Shown here piece after piece: positions 1 to 64,000 of a DNA stretch of 64,000 bases (positions are counted from its first letter, which is position 1; every line of letters starts with the position of its first letter). The translations under genes and the position numbers were made by a program. The DNA is from Ruminococcus flavefaciens (lineage in GTDB: Bacteria; Bacillota; Clostridia; Oscillospirales; Ruminococcaceae), in NCBI GenBank assembly GCA_902777125.1, contig CACYSQ010000006.1, forward strand, positions 142,129 to 206,128. The letters are read 5' to 3'. The notes beneath the pieces were generated by a model. The model saw only the letters and a list, made by a program, of their open reading frames with translations. It made no database searches and was not told the DNA's origin.

Positions 1-11
1 ATATACCGTTG

Positions 12-95
12 TTTTCCACTTTTTCAACAGAGTTTTAAACATATGCGGAGATATCTCCACAGTGGTTTCAACAGCGTGTGGAAAACTTATCCACA
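12..95. other. Cluster of DnaA-box-like 9-mers
   Basis: A perfect DnaA box (TTATCCACA) lies at 87-95. Near-matches sit at 77-85 (reverse complement of TTTTCCACA), about 53-61 (ATCTCCACA) and 12-20 (TTTTCCACT), with TTTTCAACA-like words between. Such clusters occur at oriC and at DnaA-regulated promoters. Against oriC: the genes to the right run toward this end, the opposite of the usual co-orientation with replication. The cluster is cut by the window edge, so its extent is unknown. Confidence 0.35.
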
Positions 96-129
96 GTTCA
101 ACAGGCGAAATTAGGATTATATTGCTCAG

Positions 130-162
130 AAAAAACGTCCCGGACGTTCATATCCCGGGACG
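130..162 (-). terminator. Terminator-like hairpin
   Basis: An 8-bp stem pairs 136-143 with 155-162 around an 11-nt loop. Six A residues at 130-135 read as a U-run on the minus strand. It lies about 100 bp beyond the main carB terminator and may be a back-up, or may end a transcript not otherwise visible. Confidence 0.4.
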
Positions 163-261
163 GTGTGAAAACTGATTGTATAATCGGAAAATCATGCAAA
201 AATCATTTTCATGCCAATAATGATATTTTGCAGCAGTGATGCCGGAAAGGTGTCCGAAGAT

Positions 262-289
262 AAAAAAGCTCCCGGTGAACCGGGAGCTT
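262..289 (-). terminator. Intrinsic terminator of carB
   Basis: A perfect 10-bp stem (266-275 with 280-289) and 4-nt loop is followed on the minus strand by a run of U. It begins only a few bases after the carB stop codon. Confidence 0.9.
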
Positions 290-296
290 CGCTGCC

Positions 297-3200
297 TTAC
301 TTTATATCGCCGTGGTGAGCCTGGAGTGACTTAACACCGAAGTGCTTGTTGTCTCTGTGAGCCTTGATGCCCTCAGCGCTTGCCTTAGCGGCAGCCATAG
401 TGGTGATATAGGGAACGCGGTGCTTGATAGCAGCCTTGCGGATATAGCTGTCGTCGTGAACGCTTGTCTTGCCGGCAGGAGTATTGATAATGAGCTGTAT
501 CTCGCCGTTTGCGATCTCGTCCGCGATATTGGGACGTCCCTCATACATCTTGAATATCTTCTTGCAGGGAATTCCCTCGTCCTTTATCATCTCATAGCTC
601 TTGCCTGTTGCAAGGATATTGAAGCCGAGGTCGTTGAAAGCGTGAGCGATCTCGAGGAGCTCAGCCTTATCTCTGTCGCAAACGCTGAGGAGAACAGTGC
701 CGCCGTCAGGAAGTCTTGTCTGAGTAGCTTCCTGAGCCTTGTAGTAAGCCTCGCCGAATGTGGGAGCGATACCGAGAACTTCACCGGTTGAACGCATCTC
801 AGGTCCGAGGACAGGATCGACCTCCTGGAACATATTGAACGGGAATACAGCCTCCTTGACGCCGTAGTGGTTGATCTGACGGTCGTGGAGCTCCGGAACA
901 GGCGAGGGTCTGCCTGTGAGCGAGGAGGTGATGATATCGGTAGCGATCTTTACCATGTTGATGTCGCATACCTTTGATACGAGCGGAACGGTACGCGAAG
1001 CACGCGGATTAGCCTCAAGAACGTATACCGTATCGCCCTCGATAGCGTACTGCATATTCATAAGACCGCATACGTTCATCTCAACGGCTATCTTCTTGGT
1101 GTACTCCTTGATAGTAGCTACCTGCTTCTCGGTGAGGTTCATGGAGGGCAGTATACAAGCGGAGTCGCCCGAGTGAACGCCTGCGAGCTCGATATGCTCC
1201 ATAACAGCGGGAACGAAGCAGTGTGTGCCGTCGGAGATAGCGTCAGCCTCGCACTCGGTAGCGTGGTTGAGGAAGCGGTCGATGAGGATAGGTCTGTCGG
1301 GAGTTACGCCGACTGCTGCGGACATATAAACTCTCATCATATCGTCATCGTGAACTATCTCCATGCCGCGTCCGCCGAGAACGTAGGAAGGACGAACCAT
1401 TACTGGGTAGCCGATGCGGTTTGCAATCTCAAGAGCCTCGTCAACGTTAACAGCCATGCCAGCCTCGGGCATAGGAATGCCGAGCTTGTCCATCATAGCA
1501 CGGAAGTGGTCACGGTCCTCAGCGAGGTCAATGGTCTCGGGAGTTGTGCCGAGGATATTGACGCCGTACTTTTTGAGGTCGCTTGCGAGGTTAAGAGGAG
1601 TCTGACCGCCGAACTGAGCGATAACGCCGACCGGCTTCTCCTTTTCGTGGATAGAGAGAACGTCCTCGAGGGTAAGAGGCTCGAAATAGAGCTTATCGGA
1701 GGTGTCGTAGTCAGTGGAAACGGTCTCCGGGTTGCAGTTTACGATAATGGACTCAAAGCCGAGCTTTTTGAGTGCGAGTGCAGCGTGAACGCAGCAGTAG
1801 TCGAATTCGATACCCTGACCGATACGGTTAGGACCGCCGCCGAGTATCATTATCTTGGGCTTGTCGGTATTTACGGGGCTGTTGTCCTTGTCAAGGTGGT
1901 AAGTGGAGTAGTAGTAAGCCGCATTCTGAGTACCGCTTACATGAACGCCCTCCCAAGCCTCCTTGATGCCGAAGCCGATGCGGGCATTGCGTATCTCCTC
2001 CTCTGTAACTTCGAGGAGAGAGCTGAGGTAGCGGTCTGAGAAGCCGTCGAGCTTAGCCTGTTTGAGGACGTTTTCAGCAGGAACGCTGCCCTTCATTGTG
2101 AGGAGAGCCTCCTCCTCGTCAACAAGCTCCTTCATCTGCTCGATGAAGTACTTCTTTATCTTTGTGAGGTCGTGGAGCTCGTCGATAGTAGCGCCCTTGC
2201 GGAGAGCCTCATACATAACGAACTGTCTCTCGCTGGTGGGGAAACGGAGCTGATCGAGGAGCTGTTCCTTTGTCATTTCGTGGAAATTCTTAGCGAAGCC
2301 GAGACCGTATCTGTCCTTTTCGAGGGAACGGATAGCCTTCTGGAAAGCCTCCTTGTAGGTCTTGCCGATGCTCATTACCTCGCCGACAGCTCTCATCTGA
2401 GTGCCGAGCTTGTCCTCAGCGCCCTTGAACTTCTCGAATGCCCAGCGAGCGAACTTGATAACGATGTAATCGCCGTCCGGATAGTACTTATCGAGAGTGC
2501 CGTACTTGCCGCAGGGAATTTCCTTGAGTGTGAGACCGCAGGCGAGCATTGCCGATACGAGAGCTATCGGGAAGCCTGTTGCCTTTGAAGCAAGTGCGGA
2601 GGAACGAGAGGTTCTGGGGTTGATCTCGATAACAACGATGCGTCCTGTCTCAGGATCGCGGGCAAACTGGCAGTTGCAGCCGCCGATGACCTGAATGGAC
2701 TCTATAATGCGGTAGGACATCTCCTGGAGCTCCTTCTGAACGTCCTCGGGGATAGTGAGCATAGGTGCAGAGCAGAAGGAATCACCGGTGTGAACGCCGA
2801 TAGGGTCGATGTTCTCGATGAAGCAAACGGTTATCTTGTTGTTCTCAGCATCGCGGACAACCTCGAGCTCGAGCTCCTCCCAGCCGAAGATGCACTCCTC
2901 AACGAGTACCTGTCCTACGAGAGAAGCCTGAAGTCCTCTTGCACAAACGACCTTGAGCTCGTCAACGTTGTAGACCATACCGCCGCCGGCACCGCCCATT
3001 GTGTAAGCCGGACGGAGAACTACGGGGTATTTGAGCTTTTCAGCGATCTTAACAGCCTCGTCAACGGAATAAGCAACCTCACTGCGGGGCATACCGATGC
3101 CGAGAGCCTTCATAGCGTTCTTGAACTCGATACGGTCCTCGCCGCGCTCGATAGCGTCGACCTGAACGCCGATTACCTGAACGTTGTACTCCTTGAGTAC

Positions 3201-3518
3201 GCCAGCCTTGTCGAGCTCAGAGCAGAGGTTAAGTCCTGACTGACCGCCGAGATTGGGAAGGAGAGCGTCGGGACGTTCCTTCTTGATTATCTGGGTAAGT
3301 CTTGAAAGGTTGAGCGGCTCGATATAGGTGATATCCGCAACATCTGGGTCTGTCATGATGGTAGCGGGGTTAGAGTTTACGAGAACGATCTCGTAGCCCA
3401 GTTTTTTGAGGGCTTTGCAAGCCTGGGTTCCGGAATAGTCGAATTCACACGCCTGACCGATGATGATAGGACCTGAACCTATTATCATGATCTTGTTGAT
3501 GTCCTGTCTTTTTGGCAT
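297..3518 (-). CDS. carB: Carbamoyl-phosphate synthase large subunit
   Basis: Makes carbamoyl phosphate from bicarbonate, glutamine-derived ammonia and two ATP for pyrimidine and arginine synthesis in the cytoplasm, together with the small subunit CarA. At 1073 aa it has full family length. The N-terminal ATP-grasp half starts with a GSGPIIIGQ-type motif near residue 14, the second ATP-grasp half has GGGPNRIGQGIEFDYCCVHA near residue 560, and the last ~135 residues look like the MGS-like allosteric domain. The ATG follows GGGAG at a normal distance. carA, usually directly upstream, is absent: upstream lie only repeats and recR. The gene has its own promoter at 3608-3636 and a terminator at 262-289, so it appears to be transcribed alone. 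The identification is secure. Confidence 0.98.
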   Translation of the reverse strand: MPKRQDINKIMIIGSGPIIIGQACEFDYSGTQACKALKKLGYEIVLVNSNPATIMTDPDVADITYIEPLNLSRLTQIIKKERPDALLPNLGGQSGLNLCSELDKAGVLKEYNVQVIGVQVDAIERGEDRIEFKNAMKALGIGMPRSEVAYSVDEAVKIAEKLKYPVVLRPAYTMGGAGGGMVYNVDELKVVCARGLQASLVGQVLVEECIFGWEELELEVVRDAENNKITVCFIENIDPIGVHTGDSFCSAPMLTIPEDVQKELQEMSYRIIESIQVIGGCNCQFARDPETGRIVVIEINPRTSRSSALASKATGFPIALVSAMLACGLTLKEIPCGKYGTLDKYYPDGDYIVIKFARWAFEKFKGAEDKLGTQMRAVGEVMSIGKTYKEAFQKAIRSLEKDRYGLGFAKNFHEMTKEQLLDQLRFPTSERQFVMYEALRKGATIDELHDLTKIKKYFIEQMKELVDEEEALLTMKGSVPAENVLKQAKLDGFSDRYLSSLLEVTEEEIRNARIGFGIKEAWEGVHVSGTQNAAYYYSTYHLDKDNSPVNTDKPKIMILGGGPNRIGQGIEFDYCCVHAALALKKLGFESIIVNCNPETVSTDYDTSDKLYFEPLTLEDVLSIHEKEKPVGVIAQFGGQTPLNLASDLKKYGVNILGTTPETIDLAEDRDHFRAMMDKLGIPMPEAGMAVNVDEALEIANRIGYPVMVRPSYVLGGRGMEIVHDDDMMRVYMSAAVGVTPDRPILIDRFLNHATECEADAISDGTHCFVPAVMEHIELAGVHSGDSACILPSMNLTEKQVATIKEYTKKIAVEMNVCGLMNMQYAIEGDTVYVLEANPRASRTVPLVSKVCDINMVKIATDIITSSLTGRPSPVPELHDRQINHYGVKEAVFPFNMFQEVDPVLGPEMRSTGEVLGIAPTFGEAYYKAQEATQTRLPDGGTVLLSVCDRDKAELLEIAHAFNDLGFNILATGKSYEMIKDEGIPCKKIFKMYEGRPNIADEIANGEIQLIINTPAGKTSVHDDSYIRKAAIKHRVPYITTMAAAKASAEGIKAHRDNKHFGVKSLQAHHGDIK

Positions 3519-3561
3519 ACTTGATCTCCCAACCCGTACAAATAGTACGATAAAATTCAGA

Positions 3562-3593
3562 TGTGCATTTTCGCTTTAAAGCGTCATTGCACA
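3562..3593 (-). promoter_or_regulatory. Two-tier hairpin in the carB leader
   Basis: In the carB 5' UTR, TGTGCA (3588-3593) pairs with TGCACA (3562-3567), enclosing the self-complementary CGCTTTAAAGCG. It lies about 50-75 nt before the start codon. It has no U-run, so it does not look like an attenuator. I cannot tell whether it is a PyrR-type site. Confidence 0.35.
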
Positions 3594-3607
3594 ACTTCTT
3601 ACCTTAT

Positions 3608-3636
3608 ATTGTAACACAAAACGATATGAAATGCAA
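3608..3636 (-). promoter_or_regulatory. Promoter of carB
   Basis: On the minus strand TTGCAT and TACAAT are separated by exactly 17 bp. This places the start of transcription near 3601 and leaves a leader of about 80 nt. Confidence 0.8.
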
Positions 3637-3702
3637 GATAAAATTGAAAAAAGAGTAAGAAATCGAAGTGCATAGCAGTTTGCCGCATCGAAAGTCTCTG
3701 AT

Positions 3703-4110
3703 GTGTGCGATGTAAAAAAGCCGTCCGCAAGAACTGAGCGAGCTTGCGAGCGACAGTGTGGAATATGGCGGTATCGCATTTGTTAATTGTTTCCGTTTTA
3801 TTGTTCTGCCGTGTGCGATGTAAAAAGAAGCCGTCCGCAAGAACTGAGCGAGCTTGCGAGCGGCATTATTGTTCTGCCGTGTGCGATGTAAAAAAAGCCG
3901 TCCGCAAGAACTGAGCGAGCTTGCGAGCGGCAACGGTGGGCACCGCTTTTTATCCTGAGCGGTGTACCACTCGGTCTCAGACAGGATCCTACCTCGACCT
4001 CGGGCAAAAACGGCGGTATCGCATTTGTTAATTGTTTCCGTTTTATTGTTCTGCCGTGTGCGATGTAAAAAGAAGCCGTCCGCAAGAACTGAGCGAGCTT
4101 GCGAGCGGCA
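3703..4110 (-). repeat. Four tandem terminator-shaped palindromic repeats
   Basis: Four copies of a ~55-60 bp unit lie at 3703-3754, 3807-3865, 3875-3932 and 4051-4110. Each has the core GCCGTCCGCAAG ... CTTGCGAGCGGC, a stem of about 12 bp with one mismatch, next to an A-rich run. On the minus strand each reads as a hairpin followed by U residues, i.e. an intrinsic terminator. The 99-bp segments 3767-3865 and 4012-4110 are identical, so part of the array arose by recent duplication. The copy nearest recR probably terminates the dnaX-ybaB-recR transcript. A diverged copy lies at 36969-37026. Confidence 0.85.
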
Positions 4111-4122
4111 GGTATCGCCGCG

Positions 4123-4725
4123 TTACATATCGTTTCTGTTTTCGAGGGCTTTGTAGAGCGTGACCTCGTCGGCATATTCGAGGATACCTCCGACCGGCAG
4201 ACCAAAGGCGAGCCTTGTCACCTTTACGCCGAGGGGTTTCAGCAGACCTGCCGCGTACATAGCGGTAGCATCGCCCTCAACGGTGGGATTGGTAGCCATT
4301 ATGACCTCCTGCACACCGCCCTCGGAAATACGCGCGAGGAGCTCCTTGAAGCGGAGCTTATCCGGGGTAATGCCGTCCATAGGCGAGAGCAGACCGTGGA
4401 GCACATGGTAGACGCCGTTGTACTCGCGGGTGCGCTCAAAGGCGGTAACGTCCTTGGGACCCTCGACCACGCAGATGACGCTTTTGTCTCTGTCGTCGTC
4501 GCTGCAAATGGGACATATCTCCCTTTCAGTGAGGTTCTGACAGCACTTGCAGCAGCGGACGTTGCGTTTTGCATCGAGGAGGGCGTTTGCGAAGTCCTCG
4601 ACCGCAGTCTCGTCCATAGACATGACATGGTAGGCGAGTCTTTGTGCGGACTTCATGCCGATACCCGGCAGAGAGGCGAACTTTTCCGCGAGAATTACAA
4701 GCGGAAGAGCATTATGGTCAGCCAT
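4123..4725 (-). CDS. recR: Recombination mediator RecR
   Basis: Acts with RecF and RecO to load RecA on gapped DNA during repair. The 200-residue length is normal. An N-terminal helix-hairpin-helix (LPGIGMKSAQRLAYH, near residues 19-33) is followed by a Cys cluster (C58, C59, C61, C62, C71, C74) that supplies the zinc site, then a Toprim domain starting at VICVVEGPKDV. The C-terminal part contains the conserved [14 protein letters not shown] region. It lies 5 bp after ybaB in the classical dnaX-ybaB-recR order. A second copy of the last ~83 codons lies at 39048-39305 on the other strand. Confidence 0.97.
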   Translation of the reverse strand: MADHNALPLVILAEKFASLPGIGMKSAQRLAYHVMSMDETAVEDFANALLDAKRNVRCCKCCQNLTEREICPICSDDDRDKSVICVVEGPKDVTAFERTREYNGVYHVLHGLLSPMDGITPDKLRFKELLARISEGGVQEVIMATNPTVEGDATAMYAAGLLKPLGVKVTRLAFGLPVGGILEYADEVTLYKALENRNDM

Positions 4726-4730
4726 TATCC

Positions 4731-5078
4731 TTAAAACAGACCGGGAAGTGCAACTCCTCCGGTGATCTTGCTCATTTCGGTCTCGGTAGTGGTCTCAACG
4801 TTGTTGACAGCCTCGTTGACAGCACTGATGATGAGGTCCTGGAGCATCTCGATATCCTCGGGATCAACGACCTCGGGCTTTATAGTGAGGGACTTGATAG
4901 TCTTCTTGCCGGTAACAACGACCTCAACAGCGCCGCCGCCAACGACAGCAGAGAACTCTCTGCCCTCGATATCCTCCTGAAGAACAGTGATCTGATCCTG
5001 CATCTTCTGAGCCTGCTTTATCATTGAGTTCATATTCTGAGCGCCGCCGCCCATATTCTTGGGTATTCTTGCTTTCAT
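4731..5078 (-). CDS. YbaB/EbfC-family nucleoid-associated protein
   Basis: A 115-residue DNA-binding protein of the YbaB/EbfC family, found between dnaX and recR in most bacteria; family members bind DNA as dimers and may help RecR function. It has a Gly/Met/Gln-rich N-terminus, the typical REFSAVVGGGAVEVVVTGKK beta-region in the middle, and a helical C-terminal half rich in Asn and Glu. The ATG is preceded by GAAGGAG at normal spacing. The 223-bp gap to dnaX carries a terminator-like hairpin and a palindromic repeat. Confidence 0.93.
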   Translation of the reverse strand: MKARIPKNMGGGAQNMNSMIKQAQKMQDQITVLQEDIEGREFSAVVGGGAVEVVVTGKKTIKSLTIKPEVVDPEDIEMLQDLIISAVNEAVNNVETTTETEMSKITGGVALPGLF

Positions 5079-5185
5079 TTCAAATTCTCCTTCGGAATGT
5101 TTTTTTATTATTCAAAGCAATGACTTGCTTTTTAACATTATTAAATAAGCCGATAGCTTTGTAGGGTCTGCCTTTGGAAGTCCGC

Positions 5186-5227
5186 AAAAAACAAACCGCC
5201 TCCCGCATTGGACGCCCGAAAGGCGGC
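5186..5227 (-). terminator. Terminator-like hairpin after dnaX
   Basis: Seven bases at 5195-5201 pair with 5221-5227 across a long GC-rich loop. The minus strand then reads into a U-rich stretch (5186-5192). It probably lowers rather than abolishes read-through into ybaB-recR. Confidence 0.5.
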
Positions 5228-5264
5228 TCAACACATCGTTGTTGGTGATATATTCTTTGTCCAC

Positions 5265-5288
5265 GGGCGGATGATATCCGCCCCTACA
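5265..5288. repeat. GTAGGGG-type palindromic repeat
   Basis: GGGCGGAT..ATCCGCCC followed by CTACA: a short palindrome of the family also seen at 13768, 13814, 16253, 29453 and, in degenerate form, near 11068, 31075 and 37050. Confidence 0.7.
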
Positions 5289-5301
5289 GATAAGCTAAAG
5301 C

Positions 5302-6918
5302 TTAATTGACGCCCTGTCCGTTTTCAACGGCAGTTTCGATATTATTCGCCTGAGCCTTTTTTATAAGCTCCTCAGCCATATTCCTCTGCTGATCGACCGT
5401 TGTGGTGCATCTTGCCTTTATGACGTAACGCTGTCCGAGCACACGGCTGATAGTCTCGCTGAGGTGGATCGCGTTCTCCTTGTTCTTGAACAGCGTTATG
5501 AAGAAGCGGTTCTGTGAGGTTATGAAGATGATATTGCCGGCTGTAGCGGCAAAGGAACCGTCAAGGCTTCCGGCAACGGCAGGGTTGACCTTCCGGAATT
5601 CCTCCAGCACCTCGTCCCAGCGGTTGCAGGGGATAAGGTCCTCCGGTCTGAGCTTCTTGATGTCCACAGTAGGCTGAGGCTCGGTGTCCGGAGCAGGATT
5701 TCTTGCGGTAAGGACCTCCGGCTCGGCAGGTCTCCCTCCGGAGAGGGGAACGTTCTGAACGGAGCTGAGCTTATCCTCCAGCTTTTTTATTTTATCATAA
5801 ATCTCAGAATTGTCAATAGTTTCGGCGGTTTTATTTACATTTCCGCAAAGTCTGATAAGCGTCATCTCGAATTCGACGCGCTTGTTCATGACCTTCATCA
5901 TGCGTTCACGGCACTCCTGCAAAGCGGAGAGCCTTGCCATAACGGTATCGAGGTCGGTGCTTTCGGCGAGTTCCCGGAGCTTTTCGAGCTCGTCCGGCAT
6001 ACACACGATGAGGCTCGCGGCATTTTCGGGCGAGACCTTAATGAGCATGATGTTCCGGAGCTGAGCGATGAGCTCCTCGCAGAGCCTTGAAAGATCCTTT
6101 GACATATCGTAGAGGCTTCCGGTAATGCCGAGAGCCTTCGCGGTATCGGAGCTGTTTATCGCAGAGAGCATATCGTAGAGGTAGTCCCTTCCGGCGATAC
6201 CGGCAGTGTCAGAAACCGCCGCTGCGTCAATGGTCTCGGCACAGGCAGAGCACTGGTCGAGGAGGGATACCGCATCACGCATACCGCCGTCGGCAAGCTT
6301 CGCTATCATAGCGGCACCGTCGTCGGTGAGGGAGATGTTCTCCTGCTGGGCGATATATTTGAGCCTTGCGGCGATATCCTCCGCCTTGATGCGCCGGAAA
6401 TCGTATCTCTGGCAGCGTGAGGCGATAGTAGCCGGGACCTTGTGTATCTCGGTCGTCGCAAGAATGAATTTGACGTAAGGAGGGGGCTCCTCCATAATTT
6501 TCAGAAGCGCATTGAAAGCGCCCTGCGAGAGCATATGCACCTCGTCGATGATGTAGATCTTGTAAGCGCCGCGTTCGGGGGTATAGACCGCACCGTCACG
6601 CAGGTCGCGGATATTGTCAACGCCGTTGTTGGAGGCAGCGTCTATCTCGACAATATCGGTAAGTGCGCCGCTGTCTGCATCACGGCAGATGTCGCATTCA
6701 AGGCAGGGGTTGCCGTTTTTCATATTGCGGCAGTTGACAGCCTTGGCGAGGATACGCGCACAGGTGGTCTTACCCGTACCGCGGGAGCCTGTGAACAGGT
6801 AGGCGTGGGCAGTTCTGCCGCTGATTATCTGATTTTTCAGCGTATCGGTAGTATGCTGCTGTGAGATGACGTCATCGAAGGTGAGCGGACGCCATTTGCG
6901 GTAGAGTGCCTTGTACAA
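5302..6918 (-). CDS. dnaX: DNA polymerase III subunit gamma/tau
   Basis: The clamp-loader ATPase of the replicative polymerase. The 538-residue protein has a Walker A motif (GSRGTGKTT, residues 44-52), a zinc module (C63, C72, C75, C78), Walker B (IIDEVHML, D125/E126) and a sensor SRC motif. The C-terminal third is a variable linker plus a tau-specific region. The start is TTG at 6918: GGAGG lies 8 nt upstream and no ATG fits. An A AAA AAG heptamer in frame at codons 377-379 is followed in the -1 frame by three codons and a stop (see the separate entry). The TPR gene lies 16 bp upstream. The identification is secure; production of a short gamma form is inference. Confidence 0.97.
   Translation of the reverse strand: MYKALYRKWRPLTFDDVISQQHTTDTLKNQIISGRTAHAYLFTGSRGTGKTTCARILAKAVNCRNMKNGNPCLECDICRDADSGALTDIVEIDAASNNGVDNIRDLRDGAVYTPERGAYKIYIIDEVHMLSQGAFNALLKIMEEPPPYVKFILATTEIHKVPATIASRCQRYDFRRIKAEDIAARLKYIAQQENISLTDDGAAMIAKLADGGMRDAVSLLDQCSACAETIDAAAVSDTAGIAGRDYLYDMLSAINSSDTAKALGITGSLYDMSKDLSRLCEELIAQLRNIMLIKVSPENAASLIVCMPDELEKLRELAESTDLDTVMARLSALQECRERMMKVMNKRVEFEMTLIRLCGNVNKTAETIDNSEIYDKIKKLEDKLSSVQNVPLSGGRPAEPEVLTARNPAPDTEPQPTVDIKKLRPEDLIPCNRWDEVLEEFRKVNPAVAGSLDGSFAATAGNIIFITSQNRFFITLFKNKENAIHLSETISRVLGQRYVIKARCTTTVDQQRNMAEELIKKAQANNIETAVENGQGVN
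5771..5788 (-). promoter_or_regulatory. Possible -1 ribosomal frameshift site in dnaX
   Basis: The heptamer A AAA AAG occupies 5782-5788, with AAA as codon 378 and AAG as codon 379. A -1 slip would then read GCT GGA GGA TAA, giving a 382-residue product. The heptamer, its phase and its position after the ATPase and collar domains are the same as in the E. coli dnaX frameshift. A weak hairpin (GCTGgAG/CTCAGC) starts immediately downstream; no clear upstream Shine-Dalgarno-like stimulator is visible. Confidence 0.5.
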
Positions 6919-6934
6919 ATGCAGCGCCTCCTTT

Positions 6935-7843
6935 TCAGCTCTTGGAAGAGTCTGACGAGGAACGGTTGCCGAGCATTACGGCAGCCTGTACCTCCTCGAA
7001 ATAGTTGGTGAAGCCGTGAGGGTCTTCGATATTATTGAGCATGGCAAGGCGGAAATATTCCGAAGCCTTGTCAAAATCCTTCAGAAGGTTATACGCGATG
7101 GCAGCTCCTCCGAGTGCAGAGGCATAGCTCTCGCGGCGTTCGATAGCCTCATTGTACCATTTCAGGGCAGTTTCGCCGTCATTGAGCTTGAGGTAGATAT
7201 TGCCTATTTCGAGCCTTGCACGGCTGCTGTACTGGTGGTCGGAGTCAACGAGCTTCAGGAGTATATCGACAGCCCGCTTCGTATCGCCGCTCTCCGCGAG
7301 GCAGCGTGCTCTGAAAACCGGCATTTCCGCAAGAGTGAAGCCGTTTTCCTCAGCCTTGTCGTAATTTATGATAGCATTGGGGTAGATGCCCATTATCTGG
7401 TAGCAGCGTCCGCGGTAGAATGAGACGATCGCCTGTTCCTCGCGGCTCCTTGGGAGGTCTGAGGCATCGAGCTCGGTGAAGATATCGAGCGCTCCCCTGA
7501 AATCTCCGGAATGGAAGGTGTGGACACCCGCCTCGAAGATACGGGATTTCTTGTCGAGACCTGTAAAAGCGCCGCCGATGATGTCCTCATCGTAGCGGTG
7601 GAAGATCTTCAGCCCGTACTTTCTCACTTCAAGGAAGAAGAATATCAGCCACAGTGGGAGAAGTATCGTGAACATTATAATGAGAGCATCGCCGAGCATT
7701 ATGCTGCGGCAGCCCGATGCGAAGCAGAGTATCGCGAAAGCGGCGGCAGAGAGGACTGCATCGGCGGCAAACGCCTTAACAGCGGCTCTTCCGAGAGAGA
7801 GCATGACCCTCTTTGTTCTTCTTGCGGCAAGCGTAAACAGCAC
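6935..7843 (-). CDS. Membrane-anchored tetratricopeptide-repeat protein
   Basis: About 302 aa from the GTG at 7843, which has an excellent AAAGGAGGG ribosome-binding site 7 nt upstream. A longer reading frame to an ATG at 7963 would lie inside the SRP RNA and has no ribosome-binding site, so it is rejected. Two hydrophobic segments near the N-terminus (AAFAILCFA and IIMFTILLPLWLIFFFL regions) are followed by several 34-residue helical repeats typical of TPRs (for example AIINYDKAEENG and ALKWYNEAIERR). TPRs bind proteins. The role is unknown. It sits between the SRP RNA and dnaX, 16 bp from dnaX, so it is probably in the dnaX transcription unit. Confidence 0.85.
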   Translation of the reverse strand: MLFTLAARRTKRVMLSLGRAAVKAFAADAVLSAAAFAILCFASGCRSIMLGDALIIMFTILLPLWLIFFFLEVRKYGLKIFHRYDEDIIGGAFTGLDKKSRIFEAGVHTFHSGDFRGALDIFTELDASDLPRSREEQAIVSFYRGRCYQIMGIYPNAIINYDKAEENGFTLAEMPVFRARCLAESGDTKRAVDILLKLVDSDHQYSSRARLEIGNIYLKLNDGETALKWYNEAIERRESYASALGGAAIAYNLLKDFDKASEYFRLAMLNNIEDPHGFTNYFEEVQAAVMLGNRSSSDSSKS

Positions 7844-7881
7844 GATGATCCCTCCTTTGCGTGAGTTTCGTTTCAGCACAA

Positions 7882-8014
7882 AAAATTCCGGAACATAGAT
7901 GTGCGGGCTTGCTGCGGCACACAAAGCGATCCGCTTAATGCTGCTCGGTCTCCCGCCTGACATGGTTCACGGGGCGATGTTGCACAGGGCCCACACATCT
8001 ATATTTCGGAATTT
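7882..8014 (-). ncRNA. ffs: Signal recognition particle RNA, small bacterial type
   Basis: The minus strand carries a long terminal stem (about 7989-8014 pairing with 7882-7907) closing on a domain-IV-like hairpin with GTCAGG ... GGGAGACC ... GAGCAGC, the conserved asymmetric loop that binds Ffh. The last stem is followed by six U residues, so the 3' end doubles as a terminator. SRP RNA just upstream of dnaX is the usual Firmicutes arrangement (B. subtilis scr-dnaX-yaaK-recR). Mature ends are uncertain; about 100-133 nt is plausible. A consensus promoter lies at 8051-8079. Confidence 0.88.
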
Positions 8015-8050
8015 CTCCTGAATTATGAGCAGACATACGCTCTATTGTTT

Positions 8051-8079
8051 ATTATAACACACCTCCGGAGATTTGTCAA
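8051..8079 (-). promoter_or_regulatory. Consensus promoter of the SRP RNA
   Basis: TTGACA - 17 bp - TATAAT on the minus strand, with no mismatch in either hexamer, as expected for an abundant stable RNA. Transcription should start near 8044, leaving about 30 nt to be trimmed. Confidence 0.92.
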
Positions 8080-8114
8080 GCATTTATTTTTTGAGAAGGT
8101 AACGGCGTCCCCTT

Positions 8115-8390
8115 GTCCTGCCATGCCCTCTTTCAGCGCAGGGAACATAAATCCGCGCCAGCCGATCTCCTTGAAAAGTCGGGCTTCCAGCCCATATCGC
8201 GGAATTTTCCGCCTGCAAAGAGAACTCCGAGCGTGGGCATGAACATAGCCAGTGCGAGCATACGTCCGAAGCTCATATCGCCAGCCGTACTGCCGGGATT
8301 TCGGTCATGAATGCCTATTGCCATCAGTATCCACGCTGATATGAACGTGAAAAGAAGATATTTCGCAAATTTCGACATAACACGCCTCAC
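8115..8390 (-). pseudogene. Remnant of a CPBP (CAAX-type) membrane protease
   Basis: An 85-codon frame starts like an intact CPBP protease, with a transmembrane segment and then SFGRMLALAMFMPTLGVLFAG and GWKPDF. It then runs out of frame and stops. In the next frame the same DNA reads FKEIGWRGFMFPALKEGM, which matches the family's catalytic EExxWRG region. The middle ~100 residues between these two blocks are missing, so an internal deletion plus frameshift has destroyed the gene. The remnant ends right at the SRP RNA promoter. GAGGTGAGGCGTG lies near the start. Assignment rests on two short motifs. Confidence 0.6.
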
Positions 8391-8482
8391 CTCCGCACAA
8401 CAAAGCCCTTGCCTATAATGTTAACACATATATCATCTTATGTCAATAGCGATATAACTTGTATTATCAGTGCTAAATAGTG

Positions 8483-8511
8483 TTGACTTTGGAAGGAATA
8501 TATTGTATAAT
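8483..8511 (+). promoter_or_regulatory. Promoter of the FHA-PP2C operon
   Basis: TTGACT - 17 bp - TATAAT, about 48 bp before the start codon of the FHA gene. Confidence 0.88.
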
Positions 8512-8558
8512 TATTATGATAACTTCTAAATATATTTTTTTACTATGAGGTGATATCT

Positions 8559-9863
8559 ATGGCTAAATTCAAGGTTATCGAAAGACAGGGTCAGATCGGC
8601 ATTCGCTGTAAGCTCGGTTCGTCTGAGGCTATAAACAGCAACGAGATACTCTACTTCTCACAGCACTACATCAGAGGTCTCATGCAGCCCACGGTCGAGG
8701 ACGCCGGAAGACTTTTCTTCATCGGCGCACAGGGAGTTCCGCTGAGCAGATTTCTCCGCACCCCTATCGGCAAGGACCATTTCTTCATGATGGCTGCACA
8801 GATAATGGAGACCTATAAATCCGCCGTCAACAACGGTCTCAACCCCAGCAACATCGTTTACGACCCGGACAGCATTATCATCGACAGCTCAAGCGGAGAG
8901 CTCTTCTTCGTATATGCCGCAATATACGGCAATCCGCCCCTCAACGGCGGCTGTGCCTATGCTATGAACCTCATAGCCTCCGGCGTTTCCTATGCTTCTC
9001 AGGAGGACTACAACGCCGTTGTGAACTTCATGAACTTCGTAAACAGCAATCCCCAGTTCTCCATAACGGCGACCGAGGAATATATAATGAACGTTTCACC
9101 GGTAACATACAGCATTATCCCCAGACAGGAATTCAACGAGGCTGCTGCGGCTCCGGCAGCGTTACCTTCGGCTGACCCCTATGCGGCTCCGGCTCCTGAT
9201 GCTTCCATGGCACCTCCGCCTGCCGCACCTCCCGTATCTGCCGCACCTGCTGAGATGTTCTCTCCCGGCGAGATGTTCTCGCCCGCACCACCGGAAGCTC
9301 CTGTTCCTCCCGCAAATAATGCCGACGAGGGACGTCTTAAAATAAATATGGGCACAGCCGCCGCCGCTGTACCGGAAAGTGTCATCAATGCTCCGACTGC
9401 TGAGGAGGCACCTGCGCCGGAAGCACCTGCTGAACCTGCTGTGCCGGAAGCACCTGCCGTTGCGGAAGAGCCTCCGCTGAGCGCAGAGACTACAGCCTCC
9501 GAAAACGCGCCCACTATTGACCGCGAAGACGAAATGAGCGAGACCATGCCCGCTGCTATGCCTGTTGAACCCGAGGCTGTACTTACACGCCGTTCAACAG
9601 GACAGTCCTTTCGCATCGACAAGCCAGTATTCCGCATCGGAAAGGAACGCGCAAAGGTCGATCTCTGCGTCACCGATAACAGGACCGTCAGCCGTGTCCA
9701 CGCCACAGTATACAAACGCGGCAGCGATTGCTTCATCGCCGATAACAACTCCACAAACCGCACCTTCGTCAACGGTACCCCTATCCCCGTCCAGACCGAG
9801 ATCAAGCTCAAAAACGGGGACGTTATCAGGTTTTCAAACGAGGAGTTTGATTTCACCTGCTGA
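8559..9863 (+). CDS. FHA-domain protein with Pro/Ala-rich linker
   Basis: 434 aa from the ATG at 8559; GAGGTGAT lies just upstream, and a GTG at 8550 overlaps that site. Residues 1-~190 form a globular domain I cannot name. Residues ~195-330 are a low-complexity Pro/Ala/Glu linker. The C-terminal ~85 residues are a forkhead-associated domain: FRIGKERAKVDL, then VSRVHATV, then NNSTNRTFVNG, matching the IGR, SRxHA and GTxxNG landmarks. FHA domains bind phosphothreonine peptides. The next gene is a PP2C phosphatase, so the pair probably belongs to a Ser/Thr phosphorylation circuit. No kinase is in the window. Confidence 0.88.
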   Translation: MAKFKVIERQGQIGIRCKLGSSEAINSNEILYFSQHYIRGLMQPTVEDAGRLFFIGAQGVPLSRFLRTPIGKDHFFMMAAQIMETYKSAVNNGLNPSNIVYDPDSIIIDSSSGELFFVYAAIYGNPPLNGGCAYAMNLIASGVSYASQEDYNAVVNFMNFVNSNPQFSITATEEYIMNVSPVTYSIIPRQEFNEAAAAPAALPSADPYAAPAPDASMAPPPAAPPVSAAPAEMFSPGEMFSPAPPEAPVPPANNADEGRLKINMGTAAAAVPESVINAPTAEEAPAPEAPAEPAVPEAPAVAEEPPLSAETTASENAPTIDREDEMSETMPAAMPVEPEAVLTRRSTGQSFRIDKPVFRIGKERAKVDLCVTDNRTVSRVHATVYKRGSDCFIADNNSTNRTFVNGTPIPVQTEIKLKNGDVIRFSNEEFDFTC

Positions 9864-9882
9864 GCTGCAAGGAGATCTTATT

Positions 9883-10650
9883 ATGGATTACATCGTCGTA
9901 GCCGATACGGATATCGGCATCTCAAAGAAGGTCAATCAGGATAGTCTCTGCGTTAAGCTTGCCGAGAATTCCTTCTGCAAGTCTGCAATGGTCATGGTCT
10001 GCGACGGTATGGGAGGTCTCTCAAAGGGCGAGGTCGCAAGCGCTGAGGTAGTCCGCAGCTTCTCCGAATGGTTCGATACAAGCTTCGAGAGTGAGCTGCA
10101 CAACTGGAGCTGGGACAGGATAGCCCGGATAACCGTTGACCGCCTCAAGGAGCTGAATGCGCGTATCATAGCCTACGGCGACAGTCAGGGAATAAAGCTC
10201 GGAACTACTGCTACCGGTATGATAGCCGTGAACAAGCAGTATATGATCTTCCATGTCGGAGATACAAGAGTGTATAAGATAGCAGATGACGTCCAGCAGC
10301 TCACGGACGACCATACCTTCGTGAACCGTGAGATCAAGCTCGGAAGAATGACCCGCGAGCAGGCACTCACCGACCCGCGCCGCAATGCCCTGATACAGTG
10401 CATAGGCGTTACCGGTGAGGTATCGCCGGAGATAAGCTTCGGTATACTCGAAAACGGAGCACACTACCTGATATGCTCGGACGGCCTCCGCCATGACGTC
10501 ACTAACGAGGAAATACTCGATATCCTTTCCCCTGATCTCATAACCACAAGGTCTTCGCTCGAAGCAAGACTCCGCATGATGATAGAGCTCGTAAAGATAA
10601 GGGACGAAAAGGACAATATTTCAGGCGCAGTTCTCCGCGCCGATTTCTGA
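9883..10650 (+). CDS. PP2C-family protein phosphatase
   Basis: A metal-dependent Ser/Thr phosphatase of 255 aa. Landmarks: VNQDSLCV near the N-terminus, MVMVCDGMGGLSKGEVAS with the metal-binding DGMGG, GDTRVYKI, a late SDGL, and DEKDNISGAVL supplying the last metal ligand. The start is the ATG at 9883 behind AAGGAGAT; a longer frame from 9565 overlaps the FHA gene and is not used. It lies 19 bp after the FHA gene and 32 bp before a small membrane protein, forming one operon. It probably removes phosphates placed by a Hanks-type kinase encoded elsewhere. Confidence 0.94.
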   Translation: MDYIVVADTDIGISKKVNQDSLCVKLAENSFCKSAMVMVCDGMGGLSKGEVASAEVVRSFSEWFDTSFESELHNWSWDRIARITVDRLKELNARIIAYGDSQGIKLGTTATGMIAVNKQYMIFHVGDTRVYKIADDVQQLTDDHTFVNREIKLGRMTREQALTDPRRNALIQCIGVTGEVSPEISFGILENGAHYLICSDGLRHDVTNEEILDILSPDLITTRSSLEARLRMMIELVKIRDEKDNISGAVLRADF

Positions 10651-10682
10651 GCTTTTCCGCATTCTATAAGGAGGTGAGAGCT

Positions 10683-11009
10683 TTGCCGTCAGATGTAAAG
10701 GGCGTTATCATCGCCGCCATAGGAGTATTCATCGTACTCAATATGATAATGTGGACTGCTATCGGCCTTATCAACCGCAGAAAGCGTAAAAAGCGCAGGA
10801 TCACAGTCCCGGACGTCAGCCTTCCGGTCTCAACAAAGGGCGACAGAGTTCTGCTCATACAGCCCGGCAGACAGAATGAGCTCCAGCAGGCTTTCAACGT
10901 CCACAAGAATATCCCTCCGACCGACCCGAAGCTGCTACAGGCTAAACCGGATAACAGCTTCCGCATTGTCAGAAGCGAGATCATCGTTCATACAAAGGAT
11001 AAGATCTAA
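10683..11009 (+). CDS. Small single-pass membrane protein
   Basis: 108 aa from the TTG at 10683, which is 8 nt after a perfect AAGGAGG; a GTG at 10674 overlaps that site. A hydrophobic helix (VIIAAIGVFIVLNMIMWTAI) is followed by a strongly basic stretch (RRKRKKRR), giving an Nout-Cin topology with a ~70-residue cytoplasmic tail. No family is recognised. As third gene of the FHA-PP2C operon it may anchor or be a substrate of that pair. Confidence 0.75.
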   Translation: MPSDVKGVIIAAIGVFIVLNMIMWTAIGLINRRKRKKRRITVPDVSLPVSTKGDRVLLIQPGRQNELQQAFNVHKNIPPTDPKLLQAKPDNSFRIVRSEIIVHTKDKI

Positions 11010-11031
11010 GGGCGCACTGCTGTGCGCCCTT
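11008..11031 (+). repeat. Duplicated hairpin without U-run
   Basis: The hairpin AGGGCGCA..TGCGCCCT is identical to the terminator at 11182-11209 but is followed by TGAGCTTG instead of U residues. The ~150 bp between the copies contains GTAGGG-type repeat pieces, as if an element had split or duplicated the original terminator. Confidence 0.6.
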
Positions 11032-11181
11032 GAGCTTGTTGATAAACCTGCTTTTATTTGTGCATTTTCGGGCGAGCGGAACTCGCCCCTACACAAAACG
11101 ATGGTATATAGCCGAATTGTAGGGACGCTTTCCGAGCACCCGTGCTGCTGTTTGGATTAAAACTGTCTTTTTGACAAATTG

Positions 11182-11209
11182 AAGGGCGCACTGCTGTGCG
11201 CCCTTTTTT
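11182..11209 (+). terminator. Terminator of the FHA-PP2C operon
   Basis: A stem of about 9 bp (AAGGGCGCA/TGCGCCCTT) followed by six T residues on the plus strand. Confidence 0.85.
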
Positions 11210-11250
11210 ATGCGGTCTGCGAATTGCAAGGGCTGTCCTTGCAGCTCACT

Positions 11251-11279
11251 AAAAAAGGACGCCGGAGCGTCCTTTTTTC
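11251..11279. terminator. Bidirectional terminator between the FHA operon and secF
   Basis: A perfect 12-bp inverted repeat (11251-11262 with 11267-11278) has A6 on the left and T6 on the right. It ends two bases before the secF stop codon. Confidence 0.88.
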
Positions 11280-11280
11280 A

Positions 11281-12258
11281 TTATGCCTTTGCGGGTTCGG
11301 ATTTGCTTCTGCTTTTCCACCATGACCATGTTACAGGTGCAACGAAGAGTGAGGTGAAGGTACCGGAGATGAGACCTGCCATAAGCGGTACAGAGAAGCT
11401 GAGGAGTGAAGTATAACCCTTTATCAGAACTACGATAGTGATGATGAGCATAGTGCTGATAGTTGTGATAGATGTTCTTATCGAACGGGTGAGTGACTGT
11501 GAGCAGCCGGTATTGATGAGCTCATTGAGAGAAGCCTTCGGCATGAGCTTGCGGTTTTCTCTAATTCTGTCGTAGATAACGATGGTGTTATTGATAGAGT
11601 AGCCGAGTATGGTGAGTATAACAGCGACCATATTAGCGCTGAACTCGAAGCCGAAGAGGTAGGATACAGCCATAGCTGTCACAAGATCCTGAACGAGTGC
11701 GAGTACCGAGCAGGCACCTGCCGACCAGCCGCCGATCTTGCGGAATCTTATCGCAACATAGATGATGATGATGATAGCTGCGAATACAACTGCGATAACG
11801 CACTTGAGGAGGAACTCGTTACCTGTTGAGGAGGTAACGCTCATAGCCTCGCTGCCCTCGATGTTGAGATCGGGGTATTCAGCCTTGATAAGGTCTGTGA
11901 GCTTGTTCTGATCCTCGATATTGAAGCTGCCTGTTGCGAGGTTGATAGTGAACTGGGGCTTGCCGGTATTGACGTCCTCGCCCTCTCTTACAGTCACCTT
12001 TGAGCTTGTGAGGGTACCTACGAGCTCCTTGATCCTGCCGGTGTCGATGTCGTTGCCCTTGTCGTAGGTGTAGGTCTTCATAGTACCGCCCTTGAACTCG
12101 ATAGAACGGTTATCGCCGCGGATTATTATACCGATTATAAGTGCGATCAGCACGATGATACCAACAGCAAGTATAATGGGCTTCTTTCCGCAGAAATCGT
12201 AAACTTTTCCGGTGTAAGCCGGCGCAGTCTGCTTGATGTTCTTTTTCTTTGCGCTCAT
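11281..12258 (-). CDS. secF: Protein translocase subunit SecF
   Basis: With SecD it forms an accessory membrane complex that uses the proton gradient to pull secreted proteins out of the SecYEG channel. The 325-residue protein has a first membrane helix near residues 30-48, a periplasmic domain starting at RSIEFKGGT, and five further helices with the family signature ILGYSINNTIVIYDRIREN near residues 215-235. Its start overlaps the secD stop by 4 bp (ATGA), so the two are translationally coupled. Confidence 0.96.
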   Translation of the reverse strand: MSAKKKNIKQTAPAYTGKVYDFCGKKPIILAVGIIVLIALIIGIIIRGDNRSIEFKGGTMKTYTYDKGNDIDTGRIKELVGTLTSSKVTVREGEDVNTGKPQFTINLATGSFNIEDQNKLTDLIKAEYPDLNIEGSEAMSVTSSTGNEFLLKCVIAVVFAAIIIIIYVAIRFRKIGGWSAGACSVLALVQDLVTAMAVSYLFGFEFSANMVAVILTILGYSINNTIVIYDRIRENRKLMPKASLNELINTGCSQSLTRSIRTSITTISTMLIITIVVLIKGYTSLLSFSVPLMAGLISGTFTSLFVAPVTWSWWKSRSKSEPAKA

Positions 12259-13646
12259 TTCACATTACCTCCGTAAAGCTTTCTGTTCTTGAAGCACTTG
12301 AACTTCGTAAGTGACGTTACCATAAGTCTTGAAGCGAAAACGCCCATGACGAAGTTGAGGATAACGCCGGCGAGGAGAGTGAAGCCGAAGGAATAAACGA
12401 AGCCCTCAGCTGTAGCGCCGAATGCGAAGAAAATGGTCTTGTTGAGGATCTTGGAGAAGAGGCTCGAGGGAACGCCGAATGCGCCCATGAGGATAACGGC
12501 GATGATAACGTTTGTAACGTTGCCGTCGAGGATAGCGGAGAAAGCTCTCTTATAGGCTATCCTTACAGCGGAATCAAGGGACTTTCCGGAACGGAGCTCC
12601 TCCTTGATACGCTCGCCTGTGATGATGTTGGCGTCAACGCCCATACCGACGGCAAGGATAATACCTGCGATACCGGGGATAGTGAGCGTAGAGCCGCTCA
12701 TGAAGCCGAACCAGCCTGATACAGCCGCGATGCTTCCTGCGACCTGACCGATAAGGGCGATAACAGCAACCATACCGGGGAGTCTGTAGAGGACTATCAT
12801 ATAGATCGCGATGAAGATGAAAGCGATGATTGCTGCGAGGACCATAGCCTCGAGCGAGCCCTCACCGAGAGTAGAGGATATCCTGTTTACGCTTACGGTA
12901 TCCATTTTGAAGGGAAGCGCACCGCCGTTGATCTGGTCGGCGAGCTTCTTAGCGCTCTCGTTAGTGAACTGACCTGTGATGATAGCGGAACCGTCAGTGA
13001 TAACGCTGCTTACGGTAGGAGACGAGATCATAACATCGTCCATCCATATCGAAATGGGGGTATCTGTACCTGCGAGTTCTCTTGTAGCGTTAGCGAACTT
13101 GGTAACGCCGCTGTCGTTGAGCTTGAGGTCAACGAGCCATTCCTTGTTTCCGTAATCCTTGGTCTGTCTGTAATCGTAGTCAGCTTTTTCAACGTCCGCA
13201 CCGGTGAGAACGAGCTTGCTTTCATCGGTATTGTCGGTGCCCTTGTAGAAAGAGAGCTGAGCCATGCTTCCGAGCTCCTCAACGGCGCTCTCAGGGTCGA
13301 AGTCCTCGTCCTTCTGAGTGGGGAAGCGAACGATGATCCTGTTGCTCTTGCTGTCGCTGTAAACCTCATTGTCGGTGATACCAAGGTTAGCGAGACGGGT
13401 CTTCATTATCTGTACTGCCGCATCGAGCTGGGAGGACGAAACATCTCCGTCATAGTCCTCAGCGGGCTCGAAGGTAGCGTCGATACCGCCCTGAATGTCG
13501 ATACCCTTCTTGATATCGTCAACGCCCTTGATATAGGTCTTTGTGTTGTCGCCGTACGCATAGTCGAGTCCGACAACAGCCGTAAAAGAAAACAATGCGA
13601 TTATAGCAACGACAATGAAGAAAGTCGATTTTCCTATTTTTTTCAC
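12255..13646 (-). CDS. secD: Protein translocase subunit SecD
   Basis: Partner of SecF in protein export. About 463 aa with an N-terminal membrane helix, a large extracytoplasmic domain beginning with the GIDIQGGIDATF motif, and a C-terminal bundle of five helices containing GMGVDANIITGERIKEEL. I start it at the GTG at 13646: the ATG at 13652 is only 1 nt after GGAGG, whereas the GTG is 7 nt away. The promoter is at 13692-13720. Confidence 0.95.
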   Translation of the reverse strand: MKKIGKSTFFIVVAIIALFSFTAVVGLDYAYGDNTKTYIKGVDDIKKGIDIQGGIDATFEPAEDYDGDVSSSQLDAAVQIMKTRLANLGITDNEVYSDSKSNRIIVRFPTQKDEDFDPESAVEELGSMAQLSFYKGTDNTDESKLVLTGADVEKADYDYRQTKDYGNKEWLVDLKLNDSGVTKFANATRELAGTDTPISIWMDDVMISSPTVSSVITDGSAIITGQFTNESAKKLADQINGGALPFKMDTVSVNRISSTLGEGSLEAMVLAAIIAFIFIAIYMIVLYRLPGMVAVIALIGQVAGSIAAVSGWFGFMSGSTLTIPGIAGIILAVGMGVDANIITGERIKEELRSGKSLDSAVRIAYKRAFSAILDGNVTNVIIAVILMGAFGVPSSLFSKILNKTIFFAFGATAEGFVYSFGFTLLAGVILNFVMGVFASRLMVTSLTKFKCFKNRKLYGGNVK

Positions 13647-13691
13647 AGTCATGCCTCCTATTAATTTTGTGTCTCTACGACAATTACTATT

Positions 13692-13720
13692 ATTTTACTA
13701 TATTTCTGCCAAAAAGTCAA
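13692..13720 (-). promoter_or_regulatory. Promoter of secD-secF
   Basis: TTGACT - 17 bp - TAAAAT on the minus strand, about 45 bp before the translation start. Confidence 0.75.
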
Positions 13721-13767
13721 TAGCCTGCGCGAAATTTTTAGCATTACGATGAAATAACCTCAAATCG

Positions 13768-13835
13768 TAGGGGCGGATATTATCCGCCCGCAATATACCG
13801 CAAACTCCTGACCTGTAGGGGACGCTGCCCCTACA
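13768..13835. repeat. Two GTAGGGG-type palindromic repeats
   Basis: GTAGGGGCGGAT..ATCCGCCC lies at 13768-13789, and the perfect palindrome TGTAGGGG-ACGCTG-CCCCTACA's core at 13814-13835. Both lie in the gap between secD and the end of the ATP synthase operon and belong to the interspersed family listed at 5265. Confidence 0.75.
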
Positions 13836-13852
13836 CTCAATTTAATTACGCA

Positions 13853-13882
13853 TTAAAAAAGCGCCCGCAGCGGAGCGCTTTT
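13853..13882 (-). terminator. Terminator of the ATP synthase operon
   Basis: A stem AAGCGC/GCGCTT (13859-13864 with 13875-13880) has an A-run on its left side, giving hairpin plus U-run on the minus strand just after the atpC stop. Confidence 0.75.
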
Positions 13883-13885
13883 GTC

Positions 13886-14296
13886 CTATTTGAAATGCTT
13901 CTGCGATACCTTCAGACGGTTCATTGCGCGGTTGAGAGCAGCCTGAGTCTGGTAATACTCCTTGATGCTCTGCTTCTGACGGAGACGTTCCTGAGCGCGT
14001 TCACGGGCTTCCTCGGCACGTTTTATGTCGATCTCCTCCGGCAGCTCGCAGTTATCCGCGAGAATTATCGAGGATTCGGGCATTACCTGTATGAAACCGC
14101 CTGATATAGCCGCATAGTGCCACTTGCCGTCCACCATGTATTTCAGCTCTCCGGCAGGGAGAGTGGTCACGACAGGCTCATGGCCTGCCATGATGCCGAC
14201 AAGACCGTCTATAGCCGTAATTACAAGGTGCTCGCAGTCGCCCTTGTAGAAAATGCGGTCTGTAGCGATTATTTCAAGGTGAAATTTCCTCGGCAT
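13886..14296 (-). CDS. atpC: ATP synthase epsilon subunit
   Basis: The F1 central-stalk subunit that couples and inhibits rotation. At 136 aa it has normal length: an N-terminal beta-sandwich (FHLEIIATDRIFYKGDCEHLVITAIDG, with GIMAGHEPVVTTL) and a C-terminal helical hairpin rich in Arg, Ala and Gln. Last gene of the operon, 4 bp after atpD; the terminator follows. Confidence 0.96.
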   Translation of the reverse strand: MPRKFHLEIIATDRIFYKGDCEHLVITAIDGLVGIMAGHEPVVTTLPAGELKYMVDGKWHYAAISGGFIQVMPESSIILADNCELPEEIDIKRAEEARERAQERLRQKQSIKEYYQTQAALNRAMNRLKVSQKHFK

Positions 14297-14300
14297 AGTA

Positions 14301-15820
<1,520 letters not shown>

Positions 15821-15834
15821 GACACACGCTGCGG

Positions 15835-16227
15835 TTATATGAGGCTTTCTCCCTCTCCCATGACCGCGATATCGACCGCCTTGGCGTCCTCAAGGTGGAA
15901 GGTCATGAGCTTATTGCCGGTCTTTTCGCCGTATATAGCCTCAAGTCCTGCATTTTTTATAATGGTCTGAGCATATTTCTCATCGGTCTCGAAAACAGCT
16001 TTACCGGTGTATCTGAGCCAGTGACCGTCCGGCTTGCAGGCAGCGATCTCAACGAGTGGATTGGCGCAGAGCTGTCTGTAGACCGCCTTGAAATCACCGA
16101 CGCCGAAGATTATCTTGCCGTCCTCTTCGAGAAAAGCGCCGAGCGGACGGAGCTTTGGCTGATCGCCGTCTGTAGTTGCGAGGAAGAATACACCTGTTTC
16201 CTTTAAGAAGTCGCCTATTTTGCTCAT
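15835..16227 (-). CDS. Pyridoxamine 5'-phosphate oxidase-like flavin-binding protein
   Basis: 130 aa from the ATG at 16227, which has AAGGAG 7 nt upstream; an in-frame start at 16251 lacks one. The sequence fits the split-barrel FMN-binding family: GVFFLATTDGDQPKLRPLGAF near the N-terminus, then GKIIFGVGDFKAVYRQLCANPLVEI, then a C-terminal EGESL. Such small proteins usually bind FMN or F420-like cofactors; the substrate is unknown. It lies inside the ATP synthase operon, between gamma and beta and on the same strand, flanked on both sides by palindromic repeats. That position is unusual and suggests insertion of a gene cassette. Confidence 0.85.
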   Translation of the reverse strand: MSKIGDFLKETGVFFLATTDGDQPKLRPLGAFLEEDGKIIFGVGDFKAVYRQLCANPLVEIAACKPDGHWLRYTGKAVFETDEKYAQTIIKNAGLEAIYGEKTGNKLMTFHLEDAKAVDIAVMGEGESLI

Positions 16228-16252
16228 AATAACACTCCTTTTGCCGTTCATC

Positions 16253-16284
16253 TGTAGGGGCGGCGTTCCGCCGCCCGCCCCTAC
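16253..16284. repeat. GTAGGGG-type palindromic repeat
   Basis: GTAGGGGCGGCG..CCGCC followed by CGCCCCTAC: the outer nine bases are a perfect inverted repeat. A second short palindrome (GGGACGCC/GTCCC) follows at 16313-16325. Both sit between atpG and the PNPOx-like gene. Confidence 0.75.
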
Positions 16285-16331
16285 GATTTGGGTTTATTTC
16301 ATCGTAAAGCGTGGGACGCCGTCCCGACGCA

Positions 16332-17228
16332 TCAATCGTTGACGGAAGCCGCACCTCCGCAGACCTCGGTTATCTCCTGAGTGATAGCCGCCTGTCTTGC
16401 GCGGTTGTAGAGAAGTGAAAGGTCCTTTATCATGTCCTTTGCACTGTTGGTGGCAGCGTCCATAGCCGTCATTCGCGACTGCTGCTCACAGCAGAACGCC
16501 TCGACCATAGCGCCGTATATAACGCCCTTGGCGTAGTTGGGTATGAGGTTTTCCATTACGACCTCCGGCGAGGGCAGGAACGAAGCCTTCGGGAGCTTCT
16601 TAATCGTGCCGTCGGGAGCCTTTCCGAAGTGTCTGCGCTCGAACGGGAGAAGTCTTAGCTTGCGGGGCTCCTGAACGTTAGATGTGACCATGTCGGTATA
16701 TATGAGGTAGACCTCATCGAGCTCGCCAGCCTCGAACTTATCGAGGACGAGCTGTGCTATCTCCATAGCGCGGTAGAGAGTCGGGTTCTGGGTAGTGTAG
16801 AGGAATTCGCTGTCAACGGAGGTCTTTCTGCGGTTCTGGAAGTACATTCTCCCGACCTGTCCCATAACAAAGAGCTGACAGTTATCGAGGTTAGCCTGCT
16901 CTGAGAGCTCCTGTTCGGTAAAGCGGAGGACGTTATGGTTATAGCTCCCGCACAGACCCTTATCGGCGGTAATGACGATATATCCCTTTTTGCGGTTCTC
17001 CTCAGCGATACCGGAACGGCGGTCGAAGTAGAACTGTCTTGTGTGGGGGGTATGCTCGAGGATACTGTCGATAGTTTCCTGCAATTTATAGAAGTAGGGC
17101 TCAGTGTCCTCGAGGGATTTACGCGCTTTTTTGAGCTTTGACGAGGACATGAGGTACATAGCGTTCGTTATCTTGAGTATCTGCTTGATACTGTTGATAC
17201 GCTCGCGTATTTCTCTTATATTAGCCAT
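16332..17228 (-). CDS. atpG: ATP synthase gamma subunit
   Basis: The rotating central shaft of F1, 298 aa. It has the long N-terminal coiled-coil helix (IREIRERINSIKQILKITNAM), the central ADKGLCGSYNHN motif and the C-terminal helix with AATNSAKDMI and the conserved ending RARQAAITQEITEVCGGA. GAGGAATAAATC precedes the ATG. It follows the fused delta-alpha gene by 3 bp. Confidence 0.97.
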   Translation of the reverse strand: MANIREIRERINSIKQILKITNAMYLMSSSKLKKARKSLEDTEPYFYKLQETIDSILEHTPHTRQFYFDRRSGIAEENRKKGYIVITADKGLCGSYNHNVLRFTEQELSEQANLDNCQLFVMGQVGRMYFQNRRKTSVDSEFLYTTQNPTLYRAMEIAQLVLDKFEAGELDEVYLIYTDMVTSNVQEPRKLRLLPFERRHFGKAPDGTIKKLPKASFLPSPEVVMENLIPNYAKGVIYGAMVEAFCCEQQSRMTAMDAATNSAKDMIKDLSLLYNRARQAAITQEITEVCGGAASVND

Positions 17229-17231
17229 GAT

Positions 17232-19253
17232 TTATTCCTCAAAGGCAGTGACGATACGCTCGATACGCTCAGCGAGGTCGTCCGTGAGGACCTTCTTCTC
17301 CTCTATCTCCTCGATGATATCCTGACCGTAGGTGCGGATATAGTTCATCAGCTCGGTACGGTATTCGCGCAGCTCCTTGAGCGGAATGCCCTTGAACAGG
17401 TCATGCTGAGCGGCATAGAGGAGAATCACCTGCTCATAGTGCGGAAGCGGATTGTAGAGGGGCTGTTTCAGCAGCTCTGTGAGCATATGACCGTGGTCGA
17501 GGAGGTCAGTGGTAGCCTGATCGAGCTCGGACGAGAACTGAGTGAATATCTCCATTTCCTTGAACTGTGCAAGGTCGATACGGAGGTTTCCGGCAGCCTT
17601 TTTCATAGCCTTTGTCTGAGCGGCACCGCCTACACGCGAAACGGAAAGACCGTAGTTAACGGCAGGTCTGAGACCGGAGTTGAAAAGCTCGCTCTCGAGG
17701 AATATCTGACCGTCGGTGATAGATATAACGTTTGTCGGGATATAGGCGGAGATATCTCCGGCGAGAGTCTCTATGATAGGCAGAGCTGTCAGCGAACCGC
17801 CGCCGTGCTCATCATCGAGACGGCTCGAACGTTCGAGAAGTCTCGAATGGAGGTAGAAAACATCGCCGGGGTAAGCCTCACGTCCCGGAGGGCGGTGCAG
17901 CAGCAGTGACATTGCACGGTAAGCTACAGCGTGTTTGGAGAGGTCGTCGTAAACGATAAGAACGTCCCTGCCCTTAGCCATGAAGTATTCAGCCATAGCC
18001 GTACCGGAATAGGGGGCGATGTACTGGAAGGGCGCCGGGTCGCTCGCAGAAGCGCACACAACAATGGAATAGTCCATAGCGCCGTACTTTTTGAGGGTAT
18101 TGACGACCTGAGCAACGGTCGAGGACTTCTGACCTATGGCAACATAGATGCAGATCATGTCCTTGTCCTTCTGGTTGATGATAGTATCGAGTGCGATAGA
18201 GGTCTTACCGGTCTGACGGTCGCCGATGATGAGCTCACGCTGACCGCGTCCTATCGGGAACATTGAGTCTATCGCAAGGATACCTGTCTGTAACGGCACG
18301 TTTACGGGCTTACGCTCGATAACGCCGGGAGCCTCACGCTCAATGGGGAAGTAGTCCTCCGCCTTGATAGAGCCGAGACCGTCTATGGGAGCGCCGAGTG
18401 CGTCAACGACTCTGCCGAGGAGCTCATCGCTCACGCCTACACCGGCACGTTTGCCTGTTCTGATGACGGAGGAGCCCTCCGTGAGACCGTGGTCGTCACC
18501 GAGAAGAACTACGCCTACGGAGTTTTCCTCAAGGTTCTGGACGATGCCTCTGATGCCTGTCTCGAATTCGACAAGCTCGCCGTACATAACAGCGTTCATG
18601 CCTCTGACTGTCGCGATACCGTCGCCGATACGGGTTATGAAGCCCGTTTCGGTAGCACCGGAACGCACATCGAAGTCCCTGACCTCTGTTCTGAGGACGG
18701 AGATGATGTCGCCGTGAGTATCAGAGGTATCACGCTCTGCAAGCTCGGCAGCCTTTCCGTGGAGTGTCTCCCTGAGAGCGCGGAGGCTTGTACGGTAGCT
18801 CTTGTCGTACTCAACATCGCCTGCATTGAGGATAAAACCGCCTATGATATCGGGATCCTGAATGTACTCGATAGAAACGTCGTTCTTACCGAATTTTTCG
18901 ATTATGAATTTTCTGAGATCAGCCTGCTGGAGCTCGGTAAGGGGCGTAACATAGCGGACTGAAGCTCTGATACTGCCCTCCTGTTCGATGAGGAAGTCAG
19001 TGTAGAGCTCCATTATCTCGGGGAGTTTCTCCACGAGACCGCTGCGGACAGCGCTCATCAGTGGCTTCTGCATACTCTCCGGGAAGAGCTTTGCTATAAC
19101 GGCTTTCTTTTCCTCGTGGGTAACGAGGGGGTTGCCGAGGGTATCGGAAACGTCTCCGCAAGATGCGAGAACAGCGGAGGTCTCATTGATATCAGCCTGC
19201 GGTATCTTAGCGCTTTTCAGCTCATCAAGGAGCAGTTTTTCCTTGTCATTCAC
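17232..19253 (-). CDS. atpA: Fused ATP synthase delta-alpha subunit
   Basis: One uninterrupted 673-codon frame. Residues ~1-163 match the delta (OSCP) subunit: [13 protein letters not shown] at 41-53, a helical middle, and [20 protein letters not shown] at 133-152. The usual first helix (YAxALF) is missing. Residues ~180-673 are a complete alpha subunit: [18 protein letters not shown]-loop [14 protein letters not shown] with K350/T351, and the C-terminal helical domain. No stop codon and no convincing ribosome-binding site with a start occurs between the two parts, and no other atpH is in the operon. Start: GTG at 19253 overlapping the atpF stop, with GGAGGGG 8 nt upstream. Because F1 has three alphas but normally one delta, the fusion raises a stoichiometry question. 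Confidence 0.92.
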
Positions 19254-19741
19254 CTGCCGATCCCCTCCTCTTCCTCGAGGAACTTGTCAACAAGACGGCG
19301 GTTCTTTTCATCGTCAACGTTTTCGCCGATTATCCTTGAAGCAGCCTCAACAGCGAGGTCAGCGATCTGGGTCTGAGCCTGTGCGAGAACGCGCTTGCGT
19401 TCATTCTCGATAGTTTTTCCGGCGTCGGCAACGATGCGTTCCGCCTCCTCCTGAGACCTCTTGATGATAGCGGCACGTTCGGTCTCAGCGTCCTCATGGG
19501 CCTTGTCGATGATCTTCTGAGCCTCGTCCTTAGCGGAGCCGAGCTCATTGTCGTACTGTTCCCTGAGCTGTTCAGCCTCCTCGCGGTTTTTTTTGGCGGA
19601 ATCGAGCTCGTCCTGCACCATCTGAGTGCGTTTCTCCATCATCTTCCTTATGGGCTTAAAGAGGAAGATCTTCATAAGTATCAGCAGCAGGATAAGGTTT
19701 ATGCCTGCCCAGATGAAATTCCATATATTAATATCCAGCAT
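19250..19741 (-). CDS. atpF: ATP synthase b subunit
   Basis: The peripheral-stalk subunit, 163 aa. An N-terminal membrane helix ([22 protein letters not shown]) is followed by a long charged coiled coil rich in Glu, Lys, Gln and Ala, as in all b subunits. AGGAGG lies 7 nt before the ATG. Its stop overlaps the start of the fused delta-alpha gene, whose delta part binds the end of this coiled coil. A 280-bp gap with a large palindrome separates it from atpE. Confidence 0.96.
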
Positions 19742-19789
19742 AGGTCGTCCTCCTGTTCTTGACTAAAAATAAGAGGGTATGTAACTTTT

Positions 19790-19946
19790 AGGCGGTCGAG
19801 AGGCGGCGGACGTTTGCGTAATTGCCCCACATCACAAACACGCAGTCTGTCAAGACCGCTGTTTGCAGCGCTCGTTTCAGTCTTGACAGACTAAGTGTTT
19901 GTGGTAAAATAGGCAATTGCGAACGTCTCCTGTCGGTCAGACCACC
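19790..19946. repeat. Large imperfect palindrome inside the ATP synthase operon
   Basis: A near-perfect 24-bp inverted repeat (19833-19856 with 19880-19903, two mismatches) encloses a 23-nt loop. Homology of the arms extends outward, less perfectly, to about 19790 and 19946 (AGGCGGTC against the complement of GACCACCT; GACGTT and AATTGCC in both arms). No ORF is present. This is the shape of a MITE. It splits atpE from atpF. Confidence 0.75.
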
Positions 19947-19973
19947 TGATATATTATTTACCCAAATAAGAAA

Positions 19974-20012
19974 GCTCCCGCACACACTTCTCCGCAGAGA
20001 CGTCCGGGGAGC
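19974..20012 (-). promoter_or_regulatory. Hairpin downstream of atpE
   Basis: GCTCCC (19974-19979) can pair with GGGGAGC (20006-20012) around a long loop, 10 bp after the atpE stop. Hairpins here often protect the atpE message so that more c subunit is made; the U-run needed for full termination is missing. Confidence 0.4.
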
Positions 20013-20022
20013 AATTTCTGCA

Positions 20023-20244
20023 TTATTTGAGGAACAGGATAATGAGGATAGCGATAACGAAGCCGTAGATAGCGGTCGCCTCAGCGAGGGCACAACCGAG
20101 AAGGAGCGCCTTGTTGATATCGCCCTTTGCTTCAGGCTGACGGGCGATAGCCTCAGCAGCCTTAGATGTTGCTATACCTATACCTATACCTGCGCCAAGT
20201 CCGGTGAGAACAGCCAGACCTGCACCTATTGCCAAAAGTCCCAT
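20023..20244 (-). CDS. atpE: ATP synthase c subunit
   Basis: The ring-forming proteolipid that carries ions through Fo. 73 aa from the ATG at 20244 (GGAGG 8 nt upstream; a TTG at 20259 overlaps it). Two membrane helices flank the polar loop ARQPEAKGD; the ion-binding Glu is in LAEATAIYG of helix 2. The Gln of helix 1 and the Ser/Thr after the Glu that mark sodium-binding rings are Ile and Ala here, so proton coupling is more likely. Confidence 0.96.
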   Translation of the reverse strand: MGLLAIGAGLAVLTGLGAGIGIGIATSKAAEAIARQPEAKGDINKALLLGCALAEATAIYGFVIAILIILFLK

Positions 20245-20262
20245 AATATTGACCTCCAATAA

Positions 20263-20372
20263 TTAGTTCTTAGTTTTTAGTGCTTAGTGCATAGCATAGA
20301 AGAAAAAGCCTTTACCGGATACGTCTCCGGAGGAGACACCTCAACTAAGAACTATGCACTTATAACTTGTAA
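20263..20372. repeat. MITE-like imperfect inverted repeat between atpB and atpE
   Basis: The left arm (TTAGTTCTTAGTTTTTAGTG, then TTAGTGCATAG) is roughly mirrored on the right by AACTATGCACTTATAACTTG and TAACTATT. A GC-rich hairpin (GTCTCCGGAGGAGAC) sits at the centre. Similar elements lie at 26652, 34690 and 47487. Confidence 0.55.
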
Positions 20373-20375
20373 CTA

Positions 20376-21065
20376 TTATTCCTCCTCCATAGCCTCGGAC
20401 ATAAAGAGCGAGGTGAGGAATACGAATACATATGCCTGTATCGCGCCGTCAAACACATCGAAGTAGAAGCTGAATGCGAGCGGTACGCCGACCGGTACAA
20501 GGAGCTTTATGAACTCCATGATGACGAAAGCACCGAGAACGTTTCCGAAAAGTCGCATACAGAGCGAAAGCGGCTTGATAACGAGCTCCATGAGATTGAG
20601 CGGGAGCATGAAAGCCATAGGCTCGCAGAAGCCCTTCAGCCATTTTCTCACGCCCTTCTGCCTGATACCGCTGTACTGTATCAGGAGTATCGCGAATATC
20701 GCGAGCGTTGCGGTAACGCCGAGATCCTTTGTCGGGGGTCTTAGACCTACCAGACCTATAAGGTTTGATATACCGATATACAGCAGCAGCGTTTCGAGTA
20801 TGGGGAGGTATTTTTTCCCCTTGCTGCCGAGTATCTCGAGGAAGAAGTTATCCATCCAGAGCACGAAGCTCTCGACAAGGCACTGGAAGCCCGTCGGCAC
20901 TACCTTCATTCTCTTTGTGAATATAATGGAGCCGATGACCAGAAGTCCCATGATGAACCATGTCATGACGCAGGACTCCGGAACGGGTATCCCTCCGAAT
21001 ACAGGTATTGTAAAGGACGTCCGGCACTCAAGCTCTTCCATGAGCTTGTCTGCAAGATCACCCAT
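20376..21065 (-). CDS. atpB: ATP synthase a subunit
   Basis: The Fo stator channel subunit, ~229 aa from the ATG at 21065 (a GTG at 21083 is possible). Five or six membrane helices are evident. The essential Arg lies in LSLCMRLFGNVLGAF of the fourth helix, and the C-terminal helix carries the polar AIQAYVFVFLTSLFM segment. It is the first structural gene of the operon; no atpI precedes it. The promoter is at 21110-21138. Confidence 0.95.
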   Translation of the reverse strand: MGDLADKLMEELECRTSFTIPVFGGIPVPESCVMTWFIMGLLVIGSIIFTKRMKVVPTGFQCLVESFVLWMDNFFLEILGSKGKKYLPILETLLLYIGISNLIGLVGLRPPTKDLGVTATLAIFAILLIQYSGIRQKGVRKWLKGFCEPMAFMLPLNLMELVIKPLSLCMRLFGNVLGAFVIMEFIKLLVPVGVPLAFSFYFDVFDGAIQAYVFVFLTSLFMSEAMEEE

Positions 21066-21109
21066 TTTCCCACCTTCTTTCACGAATGTGAATTTGATCC
21101 TATATGATA

Positions 21110-21138
21110 ATAATATATCAATTACGCTCCAAAGTCAA
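21110..21138 (-). promoter_or_regulatory. Promoter of the ATP synthase operon
   Basis: TTGACT - 17 bp - TATTAT on the minus strand, ~45 bp before atpB. It lies in the only gap upstream of the operon. Confidence 0.78.
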
Positions 21139-21199
21139 GAGCTTTGGGGCAATTTCAACGAATTATGCAATAAATTTTCGTATATATTGCTATTCAGGC

Positions 21200-21532
21200 T
21201 TATGAATTTTCCTCCGCGAGCCTGAGTGCATTACTGAGGCGTTCGATAGTACCGGAATTGAGCTTTTCCGAGAGCCTTACCCTGTCGAGCTCCTTCTTGA
21301 AAGCGGAAAGCTCCTTTGCGATAGCCTGCAAAGCCTCCTCACTGCGGTTCTGACGTTCCTCCAGTGAAGCGATGCGGTCTCCGAGAGCCGCGATAGCCTC
21401 TGCGAGAAGCTCGTTGGCTTCATTCTGACGTTCGCCGAAGTCCGTGAGCTTGGCGGCAGCTTTCAGAGCGCTTATCTTTTCGTGGCCGTCGAAGGTCACG
21501 AGCTTTTTCTTATTCAGCCCTGTATCAGCCAT
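21200..21532 (-). CDS. Coiled-coil protein of unknown function
   Basis: 110 aa, almost entirely helical. Heptad-like patterns run from about residue 30 to the end (ANELLAEAIAALGDRIASLEE, then ALQAIAKELSAFKKELDRV). There is no membrane segment, Cys or known motif. AAAGGATG precedes the ATG. It follows the lipoprotein gene by 30 bp and is probably the last gene of the polysaccharide transcription unit. I do not recognise a family. Confidence 0.7.
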   Translation of the reverse strand: MADTGLNKKKLVTFDGHEKISALKAAAKLTDFGERQNEANELLAEAIAALGDRIASLEERQNRSEEALQAIAKELSAFKKELDRVRLSEKLNSGTIERLSNALRLAEENS

Positions 21533-21562
21533 AGTTTACATCCTTTCTCATGTCCGGGAGGC

Positions 21563-22240
21563 TCATTTCAGGCGCTTGAGCTCCTTGTTATCGCCCTTGT
21601 CGTTGGTTATCGTCATAACATCGCCGTCAACAGAATATGTACCGTTCAATGTCTGACCGCCGATCTCTATCCTGAGAGTGTTGTCGGAGGATATCTCGCC
21701 GATAGTATAGAGGATATTGATATCGGTATTGTTTTCGGCGATATCGACCAGTATGCTGAGGGCGTCCGTATCCAGCTTTTCGTCCGAACCGCTCTGAGCA
21801 GCGCGTTTGTTATAGCCTTTTTCCATTGAATCGTAAACAACTCCGCTGACAAGCTCATATTTTCCGAAAAACTCGGTACCGTCATTGGGCTCGAGCCTTT
21901 TCAGCGTCATATTATCGTCATTGTCGATGTGGAGACAGTAGGTCTCGCCGTCGAAATCGAACATACCGGGTTCGATCTCGTGGTTTTCGAGAGTACCGGT
22001 ACCGTCGTTGTTGAATTTCATCATAGAGGTAACGGGCAGGGTAGCCTCCATTCTGATAGTACCGGATTCGGTTATATTCAGAAAGGAACTGTCGTCCCAT
22101 TCCCACCTGCCGGCGTAGTCAGCCTTAGCCTGAGAAGCCGGGGTATCAGCGTTTTTGCTGCTGCTGTCACTGCTTCCGCATGAAACGAAAGCACCTGTTA
22201 TCATTGTGCAGGCGATAAGCGCCGCGATAATTCTTTTCAT
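21563..22240 (-). CDS. Putative lipoprotein
   Basis: 225 aa with a clear lipoprotein signal peptide: MKRIIAALIACTMITGAFVS then the lipobox Cys, followed by a Ser-rich spacer. The mature part is polar and seems to hold two beta-rich repeats with endings such as YSVDGDVMTITND, resembling small extracellular lipocalin-like modules, though I cannot name a family. GGGAG precedes the ATG. It lies 41 bp after rmd on the same strand and may be co-transcribed. Confidence 0.8.
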   Translation of the reverse strand: MKRIIAALIACTMITGAFVSCGSSDSSSKNADTPASQAKADYAGRWEWDDSSFLNITESGTIRMEATLPVTSMMKFNNDGTGTLENHEIEPGMFDFDGETYCLHIDNDDNMTLKRLEPNDGTEFFGKYELVSGVVYDSMEKGYNKRAAQSGSDEKLDTDALSILVDIAENNTDINILYTIGEISSDNTLRIEIGGQTLNGTYSVDGDVMTITNDKGDNKELKRLK

Positions 22241-22281
22241 GGTAGTTCTCCCTTTTGATATTTCTGCCGGGACACTGTCCC

Positions 22282-23220
22282 TTAAAGTCTCAGATTTTCG
22301 CGCCAGTAATTGAGCGTATCAGCGATAGTTTTCTCCATAGATATCTCAGCCTGCCAGCCGGTATCGTTCCTTATGAGTGAGACGTCCGGCTCGATAATGG
22401 GGATATCCGAGGCTCTCATACGCGCCGGGTCTCTCACGACCTCTATCGGTGTTTCCGACATTTTCAGCGCAGTATCGAGGATAAACTGTATATCAACAGC
22501 TTTTCCGCGTCCGACATTGTAGGTCCTTCCGGAAACGCCCTTCTCGCCGAGCAGCCGGTAGGCTCTGACGACATCGCGGACGTCCGTGAAATCGCGTTTT
22601 GCCGAGAGGTTGCCGACCTTCATCAAAGGCTCACGCAGACCCTTTTCCGCCTCGGCTATCTGCTTGCAGAAGTCCGAAATAACGAAGATATCAGCCTGTT
22701 TTGGACCGGAATGGTTGAAAGCCCTGACCATTACGATATCCATTTTGTAGGCACGGGCGTATATCTCGCCGATCATGCCCTGACAGGCCTTTGTTGCGGC
22801 ATAGATATTGCCCGGACGCAGAGGCTCCTCCTCGCTGAGAGGACAGCTGCCCTCCCTGATGAAGCCGTACTCCTCGCCCGAGCCAATGAGGACGGTCCTC
22901 ACGCCCTCGCCGTACTCTCTGAGCGCCTCGAGGACGTTGATAGTGCCGATGACGTTTATCTCAGCCGTGAGCTGAGGACGCTTCCATGAAACCGCAACAG
23001 AGCTCTGTGCGGCAAGATGATAGACGATATCCGGTCTGAAATCACTCAGCACCGCAGAGATATCGTCTTTTTTCAGTATATCGAGCGTAAGCGCGGCACA
23101 TTCTCCGGAGAGAGTCTCCGACGGGAGACAGGTCGCGCCGACCTCCCAGCCGGCAGAAGCAAGCTCGCTGATGAGATAGCCTCCGACAAAGCCTGCACCG
23201 CCAATTATCAAAGCCCGCAT
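22282..23220 (-). CDS. rmd: GDP-6-deoxy-D-mannose reductase (rmd-like)
   Basis: An SDR-family enzyme of 312 aa. The NAD(P)-binding GGAGFVGGYL motif is at the N-terminus, the catalytic YAATK tyrosine and lysine lie near residues 139-143, and the GEEYG segment follows the catalytic Ser. RAFNHSGPKQ and FVISDFCKQIAEAEKG match reductases that turn GDP-4-keto-6-deoxymannose into GDP-D-rhamnose. Its place in an operon with manC and gmd supports this over other epimerases; the exact product (D-rhamnose versus another 6-deoxyhexose) is inferred. GAGGTGA lies before the ATG. Confidence 0.82.
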   Translation of the reverse strand: MRALIIGGAGFVGGYLISELASAGWEVGATCLPSETLSGECAALTLDILKKDDISAVLSDFRPDIVYHLAAQSSVAVSWKRPQLTAEINVIGTINVLEALREYGEGVRTVLIGSGEEYGFIREGSCPLSEEEPLRPGNIYAATKACQGMIGEIYARAYKMDIVMVRAFNHSGPKQADIFVISDFCKQIAEAEKGLREPLMKVGNLSAKRDFTDVRDVVRAYRLLGEKGVSGRTYNVGRGKAVDIQFILDTALKMSETPIEVVRDPARMRASDIPIIEPDVSLIRNDTGWQAEISMEKTIADTLNYWRENLRL

Positions 23221-23229
23221 AGTTTCACC

Positions 23230-24360
23230 TCAGAGCCTTCCGGAAAGAACTCCGCAAAGCCTTTCTATAACTATTTTTTCATTGAACACCTTATCCACGC
23301 GTTCTGCGGCAGCCTCGCCCATTTCCTCGCGGAGCTCCCTGTCATCGGCGAGCCTGTTTATCGCGAAGGCGAGCGCACCTGCGTCAGAGGGCGGAACGGT
23401 CATGCCGGTATCTCCGTGGAGGCTGACATAAGGCACTCCGGAGGGCAGAGCCGTGTTTATGACGGGCTTGCCGTAGACCATAGCCTCAAGCTGGACTATG
23501 CCGAAAGCCTCGCTGCGTTCAACGGACGGAAGCACAAAGATATCGCAGTCGGCAAAAGCCCTGCGGAGCTCCTTCTGCGGAAGGAAGCCCAGAAAATGCA
23601 CTCTGTCCTCGATCTCCGAATGTTTTACTCTTGCTTTCAGCTCAGCCTCGAGCTCGCCGGCGCCTGAAATGAACAGCTCGCAGCCCTTGACGTCCCTGAA
23701 AGCCTCAATGAGGACGTCAATGCCCTTGTAGTAGACCAGTCTGCCGCTGAAGAGCACCTTGACGCTGTTCTCGTAGCAGCATTTTTCCTCGAGGAAGCCG
23801 TCGCGCACCGTTTTCCGGTAATCCTCCGGCACGATGCCGTAGGGGACGACGACGCACTTGTCCCAGTAGCCGGGGAGGTATTCCGAGCCGATGATGTGAC
23901 CCTCTGTTGCAACGAGAATGCGGTCGGCTCTTTCGAGGAGCCTGTGCATGAACGGCTTGTAGAGCCTCATGAGTTTTTTCTGCTTGACGACGTCGCTGTG
24001 CCATGAGACCACGACCTTGCCCTTAAAGCCGGAAAACAGCAGAGCTGCGTCCGCGAGCGGGAACGGCACATGGATATGGACAACGTCAGCTTTTGCAGCC
24101 ATTTCGCGGAATTTCCGGATAAACTGCATGGAAAGCGGACAGGAGAAGTAAGTTCCGAGGCTGCCGCAGCGTGTAACGTCAACGCCGTTGATCTTTTCGC
24201 GGCGCATATCGCCTCTGTCATCGCGGCAGACGAGGACTTTGACATCGAAGCCGCCGGTCCTGCCGAGCTCCTCGGCGTACTGCCGGATAACGGTCTCGAT
24301 GCCGCCGATATGGGGATAATAAGCCTTATTAACTTCAAGCACTCTCAGCTTGCCGCTCAT
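23230..24360 (-). CDS. GT4-family glycosyltransferase
   Basis: 376 aa from the ATG at 24360 (AAAGGAG upstream; an earlier start at 24405 lacks one). The GT-B fold is evident: an N-terminal domain with YYPHIGGIETVIRQYAEEL, a linker with VPYGIVPEDY, and a C-terminal nucleotide-sugar domain with VLFSGRLVYYKGIDVLIEAF and the E-x7-E motif in SEAFGIVQLEA. It should transfer a sugar, plausibly D-rhamnose or mannose given the operon, onto the growing surface glycan at the cytoplasmic membrane face. Donor and linkage cannot be read from sequence. Confidence 0.9.
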   Translation of the reverse strand: MSGKLRVLEVNKAYYPHIGGIETVIRQYAEELGRTGGFDVKVLVCRDDRGDMRREKINGVDVTRCGSLGTYFSCPLSMQFIRKFREMAAKADVVHIHVPFPLADAALLFSGFKGKVVVSWHSDVVKQKKLMRLYKPFMHRLLERADRILVATEGHIIGSEYLPGYWDKCVVVPYGIVPEDYRKTVRDGFLEEKCCYENSVKVLFSGRLVYYKGIDVLIEAFRDVKGCELFISGAGELEAELKARVKHSEIEDRVHFLGFLPQKELRRAFADCDIFVLPSVERSEAFGIVQLEAMVYGKPVINTALPSGVPYVSLHGDTGMTVPPSDAGALAFAINRLADDRELREEMGEAAAERVDKVFNEKIVIERLCGVLSGRL

Positions 24361-24446
24361 ACTTTTCCACTCCTTTCCGTAAAAATCGTTTCGTGGGGGA
24401 CGCAATAGCCCCTGTTTATGGGACGCTTTGCCCTGTAACTGCCGGT

Positions 24447-25595
24447 TCAGACCAGCGCCGAATAGATATCGTAGAGCATTTCAGCCGAACGCTCCCAAGT
24501 GAACTGCTTTGCGCGTTCAAGGCCTCTTGCAGAGAGGTCTCTGCGGAGCTTTTCGTCGGCATATAGCCTGTAAAGTCCCTCCGCAATGCTTTTGGGGGAA
24601 TACGCATCGCAGATAACGGCACAGTCGCCTGTCACCTCGGGAAGCGATGCCTCACCGGAGGTCAGCACCGGTACTCCGCAGGCCATAGCCTCCAGCGGCG
24701 GCATACCGAAGCCCTCGTAGAGCGACGGGAAAACGAATGCCAGAGCCCCGCACATGAGGGGGTTCATGTCCTCAGCCGGAACATATTTCGTGAATATGAC
24801 CTTATCCTGCAAGCCGAGCCTTTCCACACGGGCGAATATCCCGTCATAGAGCCAGCCCTTTCCGCCGGCGAGCACGAGCTTCGGTGACTTCTCCCCGAGC
24901 TTGTTCACAAGCGCCTTGTAGGCAGTAATAAGCCTTTCGAGGTTCTTGCGGGGCTCGATAGTGCCGAGGTAGAGGAAGTAGTCGCCCCCGATGCCGAGCG
25001 ACTCCTTCACGGCAGGGATACGTTCCGGCTCAGTGCAGGGGTGAAATCTATCGGTATCCACACCGCACGGGACTACTCTTATCTTCGCCTCATGCTGCGG
25101 AAAATACCTGATTATCTCGCTTTTTGAGAATTCGGAATCAGTGACGATGACGTCCGCACGTTTCATCGAACGCTTCAGACCCATATTGAGCATGAGCTTT
25201 GTGCGTCCGCGGACGGTCTCCGGAAAAGCCTTGTAGACCATGTCGTGTACTGTTACCACGGTCTTTCCGTGAACTCCCGGCGGCACGATGTAGTTGAAGA
25301 AATGGGTAACGTCCGCCTTTTTGCCGAAGAAGGAGGAGTAAGGCACAGGCACGAAGGTGCTTGATGCGCGGTACATATAGCCCGAGAACTTCGCCATTTT
25401 AACAGCGATGCTGTCGCCGGCAAAGGGCATTATGCGTTCCATTTTCGCGGCATTGTCCTTGCCGGAGAAGAAATTGTAGCGGAAGCTGTCCTCCGGGTGA
25501 AGTCTTGCGAGGGCGGTAGTCTGACCAGCCTCGCACCAGCCGATGCCGGTCATTTTCTCGCTCACCAGAGGCAGAGCGTCAAATTCTATCCTCAT
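24447..25595 (-). CDS. GT4-family glycosyltransferase
   Basis: 382 aa, GT-B fold. VVTVHDMVYKAFPETVRGR lies in the N-terminal half; FLYLGTIEPRKNLERLI and YEGFGMPPLEAMACGVPVLTS, with its E-x7-E pair, lie in the C-terminal half. This pattern is common in mannosyl- and rhamnosyltransferases. Its ATG follows the gmd stop by 1 bp, so the two are translationally coupled. Acceptor and linkage are unknown. Confidence 0.9.
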   Translation of the reverse strand: MRIEFDALPLVSEKMTGIGWCEAGQTTALARLHPEDSFRYNFFSGKDNAAKMERIMPFAGDSIAVKMAKFSGYMYRASSTFVPVPYSSFFGKKADVTHFFNYIVPPGVHGKTVVTVHDMVYKAFPETVRGRTKLMLNMGLKRSMKRADVIVTDSEFSKSEIIRYFPQHEAKIRVVPCGVDTDRFHPCTEPERIPAVKESLGIGGDYFLYLGTIEPRKNLERLITAYKALVNKLGEKSPKLVLAGGKGWLYDGIFARVERLGLQDKVIFTKYVPAEDMNPLMCGALAFVFPSLYEGFGMPPLEAMACGVPVLTSGEASLPEVTGDCAVICDAYSPKSIAEGLYRLYADEKLRRDLSARGLERAKQFTWERSAEMLYDIYSALV

Positions 25596-25596
25596 C

Positions 25597-26649
<1,053 letters not shown>

Positions 26650-26651
26650 TC

Positions 26652-26742
26652 ATGAATTGAGAATTGAGAATTGTGTTAATTTTGATTCGTCTGCCGGTAG
26701 GCAGATACAATAAATCTCCATTCTCCATTCTGCATTCTCAAT
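26652..26742. repeat. MITE-like repeat between manC and gmd
   Basis: AATTGAGAATTGAGAATTG on the left is mirrored by CTCCATTCTCCATTCTGCATT and CTCAATT on the right. A GTCTGCC..GGCAGA hairpin lies between. No ORF. It belongs to the family also seen at 34690 and 47487. Confidence 0.65.
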
Positions 26743-27807
26743 TTATATAAGTTCTGTTCTTCCCTGCTCTTTGAGCTGTGCGATAGCCTTCTTTACGTCC
26801 TGAGTGTTGTTCTTGGAGCATACGAGCAGGACATCGTCCGTATCGACGATGATGACATCGCGCGTACCGATAGCGGCAATGAGACGTTTTCCGCCGCATA
26901 CGGTGGTTCTCTTCGAGTCAACGGCAACGACGTCGCCGGAGAAGTAGTTCTTGAGGTCGTCGGTCTGATTGATGCGTTCGATAGCGAGCCAGCTTCCGAC
27001 GTCGTCCCAGCCGAAGCTGCCTGGGATAGTGTAGATGTTCTCAGCCTTTTCCATAACGCCGAAGTCTATTGACTCGGACGGGAAAGCTGTGAATTCCTTG
27101 ACAAGCACCTCGCCGAAGCTTTCCGTACCGAAGCTCTCGCCTATGCGTACCGCGCCCTCATATACCTCAGGCATGAGGGTACGGAGGTTTCCGAGGATAG
27201 AGGAGGTCTTCCACACGAACATACCGCTGTTCCAGAGGTAATTTCCGGAGGCGAGATAGCTCTTGGCAGTAGCGAGGTCGGGCTTTTCGACAAAGCGCTC
27301 GACTGCAAAGGCACTGCCAGCCTCATCGCCGAAGCAGATGTAGCCGTAGCCGGTCTCGGGGTAGGTGGGAGTTATGCCGATAGTAACGAGGTTCGAGCCC
27401 TCCTCCGCAACGGATATCGCTTTCCGGAGGGTGCTGATATAGATTTTCTCATAGCTTATGAGGTGGTCGGAGGGCAGGACGAGCATTACCGCATCGCCGT
27501 ACTTCTTCTCTATGACCGCTGCCGCAAATGCGATACAGGGAGCCGTGTTTCTTGCACAGGGCTCAGCGAGGATATTCTCCTCGGGTATCTGCGGGAGCTG
27601 TTCTTTTACGAGCCCGATATAAGAGCTGTTGGTGACGATGAAGATATCCTCCGCCTCAACGAGGGGGCTGAGCCTTCTGACGGTCTTCTGTATCATGGTT
27701 TCGCCGTCTGAGGTGAGGGAGAGGAACTGTTTCGGGCAGGAATTCCTGCTCTTTGGCCAGAAACGCTCGCCGCGTCCGCCGGCCATGATAACTGCTGTAG
27801 TTTTCAT
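26743..27807 (-). CDS. manC: Mannose-1-phosphate guanylyltransferase
   Basis: Makes GDP-mannose from mannose-1-phosphate and GTP. 354 aa. The pyrophosphorylase signature GGRGERFWPKSR..PKQF is at the N-terminus, VLPSDHLI follows, then FVEKPDLATAKSYL and SIDFGVMEKAENI. The length fits the monofunctional type without the C-terminal isomerase domain. It overlaps the upstream sugar-transferase gene by 4 bp (ATGA), so the two are coupled. It supplies the gmd-rmd branch. Confidence 0.95.
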   Translation of the reverse strand: MKTTAVIMAGGRGERFWPKSRNSCPKQFLSLTSDGETMIQKTVRRLSPLVEAEDIFIVTNSSYIGLVKEQLPQIPEENILAEPCARNTAPCIAFAAAVIEKKYGDAVMLVLPSDHLISYEKIYISTLRKAISVAEEGSNLVTIGITPTYPETGYGYICFGDEAGSAFAVERFVEKPDLATAKSYLASGNYLWNSGMFVWKTSSILGNLRTLMPEVYEGAVRIGESFGTESFGEVLVKEFTAFPSESIDFGVMEKAENIYTIPGSFGWDDVGSWLAIERINQTDDLKNYFSGDVVAVDSKRTTVCGGKRLIAAIGTRDVIIVDTDDVLLVCSKNNTQDVKKAIAQLKEQGRTELI

Positions 27808-29195
27808 TTGCCTGTCTCCTTATCGTTTTCTTTCATGGCTTCTCCGAGAAGAATGCCCTCGCCCGTCTGAGCGTTGGTCTTTCCGGGGGCTATCATAGTT
27901 TTGAGAGTCATGAGGATTATCTGTATATCCATGAGTATCGAGTAATTCTCGATGTACATGAGATCCATTTTCAGCTTGTCGTAGGGCGAGGTGTCGTAAA
28001 CGCCGTTCACCTGTGCATAGCCTGTGAGACCCGCCTTTACCTTGAGACGGTACTCAAATTCCGGCATCTGCTTCTTGTATTCCTCGGTGAGCTCGGGACG
28101 CTCGGGACGCGGTCCGACAAGGGACATATCGCCTTTGAGGATATTGAAGAGCTGCGGGAGCTCGTCTATGCGGAATTTTCTCAGCACCTTGCCGACGGGA
28201 GTAATGCGGTCGTCCTCGTCGGCGGCAAGTCTGGGCTTGCCGTCCTTTTCAGCATCGACTATCATGCTGCGGAACTTGTAGACGTAGAACTCCTTGTGGT
28301 CGATAGTGAGACGCTTCTGCTTGTAGAGAACCGGTCCGCGGTCGCAGAGCTTCACCGCGATGGCGGATATCAGCATCACCGGGAGTGCCGGGACAAGCAC
28401 GATAAGCGTGAATATAAGGTCGAATGCACGTTTCACGAGCCTCTGCTCATAGTCGAGGCCGTAATTCCTGCAAAGCAGGAGAGGTGTGTCGAAAAGGCGG
28501 ATATCGTCAGCACCTCTTACTATAATATCGGAAATCTTCGGCGCGATATACGCACGAATTGAATTTTCAAAGCAGAATTTGAGATAATCGTTGCGGAGTC
28601 CGGCAGGGATATCGCAGATGATGACGCCCTCATAGCGGAGGAGCTGCTCCTTGATGAATTCGGGGTCCTCATTGATGCTGACGGATTCGCATATCATGTA
28701 TTTATCGACACGCTGGCTCATTTTAAGGACGAGCGAGGCAGCCTGACCGCTTCCGTAGAGGATAACGAGCTTTCGCGGAGGATATATCAGGAAGTATATC
28801 TTTCCGGTGGTGAAAGTCCATAGCGTAATGAAAATGAAGTCCGCGAGGGTCATAAGGGCTATCGGGGTAACGCTCATGAAATGTCTGCCGATGAGGCTGA
28901 CCACGAAATACGCGACGACGTTCACACAAATCATGGATATGACCTGCGAATAGAGCATATCGGTCTTTTTGAGGTAGCCGACCTTGAAGCCGCCGTAGGC
29001 CTTGAAGAAAAGGGCAGTCAGGAGGCAGTATATGCCGATGAGCACCCAGTTACCGCGTCGGTAGTAGGGCTCGATGATAGAGCCGCTGTAGTAATTGTAC
29101 CACACAAAGGCGAACATACCGGTGAGCGCTCCGAGGAGGAGCATCGCCGCACCAAAGGTGATAAAGCGTTTGTATAAGTCTCTTTTACTGTTCAT
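27804..29195 (-). CDS. Polyprenyl-phosphate sugar-1-phosphate transferase
   Basis: Starts a surface glycan by loading a sugar phosphate onto undecaprenyl phosphate. 463 aa: four N-terminal membrane helices, a CoA-binding-like cytoplasmic region (VILYGSGQAASLVLKM), a fifth hydrophobic segment (FDLIFTLIVLVPALPVMLI) and the conserved catalytic domain with YKFRSM, GDMSLVGPRPERPEL and GLTGYAQVNG. It resembles WcaJ/WbaP/CpsE enzymes. It is the first gene of the cluster, directly behind a consensus promoter, so it heads the polysaccharide operon. The sugar is not predictable; glucose-1-phosphate or galactose-1-phosphate is common. Confidence 0.92.
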   Translation of the reverse strand: MNSKRDLYKRFITFGAAMLLLGALTGMFAFVWYNYYSGSIIEPYYRRGNWVLIGIYCLLTALFFKAYGGFKVGYLKKTDMLYSQVISMICVNVVAYFVVSLIGRHFMSVTPIALMTLADFIFITLWTFTTGKIYFLIYPPRKLVILYGSGQAASLVLKMSQRVDKYMICESVSINEDPEFIKEQLLRYEGVIICDIPAGLRNDYLKFCFENSIRAYIAPKISDIIVRGADDIRLFDTPLLLCRNYGLDYEQRLVKRAFDLIFTLIVLVPALPVMLISAIAVKLCDRGPVLYKQKRLTIDHKEFYVYKFRSMIVDAEKDGKPRLAADEDDRITPVGKVLRKFRIDELPQLFNILKGDMSLVGPRPERPELTEEYKKQMPEFEYRLKVKAGLTGYAQVNGVYDTSPYDKLKMDLMYIENYSILMDIQIILMTLKTMIAPGKTNAQTGEGILLGEAMKENDKETGK

Positions 29196-29269
29196 ATCTT
29201 TTCCCGGGAGGAGGGTGAAGTCCTCTGCGGGTCTCCTTTTTCTGTATATGAGGAAGTCCTGAAAAGGCG

Positions 29270-29300
29270 TATTTTCCGGCGGAAGATACGTCTCCGCAAA
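29270..29300 (-). promoter_or_regulatory. Stem-loop in the polysaccharide operon leader
   Basis: In the 5' UTR, GACGTATCTTCC can pair with GGAAAATACGCC (two G-U or mismatched positions). No U-run follows, so the role is unclear; it may stabilise the mRNA 5' end. Confidence 0.35.
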
Positions 29301-29313
29301 CTAACTCAGAATA

Positions 29314-29342
29314 ATTATACCAAATTCCGGAGCATATGTCAA
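29314..29342 (-). promoter_or_regulatory. Consensus promoter of the polysaccharide operon
   Basis: TTGACA - 17 bp - TATAAT on the minus strand with no mismatch. The start would be near 29307, leaving a ~110-nt leader. Confidence 0.9.
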
Positions 29343-29397
29343 GGAAACGGACGCAGTTTTCAACATATTTTAATTTCGGAATTGAAAACTAAGACTG

Positions 29398-29475
29398 TAG
29401 GGAACGGCGTCCCCGGCGTCCCATGCCTTACGGTGAGTCCTTCCTAAGAAACGTAGGGGCGGATATTATCCGCCC
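29398..29475. repeat. GTAGGGG-type repeats
   Basis: A degenerate copy (TGTAGGGAACGGCGTCCCC, 29397-29415) and a good copy (GTAGGGGCGGAT..ATCCGCCC, 29453-29475) lie in the ~360-bp gap between the polysaccharide promoter and the wall-hydrolase terminator. Nothing else is evident in this gap. Confidence 0.65.
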
Positions 29476-29556
29476 GCGTATCAACGAACTCGATGCCGTT
29501 CTCTACATCATGTTCCCGGTGATTTATCCATAATTTGGCGGGCTGCAAATTCTGAC

Positions 29557-29590
29557 AAAGAAAAAATCCCGGCAGCTCTGCCGGGACTCT
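29557..29590 (-). terminator. Terminator of the wall-hydrolase gene
   Basis: A perfect 9-bp stem (29567-29575 with 29578-29586) with A10 on the left gives hairpin plus U-run on the minus strand. Confidence 0.88.
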
Positions 29591-29634
29591 CTTTATCTGT
29601 TAGCATTTTTTCAGTTTACCGGACAGTGCTCCGA

Positions 29635-30510
29635 TCAACTGAAATGGTTCTGGTAGCCATCGCCCCAGAAGTAGAAGTAGCCGTGATTGAACTGGCTGGG
29701 ATCGCTGAAGTAAAGTCTTACAGCGTTCTTGACGGACTCGGTGCAGTAGGGCACATAAGTACCGTTGAAAGCGTAGCTCGGTGCTCCTGTGAACTGATAG
29801 GGCTGCGAAAGAACAGCGGTTATCGTATTCGGGAACAGGGGGCTGTAAACGCGGTTCATGATGACCTCAACGACCTTAGCTTTGTCGTACTCAGTTATCC
29901 ATGAGCAGCCTGCTTCGTGTGCGACCACGTTGCAGAGGATAACGAACTCGCTGTCTGTTATCGGGAGTGAACTCTTGACAGTCGTTGTGACCGGAGCTGT
30001 CGTGGTAACAGAAGTTGTCGTTGTCGCGGAAGTCGTTGTGGTGGTAGTAGTTGTGGTCTCTGACGTCGTAGTAGTTGTAGTCTCCTCAGACGTCGTAGTC
30101 ACAGGGATTGTAGTAGTTGCAGTCGTGGTGGAAGCAGCATCGAGTCTAACGCCGTAGTAAACGTTGAGCTCCTTGCTGATCTTCTCCTCGAGGACTAATT
30201 CCTCCTCCTCAGACTTAGCAGCAGCCGATGTGACCGGTGCCGCCGCAGCCTTTGTTGTCGGTGCAGCAGTAGTTGTTGTAACAGTAATATTCTTAGTAGT
30301 TTTGGGTGCGGTTGTAACGATTGCGGTTGTTGTTGTGCTAACAGAAGTTTCATTTGCAGCAACAGTCGACTCAGTGCTTGCGGGCTCTGCGATTTCCACG
30401 TTATTACCTGAAGTCATTTGGGGTGTCGATTTGTAAGCGATACCCAACCCGCCGAACAGACAAACAGCAACAGCGCCGAGGACAGTCACTACGTTTTTGG
30501 CTTCTCTCAT
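29635..30510 (-). CDS. Membrane-anchored SleB-like cell wall hydrolase
   Basis: 291 aa from the ATG at 30510, which has AAAGGATG 7 nt upstream; the longer frame to 30675 would overlap the promoter. A signal anchor (VVTVLGAVAVCLFGGLGIAY) is followed by ~160 residues of Thr-rich low-complexity linker, then a ~105-residue C-terminal domain: FVILCNVVAHEAGCSW, VVEVIMNRVYSPLFPNTITAVLSQPYQF, and a late CTESVKNAVRLYF. This matches the Hydrolase_2 (SleB-type) lytic-transglycosylase domain with its early Glu, used in spore-cortex and vegetative wall turnover. It is a lone gene with its own promoter and terminator. Confidence 0.85.
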   Translation of the reverse strand: MREAKNVVTVLGAVAVCLFGGLGIAYKSTPQMTSGNNVEIAEPASTESTVAANETSVSTTTTAIVTTAPKTTKNITVTTTTAAPTTKAAAAPVTSAAAKSEEEELVLEEKISKELNVYYGVRLDAASTTTATTTIPVTTTSEETTTTTTSETTTTTTTTTSATTTTSVTTTAPVTTTVKSSLPITDSEFVILCNVVAHEAGCSWITEYDKAKVVEVIMNRVYSPLFPNTITAVLSQPYQFTGAPSYAFNGTYVPYCTESVKNAVRLYFSDPSQFNHGYFYFWGDGYQNHFS

Positions 30511-30571
30511 CAACTCATCCTTTCGTATAGAATAAATGTTTTTTTTGGCTCTCTTTTTCTGAACCGTGCTA

Positions 30572-30600
30572 ATGATACCATATTTAGCTGGAAATGGCAA
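30572..30600 (-). promoter_or_regulatory. Promoter of the wall-hydrolase gene
   Basis: TTGCCA - 17 bp - TATCAT on the minus strand, ~60 bp before the ATG. Confidence 0.68.
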
Positions 30601-31070
30601 TAGTTTTGAAGATTTTTCCATTTTGCCACCAAAAATGATTGATGAAAACCGGGACATTAGTGTAAAACAGCACATATTATATGTACAAACTGTGTCCTAA
30701 TTGTTAATTCAATATTAAGCCGACAAAATAAATAACGGTTAAAAATTACAAAATCGTAACAAAATCTACAGTTTCATTAAAACTCTCGGTATAATTTGAG
30801 CCTTTTCAGGCAGGCATTTATGGCTGACTTTTCAGAAAAAAAGTCTCCGGAAAACTATTTTTCTGACCTTTCAGGTGTTTTACCTCCCTGTAAAATATTA
30901 TTCAGAAGCGCTTCAAAAAATGACAATGCGGTTAAATTTTATCCTGACAGGCATATTCATTTTTTCGTCAAAATGCCCACCGCAATAAATGGTCAGTGAC
31001 ATAAAAAACAGGTCCGGATAAAAGTCGGCAGGCGTCGGAACGGCGTCCCTGCATATCTTGCGTAACATCA
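30601..31070. other. AT-rich intergenic region without a convincing gene
   Basis: About 470 bp with no ORF I can support; a 67-codon plus-strand frame at 30796 has no ribosome-binding site. A lone TATAAT at 30790 with a poor -35 (TACAGT) and the plus-strand terminator at 31079-31110 would allow a ~300-nt plus-strand RNA, but this is speculative. Confidence 0.4.
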
Positions 31071-31078
31071 AATCTGTA

Positions 31079-31110
31079 GGGGCTGATGCCCACATCAGCC
31101 CCCTTTTTTA
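31079..31110 (+). terminator. Plus-strand terminator made from a GTAGGGG repeat
   Basis: A perfect 10-bp stem (31079-31088 with 31093-31102) is followed by T6. The left arm continues a GTAGGGG motif, so a member of the interspersed repeat family here has terminator form. No plus-strand gene precedes it. Confidence 0.65.
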
Positions 31111-31133
31111 ATTGAATATGACTTCTCCAGAAA

Positions 31134-31167
31134 ATAAAACGGCAGAACCGAGGTTCTGCCGTTATTT
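31134..31167. terminator. Bidirectional terminator next to glyQS
   Basis: A stem of 11 bp (31138-31148 with 31153-31163) is flanked by A-rich sequence on the left and T-rich on the right. It ends the glyQS transcript on the minus strand. Confidence 0.85.
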
Positions 31168-31186
31168 TTATGATGTGACCCTGTTA

Positions 31187-32593
31187 TCAGAGCTGGATCT
31201 TTGCCTCGATGAAAGCAATGAGGTCGTCTATTGCGACTCTTTCCTGCTGCATGGTATCGCGGTCACGGACAGTCACGCAGTTATCCTTTTCGAGGGTATC
31301 GAAGTCGTAGGTGATGCAGAAGGGGGTACCGATCTCGTCCTGACGGCGGTATCTCTTACCGATAGTACCGGCCTCGTCGAAGTCCACCATGAACCTCTTG
31401 GAGAGCATATCGTAAACCTCCTCAGCCTTGGGGGAAAGCTTCTTCACGAGGGGCAGAACAGCGCACTTATAGGGAGCGAGAGCCGGGTGGAAGTGCATAA
31501 CTGTGCGGACCTCCTTCTTCTCCTTGCCGTCCTTGTCAGTAGAAACGAGCTCCTCCTCGTCGTAAGCCTCGGTAACAACGGAGAGGAACAGTCTCTCAAC
31601 GCCGAGCGAGGGCTCGATAACGTAGGGAATGTACTTCTCGTTTGTCTCGGGATCGAAGTATTCGAGTGATTTTCCGCTGGTCTTGATGTGCTGGGTGAGG
31701 TCGTAGTCGGTTCTGTCGGCAACGCCCCAGAGCTCGCCCCAGCCGAACGGGAAGAGGTACTCGAAGTCTGTGGTAGCCTTTGAGTAGAAGCAGAGCTCCT
31801 CCTGATCGTGGTCACGGAGACGGAGGTTTTCCTCCTTGAGACCGAGTGTGAGGAGGAAGTTCTTGCAGTAGCTTCTCCAGTAGTCGAACCACTCGAGGTC
31901 TGTGCCGGGCTTGCAGAAGAATTCGAGCTCCATCTGCTCGAACTCACGAACGCGGAAGATGAAGTTTCCGGGAGTTATCTCGTTACGGAAGGACTTGCCC
32001 ACCTGAGCAACGCCGAAGGGTACCTTTTTGCGGGTAGTTCTCTGGATATTTGCGAAGTTTACGAAGATGCCCTGTGCGGTCTCGGGACGGAGATAGAGCT
32101 CGGACTTGCTGTCCTCAGTAACGCCCTGGAATGTCTTGAACATGAGGTTGAACTGGCGGATATCGGTGAAATTGTGCTTGCCGCAGTTCGGACAGGGGAT
32201 ATTTTTCTCCTTGATATAGTCCATCATCTTCTCGTTTGACCAGCCGGCAACGTTAGTACCGTCGAAGTCCTCGATGAGGTTGTCGGCACGGTGACGGGTC
32301 TTGCACTCCTTGCAGTCCATGAGAGGGTCGGAGAAGCCGCCGATATGACCGGAAGCGACCCAAGTCTGGGGATTCATGAGGATAGCGGAATCAAGACCGA
32401 CGTTGTACTTGTTTTCCTGAACGAATTTCTTGAGCCAAGCCTTCTTGATGTTGTTTTTGAGCTCAACACCGAGAGGACCGTAGTCCCATGTATTAGCGAG
32501 ACCTCCGTAGATCTCAGAGCCGGGGTAAACAAAGCCCTTAGATTTGCAGAGATCAACGATCTTATCCATTACCTTTTCACTGTTTTTCAGCAT
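31187..32593 (-). CDS. glyQS: Glycyl-tRNA synthetase, dimeric class II type
   Basis: Charges tRNA-Gly. 468 aa, the single-chain alpha2 type rather than the glyQ/glyS pair. N-terminal [28 protein letters not shown] region (motif 1), [13 protein letters not shown] and [25 protein letters not shown] (motif 2), GVERLFLSV (motif 3), and a C-terminal anticodon-binding domain starting at [13 protein letters not shown] pair of zinc-like CKxC / CPNC motifs is present. The promoter at 32641-32669 leaves only ~40 nt of leader, too short for a T-box. Confidence 0.97.
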
Positions 32594-32640
32594 AAATAGA
32601 CCTCATTTCTGATTATTTCCGGAATATCCGTATCTATTAT

Positions 32641-32669
32641 ATTGTAAGACAAAATCTCCGGATTGTCAA
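32641..32669 (-). promoter_or_regulatory. Promoter of glyQS
   Basis: TTGACA - 17 bp - TACAAT on the minus strand. Confidence 0.88.
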
Positions 32670-32895
32670 GTAGTTACACGACATAACTTGGGGCACAGAT
32701 CCCCGGACCTGCATTTGAGCGCGTATGCAGAAAGAGTGCCGGCTGTCTTTTGTTCAAAAATCATACCGGATACGAGCCTCCCTATATTATAATAGTATAC
32801 CTCCGGAACGGCTTATGACGAGAGGATATAATGCACTATAGCGCGTGGTTTCAAGAGGTAAAAACTGTTAAAAACGCCGAAAATGTATAAATCCC

Positions 32896-32924
32896 TTGAC
32901 AAAGTGCCATAATAGTGATAAATT
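32896..32924 (+). promoter_or_regulatory. Promoter of the hrcA-grpE-dnaK-dnaJ operon
   Basis: TTGACA - 17 bp - TAAATT. The CIRCE operator begins 4 nt after the -10 box, covering the transcription start. Confidence 0.85.
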
Positions 32925-32928
32925 ATAG

Positions 32929-32955
32929 TTAGCACTCAGAGAGTTAGAGTGCTAA
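32929..32955 (+). promoter_or_regulatory. CIRCE operator, HrcA binding site
   Basis: TTAGCACTC - N9 - GAGTGCTAA, a perfect match to the consensus. HrcA bound here represses the heat-shock operon until misfolded protein titrates GroEL. A second, near-perfect site lies at 61494-61520. Confidence 0.97.
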
Positions 32956-33001
32956 CACTCAGCAGCTTAAAGTGCTTGCTCCAGAGAAAGGTGGGAACGC
33001 C

Positions 33002-34054
33002 ATGGACGACAGGAAGCTGAAAATACTCGCCGCCGTTGTCGATGAGTACGTCAGAACAGGCGAACCGGTCGGCTCAAAGGCGATCTCCAAGCTCGAAAAT
33101 ATAAATGTCTCGTCCGCTACTATCAGGAACGATATGGCTGCCCTCGAACAGATGGGCTACCTCGAACAGCCCCATACCTCAGCCGGAAGGATTCCTACCT
33201 TCGCCGGCTACAGGCTGTATATCGACGAGCTGATGACTCCCCCTGACCTCCCGGACGAGGAAAAATCCCGGCTCGACGAAATGCTCGGCGGAAAGGATAC
33301 CCCCGAGGAACTGCTCGTTCAGAACGTTGCCGCTGCCCTCACTGAGATAACCCAGTGCGCCGCGGTAGTAACAAACGCAGTCCCGAGATTTTCAGTCATC
33401 TCGAAGGTCGAGGTCATACCGACAGGAAAAAGACTCTACGTCATTCTCCTGATAACCTCGAACGGAAGCATCAAAAACAAGGCTTGCAGGCTTGAATTTG
33501 ACCTCAGCCACGAACAGCTCGACTTCTTCACGAGGTATGTCGAGGAAAACCTCAGCGGTGTTTCCGTTGATGAGCTCTCCGACGATATGTTCGACAAAAT
33601 GGTCGCGGCAGTGAGCGCCTATATGGTATCGCTCTCACCGCTCGTCAAGGGCATCTGTGAGCTCTCCGAGGACCTCCGCCAGCAGGAATTGACGATAAGC
33701 GGCGGCGAAAAGCTGCTCTCCTGCGAGGACCTCGATAAAATGGAGGTCGTCCGTTTCATCGAGCACAAGCACGAACTCTCAGAACTGCTCGAAGGCACAT
33801 TCAGCGGAATACAGGTCAAATTCGGTTCGGAAAGCGAAAGCTTTGCGATAGGCAATTCGAGCCTGATAGTCTCCAAGTACCGCAAGGACGGCAAGGAGGC
33901 GGGCTCTCTCGGAGTTATCGGTCCGATGAGAATTGACTATAAAAAGATAATCCCCTACGTCGATTATCTGACAAAGAAGATATCGTATCTCATGTCAGAG
34001 GGCGAAGGCGACATAATTTCCGGCAAAGTCGATGACCTCGACCCTAAGCCGTAG
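33002..34054 (+). CDS. hrcA: Heat-inducible transcription repressor HrcA
   Basis: 350 aa from the ATG at 33002 (AAAGGTGG 7 nt upstream). The N-terminal winged helix contains EYVRTGEPVGSKAISK and SSATIRNDMAALEQMGYLEQPHTSAGRIPT, the family signature. The larger C-terminal domain is involved in dimerisation and in response to GroEL. It is first gene of the heat-shock operon, directly behind its own CIRCE operator, so it is autoregulated. Confidence 0.97.
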   Translation: MDDRKLKILAAVVDEYVRTGEPVGSKAISKLENINVSSATIRNDMAALEQMGYLEQPHTSAGRIPTFAGYRLYIDELMTPPDLPDEEKSRLDEMLGGKDTPEELLVQNVAAALTEITQCAAVVTNAVPRFSVISKVEVIPTGKRLYVILLITSNGSIKNKACRLEFDLSHEQLDFFTRYVEENLSGVSVDELSDDMFDKMVAAVSAYMVSLSPLVKGICELSEDLRQQELTISGGEKLLSCEDLDKMEVVRFIEHKHELSELLEGTFSGIQVKFGSESESFAIGNSSLIVSKYRKDGKEAGSLGVIGPMRIDYKKIIPYVDYLTKKISYLMSEGEGDIISGKVDDLDPKP

Positions 34055-34070
34055 GAAAGGAGAATGACAG

Positions 34071-34679
34071 ATGGAAGATAATATCCCGAATGAGGAGCTT
34101 GATGAAACTGCGGAAAATATAGAATCCGTGGATATCGACAGCGACCTCATCGAAAAGGCTCTTGAGGCTGAGGCTTCCACCGATGAGGACGACGAGGTCA
34201 GCGAGTATAACGATACCGCTACCAAGTTCGCAGAGCTCGAAGAGCAGGTGGAAAAGCTCGAAGCTCAGAACGAGGAGTGGAGCGACAAGTTCACACGCCT
34301 CTACGCCGAATACGACAACTACCGCAAGCGTACTGCAAAGGAAAAGACAGAGACCTATCAGAACGCCTCGGTCAAGTGCATCGAGGACCTTCTCCCCGTT
34401 GTTGACAGCTTTGAAAGAGCTCTCGGGGCGGAATGTGCCGATGAGAATTTCAAGAACGGTATGCAGATGATCTTCGGACAGCTGAAGGGCTTCCTCGATA
34501 AGATGAACGTCTCCGAGATAGAAGCGCTCGGTGCGGAGTTCGACCCGAATTTCCACAACGCGATACAGCAGCAGGAGGGTACGGATTACGCCGAAAACCA
34601 TGTGTGTGCTGTGTTCCAGAAGGGCTATATGCTGGGCGATAAGCTCATCAGACCCGCTATGGTGGCAGTTGCAGTTTAG
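34071..34679 (+). CDS. grpE: Nucleotide exchange factor GrpE
   Basis: Releases ADP from DnaK. 202 aa: an acidic N-terminus (~55 residues), a long coiled coil (KFAELEEQVEKLEAQNEEW), then RLYAEYDNYRKRTAKEKTE and the C-terminal beta domain ending in GYMLGDKLIRPAMVAVA, which is the conserved GrpE finish. It starts 17 bp after hrcA with an AAAGGAG site. A MITE-like repeat separates it from dnaK. Confidence 0.96.
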   Translation: MEDNIPNEELDETAENIESVDIDSDLIEKALEAEASTDEDDEVSEYNDTATKFAELEEQVEKLEAQNEEWSDKFTRLYAEYDNYRKRTAKEKTETYQNASVKCIEDLLPVVDSFERALGAECADENFKNGMQMIFGQLKGFLDKMNVSEIEALGAEFDPNFHNAIQQQEGTDYAENHVCAVFQKGYMLGDKLIRPAMVAVAV

Positions 34680-34689
34680 CGCGAGGCGC

Positions 34690-34815
34690 CAAACAATTGA
34701 GAATGTAGAATGTAGAATTGAGAATTAAGGTGTCTGCCTGACGGCAGACAGAGCTTAAATAATATCGCCGTAAGGCGATACCGCCATTCTCAGTTCTCAA
34801 TTTTCAATTCTTCAC
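34690..34815. repeat. MITE-like repeat between grpE and dnaK
   Basis: Outer arms AATTGAGAATGTAGAATG and CATTCTCAGTTCTCAATT form an imperfect inverted repeat. Between them lie two small hairpins, GTCTGCC/GGCAGAC and ATCGCC/GGCGAT. The inner part closely matches the copy at 47487. No ORF. Confidence 0.7.
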
Positions 34816-34860
34816 AAGTCAGTAATACAAATAATATAAAGATTTCAGGAGGAAATAATT

Positions 34861-36714
34861 ATGAGCAAGATTATAGGTATCGACCTTGGTACAACCAACT
34901 CCTGCGTAGCCGTTATGGAAGGCGGCAACGCTGTAGTAATCCCCAACAGCGAGGGTGCAAGAACCACTCCGTCTGTTGTAGCTTTCACAAATAACGGTGA
35001 GCGTCTCGTAGGTCAGGTGGCTAAGAGACAGGCTATCACCAACCACGACAGGACCGTTTCCTCGATCAAGAGACACATGGGCTCTGATTACAAGGTAAAC
35101 ATCGACGGCAAGAACTACACTCCTCAGGAGATCTCCGCTATGATTCTCCAGAAGCTCAAGGCTGACGCTGAGGCTTACCTCGGTGAGCCCGTAACTGAGG
35201 CTGTTATCACTGTTCCTGCTTACTTCACAGACTCTCAGAGACAGGCTACTAAGGACGCAGGTCAGATCGCAGGTCTCACAGTTAAGCGTATCATCAACGA
35301 GCCTACCGCAGCCGCTCTCTCCTACGGCATCGACAAGGAAGAGGAACAGACCGTTATGGTTTACGACCTCGGCGGCGGTACATTCGATGTATCTATCATC
35401 GAAATGGGTGAGGACGTTCAGCAGGTTCTCGCTACAGCCGGTAACAACCGTCTCGGCGGCGACGACTTCGACCAGCGTATCATCAACTGGATAGTTGAGG
35501 AGTTCAAGAAGGCTGAGGGCATCGACCTTTCACAGGACAAGATGGCTGCTCAGAGACTCAAGGACGCTGCTGAAAAGTCCAAGATAGAGCTCTCCTCGAC
35601 AACTACTTCCAATATCAATATCCCGTTCATCACTGTTGATGCAAACGGCACTCCGAAGCACCTCGACCTCACTCTCACACAGGCTAAGTTCAATGAGCTC
35701 ACAGCCGACCTCGTAGAGTCCACAATGGGACCTGTACGTCAGGCTCTCAGCGACAGCGGACTCAATATCTCCGAGATCAGCAAGGTGCTCATGGTCGGCG
35801 GTTCTTCAAGAATACCCGCTGTTCAGGAGGCTGTAAAGAAGCTCATCGGCAAGGATCCCTTCAAGGGCATCAACCCTGATGAGTGCGTAGCTCTCGGTGC
35901 TGCATACCAGGGCGGCGTTCTCGGCGGCGACGTCAAGAACGGTCTGCTTCTCCTTGATGTAACTCCGCTTTCACTCGGTATCGAGACAGCAGGCGGCGTA
36001 TGCACAAAAATGATCGAGAGAAACACAACTATCCCGACAAAGAAGTCTCAGGTATTCTCCACCTACTCCGACAATCAGCCTGCCGTTGATATCAACGTCC
36101 TCCAGGGTGAGCGTGAGTTCGCAAGAGACAACAAGCAGCTCGGTACATTCCGTCTCGACGGCATCGCTCCCGCTCCGAGAGGAGTCCCTCAGATCGAGGT
36201 AACATTCGATATCGACCAGAACGGTATCGTTCATGTTTCCGCTAAGGACCTCGGCACAGGCAAGGAGCAGAACATCACTATCACTTCTTCCACAAATATG
36301 TCCAAGGAAGACATCGAGAAGGCTGTCAAGGAGGCAGAGCAGTACGCTGCCGAGGATAAGAAGCGCCGTGAGGCTGTTGACAACAAGAACGAGGCTGAGA
36401 ACCTTGTATTCCAGTGCGAGAAGGCTCTCACAGACTTCGGCGACAAGGTTTCCGCTGACGAAAAGGCTAATATCGAGGCTAAGTGTACAGCTCTCAAGTC
36501 CGCTATCGCAGCCGACAACAACGACGAGATCAGCAAGCTCAAGGAGGAGCTCCAGAAGGCGTTCTACGACCTCTCTGCCAAGATCTACCAGCAGGCTAAT
36601 CCCAACGGCGGCGGCATTGATCCTTCACAGTTCGCTAATATGGGCGGAGCTGCTGCACAGGACAGCGGCAATAACGACGACGGAGTAGTTGACGCAGACT
36701 TCACCGAGGTCTGA
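34861..36714 (+). CDS. dnaK: Chaperone DnaK (Hsp70)
   Basis: 617 aa. N-terminal ATPase with [31 protein letters not shown] and [11 protein letters not shown]; substrate-binding domain after the linker [14 protein letters not shown], with [13 protein letters not shown]; a helical lid and a Gly/Ala-rich tail ending in DADFTEV. AGGAGG lies 7 nt before the ATG. It works with DnaJ and GrpE encoded in the same operon and depends on the CIRCE-controlled promoter, although the repeat just upstream may carry its own signals. Confidence 0.99.
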
Positions 36715-36717
36715 TAA

Positions 36718-36882
36718 ATGAGCCGCGATACTAAAAAGAAGCTGTTCACTGTCATAGTCATAGCACTGCTTGCTGTGGCAGTATGGTACGGTCTGAAATG
36801 GTTCGGTGTGACGTCCGGAGACAATTCGGATAACACCGGACACCAGCAGTACGAGCAGCAGGTAGGCGATACAGCAAAATAA
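36718..36882 (+). CDS. 54-residue single-pass membrane protein
   Basis: ATG at 36718, 3 bp after the dnaK stop (TGATAAATG), with GAGG 8 nt upstream. The product starts MSRDTKKKLF, has one hydrophobic helix (VIVIALLAVAVWYGLKWF) and a polar tail rich in Asp, Asn and Gln. Nothing in it is recognisable. Tight coupling to dnaK and codon use like its neighbours suggest it is translated and co-induced by heat. A hairpin follows at once. Confidence 0.65.
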   Translation: MSRDTKKKLFTVIVIALLAVAVWYGLKWFGVTSGDNSDNTGHQQYEQQVGDTAK

Positions 36883-36886
36883 AATT

Positions 36887-36914
36887 TTTAGGGCGAAACT
36901 TGTTTCGCCCTAAA
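36887..36914 (+). terminator. Hairpin after the dnaK coupled gene
   Basis: An 11- to 12-bp inverted repeat (TTTAGGGCGAAA/TTTCGCCCTAAA). No U-run follows on the plus strand, so it is more likely an mRNA-stabilising or partial terminator element setting the dnaK:dnaJ ratio. Confidence 0.5.
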
Positions 36915-36968
36915 GGTGTATCTTTTAGAAATTTGAGATTAGAGGTTGGAAAAGCCCTTTCGGATATA

Positions 36969-37026
36969 CTGCCGTGTGCGAACGAAGACTTCCGTTTTGC
37001 AGATAGCAAGCGAGCTTGCGAGCGGC
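36969..37026. repeat. Diverged copy of the carB-recR palindromic repeat
   Basis: It starts CTGCCGTGTGCGA and ends GCGAGCTTGCGAGCGGCA, the same ends and length (58 bp) as the units at 3807-4110, but the middle differs. It sits in the dnaJ leader, followed by a degenerate GTAGGGG repeat near 37050. Confidence 0.7.
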
Positions 37027-37107
37027 ATCGTGGAAGGGCGCGGCACCTCGCCGCTCCGCCCCTACAACATCTTCATTGCCCGCAGCAATGAAAGAACGGA
37101 GAAAAAT

Positions 37108-38259
37108 ATGGCTGAAAACAAAAGAGATTACTACGAAGTGCTTGGCATAGAAAAAGGCGCTTCCGAGGAAGAGATCAAAAAGGCTTACAGAAAAAAGGCA
37201 AGGGAATGCCACCCCGATCTTCACCCCGATGACCCCTCCTATGTCGAGAAATTCCAGGAGGTCAACGAGGCGAACGAGGTGCTTTCCGACCCCGAAAAAC
37301 GTGCCCGCTACGACCAGTACGGTCATGCAGGCGTTGACCCCAATTACGGCGGAGGCGAGGGCTTCGGCGGTATGGGCGGCTTCGGCGATATCGGAGATAT
37401 CCTCGAGAATATCTTCGGCGGCGGCTTCGGCTTCGGCGGAGGTTCGAGCCGTTCAAATTCAGCTAACGCTCCACGCCGCGGCAACGACCTCCAGGAGAGC
37501 GTTACCCTCGAATTCATGGAGGCTTGCACAGGCAAAAAGGTCGAGATAAAGGTGAACCGTATGTGTACCTGCGATTCCTGTAAGGGTTCAGGTGCAGATG
37601 CCGGTACTACTGCTGAGATATGTCCCGACTGTCAGGGCAGAGGTACCGTTAAATCCACACAGCGTACTCCTTTCGGCGCAATTTCCTCGACCAAGCCCTG
37701 TCCGCACTGTTCAGGCAAGGGCAAGATAATCAAGAATCCCTGTCCGAAATGCCGCGGTCTCGGCAGAGTAAGGGCTCAGAAGATAGTTCCGATAGATATT
37801 CCCGGCGGTGTTCAGGACGGTCAGACGCTCAGAAGCTCGGGCAACGGCGACTGCGGCATCAACGGAGGACCTTCCGGCGACCTCCTCATCAGCGTAAATG
37901 TCAGGCCGCATCCCGTTTTCAGACGCGAGGGCTATGACGTATACTGCGATGTCCCGATAACATACACCGAGGCTGTTCTCGGCGGCGAGATAACCATACC
38001 TACCATTGACGGCGACGAAAAGTACACTCTCAGCGAGGGTACTCAGACCGGAACCGTTTTCCGCTTCAAGGGCAAGGGCGTCAAGAAGCTCAACCGCAAT
38101 GAGCGCGGAAACCAGTACGTCAAGGTCTATGTCGAAGTGCCGAAGAACCTCTCAAAGAAGCAGAAGGACCTCCTCAAGCAGTTCGAGTCCTCGCTCACCG
38201 AGAAGAACTATACCAAGCGCGAGAGCTTCTTCGAGAAGCTGAGATCAAAGCTTAGCTGA
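37108..38259 (+). CDS. dnaJ: Chaperone DnaJ (Hsp40)
   Basis: 383 aa from the ATG at 37108 (CGGAG 6 nt upstream; the longer frame runs through the repeat region). J domain with the HPD tripeptide (CHPDLHPDD, near residue 32), a Gly/Phe-rich linker, four zinc-binding CxxCxGxG repeats (CDSCKGSG, CPDCQGRG, CPHCSGKG, CPKCRGLG) and the C-terminal substrate-binding domains. It stimulates DnaK ATPase and delivers clients. Confidence 0.98.
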   Translation: MAENKRDYYEVLGIEKGASEEEIKKAYRKKARECHPDLHPDDPSYVEKFQEVNEANEVLSDPEKRARYDQYGHAGVDPNYGGGEGFGGMGGFGDIGDILENIFGGGFGFGGGSSRSNSANAPRRGNDLQESVTLEFMEACTGKKVEIKVNRMCTCDSCKGSGADAGTTAEICPDCQGRGTVKSTQRTPFGAISSTKPCPHCSGKGKIIKNPCPKCRGLGRVRAQKIVPIDIPGGVQDGQTLRSSGNGDCGINGGPSGDLLISVNVRPHPVFRREGYDVYCDVPITYTEAVLGGEITIPTIDGDEKYTLSEGTQTGTVFRFKGKGVKKLNRNERGNQYVKVYVEVPKNLSKKQKDLLKQFESSLTEKNYTKRESFFEKLRSKLS

Positions 38260-38359
38260 TTTAGCTGTACTATTTATACAGAGATATATGAGATTTATCG
38301 GGGAAAACCTTTCTGAGGAAAAGTTCTTCCCCGAACCCCTTTCCAAAGACTTTATTCTG

Positions 38360-38450
38360 GTTTTTTCCACAATGGTATAATCTTCACGCCAAAAAAACAA
38401 TCCGGAAGCCGTTATGCTTCCGGATATTTTTATACCATTGTGGAAAAAAC
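38360..38450. repeat. 21-bp inverted repeat surrounding the dnaJ terminator
   Basis: A perfect 21-bp inverted repeat (38360-38380 with 38430-38450) encloses the dnaJ terminator hairpin. The flanks (38290-38345, GGGGAAAACC...AAGTTCTTCCCC) add another stem-loop. No ORF. The whole ~350-bp gap before 38606 seems to be built from such palindromes. Confidence 0.75.
38400..38431 (+). terminator. Terminator of the heat-shock operon
   Basis: A 10-bp stem (38400-38409 with 38416-38425), loop of 6 nt, then T-rich sequence. Confidence 0.82.
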
Positions 38451-38559
38451 TAAAGACAAGCCTCAGAATAGAAATCGAAAGCACTTTCATCAAAGGGGGT
38501 TGCTCAATAATTCTCAAAATGTTCTATATGAATAGCAAACTGCATCAACCTAAGTGAAT

Positions 38560-38602
38560 AACACCTCCTGAAACGGGCATAATACCTGTATCAGGAGGTG
38601 TT
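38560..38602 (+). promoter_or_regulatory. Hairpin that hides the ribosome-binding site of the next gene
   Basis: AACACCTCCTGA (38560-38571) is exactly complementary to TCAGGAGGTGTT (38591-38602), which contains the AGGAGG ribosome-binding site of the gene at 38606. The 12-bp stem with a 19-nt loop would block translation unless opened by temperature, a ligand, a protein or an RNA. Confidence 0.7.
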
Positions 38603-38605
38603 TTT

Positions 38606-39040
38606 ATGATCGAAAACGATACGATAAAGCTGCTCCGGGAGTGCGATTCCGGCGCAAAAATGGGCGTTACCGCCATTGACGACGTCCTCGGCAGCGTGAA
38701 GAACGCCCAGCTCCGCGAAAGTCTCATGAAGAGCCGCGAGGAGAACATGAGCATCGCAAAGGATATCCAGTCGCTTCTCGGGGACTACCACGATGACGGC
38801 AAGGGCCCTTCCGCTATGCTGAAAAGCATGGCTTGGCTGAAAACTAAGTCCAAGCTCGCGGTAAACGGCTCCGACAGCACGGTCGCCGACCTCATGACGG
38901 ACGGCTGCAACATGGGCATAAAGTCGATAAACAAGTATTTCAACCAGTACAAGGCGGCTGACGAGAAGTCGAAGGATATCGCAAAGCGTCTCATCGGCGC
39001 GGAGGAACGTCTCGCGTATGAGATGAGGACGTTCCTGTGA
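38606..39040 (+). CDS. Uncharacterised small helical protein
   Basis: 144 aa, predicted all helical; the pattern of Glu, His and Asp residues in long amphipathic helices ([21 protein letters not shown], then [21 protein letters not shown]) recalls ferritin-like four-helix bundles, but I cannot assign a family or prove a metal site. There is no signal peptide. Its ribosome-binding site lies within a strong hairpin. It is followed by the recR fragment, with no partner gene. Confidence 0.72.
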
Positions 39041-39047
39041 TTCGGAC

Positions 39048-39305
39048 AGGGGCGGCGTTACACCGGACAAGCTCCGCTTCAAGGAGCTGCTTGCGAGGAT
39101 ATCCGAGGGCGGTGTGGAGGAGGTCATAATGGCTACCAATCCCACTGTCGAGGGTGATGCTACCGCGATGTATGCGGCAGGGCTCCTCAAGCCGCTCGGT
39201 GTCAAGGTGACGAGGCTCGCCTTTGGCCTGCCGGTCGGAGGAATTCTCGAATATGCCGATGAGGTGACGCTCTATAAGGCTCTCGAAAACAGAAACGATA
39301 TGTGA
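39048..39305 (+). pseudogene. Duplicated 3' fragment of recR
   Basis: The DNA from about 39048 encodes the last ~83 residues of RecR (from [16 protein letters not shown] to ENRNDM) nearly identically to the intact gene at 4123-4725, on the opposite strand. At DNA level there are many synonymous differences, and the stop is TGA rather than TAA. The zinc finger and the start of Toprim are missing, so it cannot make RecR. It begins within ~10 bp of the preceding stop codon and has its own terminator. Confidence 0.88.
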
Positions 39306-39333
39306 AAAAGCTGTCCGTAAGGACGGCTTTTTT
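39305..39333 (+). terminator. Terminator after the recR fragment
   Basis: A stem of 8 bp (AGCTGTCC/GGACGGCT, one G-U) with a GTAA loop and T6. Confidence 0.82.
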
Positions 39334-39342
39334 GTGTCGGTA

Positions 39343-39371
39343 TTGACAAATTTTCCGGAAAGAGCTATAAT
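39343..39371 (+). promoter_or_regulatory. Consensus promoter of leader RNA copy A
   Basis: TTGACA - 17 bp - TATAAT. The RNA should start at about 39378, at the first base of the P1 stem. Confidence 0.92.
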
Positions 39372-39376
39372 AAAAT

Positions 39377-39513
39377 TGCGACGCAACTTAATATTTATCC
39401 GATAACAGGTGTACACTTTTTTCGTATGCCTGTTTATTGGAAAACGAAGTTGTGTCGTAGCAATTGGAGTTATGCATTTTTCGGTGCGTAGCTTTGGCTG
39501 CGCACTTTTTTTT
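39377..39513 (+). ncRNA. Structured leader RNA, copy A (riboswitch-like)
   Basis: P1 pairs 39377-39389 with 39447-39459. A conserved asymmetric internal loop follows (AAUAUUU on the 5' side, AAACGA on the 3' side). P2 pairs about 39399-39414 with 39424-39440 and is capped by the loop ACUUUUUUC before GUAUG. The 3' part can form an antiterminator (39468-39476 with 39485-39493) or, exclusively, the terminator (39484-39492 with 39497-39505, then U8). The gene starts 18 nt later. Copy B at 57218 shares promoter, structure and loops. I do not recognise a known riboswitch class. Confidence 0.8.
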
Positions 39514-39530
39514 GTGGAGGAGGTGAAAAA

Positions 39531-39917
39531 ATGATATTTGTAAGTCATGAGAAATATCCCTATTCTCCTATGGCAACACTTCTCTCTCAGCTCAATCTCA
39601 TTGCTGTTGCGATACTCTTTATAGCAACATTTGTTTCAGGAATTATGGTGATATCGCATTTTTCGGTAAAGGTTCTGGTGATCTTCCTTGTAATTCTTGC
39701 AATTACTCTTGCCGACGTATTTGTCTATAACGATAAGATCCTTCCGAAACTCGCTGCAAGGGAAATGGAAAAGTGCCTGAGAAAAAAGCAGAACATCGCC
39801 CTGAAATACTGCCAGAACCATCCGGAGGAATTCAACAGGATAATCGGGATAAATCCAAATTTCGCAAGCAGATACGAAATGGACGGAAACGGAAATATCG
39901 TTAAAAAAAATAAGTAA
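39531..39917 (+). CDS. Small membrane protein behind leader RNA A
   Basis: 128 aa with two hydrophobic helices (LNLIAVAILFIATFVSGIMV and VLVIFLVILAITLADVFVY) and a charged cytoplasmic tail of ~60 residues rich in Lys, Asn and Glu. GGAGGAGGTG precedes the ATG. No family recognised. It lies 13 bp before a lipoprotein gene; both are expressed from the leader-controlled promoter. Confidence 0.78.
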   Translation: MIFVSHEKYPYSPMATLLSQLNLIAVAILFIATFVSGIMVISHFSVKVLVIFLVILAITLADVFVYNDKILPKLAAREMEKCLRKKQNIALKYCQNHPEEFNRIIGINPNFASRYEMDGNGNIVKKNK

Positions 39918-39930
39918 AGGTGGAATCAAC

Positions 39931-40623
39931 ATGAAAAAATCATTGGCATTAGCCTTGTCAGCCGCGATTCTCTGCGGCAGTATGGCAGGCTGTGCAGACA
40001 GCTCTGACAGTTCTTCATCTGCTCCAGTCACAACTGCCGCACCCACTACAACTGAGACAACGACAGCAGAACCAACTACTGCTGAACCGACTACGGAGCC
40101 GCTGGTCGCAAAGACACCTCCTACGGGCGTTGTTCACGTCATTGATGATGATAACTGCAATGTTATGGATTTCAAGCCCGGCGATACGGTCTCAGGAAAA
40201 GTGAACAGAGGCTATGGTGCCTTTGCTTACATCGCAGATTTTTATGGTGATATTCCTATGGGTGTTCGTATAAGCGATGAACAAGGGAATGAAGTGGAAA
40301 GTCATGAATTAAACTTCTGTCCCATAAGGATAGGTAACTGCTTTGTTGTTTACGGTAATATAGATCCATTAAAAGTTGAAGTTAATGAAAATGGCTGGGA
40401 AACATACAATAAGAAAGAAGCCGAAGGTCTCAGCGAAGAGGAGCTTGAGCAGTACCGACCGAAGCCTTTTGATGTTGAAGGCAGGATAGAACCGATGCCT
40501 GAAGATGTTGAGGGCTGGTTCAAGGAATGGTTCTTAAATCATTTTTCTGATGCCACTGAGGAAAATTACACCGAATACTGCCAGAATACAGTCTGCATCA
40601 TTGATAAAAATTATGATTCGTAA
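39931..40623 (+). CDS. Putative lipoprotein
   Basis: 230 aa. Lipoprotein signal MKKSLALALSAAILCGSMAG then Cys, followed by a Thr/Glu-rich spacer. The mature part (~170 residues) starts after PTEPLVAKTPPTGVVHVIDDD and appears beta-rich with a C-terminal acidic region. Similar in layout, not in obvious sequence, to the lipoprotein at 57397, which is governed by the same kind of leader RNA. Function unknown; it acts outside the membrane. Confidence 0.8.
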   Translation: MKKSLALALSAAILCGSMAGCADSSDSSSSAPVTTAAPTTTETTTAEPTTAEPTTEPLVAKTPPTGVVHVIDDDNCNVMDFKPGDTVSGKVNRGYGAFAYIADFYGDIPMGVRISDEQGNEVESHELNFCPIRIGNCFVVYGNIDPLKVEVNENGWETYNKKEAEGLSEEELEQYRPKPFDVEGRIEPMPEDVEGWFKEWFLNHFSDATEENYTEYCQNTVCIIDKNYDS

Positions 40624-40630
40624 ACGAAAA

Positions 40631-40663
40631 AACCGGAAGTCCAGATGACTTCCGGTTTCGTTT
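40631..40663. terminator. Bidirectional terminator
   Basis: An 11-bp stem (40631-40641 with 40647-40657) with A-rich left and T-rich right flanks, between the convergent lipoprotein gene and mscL. Confidence 0.85.
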
Positions 40664-40689
40664 TATGAAAGATTATCGAAGCATTCAGG

Positions 40690-41088
40690 TCACTGCTTGT
40701 TTGCCTGCTGCTTGAGAAGGTCTCTGATCTCTGTGAGGAGAACTTCTTCCTTCGGAGGCTCAGCGGGCTTTTCCTCTTCCTTCTTCTTGCCCATGTTCAT
40801 GAGAGCGTTCATACCCTTGAGCATGAGGAATACACAGAATGCCATGATGAGGAAGTTGATAACGGCTGTGATGAAGTGGCCCCACTCTATGTAAGAGCCG
40901 GTATTGCCGATCTGGGTCCTTCCGGCAACCTCAGCGCCGCCGATAGCTGCGATGATAGGATTGATGAAGTCGTCGGTGAACGCTGTTACGATAGCGCCGA
41001 ACGCTGCACCGATGATAACACCGATAGCCATGTCCATAACGTTGCCTTTGAGTGCGAATGCCTTGAATTCTGCGAGGAATTTCTTCAT
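40690..41088 (-). CDS. mscL: Large-conductance mechanosensitive channel
   Basis: Opens under membrane tension to release solutes after osmotic downshock. 132 aa: N-terminal amphipathic helix (FLAEFKAFALKGN), first helix VMDMAIGVIIGAAFGAIVTAF with the pore-lining Gly/Ala pattern, a periplasmic loop, second helix FITAVINFLIMAFCVFLML and a charged C-terminal helix. AAAAGGAG lies upstream. It is 34 bp after the zinc-ribbon gene and probably shares its transcript. Confidence 0.96.
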   Translation of the reverse strand: MKKFLAEFKAFALKGNVMDMAIGVIIGAAFGAIVTAFTDDFINPIIAAIGGAEVAGRTQIGNTGSYIEWGHFITAVINFLIMAFCVFLMLKGMNALMNMGKKKEEEKPAEPPKEEVLLTEIRDLLKQQANKQ

Positions 41089-41122
41089 TTTCGATTACTC
41101 CTTTTCCTTCATATACGTTATA

Positions 41123-42682
41123 TTAAATTTCCGGCAAGCCGGGAATTTCCGGTTGATCTTCCCTGACCGTCTTACGCGCCTGCATATAGTCCGGGAGCTC
41201 GATAGCGTCGATCTCGTCGTTATAGGTGGAACGCTTTTTGGGAAGGGCTTCTACTGCTTTGACATCGCCCGACATAAGGGCTTCGCGGCGTTCAGGGACA
41301 TAGGCTTCGAGCTCGCTTGCATCAGCCTCACCGGCTGCGCCCATAGTGACTCTTGACCTGATAGGTTCATAGGCATTGAGCCTGCTTACGTCAACTTCTC
41401 TTGTCGGTCTCATGATGTCGCGGGTGTGGGTCTCTTCTTTTGCAGCGAGGTCGTCAGCGTTGACGGCCGCGGTCTGCTTCATGTAGAGCTTGTTGTATTT
41501 TGCGGCGGTATTGGGGTTGAGCTTTTCGGCATCAACAATGGGGGTATCGCCCATATAATCCACGCGCTTCTTCTCAAATTTCTTCAGTCTGCCGAAATCA
41601 CCGTTATCCTGCGAAGCACCGCCCATATCATTGCTGTGCTTGCCGAAGAAGTCGTCCATAGCATCGGGAGCGTGCTTGGTAGACTTTCCGCCGTCGAAGA
41701 ACTCCCAGAAATCATCGGGGACGTCAACGCGGCTTTCCTCCTGCTTGGGAGGCTTTGGCTGCTGCGGCTGCGGGGTACCGTAAACTGGCATACCGCCGGC
41801 CATTTGCGGGGGCATACCGCCGAACATCATCGGCTGCGGGAAGGGCTGCTGTACAGGCTCGCCGTTCTCGTTTTTCATTTGCGGCTGTGCATACATCATC
41901 GGCTGAGGCTGACCGTAAACGGGCATACCGTTCTGATCGTAGCCGATAAGCTGGGGCTGAGCGAACATCATCGGCTGAGCCTGACCGTATATCGGCATAC
42001 CGTTCTGATCGTAGCCGATGAGCTGAGGCTGAGCGTACATCATCGGCTGAGGCTGACCGTAAACCGGCATACCGTTCTGATCGTAGCCGATTATCTGAGG
42101 CTGACCGTACATCATAGGCTGGGGCATACCGTTCATCTGAGGCATACCGCCCGGCTGGGGCATACCGTTCATCTGAGGCATACCGCCCGGCTGGGACATA
42201 CCGTTCATCTGAGGCATACCACCCGGCTGGGACATACCGTTCATCTGAGGCATACCGCCCGGCTGAGGCATACCGCCCATCTGAGGCATACCGCCCATCT
42301 GTGGCATACCGCCCATCTGTGGCATACCGCCCGGCTGAGGCATACCGCCCGGCTGTCTGTGGGGCAATGCGACTCGTTCTGTATCGAGCTTCGGGATAAA
42401 GGGTTCATCGAAGCTGCTGAAATCGAACTCCTCCTCATCGGCGTTGAGTTCATCGGCAGTATAGAGGTCTGACGATGAAGAAGCTGTAGGAGGTCTGTCG
42501 CTGATAGTGAATGTACCGCTGCCGAATTTGAAGCCTCCGGCATTAGGTTCTTCTTCTGTATGATAGCCGCCCATATCGACCGCTTCGTAATTGACTTCCT
42601 CAGGGTTATCCAGATTAGTACCGCAGCTGACGCAGAATTTGAGTTTCGGCGGATTTTCGTTTCCACACTTAGGACAAATCAT
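41123..42682 (-). CDS. Zinc-ribbon protein with Gly-Met-Pro-Gln repeats
   Basis: 519 aa. An N-terminal zinc ribbon (CPKCGNENPPKLKFCVSCG) is followed by an acidic region, then about a dozen tandem GGMPQ(M/P)-type repeats (residues ~108-188), three or four 22-residue QPMMYAQPQLIGYDQNGMPV repeats and a Gln/Pro-rich stretch. The C-terminal ~190 residues are charged and not recognisable. There is no membrane segment or signal. The repeats are probably disordered and may mediate assembly. Own promoter at 42783-42811. Confidence 0.82.
   Translation of the reverse strand: MICPKCGNENPPKLKFCVSCGTNLDNPEEVNYEAVDMGGYHTEEEPNAGGFKFGSGTFTISDRPPTASSSSDLYTADELNADEEEFDFSSFDEPFIPKLDTERVALPHRQPGGMPQPGGMPQMGGMPQMGGMPQMGGMPQPGGMPQMNGMSQPGGMPQMNGMSQPGGMPQMNGMPQPGGMPQMNGMPQPMMYGQPQIIGYDQNGMPVYGQPQPMMYAQPQLIGYDQNGMPIYGQAQPMMFAQPQLIGYDQNGMPVYGQPQPMMYAQPQMKNENGEPVQQPFPQPMMFGGMPPQMAGGMPVYGTPQPQQPKPPKQEESRVDVPDDFWEFFDGGKSTKHAPDAMDDFFGKHSNDMGGASQDNGDFGRLKKFEKKRVDYMGDTPIVDAEKLNPNTAAKYNKLYMKQTAAVNADDLAAKEETHTRDIMRPTREVDVSRLNAYEPIRSRVTMGAAGEADASELEAYVPERREALMSGDVKAVEALPKKRSTYNDEIDAIELPDYMQARKTVREDQPEIPGLPEI
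41885..42356 (-). repeat. Coding tandem repeats in the zinc-ribbon gene
   Basis: Two arrays: units of 12-24 bp built on CATACCGCC (GGMPQ repeats, ~42115-42356) and units of 66-69 bp (YDQNGMPV repeats, ~41885-42115). Synonymous differences between units are few, suggesting recent expansion; copy number may vary between strains. Confidence 0.85.
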
Positions 42683-42782
42683 TGAAAATCACTCCTTAAC
42701 CGTAAATTATCCAGCCGCGAAAAACGGCTGGAAGCTGCTTATTATTATTATATTCCAATTCAGAACATACCTTTACATTATT

Positions 42783-42811
42783 ATTATAACATTAAAAACA
42801 GCGTATTTCAA
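42783..42811 (-). promoter_or_regulatory. Promoter of the zinc-ribbon gene and mscL
   Basis: TTGAAA - 17 bp - TATAAT on the minus strand, ~100 bp before the ATG. Confidence 0.82.
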
Positions 42812-42909
42812 GGGTTTTTTTAAATATTGTGCAATAAGTTCTAAACTGCCGGTCATTTTTTTACACTCTTGACGGGGTGAACAATCCGGCAGGTCATAAT
42901 GTGTGGAAG

Positions 42910-42979
42910 TTGTACAATTTCAAGCCGTTTGGAGCATTTTTGGATTAAGCAAAAATGACCGCGATTATAAATTGTACAA
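42910..42979. repeat. Nested perfect palindromes in the 450-bp divergent gap
   Basis: TTGTACAATTT (42910-42920) is exactly mirrored at 42969-42979, and inside it CATTTTTG and CAAAAATG form a second perfect hairpin. No ORF and no U-run. It could be a regulatory site for either divergent gene or a small mobile element. The rest of the gap holds only promoter sequences. Confidence 0.6.
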
Positions 42980-43057
42980 AAAGTACAGATATGCCTGTGC
43001 AATTTACAGCATATCAACAAATATTTTACAGAGAGACTATATTTTTACGCGGATATG

Positions 43058-43066
43058 TGCTATAAT
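43058..43066 (+). promoter_or_regulatory. Extended -10 promoter of the carboxypeptidase gene
   Basis: TGC-TATAAT, an extended -10 element, without a recognisable -35 box 17 bp upstream. About 70 nt before the ATG. Confidence 0.55.
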
Positions 43067-43134
43067 ATAATGAGCTGTACAATGCAGCAGAATATCGAAA
43101 AAAGAGAACAAAAGTTGATCGAACAGGAGTTAAT

Positions 43135-44226
43135 ATGTCACAGAAAAAACTAAGCAAAGCCAAGAGCATCAGGCGTACAAAGCGGCTTACCGAGCTTGCA
43201 GTATGCGCTGTACTGCTCGTTACAGGCGCCTACCTCGTGAAAGGCGCTTTTGACAATAGCAAGAAGATCGGCGAGACCGATACCGCGATCCAGACCGAAA
43301 CGGTCCCGGATATCACAGAGCCCGTTACCGAGCCCGCTGACCCTAACCGCATCATCTATTCGAGCAGTCAGGTCAGGACAAAGGACAAGTTCCGCGGCGA
43401 CCTTATCCTCGTCAACAGCGACCACCAGTACTATACCAGCGGCGAGGAAGACCTCGTCAGCATTCTCGAACAGAACTACGCAAGCGATATTTCCTATTTC
43501 GGCACGGTGGATATGACCTATACTATCCTCCGTCCGGTCTATGAAAATATGGTGAAGATGATAGGCGATTTCTACGAGAAATACCACAACGACAGCCTTA
43601 TAATCTACGGCTCCTACCGTACCACCGATTTCCAGAGACAGCTCTATGAGGCCGACCTTGCTGCTACAGGCAATGAGGAGTCCACAAGGGTCGCAAAGCC
43701 CGGCTTCAGCGAGCACGAATCCGGCTACGCCTTCGATTTCTCGACGGTTCCGGACTATGACTACGACGGAACGGGCGATTATGCGTGGTTCACGGAAAAC
43801 AGCTACAAATACGGCTTTATCCTCCGCTATCCCGAGAGCAAGGAGAGCATAACCAAGATACAGTATGAGCCGTGGCATTTCCGGTATGTCGGCTATCCCC
43901 ACGCCTACTACATGACCAAGAACAGCCTTTGCATGGAGGAATACATGAAGCTCATCGAGGAGCACCCCTATTCGGGCGAGCACCTCGAATTCACAGCCGA
44001 TGACGGTCAGACCTACGAGGTATACTTTGTAGCGTCGGACGACAGTGCCGAGAACACGGACGTTCCTGTTCCGAGCGGACTGGAGTATACCGTTTCGGGC
44101 AATAACTACAGCGGATTTGTGGTAACAGCGAAGAAGAACGCAGCCGGAAATCAGCCTGCGGCAACCACCACTAACACAACGGCTGCCCCGACTGAAACGA
44201 CCACAGAAGCACAGCCAGCGGAATAA
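43135..44226 (+). CDS. D-alanyl-D-alanine carboxypeptidase, VanY/M15B type
   Basis: 363 aa. An N-terminal membrane anchor (ELAVCAVLLVTGAYLVKGAF) is followed by an acidic/Thr-rich linker and an M15B peptidase domain. Zinc ligands: His in SEHESGYAFDF with the Asp two residues after Tyr-Ala, and His in EPWHFRYVG; the substrate-binding GSYRTTDFQRQLYE precedes. It trims the terminal D-Ala of peptidoglycan stem peptides at the outer membrane face. A Thr-rich tail follows a small C-terminal domain. Single gene. Confidence 0.92.
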   Translation: MSQKKLSKAKSIRRTKRLTELAVCAVLLVTGAYLVKGAFDNSKKIGETDTAIQTETVPDITEPVTEPADPNRIIYSSSQVRTKDKFRGDLILVNSDHQYYTSGEEDLVSILEQNYASDISYFGTVDMTYTILRPVYENMVKMIGDFYEKYHNDSLIIYGSYRTTDFQRQLYEADLAATGNEESTRVAKPGFSEHESGYAFDFSTVPDYDYDGTGDYAWFTENSYKYGFILRYPESKESITKIQYEPWHFRYVGYPHAYYMTKNSLCMEEYMKLIEEHPYSGEHLEFTADDGQTYEVYFVASDDSAENTDVPVPSGLEYTVSGNNYSGFVVTAKKNAAGNQPAATTTNTTAAPTETTTEAQPAE

Positions 44227-44231
44227 AAAAT

Positions 44232-44304
44232 AATGGGATTTTCAAGGGATATCAGTTATTGTCCGGACTCCGCTAAAAGGAGGACCTCCCTTTAGAATCC
44301 CATT
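44232..44304. repeat. Inverted repeat in the activase leader
   Basis: AATGGGATTTTCAAGGG (44232-44248) pairs imperfectly with CCCTTTAGAATCCCATT (44288-44304), enclosing a GTCC/GGAC mini-hairpin. No U-run follows, so it is not an obvious terminator of the carboxypeptidase gene. Confidence 0.55.
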
Positions 44305-44437
44305 CATGATTGCCGCCCGTTTATTACGGAACGGCAGCAGTGCGGCTGCCCTTTCCGAATACATTGCCGGTTCTGCTCCGGCTAAAGACATCTCGTCCGT
44401 ATACGCGGACATATTTATCATTCTCTGAGGTGAAAAA

Positions 44438-47395
44438 ATGGCAAGTAAACTCTCACTCGGCATTGACGTTGGCTCGACTACCGTCAAGACCGTCATTACC
44501 GATACCGACGGAAATATCCTTTATTCCAAATACCAGCGCCACCTTTCAAAGGTCAAGGAGACCGTTACCGACCAGCTCAAACTCATTCGCGCCGATTACC
44601 CCAATGAGACCTTCAATGCCTGTATAACCGGCTCGGCAGGTCTCGGCCTTGCGAATTCCTCCGGCGTTTCGTTCGTTCAGGAGGTACACGCGGCTTTTCT
44701 TGCGGTAAAGAAGTCCTATCCGGACGCCGATGCTGTTATCGAGCTCGGCGGTGAGGACGCAAAGATAATCTTCCTCACAGGCGGAGTTGAGCAGCGTATG
44801 AACGGCTCATGTGCCGGAGGTACGGGCGCTTTCATCGACCAGATGGCTACACTTCTCGGCATTACCGCCGATGAGCTCGATGAGCTCTCACTCCGCGCAC
44901 AGAAGGTCTACCCTATCGCATCACGCTGCGGAGTTTTTGCCAAGTCCGATATCCAGCCCCTCCTCAATCAGGGCGCAAGGCGTGAGGACATTGCCGCGAG
45001 CATCTTTCAGGCTGTTGTAGACCAGACCGTTTCCGGTCTTGCTCAGGGACGCTCTATCGAGGGAAAGGTACTCTTTCTCGGCGGACCGCTGTTCTTCCTG
45101 AAGGGTCTGAGAAAGGCTTTCGTGAACACCCTCGGTCTCGATGATGAACACGCACTGTTCCCGGACGCAGCTCCGGTTTTCGTGTCATACGGCTGCTCTC
45201 TCTATGCGGCGACCTCCGCGGACAGCTATGACATCGACGACCTTATCGAAAAAATATCCAAGGCTAAGGCATCCGACAATATCGTTACCGGCGAGCCTCT
45301 TTTCCGTTCACAGGCTGAGTACGACGAATTCATCAGCCGCCACAAGAAATTCGACCTCGGATATGCCGATATCCGTACATATGAGGGCGATGCCTACCTC
45401 GGCATAGACGCCGGCTCGACGACCACGAAGCTGGTCCTCATAACGGACGACGGACGCATTCTCTACCACTACTACTCGTCAAATCAGGGTCAGCCCCTCG
45501 ACAAGATATCCGAACAGCTCAGGCAGATATACTCCGTTATGAATCCCGGCATCACCATAAGGGGCTCGGCTGTAACAGGCTACGGCGAGGACCTCATAAA
45601 AGCCGGTCTTTCCGTGGATCACGGCATCGTCGAGACCGTTGCACACTTCAAGGCAGCCGCTTATTTCTGTCCGGACGTTGACTTCATCATCGACATCGGC
45701 GGTCAGGATATCAAGTGCTTCAAGATAAAGAACAAGAGCATCGACAGCATCATGCTCAACGAGGCTTGTTCCTCGGGCTGCGGCTCGTTCATACAGACCT
45801 TCGCAATGGCACTCGGCTACGATATCGCGGAATTCTCCCAGCTCGGACTTTTCGCGGAGCACCCGGTCGACCTCGGCTCGCGCTGCACCGTTTTCATGAA
45901 CAGCTCCGTCAAGCAGGCTCAGAAGGACGGCGCTACCGTTGAGGACATTTCCGCCGGTCTTTCGAGCTCTATCATCAAGAACGCCATATACAAGGTAATA
46001 CGCGCAAAATCGCCTGACGAGCTCGGAAAGAACATCGTCGTTCAGGGCGGTACCTTCCTCAATGACGCAGTTCTCCGTTCATTCGAGAAGGAAATGGGCA
46101 GAGACGTTATCCGTCCGGCTATTTCCGGACTTATGGGCGCATTCGGCTGTGCTCTCTACGCAAAGGAGAAGGCTTCCGGCGAGGCTTCATCGCTTATTTC
46201 CGCGGACGAGCTCGCCAACTTCAATTACACCTCCCGTTCGGCTAACTGCGGAGGCTGTACTGCACACTGTCAGCTCAACATCATCAACTTCGGAAAGGGC
46301 AGACGCTTCATCTCAGGAAACCGCTGCGAAAAGGGCGGCGGAGCTTCCGTAAAGAACAAGATACCCAACCTCTATGAGTACAAATATGACAGCATAATCA
46401 ACACCGTCAAGGAGCATCAGCCGAAGAAATACCGCGCTACAGTAGGGCTTCCGCTCGCACTGAGCTTCTATGAGCAGCTTCCGTTCTGGCATACGCTGTT
46501 CACCTCGCTCGGCTTCAGGACGATAGTTTCCGACGAGAGCTCAAGGGGAATGTACTATCTCGGTCAGCACACTATCCCCTCCGATACGGTCTGTTATCCG
46601 GCAAAGCTCACCCACGGTCATATCGAGAACCTCCTCGACAAGGGTGCGGACTTCATATTCTACCCCTGCATGAGCTACAATATCGACGAGGGCGGCAGCG
46701 ATAACCACTTCAACTGTCCGATAGTCGCGTATTATCCGGAGCTTCTGCTTGCGAACAATCCGCGTCTCAACGCGGGCAACTTCATTCACCCCTACATGGA
46801 CCTGAATATCCGCAAGAACGTGATAAACGTCATGACGAGGGTACTCTCAAAGTACAACGTCAAGGGCAGGATACCGGAGGCTGTTGAAAGGGCTTATGAG
46901 GCTATGGAACGCTTCCGCACTGAGATCGCGAACAAGGCGAGGGACATCATAGATCAGGCCCGTGCCGAAAAGCGGAACATCATCGTGCTTGCGGGACGTC
47001 CCTACCACATCGACAAGGAGATAAACCACGGCATACACAAGCTCGTTACCAGTCTCGGAATGGCTGTTATCACGGAGGACAGCGTTGCACAGCTCGCCCG
47101 TACTCCCAAGCTCGGGGTACTGAACCAGTGGACGTACCATTCGAGGCTCTACCGTGCGGCTCAGTACGTCACCACACAGCCTGATATGCAGCTGATACAG
47201 CTCGTATCGTTCGGCTGCGGCATTGATGCCGTCACCAGCGACGAGGTGAGAAATATCCTCGAAAGCAACGGAAAGCTCTACACACAGCTGAAAATTGACG
47301 AGATAAACAATCTCGGTGCTGCAAGGATAAGACTTCGCAGTCTTGTTGCCGCCATGGAGCAGCCGAAGGCTGCGCCCTCCACGGGTCGCCCCTGA
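44438..47395 (+). CDS. 2-hydroxyacyl-CoA dehydratase activase-like protein
   Basis: 985 aa with two BadF/HgdC-type ASKHA ATPase domains: GIDVGSTTVKTVI, then NGSCAGGTGAF and ASRCGVFAKSD (the cysteines of a dimer-bridging [4Fe-4S]); then GIDAGSTTTKLVLI, SSGCGSFIQTF and GSRCTVFMNSS. A Cys-rich linker (NCGGCTAHCQL) leads to a DUF2229-like C-terminal domain. Such proteins use ATP to fire an electron into a dehydratase; the substrate of this uncharacterised branch is unknown. In many clostridia the next protein is fused to the end of this one. The last residues appear altered by an insertion at 47374-47474. Confidence 0.9.
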   Translation: MASKLSLGIDVGSTTVKTVITDTDGNILYSKYQRHLSKVKETVTDQLKLIRADYPNETFNACITGSAGLGLANSSGVSFVQEVHAAFLAVKKSYPDADAVIELGGEDAKIIFLTGGVEQRMNGSCAGGTGAFIDQMATLLGITADELDELSLRAQKVYPIASRCGVFAKSDIQPLLNQGARREDIAASIFQAVVDQTVSGLAQGRSIEGKVLFLGGPLFFLKGLRKAFVNTLGLDDEHALFPDAAPVFVSYGCSLYAATSADSYDIDDLIEKISKAKASDNIVTGEPLFRSQAEYDEFISRHKKFDLGYADIRTYEGDAYLGIDAGSTTTKLVLITDDGRILYHYYSSNQGQPLDKISEQLRQIYSVMNPGITIRGSAVTGYGEDLIKAGLSVDHGIVETVAHFKAAAYFCPDVDFIIDIGGQDIKCFKIKNKSIDSIMLNEACSSGCGSFIQTFAMALGYDIAEFSQLGLFAEHPVDLGSRCTVFMNSSVKQAQKDGATVEDISAGLSSSIIKNAIYKVIRAKSPDELGKNIVVQGGTFLNDAVLRSFEKEMGRDVIRPAISGLMGAFGCALYAKEKASGEASSLISADELANFNYTSRSANCGGCTAHCQLNIINFGKGRRFISGNRCEKGGGASVKNKIPNLYEYKYDSIINTVKEHQPKKYRATVGLPLALSFYEQLPFWHTLFTSLGFRTIVSDESSRGMYYLGQHTIPSDTVCYPAKLTHGHIENLLDKGADFIFYPCMSYNIDEGGSDNHFNCPIVAYYPELLLANNPRLNAGNFIHPYMDLNIRKNVINVMTRVLSKYNVKGRIPEAVERAYEAMERFRTEIANKARDIIDQARAEKRNIIVLAGRPYHIDKEINHGIHKLVTSLGMAVITEDSVAQLARTPKLGVLNQWTYHSRLYRAAQYVTTQPDMQLIQLVSFGCGIDAVTSDEVRNILESNGKLYTQLKIDEINNLGAARIRLRSLVAAMEQPKAAPSTGRP

Positions 47396-47474
47396 GGGGC
47401 TTGCGTTCGTGTGTAAGGGTACGTCTGCTTTCGCACACGGCAGTTCACCTTGAACGTTAGTTTACTTTTTGAAT
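47374..47474. mobile_element. Small insertion at the end of the activase gene
   Basis: The 13-bp sequence AGCCGAAGGCTGC occurs at 47361-47373 and again at 47475-47487, flanking 101 bp. Removing the insert would give an ending ...EQPKAASSD-stop; with it the frame runs to ...KAAPSTGRP-stop. The insert contains CTTTCGCACACGGCAG, the complement of one end of the repeat family at 3703-4110. The direct repeats look like a target duplication, but since they contain a palindrome (GCAGCC/GGCTGC), slippage is possible. Confidence 0.55.
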
Positions 47475-47486
47475 AGCCGAAGGCTG

Positions 47487-47640
47487 CAAGTAGTGATTAG
47501 TTCTTAGTGATTAGTTATTAGTTGTGGTGTCCGCTGACGCGGACGGATTTGAATAATATCGCCGTCAGGCGATACATTAACTCTCAACTCTCCGCTTTCA
47601 ACTCTCAACTATGCACTATGAACTATGAACTTCTGAACTC
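47487..47640. repeat. MITE-like repeat between activase and dehydratase genes
   Basis: AGTGATTAGTTCTTAGTG-type left arm and CAACTATGCACTATGAACTA-type right arm, with GTCCGC/GCGGAC and ATCGCC/GGCGAT hairpins between. The inner half matches the copy at 34690 closely. Confidence 0.65.
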
Positions 47641-47657
47641 TCGATTGGAGGAAAAAA

Positions 47658-48887
47658 ATGTCTGAATACGTTAAATTCACAGAGGAAATGAAAAAGACTC
47701 ATACTATCCTTGTTCCGGATATGCTTCCGATCCATTTCCGTATGCTGTGCAAGATATTCTTAGCGGAGGGCTTCCGCATGGAGCTCCTCCAGAACGATTC
47801 CCGTGCCGTAGTTGACGAGGGACTGAAAAACGTCCACAATGACGCCTGCTATCCGGCTCTGCTCGTTATCGGACAGTTCATGGACGCCCTCAACAGCGGC
47901 AAGTACGACATCGACAAGACCGCACTCCTCATCACCCAGACCGGCGGCGGCTGCCGTGCCTCGAATTATATCCACCTTCTCAGAAAGGCTCTCGACAAAA
48001 AATATCCGCAGGTGCCTGTTGTATCGCTGAATTTCAGCGGTCTCGAAAAGGACAGCGCATTCCGCATAACACCTGCGATCTTCATAAAGCTGCTCCATGC
48101 CGTTCTCTACGGCGACCTCCTCATGACCTGCTATAACAAGTGCCGTGCCTACGAGGTCAACAAGGGCGACTCAAAGAAGATGCTCGACAAGTGGGAGAAC
48201 CGTCTCGGCAATATTTTCCGCAAAAAGGAGAGGAAGTATCTCCGCACAAAGAAGATATACCGTGATATCCTCAATGATTTCGCCACTATCGAGCTCAGCA
48301 GTGAGAAGAAGATAAAGGTCGGCATCGTGGGTGAGATCTACGTCAAGTATTCCCCGCTTGCCAACAATCACCTTGAGGACTTCCTCATCTCCGAGGGCTG
48401 CGAGCCGGTAGTTCCCTCGCTGCTCGAATTCGTCATGTACTGCGCTGCCGGTACCTTCAATGACGCCGTTATCTACGACAACCGCACAAAGGCTTCCGCC
48501 CTGTATAAGCTCGGTTACAAGGTCATATACTCAAAGCAGAAGGAGCTCATCAAGGTCATGAAGGAGCAGGGAAGCTTCGAGCCTCTCCACGATTTCGAGC
48601 ACCTCAGAAAGCTTGCCGACAAGTACATCAATCAGGGCGTAGTCATGGGCGAGGGCTGGCTCATTCCTGCTGAAATGGCAGCTCTTGCACAGTCCGGTGT
48701 TGAGAATATCATCTGCGCCCAGCCCTTTGGCTGTCTGCCGAACCATATCGTTGCAAAGGGAATGTCCCGTGCTATCAAGGAGGACAATCCCAATGCGAAC
48801 ATCGTCGCTATCGACTACGATCCCGGCGCTACAAGAGTTAATCAGGAAAACCGCATAAAGCTCATGCTTGCGAACGCGAGACTATGA
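47658..48887 (+). CDS. 2-hydroxyacyl-CoA dehydratase-like protein
   Basis: 409 aa, related to the HgdB/BadD-type dehydratase subunit. It has scattered Cys (C44?, VHNDACYPAL, TGGGCRAS, CYNKCRAYE, IICAQPFGCLPNH) that could hold an iron-sulfur cluster; NDACYPAL and QPFGCLPNH are typical of this family. It probably works with the activase just upstream, from which a repeat separates it. Its stop overlaps the start of psd by 4 bp. Reaction unknown; it is not the classic glutarate-pathway enzyme pair, which has two dehydratase subunits. Confidence 0.86.
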   Translation: MSEYVKFTEEMKKTHTILVPDMLPIHFRMLCKIFLAEGFRMELLQNDSRAVVDEGLKNVHNDACYPALLVIGQFMDALNSGKYDIDKTALLITQTGGGCRASNYIHLLRKALDKKYPQVPVVSLNFSGLEKDSAFRITPAIFIKLLHAVLYGDLLMTCYNKCRAYEVNKGDSKKMLDKWENRLGNIFRKKERKYLRTKKIYRDILNDFATIELSSEKKIKVGIVGEIYVKYSPLANNHLEDFLISEGCEPVVPSLLEFVMYCAAGTFNDAVIYDNRTKASALYKLGYKVIYSKQKELIKVMKEQGSFEPLHDFEHLRKLADKYINQGVVMGEGWLIPAEMAALAQSGVENIICAQPFGCLPNHIVAKGMSRAIKEDNPNANIVAIDYDPGATRVNQENRIKLMLANARL

Positions 48888-49747
48888 TACGAAACAGAAA
48901 AGGCGAGGTCATCGTCACGAACGAGGGTCAGAACCGGCTGCTGAAACGCCTCTACGGAACGTCCTGCGGACGCTTTCTACTGAAGCTGCTGACAGCTCCG
49001 TTCCTTTCAAGAACTGCCGGCGCATTCATGGACAGCCGTCCCTCAAAGCTCCTGATAAAGCCGTTTATCAGGCGCAGCGGCATTGATATGTCGCAGTTTG
49101 AGCAGAGGGATTTCCGGTCGTACAACGACTTCTTCACAAGAAAAGTCCTCCCGGGGAAGCGTCCCGTGGACATGACGCCGGAACATCTGATAAGTCCCTG
49201 CGATTCAAAGCTGACCGTTTACCCTATCGACAGAAAGAGCATCTTCCGGATAAAGGGCTCGCGCTACCGGATTTCCGACCTTCTCGGCAGCAGGGAACTC
49301 GCGGAGGGCTTCTGCGGAGGGCTCTGCCTGATATTCCGCCTCGAGGTCGATGATTACCACCGCTACTGCTACTTCGACAGCGGTACGAAAACGGATAACG
49401 TCTTTATTCCCGGCGAGCTCCACACGGTCAACCCTATCGCACTCGAAAAATACAATATCTATAAGCGGAACAGCCGCGAATATACCCTCATGGACACCGA
49501 TAATTTCGGAAGAGCCGCACAGATAGAGGTCGGCGCAATGATGGTCGGACGCATCTGCAACCGTGACGGTGCAGGCAGCATCGTCCGCGGCAGGGAAAAG
49601 GGAAAATTCGAGTTCGGCGGTTCAACGGTCGTCGTCCTCCTCGAAAAGGGGAGAGCGTCCATAGACGGCGATATACTGAGAAATTCCTCAGAGGGCATAG
49701 AAACTGCCGTGAAATACGGCGAGAAAATAGGCGAAGCCCTGAAATGA
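48884..49747 (+). CDS. psd: Phosphatidylserine decarboxylase
   Basis: Makes phosphatidylethanolamine from phosphatidylserine at the membrane. 287 aa. RSYNDFFTRKVLPGKRPVD and PCDSKLTVY near the N-terminus, catalytic VDDYHRYCYFDSG in the middle, and FEFGGSTVVVLLEKG at the C-terminus, where self-cleavage at the Gly-Ser bond generates the pyruvoyl group. It overlaps the dehydratase gene by 4 bp; the reason for this pairing is unknown. No pssA is in the window. Confidence 0.95.
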   Translation: MIRNRKGEVIVTNEGQNRLLKRLYGTSCGRFLLKLLTAPFLSRTAGAFMDSRPSKLLIKPFIRRSGIDMSQFEQRDFRSYNDFFTRKVLPGKRPVDMTPEHLISPCDSKLTVYPIDRKSIFRIKGSRYRISDLLGSRELAEGFCGGLCLIFRLEVDDYHRYCYFDSGTKTDNVFIPGELHTVNPIALEKYNIYKRNSREYTLMDTDNFGRAAQIEVGAMMVGRICNRDGAGSIVRGREKGKFEFGGSTVVVLLEKGRASIDGDILRNSSEGIETAVKYGEKIGEALK

Positions 49748-49766
49748 AATTACAGGAGGTATATGT

Positions 49767-50315
49767 ATGATATGTCCACACTGCGGAGCCTTGCTCCTTG
49801 ATAACGCGAAATACTGCGAATCCTGCGGAGGCTTGCAGCCCGACTACGAGCAGAGGATTAGAAATGCCGCGGAGAGAAACGCAGAGGCAGAGAGCGTCCA
49901 GCCCGCCGCAGAGCGTCCTCTTTTTGATGCTGCTGCCCAGGACAGCCCCTCCTATACCGGCTTCAAGAGCTCGGTAACGCTTTTTTTCAGAAATATCACG
50001 AATTTCAGCGGACGTTCAACGATACTCGAATTCTGGTACGGAGCACTGTTCTATCTGCTTGCGTCACTCGGTCTCAACCTCATCATTGATCCGATGGTAC
50101 CGCTGCTTTCAAGCCTGCTTTCGTGGGTGCTGCTGATACCGTTCATCGCACTGTCAGTACGCAGGCTCCACGACGTCGGCAGAGCCGGCTGGTGGGTACT
50201 TCTCATGCTCACCGGCATAGGCATGATACCGCTGCTTTGCTGGTACATGAAGCTCGGCGAACCCCAAACAAACCAGTGGGGCGAATCGGCTGAAACAATC
50301 GTCCGTCCTGCATAA
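49767..50315 (+). CDS. Zinc-ribbon DUF805 membrane protein
   Basis: 182 aa. N-terminal zinc ribbon (CPHCGALLLDNAKYCESCG), a ~50-residue polar linker, then a DUF805 membrane domain: FSGRSTILEFWYGALFY, helices through LLSSLLSWVLLIPFI, the signature VRRLHDVGRAGWW, and a last helix ending in NQWGES. AGGAGG precedes the ATG. 19 bp after psd, so likely in the same operon. Function of DUF805 proteins is unknown. Confidence 0.9.
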   Translation: MICPHCGALLLDNAKYCESCGGLQPDYEQRIRNAAERNAEAESVQPAAERPLFDAAAQDSPSYTGFKSSVTLFFRNITNFSGRSTILEFWYGALFYLLASLGLNLIIDPMVPLLSSLLSWVLLIPFIALSVRRLHDVGRAGWWVLLMLTGIGMIPLLCWYMKLGEPQTNQWGESAETIVRPA

Positions 50316-50320
50316 AAGCA

Positions 50321-50360
50321 CTATCCGCACTGCTCTTGACCTTTGCGGATAGTTGTTTTG
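50321..50360 (+). terminator. Terminator of the activase-psd operon
   Basis: CTATCCGCA pairs with TGCGGATAG (50344-50352) and a T-rich stretch follows. Confidence 0.8.
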
Positions 50361-50384
50361 TCCACTTTAGCTGTGCTTTTGGGG

Positions 50385-50414
50385 TTGACACGGGGGTGGT
50401 CGGCCGTGTATAAT
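50385..50414 (+). promoter_or_regulatory. Promoter of the dockerin glycosidase
   Basis: TTGACA - 18 bp - TATAAT, ~70 nt before the ATG. Confidence 0.88.
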
Positions 50415-50485
50415 TAATTTGGGATATTATTCGGTGAAATAAGCTGCTCCCCCTCTCACGGGAGCAGTTGATCGGAGGAATTGCT

Positions 50486-53068
50486 ATGCAAATTTTAAAG
50501 AAGATCGCAGCAGTCTGCGTATCGCTGAGCTGTATCTGCACAGGTATAAGCTTCCCGGAAAAGGAGCTCCACGCTGATGCTGCGGCTGTCGTTACCATTT
50601 CCCCTATGGACACCTACGCCATAAACAACGGCGTTTTTGAGGGCTGGGGAACCTCTCTCTGCTGGTGGGCGAACCGTATAGGCTATTCGGATTCCCTCGC
50701 ACAGCAGGCTGCGGACGCCTTCTACGGCGAGAACGGTCTCCGCATGAACATCGCCCGCTTCAACATCGGCGGCGGCGATGACCCTTCCCATACCCACATA
50801 ACCCGTACAGATTCCGATATGCCGGGATATACCAAGTATCAGAACGGCAATGTTACCTACGACTGGACCGCCGATGCTGAACAGCGGAATGTTCTCAAGC
50901 GCTGCGTTGAGGCTGCCGGGGACGACGCTATCGTGGAGATGTTCTCGAACTCACCGCCGTATTATATGACAAATTCCGGTTGTTCCTCAGGTAACCGTGA
51001 CGGTGGAAAGAATAACCTCAAGGATGACTATTACGATGATTTTGCTGAGTACCTCGCTGAGGTCTGCAAGCATTATCAGGACGAATGGGGAATAAAGGTG
51101 CAGTCCGTTGAAGCCCTCAACGAACCTGCAACCAACTTCTGGTATGCCGGAAGTCCTAAGCAGGAGGGCTGCCACTTTGATACCGGTGCATCTGAGAGCA
51201 AGATCATCACAGAACTGAAAAAATCAATGGATAAGCGCGGTATGAGCGACGTTATCGTGTGCGGAACTGATGAAACAAACATCGACCTCCAGATAACCGC
51301 CTTCAATGCGCTTTCAAGCGAGGCAAAGAATGCTATCTCCCGTATCGATACCCATACTTACAGCGGCGCAAATCGTGTCGGACTCAGAAATACGGCAATT
51401 GCTGCTGGAAAAAATCTCTGGATGAGCGAAGTTGACGGCAACGGCACTGCCGGTACGAATGCCGGTGAAATGGCTGCCGGTCTATGGCTCGCAGGCCGCA
51501 TCACTGACGACTGCAACGGGCTCAACCCCACAGCATGGGTACTCTGGCAGGTAATAGACAAGCATATCTGTGCTGCCGGATACAAGGGCAGAAAAGACTC
51601 GGGTATGCCCGATATTTCCACCGGATTCTGGGGAACAGCTGTTGCTGACCACGACAAGAACACCATTATCCTCACGAAAAAGTATTACTGCTTCGGTCAG
51701 TACACGAGATATATCCGTCCCGGCATGACCATGCTCAATTCCGGCTCTAATACTATGGCTGCATATGACAAGGAAAACGGCCGGCTCGTTCTTGTTGCAT
51801 ATAATACTTCCGGAAACGCTTCAGATATGACTTTCGACCTTACACAGTTCGATGAAGTCGGAACAAGCGCAAAGGCTATAAGAACAAGCAACAGCGAGAA
51901 CTGGAAAGAAGTTGGTTCACCCGCTATAAACAACGGAAAACTCAATGTTTCACTCGCTCCTAACTCAGTAACAACTTTCATCATCGATGGCTGCAAGGGC
52001 ACAACTACACTCGGTGAAAAGCTTATCCCTGTTTCCGTAAAGGGTTCTGATTCATGGAAGAGCGACAGCAAGACAAACTATGAGAAGGCTTTCGACGGCA
52101 GCACATCCACATATTTTGACGGATTAAGCGCTGGCTGGGTAGAGGCAGACCTCGGTGCAAGCTTTGAGATCTCAAGACTCGGCTATTGTCCGCGTTCAGG
52201 CTATGAGGCACGCTGTGCAGATGCTATGTTTATGGTTTCAAATGACGGTGAGAACTGGACAAAGGTTTATACCATTAACGGCAAGCCAAGCTACGGAATG
52301 CACTATGTCAAGCCGGATGGCGGCTCAGTCAAGGCAAGATATGTCCGCTACTGTGTACCGGATGGCAAGCCGAATAACGGTGTGAACACAGACAGCACAT
52401 ATTGCTGTAATGTTGCTGAGATCGCTATTTACGGCGCTGAGTCAGCACCTTCAGATCTTACAGAGATAAAGCCTGTTGAAACATCAGGCAGTGATCCCTG
52501 GAATCAGACATCAAATGACTATAAGAAGGCTTTCGACGGCGACAACAACACCTTCTTTGACGGCGTCGGCGAGGGCTGGGTAAAGGCTGACCTCGGCGGT
52601 ATGTACAAGCTCGACGCTATCAGCTATTGTCCGCGCAAGGGCTACGAATACCGCAGCACGGACAGCTTCTTCGAGGTCTCCGCGGACGGCGAGAACTGGA
52701 CCAAGGTCTATACTATCGAGGGAAAGCCCTCGTTCGGCATTCACTATACCCCTGCATTTGACGGCGTAAAGGCACGTTATGTGCGCTACAGCGTTCCCGG
52801 GGGGGCGCCGGTCAACCCGGACAATCCCGACAGCGTTTACTGCTGCAATATCGCGGAGATACACATTTACGGAACGGCTGCACAGGCTGTTGTCGGCGAT
52901 GTCAACGGCGACGGCGAGCTTAGTATCGCGGACGTTGTAGTCCTCCAGAGGTGGCTGCTCTCCAAGCCGGACGCGGTCCTCGCGGACTGGCAGGCGGCTG
53001 ATATGAACTCCGACGGCAGGCTCAGTGTTCTCGACCTCTGTATGCTGAGGAGAGCGTTATTTGCGTAA
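50486..53068 (+). CDS. Secreted GH30-type glycoside hydrolase with two F5/8C modules and a dockerin
   Basis: 860 aa from the ATG at 50486 (GGAGG upstream). A signal peptide (IAAVCVSLSCICTG) leads into a GH30-like catalytic domain (~35-505): FEGWGTSLCWWANRIGY, the acid/base E213 in EALNEP and nucleophile E315 in WMSEVDG. The N-terminal motif resembles endo-beta-1,6-galactanases of GH30; xylanase activity cannot be excluded. Two F5/8-type C (CBM32-like) modules follow (~517-651 and ~661-796), then a type I dockerin (GDVNGDGELSIADVVVLQRW, with NSDGRLSVLDLCMLRRALF). The first module looks more AT-rich than the second. The dockerin implies docking to a scaffoldin encoded elsewhere. Confidence 0.9.
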   Translation: MQILKKIAAVCVSLSCICTGISFPEKELHADAAAVVTISPMDTYAINNGVFEGWGTSLCWWANRIGYSDSLAQQAADAFYGENGLRMNIARFNIGGGDDPSHTHITRTDSDMPGYTKYQNGNVTYDWTADAEQRNVLKRCVEAAGDDAIVEMFSNSPPYYMTNSGCSSGNRDGGKNNLKDDYYDDFAEYLAEVCKHYQDEWGIKVQSVEALNEPATNFWYAGSPKQEGCHFDTGASESKIITELKKSMDKRGMSDVIVCGTDETNIDLQITAFNALSSEAKNAISRIDTHTYSGANRVGLRNTAIAAGKNLWMSEVDGNGTAGTNAGEMAAGLWLAGRITDDCNGLNPTAWVLWQVIDKHICAAGYKGRKDSGMPDISTGFWGTAVADHDKNTIILTKKYYCFGQYTRYIRPGMTMLNSGSNTMAAYDKENGRLVLVAYNTSGNASDMTFDLTQFDEVGTSAKAIRTSNSENWKEVGSPAINNGKLNVSLAPNSVTTFIIDGCKGTTTLGEKLIPVSVKGSDSWKSDSKTNYEKAFDGSTSTYFDGLSAGWVEADLGASFEISRLGYCPRSGYEARCADAMFMVSNDGENWTKVYTINGKPSYGMHYVKPDGGSVKARYVRYCVPDGKPNNGVNTDSTYCCNVAEIAIYGAESAPSDLTEIKPVETSGSDPWNQTSNDYKKAFDGDNNTFFDGVGEGWVKADLGGMYKLDAISYCPRKGYEYRSTDSFFEVSADGENWTKVYTIEGKPSFGIHYTPAFDGVKARYVRYSVPGGAPVNPDNPDSVYCCNIAEIHIYGTAAQAVVGDVNGDGELSIADVVVLQRWLLSKPDAVLADWQAADMNSDGRLSVLDLCMLRRALFA

Positions 53069-53083
53069 ATAGGTCGTTTTTGC

Positions 53084-53110
53084 GGGACGCCGGATACGGC
53101 GTCCCTTTGC
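53084..53110 (+). terminator. Terminator-like hairpin after the glycosidase
   Basis: GGGACGCCG pairs exactly with CGGCGTCCC around GATA; only a weak T-rich tail follows. The ~155 bp beyond hold GGACGG and GTCCCC repeat fragments but no gene. Confidence 0.6.
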
Positions 53111-53265
53111 AATTAATGAATAGTGAATAATTGTTGTGTCTGCCTTTCGGCGGACGGATTTATATTTAATTATACCGTGGGACGTCGAGGGTGCGGGTGT
53201 CCGGTGGACACCTCTGCGAAGCAGAAGCACCGACCGAGGCGACAGCCGAGACTCGCCGTCCCCTA

Positions 53266-54111
53266 CTAAAACAACCCCCGGACGTCCTCGAAGCTCAGGG
53301 AAGGGTGCAGCGCAAGGTTGATGCCGAACGCTATGAGCTGGGAAGCCCTCTCGGTCAGACGGTCGATATCACGCGGCGTGACTATCATATTCGGCGTATC
53401 TTCGGGGATATCCGCGTCCGTGAGGCTCCTCACTATCGTGTGCATATCCACCACTGTCGGAACTCCGACCGCTATGACCGGAACGCCTAAATTCCGGGAG
53501 GAAAGCTCCTTCCGCGCGTTGGAAACACCGCTTCCCGGCGATATACCGGTATCTGTGAGCTGTATGGTCGTTCCGAGACGGCTGACGTCCGAGCAGGCGA
53601 GAGCGTCCACCGCGATAACAGCCGCAGGTCTGAGCTGTCCGGCGAGAGCGCGGACTATCTCGGCTGTTTCGATGCCGGTCTGTCCGAGAACACCTCCGGC
53701 AATGGTGCTGACCCTCCGCAGGGAAAGGAGAAAGTCCTCGTCCTCGCCGAGCTCATCGCGGAGGTGCCGGGTAGCAAGAACCCTCGCGGCAGTTTGTGGA
53801 CCAAGCGCATCTGGCGTTATATCGTTGTTTCCAAGCCCTACCACAAGCACATCGCCCTCCGGGACGAGCCGCGAAAGCTCACCGGAAAACTCCTCGGTCA
53901 TAGCCTCATAATCGTCCGAAAAACGGCTGAGATGACCGGTCTCGAGAGTGATGTAGCGACCGCGTCCCTTGCCGATAGTCTCCGCGCAGGTATCATCGTC
54001 GATGACGATCTCGGTAATATCGAAGCATCTGCCTCTTTTGTGCCTGTGAACGCCGTCCGGAAGCCCCTCTCCGCCGAAGCTTTCGACCGCAAGATCAGTC
54101 CTTATATACAT
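53266..54111 (-). CDS. gpr: Germination protease GPR
   Basis: Degrades small acid-soluble spore proteins when spores germinate. 281 aa. RTDLAVE at the very N-terminus is the pro-site region; VLVVGLGNNDITPDALGPQTA and VIAVDALACSDVSRLGTTIQLTDTGISPGSGV are family signatures of this unusual aspartic protease. Shorter than the ~370-residue Bacillus form, as in many clostridia. GGAGG precedes the ATG. It indicates a spore-forming lineage. It is divergent from rpsT, a conserved clostridial pairing. Confidence 0.95.
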   Translation of the reverse strand: MYIRTDLAVESFGGEGLPDGVHRHKRGRCFDITEIVIDDDTCAETIGKGRGRYITLETGHLSRFSDDYEAMTEEFSGELSRLVPEGDVLVVGLGNNDITPDALGPQTAARVLATRHLRDELGEDEDFLLSLRRVSTIAGGVLGQTGIETAEIVRALAGQLRPAAVIAVDALACSDVSRLGTTIQLTDTGISPGSGVSNARKELSSRNLGVPVIAVGVPTVVDMHTIVRSLTDADIPEDTPNMIVTPRDIDRLTERASQLIAFGINLALHPSLSFEDVRGLF

Positions 54112-54185
54112 AAGCCCTCCAATTATTTGTACAATATGCCGGTTTTCAACCTTAAATTATCGCTTAAAATCTTAGGTTCTGCCTA

Positions 54186-54214
54186 TTGAAAATCCTTGTG
54201 CAAAATGTTATAAT
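54186..54214 (+). promoter_or_regulatory. Promoter of rpsT
   Basis: TTGAAA - 17 bp - TATAAT, ~120 bp before the start codon. Confidence 0.85.
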
Positions 54215-54230
54215 TAATAATGTCTCAGTA

Positions 54231-54271
54231 GGATAAGTGTGCGTTGCACTTATCGGGATATTCGTATCCTA
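54231..54271 (+). promoter_or_regulatory. Structured leader of rpsT
   Basis: GATAAGTG (54232-54239) pairs exactly with CACTTATC (54247-54254), and GGATA/TATCC allows an alternative pairing with ~54266. Ribosomal protein S20 represses its own synthesis in other bacteria, so an autoregulatory role is possible. Confidence 0.4.
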
Positions 54272-54331
54272 TTATCTGTAAAATGCGGAGAGATATACAT
54301 TCCGCTGAATTTCAAGGAGGTGTAACACAAA

Positions 54332-54592
54332 ATGCCGAATATCAAATCTGCAAAGAAGAGAGTTAAGGTTAACGCTACCAAGGCTGCTGCCAACAAGGCA
54401 AGAAAGTCCAATCTCAAGACAGTTCTCAAGAAGGCTGACGCTGCTGTTGCAAACGGTGCTGCTGATAAGGCAGAGGCAATCAAGGTTGCTATCAAGAGAG
54501 TAGATCAGGCTTGCGCTAAGGGTCTTATGCACAAGAATAAGGCTGCAAGAAAGAAGTCTCAGCTCGCTAAGAAGCTCAACGCTGCTGACTAA
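54332..54592 (+). CDS. rpsT: 30S ribosomal protein S20
   Basis: 86 aa, basic and almost all helical: MPNIKSAKKRVKVN at the N-terminus and LMHKNKAARKKSQLAKKL at the C-terminus are the conserved S20 ends. It binds 16S rRNA early in 30S assembly. AAGGAGGTG lies upstream. Codon use (AAG, GCT) fits high expression. Confidence 0.98.
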   Translation: MPNIKSAKKRVKVNATKAAANKARKSNLKTVLKKADAAVANGAADKAEAIKVAIKRVDQACAKGLMHKNKAARKKSQLAKKLNAAD

Positions 54593-54615
54593 TAGCTCTT
54601 TTAACAATACAAAAC

Positions 54616-54650
54616 AAACCCCTGTGTATCTCACAACACAGGGGTTTTTG
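54616..54650. terminator. Terminator of rpsT
   Basis: A perfect 12-bp stem (54616-54627 with 54636-54647), T-run on the right and A-rich left flank, so probably bidirectional. Confidence 0.9.
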
Positions 54651-54690
54651 TTTTATCCGGAGAATGCTGCGGGAGCGCCCTTTTCATCCG

Positions 54691-54987
54691 TCACATCATC
54701 TCCATCATCATCATGGAGGTTACGCCTATCATTCCACCTATAATGAGCATAGCAGCGCCTATGTAAAGGTAAATGCTGCCCGAGCGCTTCTTTCCGCCGG
54801 AAAGGTTTACAATGCCAAGTATTATCCCCACAAAAGGTACCAGCACTGATAAAACGATCAATCCGGGATTTACTGTATCATTGGGATCAGCCGGAGCTCC
54901 GGCGGCTCTATTTGTCGGCACTCCGCAATGCACACACATGATCGCCTCGTCGTCAATTTCCTTGCCGCATTTTCTGCAAAAAGCCAT
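54691..54987 (-). CDS. Small zinc-ribbon membrane protein
   Basis: 98 aa. Zinc ribbon CRKCGKEIDDEAIMCVHCG at the N-terminus, a Pro/Ala/Asp linker, then two hydrophobic helices (GLIVLSVLVPFVGIILGIV and SIYLYIGAAMLIIGGMIG) and a Met-rich tail. GAGGTGAT precedes the ATG. It resembles small zinc-ribbon proteins of unknown role that are frequent in clostridia. Confidence 0.82.
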   Translation of the reverse strand: MAFCRKCGKEIDDEAIMCVHCGVPTNRAAGAPADPNDTVNPGLIVLSVLVPFVGIILGIVNLSGGKKRSGSIYLYIGAAMLIIGGMIGVTSMMMMEMM

Positions 54988-55088
54988 AATATCACCTCAT
55001 CTGAATATTCTCAGGACAATTTGACCACAGTTTAATTATAGGACGCATTACTATGTTTGTCAAGTAGGACTGACGAAAAGCTCCCATA

Positions 55089-55128
55089 CAAAAAATGAAC
55101 CCCTTGTCCGGTACAAGGGGCGATTTTT
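55089..55128. terminator. Bidirectional terminator-like hairpin
   Basis: CCCCTTGT (55100-55107) pairs exactly with ACAAGGGG (55113-55120), with A-rich left and T-rich right flanks. Confidence 0.75.
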
Positions 55129-55139
55129 GTCAATAAATA

Positions 55140-55168
55140 TCCCCCTGTATGGACAGGGGGACTTTTTT
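55140..55168. terminator. Second terminator-like hairpin
   Basis: TCCCCCTGT pairs with ACAGGGGGA (55153-55161), then C-T7 on the plus strand. On the minus strand it lies directly after the stop of the 636-codon gene. Confidence 0.7.
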
Positions 55169-57078
55169 TACTGATACTGTGTTTCTTCAGCAGCGCTTTC
55201 CATTGCTGCCTCAACAGCCTTGACGGTCTTTTCCTTTACCTTTATGCCGCGCTTGATACGCTTGAACATGAAAGCGAGGAGAAGCTCAACGAAGCCTGTT
55301 CCGATAGCGATGATGCCGAATTTCAGGAGCACATGGAAGATAAGGTAAGCGATAACATTGCCTGTAACAGCGTAAACGATAGGTGCTGCTGCGAGTACCG
55401 CTGCGCCGATGATGAACATGAGGAATCCGCTTATACCGAATATCTTTCCGTAGAAGCCGCAAAGGTGCTTGCCTCTGCGGTCAACGATGAGAGCGATCCA
55501 GATGAGGAACACAAGGATAAGTGCGAGCACGATGCCGAGGGTTATGTAGGAGAAAGCGTAGTTTGCATTCTTTAGGTCGAAGCCGGTGTGCTTGTTCCAC
55601 TCCTTGATGGAGAGGTTCTTGTCAACATCGTTCTTAGCGAGGTTTTTCTTTATGGTCTTGAGCTCGCTCGAACCGAACTTCATATCGAGTTCCTGCTTAG
55701 CGACCTTGTTGTTATCCTTGCTGCCGAAGAAATCGTTTGCGATGTCATTTGAGCCGATAGAGGGGTCATCGCCCTTGCCGTCGATGATGTACTTTGCGTA
55801 GTTCTCAACGTTTTCGCCGATATATTCAAGGATATTGGTTCCCTTGAGGTAATCCTTGAAGTCGTCCTTTGTAGCCTCGCCGTCGGAAAGCTTTCTTATG
55901 CCGAGAGTCTTGTACATACCGTCGGAAAGCGTATCGCCGTCGAACTCAGCGCTGAGAAGAACATCCTTGTCGAGCTTCTTGATGCTCTTTTTGAGGGACT
56001 TGCCGTTTGCGCCGAACTTGAATGAAGCGCAAAGGCTCAGTGCAAAGAGACAAGCGATCGTTATGATAGAGAGGAAGGTGGCGAAGAATATTCTCACGCC
56101 GCCGATCTTTGCACGGCGCTTTTCCTCACGCGGAGGAGCAGCGTATGCAGCGGGATCTTCATAGTAGGGCGGGATATTGCCTTCACCCTGGGGCTGCTGG
56201 AAGTTCTGCGGAGGCGCATAGGGATCGAACTGCTGCGGCTGGTTATTCTGAGGATAGAGAGGCGGGATATTCATTGTATTGCTGTTGTCATCGAAGCTGC
56301 CCGCCGGAGCGTTTCCGCTGAACGGGTCAGTGTTTCCGAAAACATCGCTGCTCTGCTGGATATTATTCTCAACTGCGGCTCCGATACCGGCAGGAACAGC
56401 AGCCGCGGCTGCCTCCTCGATCGAATGCTCTTTCAGACCCGGCTGTGAGGGGACTATATCCTCGCTGAGAGGCGTTGTGTTTCCGCCGCCGTTAAAGCTG
56501 CCGTGTACAGGTTCATCTGAGAGGAGCATGGTATTCTCGCCGCCGTTGAAGCTGTCGTTGAGGGGAGCATCGTCTCCCGGCAGGAGCATTGTGTCCTCAC
56601 CGCCGTCGAAGTTCTCGTTGAGGGGAGTATCTTCTCCCGGCAGGAGCATTGTGTCCTCACCGCCGTCGAAGTTCTCGTTGAGGGAGGCGCTGTCCTCGGT
56701 CAGGAGCATGGTGTCCTCGCCGCCGTCGAAGTTCTCGTTGAGGGGAGTATCTTCTCCCGGCAGGAGCATAGTGTCCTCACCGCCGTCGAAGTTCTCGTTG
56801 AGGGGAGTGCTGTCCTCGGTCAGAAGCATAGTGTCCTCACCGCCGTCGAAGTTCTCGTTGAGGGAGGCACTGTCCTCAGTCAGGAGCATAGTGTCCTCAC
56901 CGCCGTCGAAGTTCTCGTTGAGGGAGGTACTGTCCTCGGTCAGGAGCATAGTGTCCTCACCGCCGTCGAAGTTCTCGTTGAGGGAAGCCCCCTGTATCTG
57001 GTCGTCAAGCCTTGTGCCGCAATCGGGACAGAACTTTGCCCCATCGTTCACCTGCTTTCCGCATTGTTTGCAAAACAT
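55168..57078 (-). CDS. Zinc-ribbon membrane protein with eight threonine-bearing repeats
   Basis: 636 aa. N-terminal zinc ribbon (CKQCGKQVNDGAKFCPDCG), then eight 20-residue repeats at residues 31-190 with core LNENFDGGEDTMLL, the last one degenerate; each has one Thr (43, 63, ... 183) followed by Met-Leu-Leu. A Gln/Pro linker follows, one membrane helix (FFATFLSIITIACLFALSL), a ~150-residue polar extracytoplasmic region, and four C-terminal helices. The repeats look like an array of FHA-type phosphothreonine targets (see findings). GGAGG precedes the ATG; the promoter is at 57119-57147. No family for the membrane part is recognised. Confidence 0.85.
   Translation of the reverse strand: MFCKQCGKQVNDGAKFCPDCGTRLDDQIQGASLNENFDGGEDTMLLTEDSTSLNENFDGGEDTMLLTEDSASLNENFDGGEDTMLLTEDSTPLNENFDGGEDTMLLPGEDTPLNENFDGGEDTMLLTEDSASLNENFDGGEDTMLLPGEDTPLNENFDGGEDTMLLPGDDAPLNDSFNGGENTMLLSDEPVHGSFNGGGNTTPLSEDIVPSQPGLKEHSIEEAAAAAVPAGIGAAVENNIQQSSDVFGNTDPFSGNAPAGSFDDNSNTMNIPPLYPQNNQPQQFDPYAPPQNFQQPQGEGNIPPYYEDPAAYAAPPREEKRRAKIGGVRIFFATFLSIITIACLFALSLCASFKFGANGKSLKKSIKKLDKDVLLSAEFDGDTLSDGMYKTLGIRKLSDGEATKDDFKDYLKGTNILEYIGENVENYAKYIIDGKGDDPSIGSNDIANDFFGSKDNNKVAKQELDMKFGSSELKTIKKNLAKNDVDKNLSIKEWNKHTGFDLKNANYAFSYITLGIVLALILVFLIWIALIVDRRGKHLCGFYGKIFGISGFLMFIIGAAVLAAAPIVYAVTGNVIAYLIFHVLLKFGIIAIGTGFVELLLAFMFKRIKRGIKVKEKTVKAVEAAMESAAEETQYQ
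56509..56988 (-). repeat. 60-bp coding tandem repeat, eight units
   Basis: Eight in-frame 60-bp units encode residues 31-190 of the zinc-ribbon membrane protein. Seven are nearly identical at DNA level, so the array is young and likely unstable in copy number. Confidence 0.92.
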
Positions 57079-57118
57079 AATCTTTCCTCCTTTAAGCTAT
57101 TGGAAGTTACATAATATT

Positions 57119-57147
57119 ATTATACATCTGTTTGCTCATATTGTCAA
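57119..57147 (-). promoter_or_regulatory. Consensus promoter of the repeat-bearing membrane protein
   Basis: TTGACA - 17 bp - TATAAT on the minus strand with no mismatch, ~40 bp before the ATG. It diverges from the leader-RNA promoter at 57185. Confidence 0.9.
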
Positions 57148-57184
57148 TAAATATTTAATAGTTTTTCGCCGGTATTTACGGGTA

Positions 57185-57213
57185 TTGACATTTTTCGATA
57201 TATACGCTATAAT
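57185..57213 (+). promoter_or_regulatory. Consensus promoter of leader RNA copy B
   Basis: TTGACA - 17 bp - TATAAT, same hexamers and spacing as for copy A. Confidence 0.92.
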
Positions 57214-57217
57214 AATA

Positions 57218-57378
57218 GCTGCGACACAACTGAATATTTTCACTGAATTAGTATATACTTTTACTTTGGTAAAAGTGCATACTCTTTTTTTCGTATGCTA
57301 ATTTAGTGAAACGAAGTTGTGCCGCAGCAATCAGAGCTATGCATTTTTCGGTGCGCAGCTCCGGCTGCGCACTTTTTT
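57218..57378 (+). ncRNA. Structured leader RNA, copy B (riboswitch-like)
   Basis: P1 pairs 57218-57231 with 57315-57328 (14 positions, one mismatch). The internal loop AAUAUUU / AAACGA is identical to copy A. P2 (57238-57251 with 57298-57311) is fully paired but of quite different sequence from copy A. An extra hairpin (ACUUUUAC/GUAAAAGU) is inserted; then GCAUAC/GUAUGC closes the loop UCUUUUUUUC. The 3' part offers the antiterminator (57335-57343 with 57352-57360) or the terminator (57351-57359 with 57364-57372, then U6). The lipoprotein gene starts 18 nt later. Confidence 0.8.
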
Positions 57379-57396
57379 ATTATGGAGGAAATCAAA

Positions 57397-58152
57397 ATGA
57401 AAAGGAATTCTATCATCGCTATGACAGCGGCGCTTTGTATCTGCGGAAGCCTCGCAGGCTGCGGAGGAAGCAGCTCAAGCTCCGGAAATACGTCCAAGTC
57501 CACCGAGGCTAAGACCGCTGCGGCTTCTTCAGAGGCTGAAAGCACCTCCCCTGCTGAGGCGAGCACAGAGCCCGAGAGTGAGGCTGCCGAAAGTACATCT
57601 ATGCCTACAGAGCTGACCGATAATATAATGGATTATCGCTTTTCTATCGGCGGAAATATCGTTGGACTGCCTGCGACATTTAAAGATTTAAAAGATGCAG
57701 GTTGGGAAATAAAGGGAGATAAATCTGCTATTACAAATAATTATGGTTATTACTTTGATCTGAAAAAAGATGATTGCATGATTACGGTATGGCTTCAAAA
57801 CGACACAGATGAAAAAGCTGATCTTAAAACCGATGAAGGAGCAGCTATTGTAAAGGTTTCAAGTGTAATGGCTACGACAATGTGGAATAAATCTAATATC
57901 GAGATCCCAAAAAACATTGTTGCAGGCGTAGCCACTCCGGAAGACGTTGCAAATGCGTATGGTCAGCCGACAGAGATTATTAATAATACCGAACAAGGTT
58001 CAATAACCTATTACTACTATGAAGGCGAAAAGGTGGAAGATCACAAAAACTTAGATAGATTTATTGCGGTACTCTTTACAAGAAAAGACAAAGATGATAA
58101 TAATTCTCCGGTAGTTATGGAAAGAATATCCATGCAGTGGGAGAATTATTAA
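57397..58152 (+). CDS. Putative lipoprotein behind leader RNA B
   Basis: 251 aa from the ATG at 57397 (GGAGG upstream; a longer frame from 57319 runs through the leader RNA). Lipoprotein signal MKRNSIIAMTAALCICGSLAG then Cys, a ~50-residue Ser/Glu/Ala spacer, and a mature domain of ~170 residues with a pattern GLPATFKDLKDAGWEI and GVATPEDVANAYGQPTEI typical of small surface lipoproteins that occur in clostridia. The last two-thirds are more AT-rich than the signal region. Function unknown; expression appears controlled by the leader. Confidence 0.82.
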   Translation: MKRNSIIAMTAALCICGSLAGCGGSSSSSGNTSKSTEAKTAAASSEAESTSPAEASTEPESEAAESTSMPTELTDNIMDYRFSIGGNIVGLPATFKDLKDAGWEIKGDKSAITNNYGYYFDLKKDDCMITVWLQNDTDEKADLKTDEGAAIVKVSSVMATTMWNKSNIEIPKNIVAGVATPEDVANAYGQPTEIINNTEQGSITYYYYEGEKVEDHKNLDRFIAVLFTRKDKDDNNSPVVMERISMQWENY

Positions 58153-58190
58153 AGATTTGCCCGCATTGATGTGAAACAACTATAATTTGA

Positions 58191-58225
58191 ACAGCGGCTG
58201 TTGATTGACGGCTGCTGTTTTTTTC
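58191..58225 (+). terminator. Terminator of the lipoprotein gene
   Basis: ACAGCGGCTG pairs with CGGCTGCTGT (one A/G and one G-U position) followed by T7. Confidence 0.75.
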
Positions 58226-58235
58226 TCATTAGGTC

Positions 58236-58264
58236 TTGACATTATCACCTTTTTGAGATATAAT
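58236..58264 (+). promoter_or_regulatory. Consensus promoter of tRNA-Thr
   Basis: TTGACA - 17 bp - TATAAT with no mismatch, ~105 bp before the tRNA. Transcription would begin near 58271, at the tRNA-like fragment. Confidence 0.88.
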
Positions 58265-58270
58265 AAATAT

Positions 58271-58287
58271 ATGCTTGTGCAGTACAG
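58271..58287 (+). repeat. Partial copy of the tRNA-Thr 5' end
   Basis: 17 bp, ATGCTTGTGCAGTACAG, match 58368-58384 (ATGCTTGTGTAGCACAG) at 15 positions, 97 bp upstream of the tRNA start. It could be the stub of a second, deleted tRNA gene. Confidence 0.5.
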
Positions 58288-58369
58288 CTTCTCCGTGCCG
58301 CGATTTTCTTAGCGGACGGCCGCTGTCTGTGCCAGATGTGCAGCACCTCATAAATCCCCAATTTAATAT

Positions 58370-58442
58370 GCTTGTGTAGCACAGTTGGTAGTGCAGCTCA
58401 TTCGTAATGAGCAGGTCGCAGGTTCGAGTCCCGTCACAAGCT
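58370..58442 (+). tRNA. tRNA-Thr (anticodon CGU)
   Basis: Acceptor GCTTGTG/CACAAGC, D arm GCAC-AGTTGGTA-GTGC, anticodon stem GCTCA/TGAGC with loop TTCGTAA (anticodon CGT), T loop TTCGAGT, discriminator T and an encoded CCA at 58443-58445. One A-C mismatch in the T stem. Reads ACG codons. It is the left border of the AT-rich island. Confidence 0.95.
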
Positions 58443-58450
58443 CCAATGAC

Positions 58451-58490
58451 AAACCGCTTAGAATAGACTTCTAAGCGGTTTATGTTTTTA
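58451..58490 (+). terminator. Terminator of tRNA-Thr
   Basis: A perfect 13-bp stem (58451-58463 with 58469-58481), then ATGTTTTT. Confidence 0.88.
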
Positions 58491-58510
58491 AATAATGTTA
58501 TGATGAAGCA

Positions 58511-58942
58511 TCAGCTTTCTGGATGTTCTCCGCCACCTTGCCATTCGCCAGTAGTAAGCCATATTTCGTAATAGAATAACCATTCAATTGCCCAAGGAAT
58601 AACTGTATTACTTAGTAACATACTATTTGTGAATTCCTTGTATCGAAATAAGCAAATCTCTACTTTCTTTTTTGCGACATCCACACCATAATTATGCGGG
58701 AAGTTTGGATCATCCAGCTTTTTCAACGCATCTCCAAGTATATATATTCGTGGAAGGCTATTGATTGAATACTGTAATTCAATATTATACTTCCTCGATA
58801 AATGTGTAGGTTGAACCTGAGATTTCCATATCAATTTGTTATTAATTATTTTACACTTGCTATTTGCAAATGTTTGACACAGAGCTGCTTTCTGTTGTGC
58901 TAAAGACAGCCGTTTGGCTTTAAAAAAGCTCTTATATACCAA
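58511..58942 (-). CDS. cap2: CBASS E2-like protein (type II-short)
   Basis: 143 aa, TTG start at 58942 with AAAGGGG ~10 nt upstream, overlapping the CD-NTase gene by 11 bp. The C-terminal half (YGVDVAKKKVEICLFRYKEF, then VIPWAIEWLFYYEIWLTTGEW and GGGEHP) matches the bacterial E2 proteins of type II-short CBASS, with C97 the likely catalytic cysteine. Known members form a thioester with and conjugate the C-terminus of the CD-NTase to prime it. No E1-like or JAB partner is encoded, as expected for the short type. Family assignment rests on these motifs and on context. Confidence 0.82.
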   Translation of the reverse strand: MVYKSFFKAKRLSLAQQKAALCQTFANSKCKIINNKLIWKSQVQPTHLSRKYNIELQYSINSLPRIYILGDALKKLDDPNFPHNYGVDVAKKKVEICLFRYKEFTNSMLLSNTVIPWAIEWLFYYEIWLTTGEWQGGGEHPES

Positions 58943-60077
58943 AGAAAGTATGCCCCTTTACCTTAAGTAATGAAGATGCAGCGGTAGTGTTAACAAGCCC
59001 GTTTTTACCTCCGTCAACATAAAGTCTGTTATTTTCGCGAGCTGTTCGCATTTCTTCTCCGTATTTATTCAGCGCTCTGTTTATCGGCTTTTCTCCCAAA
59101 CACTGTTTGAGAGCCTCTCCTATTTCGTCAATGCCAGAAAGTTTAAGAGGAGACTCGAGAATATCCTTCTTTACGGTAGTCAGCCAGCGGAAGAAATTAT
59201 CTGCCTTTTGAGGTTTTTCGTTCCATTTATCTGCAAAATTTTCTTCCTGCATTACAGGATTCGATATTTTGTATTCTCCGTTATTGTATTCAATATGATT
59301 TTGCATATTATCAAGTATTGACATAAGTGCATCATATATATTTGATTCGCCTTTATATGAATAAGCGGCTAAGGTTGTTATTATTATTGATATTGGTGCA
59401 TCATCAGAATTGCCAAGGAACATGATATCACGATGTCGCTTCAATAACTGTATTGCTTTTTGAAGCGTAGTCCTCCTCTTATATGTCGGCACTTTTTCAA
59501 TTTTTGTTGTACGCTCTGAAAAAACACCGCTTTTGTTAATAGGGTGATCATTTGTCATTCTGTCAACAAACCAATCATGATAAGCTTCTGGATCGCTGTA
59601 TTTATTGATATATTCGCCATTTTCAAGCTTGTGAGTTAACCGAATTGATGTAGAACCAAAAGGTTGAGCTTTTGTATATTGTGGTGAACTTGGCAATATA
59701 TCCATATGAAAGCCGTCATAACTCATTGTCCAGCAGCGTTTTCCCTCTTTTTCAAGTTTCTGTTTATAGATTTCATGCTCCTTTAAGCGATTGCCTACAA
59801 GTCCTTTTAGTGATTTAGGGAGAAGGTTCTGACCGCCTTCTAACAAGCATACCAAATCCATATCATAGTCATCATCCTCGTCAATAGGACGTACAACTGT
59901 TCCCAAATTCATAGAGCCTTGTGGCTTTATGATTACTTTATAATCAATGCCTTCTCCTAACCATTTTCCTACAGCTTCGTAGCTGCTAACAGCCTTATCC
60001 ATCATAGTTGGCGTAATATTAAGCTCATCAGCAATATACTCTAAAATTTTACTTAATTCTTGCTCTTTACATTCCAT
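58932..60077 (-). CDS. CBASS cyclic oligonucleotide synthase (CD-NTase)
   Basis: A cGAS/DncV-like nucleotidyltransferase of 381 aa that makes a cyclic nucleotide alarm signal on phage infection. GS motif at 54-55 (QGSMNLGT), metal-binding D72 and D74 (DYDMDL) and third carboxylate D126 (FHMDIL). The C-terminus ends in GHTFFGI, exposed residues of the sort that E2-like Cap2 proteins conjugate. Start overlaps the stop of the effector gene by 1 bp (TAATG). The clade and nucleotide product cannot be read with certainty. Confidence 0.94.
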   Translation of the reverse strand: MECKEQELSKILEYIADELNITPTMMDKAVSSYEAVGKWLGEGIDYKVIIKPQGSMNLGTVVRPIDEDDDYDMDLVCLLEGGQNLLPKSLKGLVGNRLKEHEIYKQKLEKEGKRCWTMSYDGFHMDILPSSPQYTKAQPFGSTSIRLTHKLENGEYINKYSDPEAYHDWFVDRMTNDHPINKSGVFSERTTKIEKVPTYKRRTTLQKAIQLLKRHRDIMFLGNSDDAPISIIITTLAAYSYKGESNIYDALMSILDNMQNHIEYNNGEYKISNPVMQEENFADKWNEKPQKADNFFRWLTTVKKDILESPLKLSGIDEIGEALKQCLGEKPINRALNKYGEEMRTARENNRLYVDGGKNGLVNTTAASSLLKVKGHTFFGI

Positions 60078-61225
60078 TAGTCCGCACCTCCTATAGTAAG
60101 TGTCTCAGAAAAGCCATTATTATCATCATAAACACGCAGTCGAGGATAGATACCTGGCATATATCTATGACCTATTTCAAATGCAGCTGATACAGGTATT
60201 GCCGGAAATACGGATACTTCAGTAGCACTTTCTGTATTTTTTATTTCATCACAGACAGATTGATATATATGCCAAAAATCAGACAAATCATCGATACTGC
60301 AGATAGCATCAACACCTATTCTTTCAGCATTTATAGTATATATTACATCAGCATCAACTACATCAGTAACTCTTTGGGGATTAATATCCGCAGTTAGTGA
60401 TAAAATAAGTGCGATATTATTACCATCCCTTACGACTCTTTTATTTACGGAAAAAGAATTCGTTTTTTTGGTTTCTATCCATTTCCAAGTATCTGGCACA
60501 CGTTTCTTTTGGTAGATATCAACGTTGGTTTTGTCCATAAACAAATAGCCGAGCTTGATAATCAAAGGAATAGGTGCAAGTGGAAATACCGAAAAGATAG
60601 TGTTAGGATCAGTATTAAGTTCGTTGCCTATTTTACGTTCAAACTCTTTTACTAATTGCTTATCAAGATCAGCCCAGTACTCCGTAGTGTTATAATCAAA
60701 AGATGACTTTATTGACATTGTTATTCCACAAGTTGATGCAGGCCTTTTGTGGGGTAACAATGCTTGCGCAGCTAACTGGTTATCAATGTGAGTTATGCTT
60801 GAATTTTTTATTGGTGAGAAGAACAGTACTCTTTCTGATTTAGGAATGGATATTAAATCGCACATTTCTCGGATGCTATCTTCGTGCTTTTTCTTCATTT
60901 CTAAAAGCAATTCTTCTGGATACTTCTCAACTTGACTGTCAATCAAAGTATGATGTTTTTTACATAGAAGCATCAAGTTCTCAATTTTATCTGACAATTC
61001 ATACGATCTTTCCTTGTCTCCTCGTGGACCATTAGGGCTTGATGCGACAATATGTGCGACATTAGAATTATTCATTTCACTAAGAGTAAGTGTGTCTAGA
61101 AAAATATTTTCGGGGCAACCATCAAATTTGCATATCCCTGCGGATTTGGCGCATAACATGCGTACAGTTAGCTCAGATGGATCTTTACCCCTATTGCTTT
61201 TATTCTTTTTCTGATTTTTCGCCAT
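60077..61225 (-). CDS. cap5: CBASS effector, HNH nuclease with SAVED domain (Cap5)
   Basis: 382 aa. N-terminal HNH endonuclease: C32/C37, NVAHIVASSPNGPRGD with H58, and NLMLLCKKHHTLID with C88, H91, H92. The C-terminal ~215 residues are a SAVED sensor, with two related repeats marked by FPLAPIPLIIKLGYLF and VFPAIPVSAAFEIGHRYMP. SAVED binds the cyclic oligonucleotide, turning on nonspecific DNA cleavage and killing the infected cell. GAAAGGAT lies before the ATG. First of the three coupled CBASS genes. Confidence 0.95.
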   Translation of the reverse strand: MAKNQKKNKSNRGKDPSELTVRMLCAKSAGICKFDGCPENIFLDTLTLSEMNNSNVAHIVASSPNGPRGDKERSYELSDKIENLMLLCKKHHTLIDSQVEKYPEELLLEMKKKHEDSIREMCDLISIPKSERVLFFSPIKNSSITHIDNQLAAQALLPHKRPASTCGITMSIKSSFDYNTTEYWADLDKQLVKEFERKIGNELNTDPNTIFSVFPLAPIPLIIKLGYLFMDKTNVDIYQKKRVPDTWKWIETKKTNSFSVNKRVVRDGNNIALILSLTADINPQRVTDVVDADVIYTINAERIGVDAICSIDDLSDFWHIYQSVCDEIKNTESATEVSVFPAIPVSAAFEIGHRYMPGIYPRLRVYDDNNGFSETLTIGGAD

Positions 61226-61263
61226 TATAAGTATCCTTTCTTCATAATAAATTATAAAATGTA

Positions 61264-61341
61264 CTTGAAAAATCAGAGCAGGCGTGCTATAATGTTATTG
61301 CGATTTATATTATATGGTCACGTCTGCTCAGCATTTTCAAG
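61264..61341. repeat. 23-bp imperfect inverted repeat upstream of cap5
   Basis: 61264-61286 and 61319-61341 are complementary at about 19 of 23 positions around an AT-rich 32-nt loop. Each arm contains a TTGAAA. On the plus strand this gives a promoter (separate entry); on the minus strand it forms a long hairpin in the leader of cap5. It follows the small basic gene. Confidence 0.65.
61265..61293 (+). promoter_or_regulatory. Plus-strand promoter antisense to the small basic gene
   Basis: TTGAAA - 17 bp - TATAAT with the extended -10 TGC. It would make an RNA crossing 61352-61471 in antisense. Confidence 0.55.
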
Positions 61342-61351
61342 TTTCTCCTAT

Positions 61352-61471
61352 TTAGTTAGGAGTTGAACGACGATGACCCTTGACTTTTGTTCCGTCTGCC
61401 TTTTTATAGGGCTTGACTGGAACTATTTTTTTGTCTTGGACACCGCGTGTGCTAGACTTTGTTTTTGCCAT
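61352..61471 (-). CDS. 39-residue basic protein upstream of the CBASS operon
   Basis: ATG at 61471 with GGAGG 7 nt upstream, TAA at 61352-61354. The product begins MAKTKSSTRG and ends in VKPYKKADGTKVKGHRRSTP followed by Asn. It has 10 Lys and several Arg and one His. The ending recalls short basic motifs (V-x-x-Y-x-R/K-x-D-G-T-x-V-x-x-H-x-R) found on mobile elements; that is memory, not a search. It has a consensus promoter and a CIRCE-like operator of its own. Function unknown; RNA or DNA binding is plausible from charge. Confidence 0.72.
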   Translation of the reverse strand: MAKTKSSTRGVQDKKIVPVKPYKKADGTKVKGHRRSTPN

Positions 61472-61493
61472 TTTCACACCTCCTCAGGAATTT

Positions 61494-61520
61494 TTAGCAC
61501 TCTCTGCACTTTAGTGCTAA
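61494..61520 (-). promoter_or_regulatory. CIRCE-like operator in the defence island
   Basis: TTAGCACTA - N9 - GAGTGCTAA on the minus strand: 17 of 18 positions of the CIRCE palindrome with the exact 9-bp spacing. It starts 4 nt after the -10 box, the same geometry as the hrcA promoter at 32896-32955. Confidence 0.85.
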
Positions 61521-61524
61521 TTAT

Positions 61525-61553
61525 ATTATATCACTTCGTAGACAACATGTCAA
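61525..61553 (-). promoter_or_regulatory. Consensus promoter of the small basic gene and CBASS operon
   Basis: TTGACA - 17 bp - TATAAT on the minus strand with no mismatch, overlapped downstream by the CIRCE-like site. Confidence 0.9.
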
Positions 61554-61644
61554 GTGTTTTTATTACGTTTTTTTCACTTTAAAAGCATTTTGCGCTAAGA
61601 TTTTCTTGAAAGTATGAATGTATCAGAGAAATTTAAGAAAAAAC

Positions 61645-61673
61645 TTGACTTTTGCTGATGAATGGTTTATAAT
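61645..61673 (+). promoter_or_regulatory. Promoter of the AAA ATPase gene
   Basis: TTGACT - 17 bp - TATAAT. Transcription would start near 61680, leaving a leader of only ~10 nt before the ATG at 61690. Confidence 0.88.
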
Positions 61674-61689
61674 GTATTTGGTGATTATT

Positions 61690-63054
61690 ATGCTAATAAG
61701 TTTTTCAGTTAATAATTTTCTATCATTTTACGATACTCAAGAATTGAGCATGGAAGCAGGAAAATATAGAAATAATTCTAATCGACTAAAGAAATATGGT
61801 AAGCACAAATTGCTAAAGTTTCTGTCCATTTACGGAGCTAACGCTTCTGGTAAATCGAATTTAGTTACTGCACTTGGTTTTTTTCAGTCTATAGTAGTGG
61901 AATCATTTAGAACAGGGTCTTACCCATTATATTGTAGAGTTAATGAAGAAAACAAAGAAAAGACATCTTTATTTGAAGTCAAACTGCTCTTAGATGGAAA
62001 AATTTTTGTATATGGTTTTAAATCAGTTTTATCCAAAAGCATATTTACAGAAGAATGGCTTTATGAAGAATTACAAAACGGAAGCAGAAGAAGTATATTT
62101 ACAAGAGATATTCAAAACAGCGCATTTTTGCTTGGTGAATATATAACTTCGAGTAAGCACATGGAAAGACTTAAGATTTATGGCGAAGATATTAAATCTG
62201 ACGAAACGGTATTATTCTTAAAATTAATGAACCAAAATAAATCATCCTTGTATGATAAAAGTTCAAAATTAGACGTATTCAAAAGAGTTTTTTCTTGGAT
62301 TAAATATGATCTTGATGTTAATTCACCCGAAAACCCTATTACAAACTATTCTATTTTAAACGATTCGGAAAGTATCGAAGAGATTACAAAAAAACTATCT
62401 GATTTTTCAACTGGTATTGTTAAATTTGAAATTGTTCCTGTAACTGAAGATAAGATTTCTGCAAATATACCTAATGATATGATAAAAGAAATACAGCAAC
62501 GGTTACTTGATCAAAAAAATCAACATCCTGAAATACCTGATACATTTAAACCAGCTGTCTTGATTAGAATGCCTGAAAGACACAATATGTATATAATCGA
62601 ATTAAATAATGAATTGCAATTTGAATTTAAAACAATGAGTTTCAAGCATGAAAATTCAGAAGCTACTTTTGCGCTTTCAGATGAATCAGATGGTACGGTT
62701 CGCTTATTAGATATTATAGAAGTGTTATTAAAAAGTAATGAAAACAGAACATATGTGATAGATGAAATAAATCGTAAATTTCATCCATTACTTACATTGA
62801 AGTTCATTGAAGAATTTTTAATGATGGCCGAAAAAAGAAATGTTCAATTGATTGTTACAACTCACGAATCACAATTAATGGATTTAAAACTTCTCCGACG
62901 TGATGAAATTAGTTTTGTAAATAAGGATAATCAAGGATATTCATCAATTTATTCTTTAGATAGCTATGATGTTAGATTCGATAAAAAAATAGTAACAGAA
63001 TATTTAAAAGGGCACTATAATGCAGTTCCTAATTGGGTGAATAACAAAGAATAA
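61690..63054 (+). CDS. AAA ATPase of the RloA/AbiL type
   Basis: 454 aa from the ATG at 61690; the frame opens at 61618 but that start lies upstream of the promoter. LISFSVNNFLSF at the N-terminus and GANASGKSNLVTAL (Walker A, 49-56) mark an AAA ATPase of the OLD/RloA type; Walker B is YVIDEINRKFHPLLT (D358/E359), and the ending RFDKKIVTEYLKGHYNAVP is typical of RloA/AbiL proteins that act in phage defence. The usual partner rloB is absent: the next gene is convergent. Very AT-rich compared with core genes. Confidence 0.86.
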   Translation: MLISFSVNNFLSFYDTQELSMEAGKYRNNSNRLKKYGKHKLLKFLSIYGANASGKSNLVTALGFFQSIVVESFRTGSYPLYCRVNEENKEKTSLFEVKLLLDGKIFVYGFKSVLSKSIFTEEWLYEELQNGSRRSIFTRDIQNSAFLLGEYITSSKHMERLKIYGEDIKSDETVLFLKLMNQNKSSLYDKSSKLDVFKRVFSWIKYDLDVNSPENPITNYSILNDSESIEEITKKLSDFSTGIVKFEIVPVTEDKISANIPNDMIKEIQQRLLDQKNQHPEIPDTFKPAVLIRMPERHNMYIIELNNELQFEFKTMSFKHENSEATFALSDESDGTVRLLDIIEVLLKSNENRTYVIDEINRKFHPLLTLKFIEEFLMMAEKRNVQLIVTTHESQLMDLKLLRRDEISFVNKDNQGYSSIYSLDSYDVRFDKKIVTEYLKGHYNAVPNWVNNKE

Positions 63055-63060
63055 AATCAA

Positions 63061-63098
63061 AAGCTGTTATACATTTATCTATGCATAACAGCTTTTTT
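63061..63098. terminator. Bidirectional terminator
   Basis: AAGCTGTTAT (63061-63070) pairs exactly with ATAACAGCTT (63085-63094), with A-rich left and T6 right flanks. Confidence 0.88.
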
Positions 63099-63099
63099 G

Positions 63100-64000
63100 T
63101 TAAACTAAATCAAGAAATCCCTTAGTAAATGCATCAGGCAGCAAGAACTGTTTCTCGCCGTCTTTGAAGTGAACTATAACATACTTATTGGACTTATACT
63201 TTTTGACAACAGTACCGACACCGAACATCTTATGTGACACCTTAACTCCGACTTTAACTTTTGAAACATCGAAGGATTCGGCTTCAGGTTTTGCAGGAGC
63301 AGAAGTTTTTTTAGGCTTATTGTCAGGAGTATGTATGCCGTACCGTGCGGTAACAAGTTCCTGTTTGGGAACAGTTGTTGTAACGGCAGCGGCAATAGTG
63401 TCTGCTGGAGACTCATTGCTTTCAGGAGTGTCCATAGTAGCCTGCTGATTATAGAACAGTTTCTCGTATTCCTCTCGGCGGATAACAGTATCCCAGCCAC
63501 CGATCTCGTCACTTTCGTGCTTGTCGATGCCCGTATAAACAAGGCTTGCGTCCTCATAACGCTTGAACTTAAATATAGCGTCATTCATAAGACTTGCATT
63601 GAATACGCCTATGGAGCACAGCAGCTCGAAGTCCTTGACGTCAAGACCTGTGACTTTCTTGAAAAGTCCCGGTTCAAGCTGAGTGATAACATCTTTCAGT
63701 GAACGCTCACGATAGTCGGTGAGATACATGAATACAGGTACACGGGTAGCAAACTTGATGAGCTTCTCCTGTATCTGCTTGCGAAGTGACTTGTATTCCT
63801 TTTCCTCGTCGGTAAGCTCTTTTTGCTCCTTGGGAGTGAGCTTGTCTGCACCTTCCTTTTTAGCTTTCTTGACAGTTTCGGATTTGTTTATGATCGTTTC
63901 GATATCCTGATTAAGACTTCTGAATCCCTCGATACGCATAAGTGCGTCAAGGGCGTCTTTATTATTGATAAGTCTTTGCAGCGTATCATTATCAACATTT
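63100..64000 (-). CDS. C-terminal part of a helicase-like protein
   Basis: The frame is open to the window edge (300 codons visible, no upstream stop). LMRIEGFRSLNQDIETI, FMYLTDYRERSLKDVITQLEPGLFKKVTGL and LMNDAIFKFKRYEDASLVYTG resemble the C-terminal part of large DEAD/DEAH-helicase restriction-like proteins I have seen annotated in clostridia. The last ~50 residues (KVGVKVSHKMFGVGTVVKKY, then KQFLLPDAF) look like a Tudor-type domain as at the end of UvrD/PcrA helicases. The helicase motifs would lie outside the window, so this call is from memory of the C-terminal region. GC looks intermediate. Confidence 0.6.
   Translation of the reverse strand, partial: NVDNDTLQRLINNKDALDALMRIEGFRSLNQDIETIINKSETVKKAKKEGADKLTPKEQKELTDEEKEYKSLRKQIQEKLIKFATRVPVFMYLTDYRERSLKDVITQLEPGLFKKVTGLDVKDFELLCSIGVFNASLMNDAIFKFKRYEDASLVYTGIDKHESDEIGGWDTVIRREEYEKLFYNQQATMDTPESNESPADTIAAAVTTTVPKQELVTARYGIHTPDNKPKKTSAPAKPEAESFDVSKVKVGVKVSHKMFGVGTVVKKYKSNKYVIVHFKDGEKQFLLPDAFTKGFLDLV

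Follow-up and report, generated by a model that had tools for sequence, protein, structure and literature searches.

A family of leader RNAs from Clostridia without a match in Rfam, with a putative strand relay for transcription attenuation

Sequence comparison indicates that an element preceding lipoprotein genes in Ruminococcus flavefaciens is part of a real and widespread family of leader RNAs, which has no match in Rfam and covaries in a 5' stem (P1), in a long-range pairing (PK5:a') and in the terminator. Its members are probably cis-acting transcription-attenuation leaders with a strand relay, for which no known class could be matched, and the swapping of strands appears to decide whether the downstream genes are read or shut off. 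An earlier note on the analysed stretch of 64,000 nucleotides (the window) had described two copies, A and B. What it saw holds up and extends further than first described: the PK5:a' pairing, the hairpin P3, the class-wide spread and the kind of downstream genes all go beyond the two-copy view.

In copy A, the consensus promoter that had been placed directly before the RNA was read from the sequence (Table 1). The long P1, the asymmetric internal loop (AATATTTAT opposite AAAACG) and the P2 with a U-rich loop before GTATG are likewise present. Of the two mutually exclusive 3' hairpins claimed, the shared strand (GTGCGTAGC, common to antiterminator and terminator) and the U8 terminator stand, while the antiterminator proved longer than stated: extra pairs join CGGAG-like letters before the hairpin with CUUCG-like letters of the terminator loop. 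The 142-nt RNA of copy A folds at −56.4 kcal/mol, compared to a mean of −30.3 kcal/mol (sd 3.2) for 200 dinucleotide shuffles, none of which was as stable (z = −8.15). This value and the covariation of homologues in P1 and the terminator agree with the structured leader RNA with a terminator/antiterminator switch that had been proposed. A ribosome-binding site and two genes follow 3' of the terminator, a membrane-protein gene and then a lipoprotein gene, as the note had said. The membrane protein has no Pfam match above the curated cut-off, and the lipoprotein has neither a Pfam nor an NCBIfam match above it.

Table 1 Positions in the window of the features of copies A and B and of neighbouring genes
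Feature	Position	Strand	Remarks
Copy A, whole element	39343-39513	+	
Copy A promoter	39343..39371	+	TTGACA 39343-39348, 17-nt spacer, TATAAT 39366-39371; read directly
Copy A P1 5' arm, putative transcript start	39378..39389	+	partner 39447-39458
Copy A P2 hairpin	39399..39440	+	arms 39399-39409/39429-39440; shortened loop GUGUAC-ACUUUUUUC-GUAUGC; without PK5 segment
Copy A P1 3' arm	39447..39458	+	partner 39378-39389
Copy A core	39459..39511	+	R2 match of 80.3 bits; copy A is among the 14 building sequences of R2
Copy A antiterminator hairpin	39466..39496	+	strands a' (GGAGUUAUGCAUUUUU) and c' (UGCGUAGCUUUG)
Copy A intrinsic terminator T2	39484..39513	+	GUGCGUAGC/GCUGCGCAC, then U8
First gene behind copy A	39531..39917	+	small membrane protein, 128 aa
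Second gene behind copy A	39931..40623	+	lipoprotein, 230 aa; lipobox read from sequence
Protein with a long GGMPQ-type repeat stretch	41123-42682	-	
Zinc-ribbon-like membrane protein upstream of copy B	55168-57078	-	tandem repeat around NENFDGGEDTMLL
Copy B, whole element	57185-57378	+	
Copy B promoter	57185..57213	+	TTGACA 57185-57190, 17 nt, TATAAT 57208-57213; read directly
Copy B P1 5' arm	57218..57231	+	partner 57315-57328
Copy B P2 5' arm	57238..57255	+	partner 57294-57311; inverted repeat I1
Copy B P3 5' strand	57250..57264	+	partner 57269-57283 = PK5; inverted repeat I3; family swap test
Copy B PK5 segment GGUAAAAGUGCAUACUC	57268..57284	+	distant complement of a'; inverted repeat I4
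Copy B PK5:a' pairing	57271-57281		with 57338-57348; one of eight inverted repeats (repeat finder)
Copy B P1 3' arm	57315..57328	+	partner 57218-57231
Copy B core	57326..57378	+	R2 match of 75.5 bits; among the 14 building sequences of R2
Copy B core parts		+	a' strand 57332-57348, terminator 57351-57372, U6
Gene behind copy B	57397..58152	+	lipoprotein, 251 aa; lipobox read from sequence
CBASS-like defence cluster adjoining copy B	58511-61225	-	PADLOC
CBASS-like E2-like protein	58511-58942	-	PADLOC
CBASS-like oligonucleotide cyclase	58932-60077	-	PADLOC
CBASS-like SAVED-HNH effector	60077-61225	-	PADLOC
ATPase	61618-63054	+	matches AbiLi-type defence models (PADLOC)

Copy B carries the extra hairpin P3 and the PK5 segment, both of which are absent from copy A, and a third copy (C) lies upstream of another lipoprotein gene on a different contig of the same genome. 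The PK5:a' pairing was calculated at −15.4 kcal/mol for copy B and −15.3 kcal/mol for copy C, and from their predicted structure both are canonical members of the leader-RNA family. As noted earlier, P2 differs in sequence between copies and stays paired; all three copies of the source genome have U-rich loops. The lipoprotein behind copy B has no Pfam match above the curated cut-off. Measured against these relatives, copy A is an atypical member that has lost PK5. The best pairing of its loop with the antiterminator 5' strand reaches only −6.5 kcal/mol, and it is one of 3 among 197 P1-bearing elements without the long-range pairing. Lacking PK5, copy A would represent a reduced form of the switch that probably does not respond to the signal, and the new family was thus reached via an unusual member.

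A full-length covariance model (R1) was built from four sequences, with P2 left unpaired because the first four-copy alignment had misplaced it. In the search of Ruminococcus genomes that the earlier note had suggested, R1 matched in 10 of 125 genomes at E ≤ 0.01. In two loci (L047 and L044), the long P1/P2 hairpin is missing and the promoter is followed at once by the 3' module; a second model (R2; 53 nt, 14 sequences) was therefore built on this module alone. Locus L041 differs in its 5' part, and the genes behind it are homologous to the pair that follows copy A. With R2, 14 loci in 10 genomes of the genus scored above 40 bits. At E ≤ 0.05, matches occurred in 38 of the 125 genomes, 28 of them with weaker matches only, and the 10 were kept. 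Twenty weak loci (L066-L085, ≤ 31 bits) were inspected and taken as ordinary terminators or chance matches.

Outside the genus, R2 matched in 42 of 396 genomes of a family sample (E ≤ 3e-4), 125 of 394 of an order sample (E ≤ 3e-5) and 68 of 391 of a class sample (E ≤ 1e-6); these samples overlap slightly, and their E thresholds differ. Within a phylum sample of 199 genomes, the single match at E ≤ 1e-6 was the window's own genome, with none in the other 198. Some genomes have 10-12 R2 matches, which are lower bounds because few candidates were scored per genome. By blastn at E ≤ 0.01, 20 of 60 genus genomes gave matches, chiefly short stretches of the promoter part, and the homologues besides the own genome were confined to two genomes (G043 and G009). 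Nine contigs with the exact core pattern come from gut-type metagenome genomes (Ruminococcus sp., Ruminococcaceae, Oscillospiraceae, Clostridia bacterium), seven of them from goat, sheep or deer gut according to the record, and two element-bearing contigs are from human faeces. The loci were fetched by score and by choice for diversity and are a subset of all matches; 225 model matches, minus 7 identical ones, gave 218 distinct elements.

At the gathering score, Rfam 15 yielded only tRNA and SRP RNA in the window, none of them at an element, and matched no element in 24 further loci (4 + 20, copies B and C included); T-box matches were likewise absent from the window and these loci. A lenient search of 39300-39560 gave a best E of 0.051, for an sRNA model that overlaps the terminator upstream of copy A. 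The earlier statement that no known riboswitch class matches is in line with these results. The note had named a strong Rfam match, or many homologues without covariation in P1/P2 or without the terminator overlap, as findings that would speak against its proposal; no such match turned up, and the homologues covary in P1 and the terminator. In the titles and abstract openings covered and in passages of PMC11109978 and PMC8632094, no earlier description of the RNA was recognised; one may nevertheless exist. The kind of RNA is known (an attenuator, perhaps a riboswitch), and the family, its relay and its set of surface genes appear new within the searches made.

A viral or plasmid origin was rejected: two exact-pattern scans of viral sequence were empty, and a plasmid search gave no match to copy B. 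Two records labelled 'Bacteriophage sp.' match the element (MT835845.1 and MT837627.1, the latter read only around the element). MT835845.1, an unverified entry from human faeces, has a canonical-looking element upstream of a lipoprotein gene. Its genes, which we take to be ClpB-, YicC-, Rex- and hydrogenase-like from their translations by eye, look bacterial, and the record is probably a mislabelled bacterial chromosome.

R2 contains no upstream sequence, so the upstream part provides an independent test. Of the 218 elements, 216 were long enough for the search; a P1 stem that ends at the core was found in 197 of these, compared to 42 of 648 controls with shuffled upstream sequence. Promoters could be scored for 173 of the 197 P1-bearing elements (24 were unscorable). 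The spacer between the -35 and -10 boxes is 17 nt in 158 of them, and in 142 the start of P1 lies 6 nt downstream of the -10 box. Given this usual place behind the -10 box, the RNA should start with P1. For the tree test of covariation, 217 elements were reduced by 20 with poor P1, 14 without PK anchor, 4 with a short U-run, 2 others and, last, 10 duplicates to 167 sequences. In P1, 62 compensatory branches were counted over 9 pairs, 8 of which have uncorrected p values below 0.001. P2, inside P1, is free in sequence with a longest helix of 12 bp (median), and reaches a score of at least 15 in 189 of 195 elements, compared to 271 of 975 shuffled ones. The letters of the P1/P2 junction are moderately conserved. 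Of all 218 elements, 17 lack a convincing P1, 3 have P1 but no PK5, 4 have weak PK5 pairing and 4 were left unclassed.

The segment PK5 (GGUAAAANUGCAUNCUC-like) lies in the hairpin loop of most elements and is complementary to a' (GGAGYUAUGCAUUUUU). Its anchor was found in 196 of 214 elements, including a few chance anchors such as that of copy A; the column test covers these 196 and leaves out the 18 without anchor. The elements' own PK5:a' partners pair at −15.1 kcal/mol and swapped partners at −12.5 kcal/mol (N = 214, p = 9e-28), in a swap test that, like the shuffle tests, ignores the relatedness of the elements. The controls upstream:c' (p = 0.28) and upstream:t2 (p = 0.98) showed no preference for the own partner; in the control a':t2, own and swapped partners differed by 0.1 kcal/mol (p = 0.0045). 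Of the 197 P1-bearing elements, 190 have a loop that pairs with a' at −11 kcal/mol or lower; among shuffled loops, 191 of 985 do so. The hairpin P3, formed by PK5 with the strand before it, also favours its own partner (−11.7 vs −8.3 kcal/mol, N = 180, p = 5e-27).

The paired columns of PK5 and a' covary. At k = 1, U-A occurs in 108, C-G in 34 and U-G in 28 of the 196 elements, and at k = 2, G-C in 146 and A-U in 21 of them; some slid columns are also slightly above their shuffles. In the tree test (167 sequences, p values uncorrected), compensatory branches number 6 at k = 1 (p = 0.037), 6 at k = 2 (p = 0.0004) and 2 at k = 3 (p = 0.013). The a' side does not vary at k = 0, and k = 4-6 were not significant in the same 167 sequences. 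With the partner slid by one column, pairs have at most 2 compensatory branches and none is significant; one slid control pair has 2 (p = 0.29), the same count as k = 3. A comparison of transversions among the compensations of P1 and the pseudoknot (36:25 as tallied by eye, 37:25 on recount) was made post hoc on k = 1-3 only and was set aside.

Among the predicted 3' helices, the terminator is the best supported. A terminator hairpin is present in 217 elements, the weakest at −9.9 kcal/mol, and own arms pair at −15.0 kcal/mol compared to −10.9 kcal/mol after swapping (N = 217, p = 5e-37). With columns placed by folding each hairpin and anchored at the outer end, 9 of 9 pairs covary at p < 0.05 (uncorrected); in a separate test anchored at the inner end, only 3 of 9 do so. 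An antiterminator with at least 8 a':c' pairs is predicted for 214 of 217 elements, with a median energy of −13.5 kcal/mol and a median z of −3.7 against base shuffles. Its preference for the own partner is modest but consistent (−8.35 vs −7.41 kcal/mol, N = 217, p = 1e-9). A fixed-register tree test found no compensatory excess for this helix, and a column test in fixed register no covariation; by folding, its registers shift and the helix is longer. The antiterminator letters may owe their conservation to the other strands with which they pair. The median predicted strengths are −15.5 kcal/mol for PK5:a', −15.4 for T2, −13.5 for the antiterminator and −9.3 for P3.

An open reading frame with a good start follows 167 of the 218 elements. 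Its start codon, taken as the best-scoring one within 170 nt, is at a median distance of 21 nt from the core (quartiles 19 and 44.5); part of the 51 elements without a good start lack it because the contig ends. For comparison, 126 other ORFs from the element loci were used (at least 90 aa, ATG, ribosome site). A hydrophobic N-terminus is found in 115 of the 167 downstream proteins and in 41 of the 126 others (Fisher p = 6e-10), and a lipobox in 50 and 11, respectively (Fisher p = 9e-6); these p values are optimistic, as each of several related genes was counted and the minimum length is not the same in the two sets. Pfam and PADLOC scans covered 130 of the 167 proteins. BspA-type leucine-rich repeats (LRR_5) are the commonest family (22 of 130), followed by copper-amine-oxidase-N (5), AMP-binding (3), zinc-ribbon (3) and MazE-like (3). 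The downstream set looks like one of the cell surface rather than of a pathway. Anti-phage defence was set aside as a theme, with nine PADLOC models found in 1-2 of the 130 proteins each.

A small Cys-rich protein (MIID..TGIEL.PGN..CCCDECNYL..) was repeatedly seen behind elements (L206, L253, L285, L290). Elements also occur in tandem, by two or three and mostly 192-324 nt apart, at L262, L285, L212, L213, L217, L200, L110, L154, L288, L289 and L290, several of them before one gene. The spacing is wider in L288 and L290, and L289 has four matches in tandem, two of them weak.

Taken together, the elements combine a promoter, a structured leader, an intrinsic terminator and a nearby start codon (good in 167 of 218), as is characteristic of transcription-attenuation leaders. 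The mutually exclusive antiterminator, which shares the 5' arm of the terminator, is kept in the homologues (214 of 217; no excess in the tree test). In the proposed mechanism, the transcript would begin at or beside the first base of P1, and P1 with the sequence-free P2 would make up an extended 5' hairpin with PK5 (GGUAAAANUGCAUNCUC) exposed in its loop. The strands would compete along the chain P3a-PK5-a'-c'-t2, each with the next. In the ON state, P3 would keep PK5, a' would be free to form the antiterminator and the polymerase would continue into the gene. In the OFF state, a' would be captured by PK5 in a pseudoknot that immediately follows P1; this would leave c' free, and the terminator would form and stop transcription. 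The chain would have two self-consistent states, P3 with the antiterminator or PK5:a' with the terminator. The comparison supports the family and its spread, P1, P3, PK5:a', the terminator and the position directly before genes. We infer that strands are exchanged during transcription, with the balance set by a signal that acts at the P1/P2 junction and at the pseudoknot; stabilisation of the pseudoknot would turn the gene off, a polarity that we favour by a slight margin over the reverse.

With the input specified, the proposed mechanism may be a riboswitch for a small molecule or ion, in which the P1/P2 junction, the P3 loop and the PK5:a' pseudoknot form the aptamer and the ligand favours the terminator; we hold it tentatively, at somewhat below an even chance. 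It would account for conserved letters that are unpaired or paired in one state only (CTC and a run rich in U that follow PK5, and AGCAATCGG ahead of the antiterminator), for the pseudoknot joined to the expression platform and for several to a dozen copies per genome before similar genes. However, no metabolite pathway shared by the downstream genes was seen, the junction letters are only moderately conserved, and c-di-GMP, the guess expected from the regulon, is disfavoured. In 29 chosen carriers, mostly multi-copy and all draft genomes, 11 have no GGDEF match, 8 of these at least 94% complete: G829 (8 element matches, 100% complete) and G275, G343, G863, G836, G825, G1135 and G1067 (94-98%). 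C-di-GMP was therefore rejected as a general ligand. The broad, non-metabolic gene set and the U-rich loops of the three copies in the source genome would also fit an attenuator dependent on an RNA-binding protein that shifts the P3/PK5 balance from the hairpin or these loops. Two candidate protein families were examined in the same 29 genomes, and both were rejected as general regulators: the CAT_RBD domain of BglG-type regulators was found in none of them compared to 4 of 14 control genomes, and the cold-shock domain, scarce in these RNA-bearing genomes, in 3 compared to 9 of 14. We consider a protein-dependent input rather unlikely. The tests of GGDEF, CAT_RBD and cold-shock domains disfavour general dependence, not use in a single species.

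The competing helices are of similar predicted strength, and temperature or polymerase speed might pick the relay state without any ligand; a pure relay, however, could do without the conserved letters that lie beyond the helices, and such a sensor seems improbable. Least probable of all is that the element is an independent small RNA gene, or a DNA repeat that lies before genes by chance. The own promoter and terminator, the tandem copies mostly about 200-320 nt apart and the 51 of 218 elements without a good downstream start would suit it. Against it stand the median distance of 21 nt to the start (quartiles 19 and 44.5, best-scoring start within 170 nt), the excess of hydrophobic N-termini, the empty viral scans and plasmid search (copy B) and the antiterminator, which would make no sense in a plain sRNA. 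A leader peptide was also rejected: closed ORFs of at least 8 codons of any sort occur in 167 of 197 leaders, and only 15 of 197 have one behind a Shine-Dalgarno-like 4-mer.

We regard it as an even bet that the attenuation leaders constitute a hitherto undescribed riboswitch-like class of gut Clostridia, present in as many as twelve or more copies in a genome, whose members respond to a single signal via the pseudoknot and relay-switch lipoproteins, BspA-type leucine-rich and other secreted proteins. If this is true, an unrecognised RNA switch would govern some of the proteins that common gut bacteria, many of them without cultured members, secrete or carry on their surface. It would offer a compact covarying relay for studies of attenuation, a marker for co-regulated proteins of unassigned function and a well-defined search target, namely a signal that is present also in organisms without GGDEF proteins.

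Among known systems, terminating riboswitches with pseudoknotted aptamers have a 5' leader in which antiterminator and terminator share a strand and the pseudoknot takes the antiterminator strand. The leader-RNA family is alike in leader, shared strand and predicted capture by a pseudoknot, but has no Rfam match and no common downstream pathway, and its P1 lies at the inferred 5' end. C-di-GMP riboswitches control surface-protein genes and occur in several copies per genome; multiple copies before genes of surface or secreted proteins are found here as well, whereas an Rfam match is lacking and 11 of 29 carriers are without GGDEF. In the ribonucleic antiterminators of BglG, LicT and SacY, one short protein-binding hairpin serves as the antiterminator and overlaps the intrinsic terminator. 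The present family shows the same overlap, but has a long 5' hairpin and a distant pairing, and CAT_RBD was found in 0 of 29 carriers. Leader-peptide attenuators, for example that of a uORF motif (PMC11109978), choose between antiterminator and terminator. A Shine-Dalgarno-led uORF is present in only 15 of 197 elements of the leader-RNA family, and the choice between antiterminator and terminator is the feature that both share.
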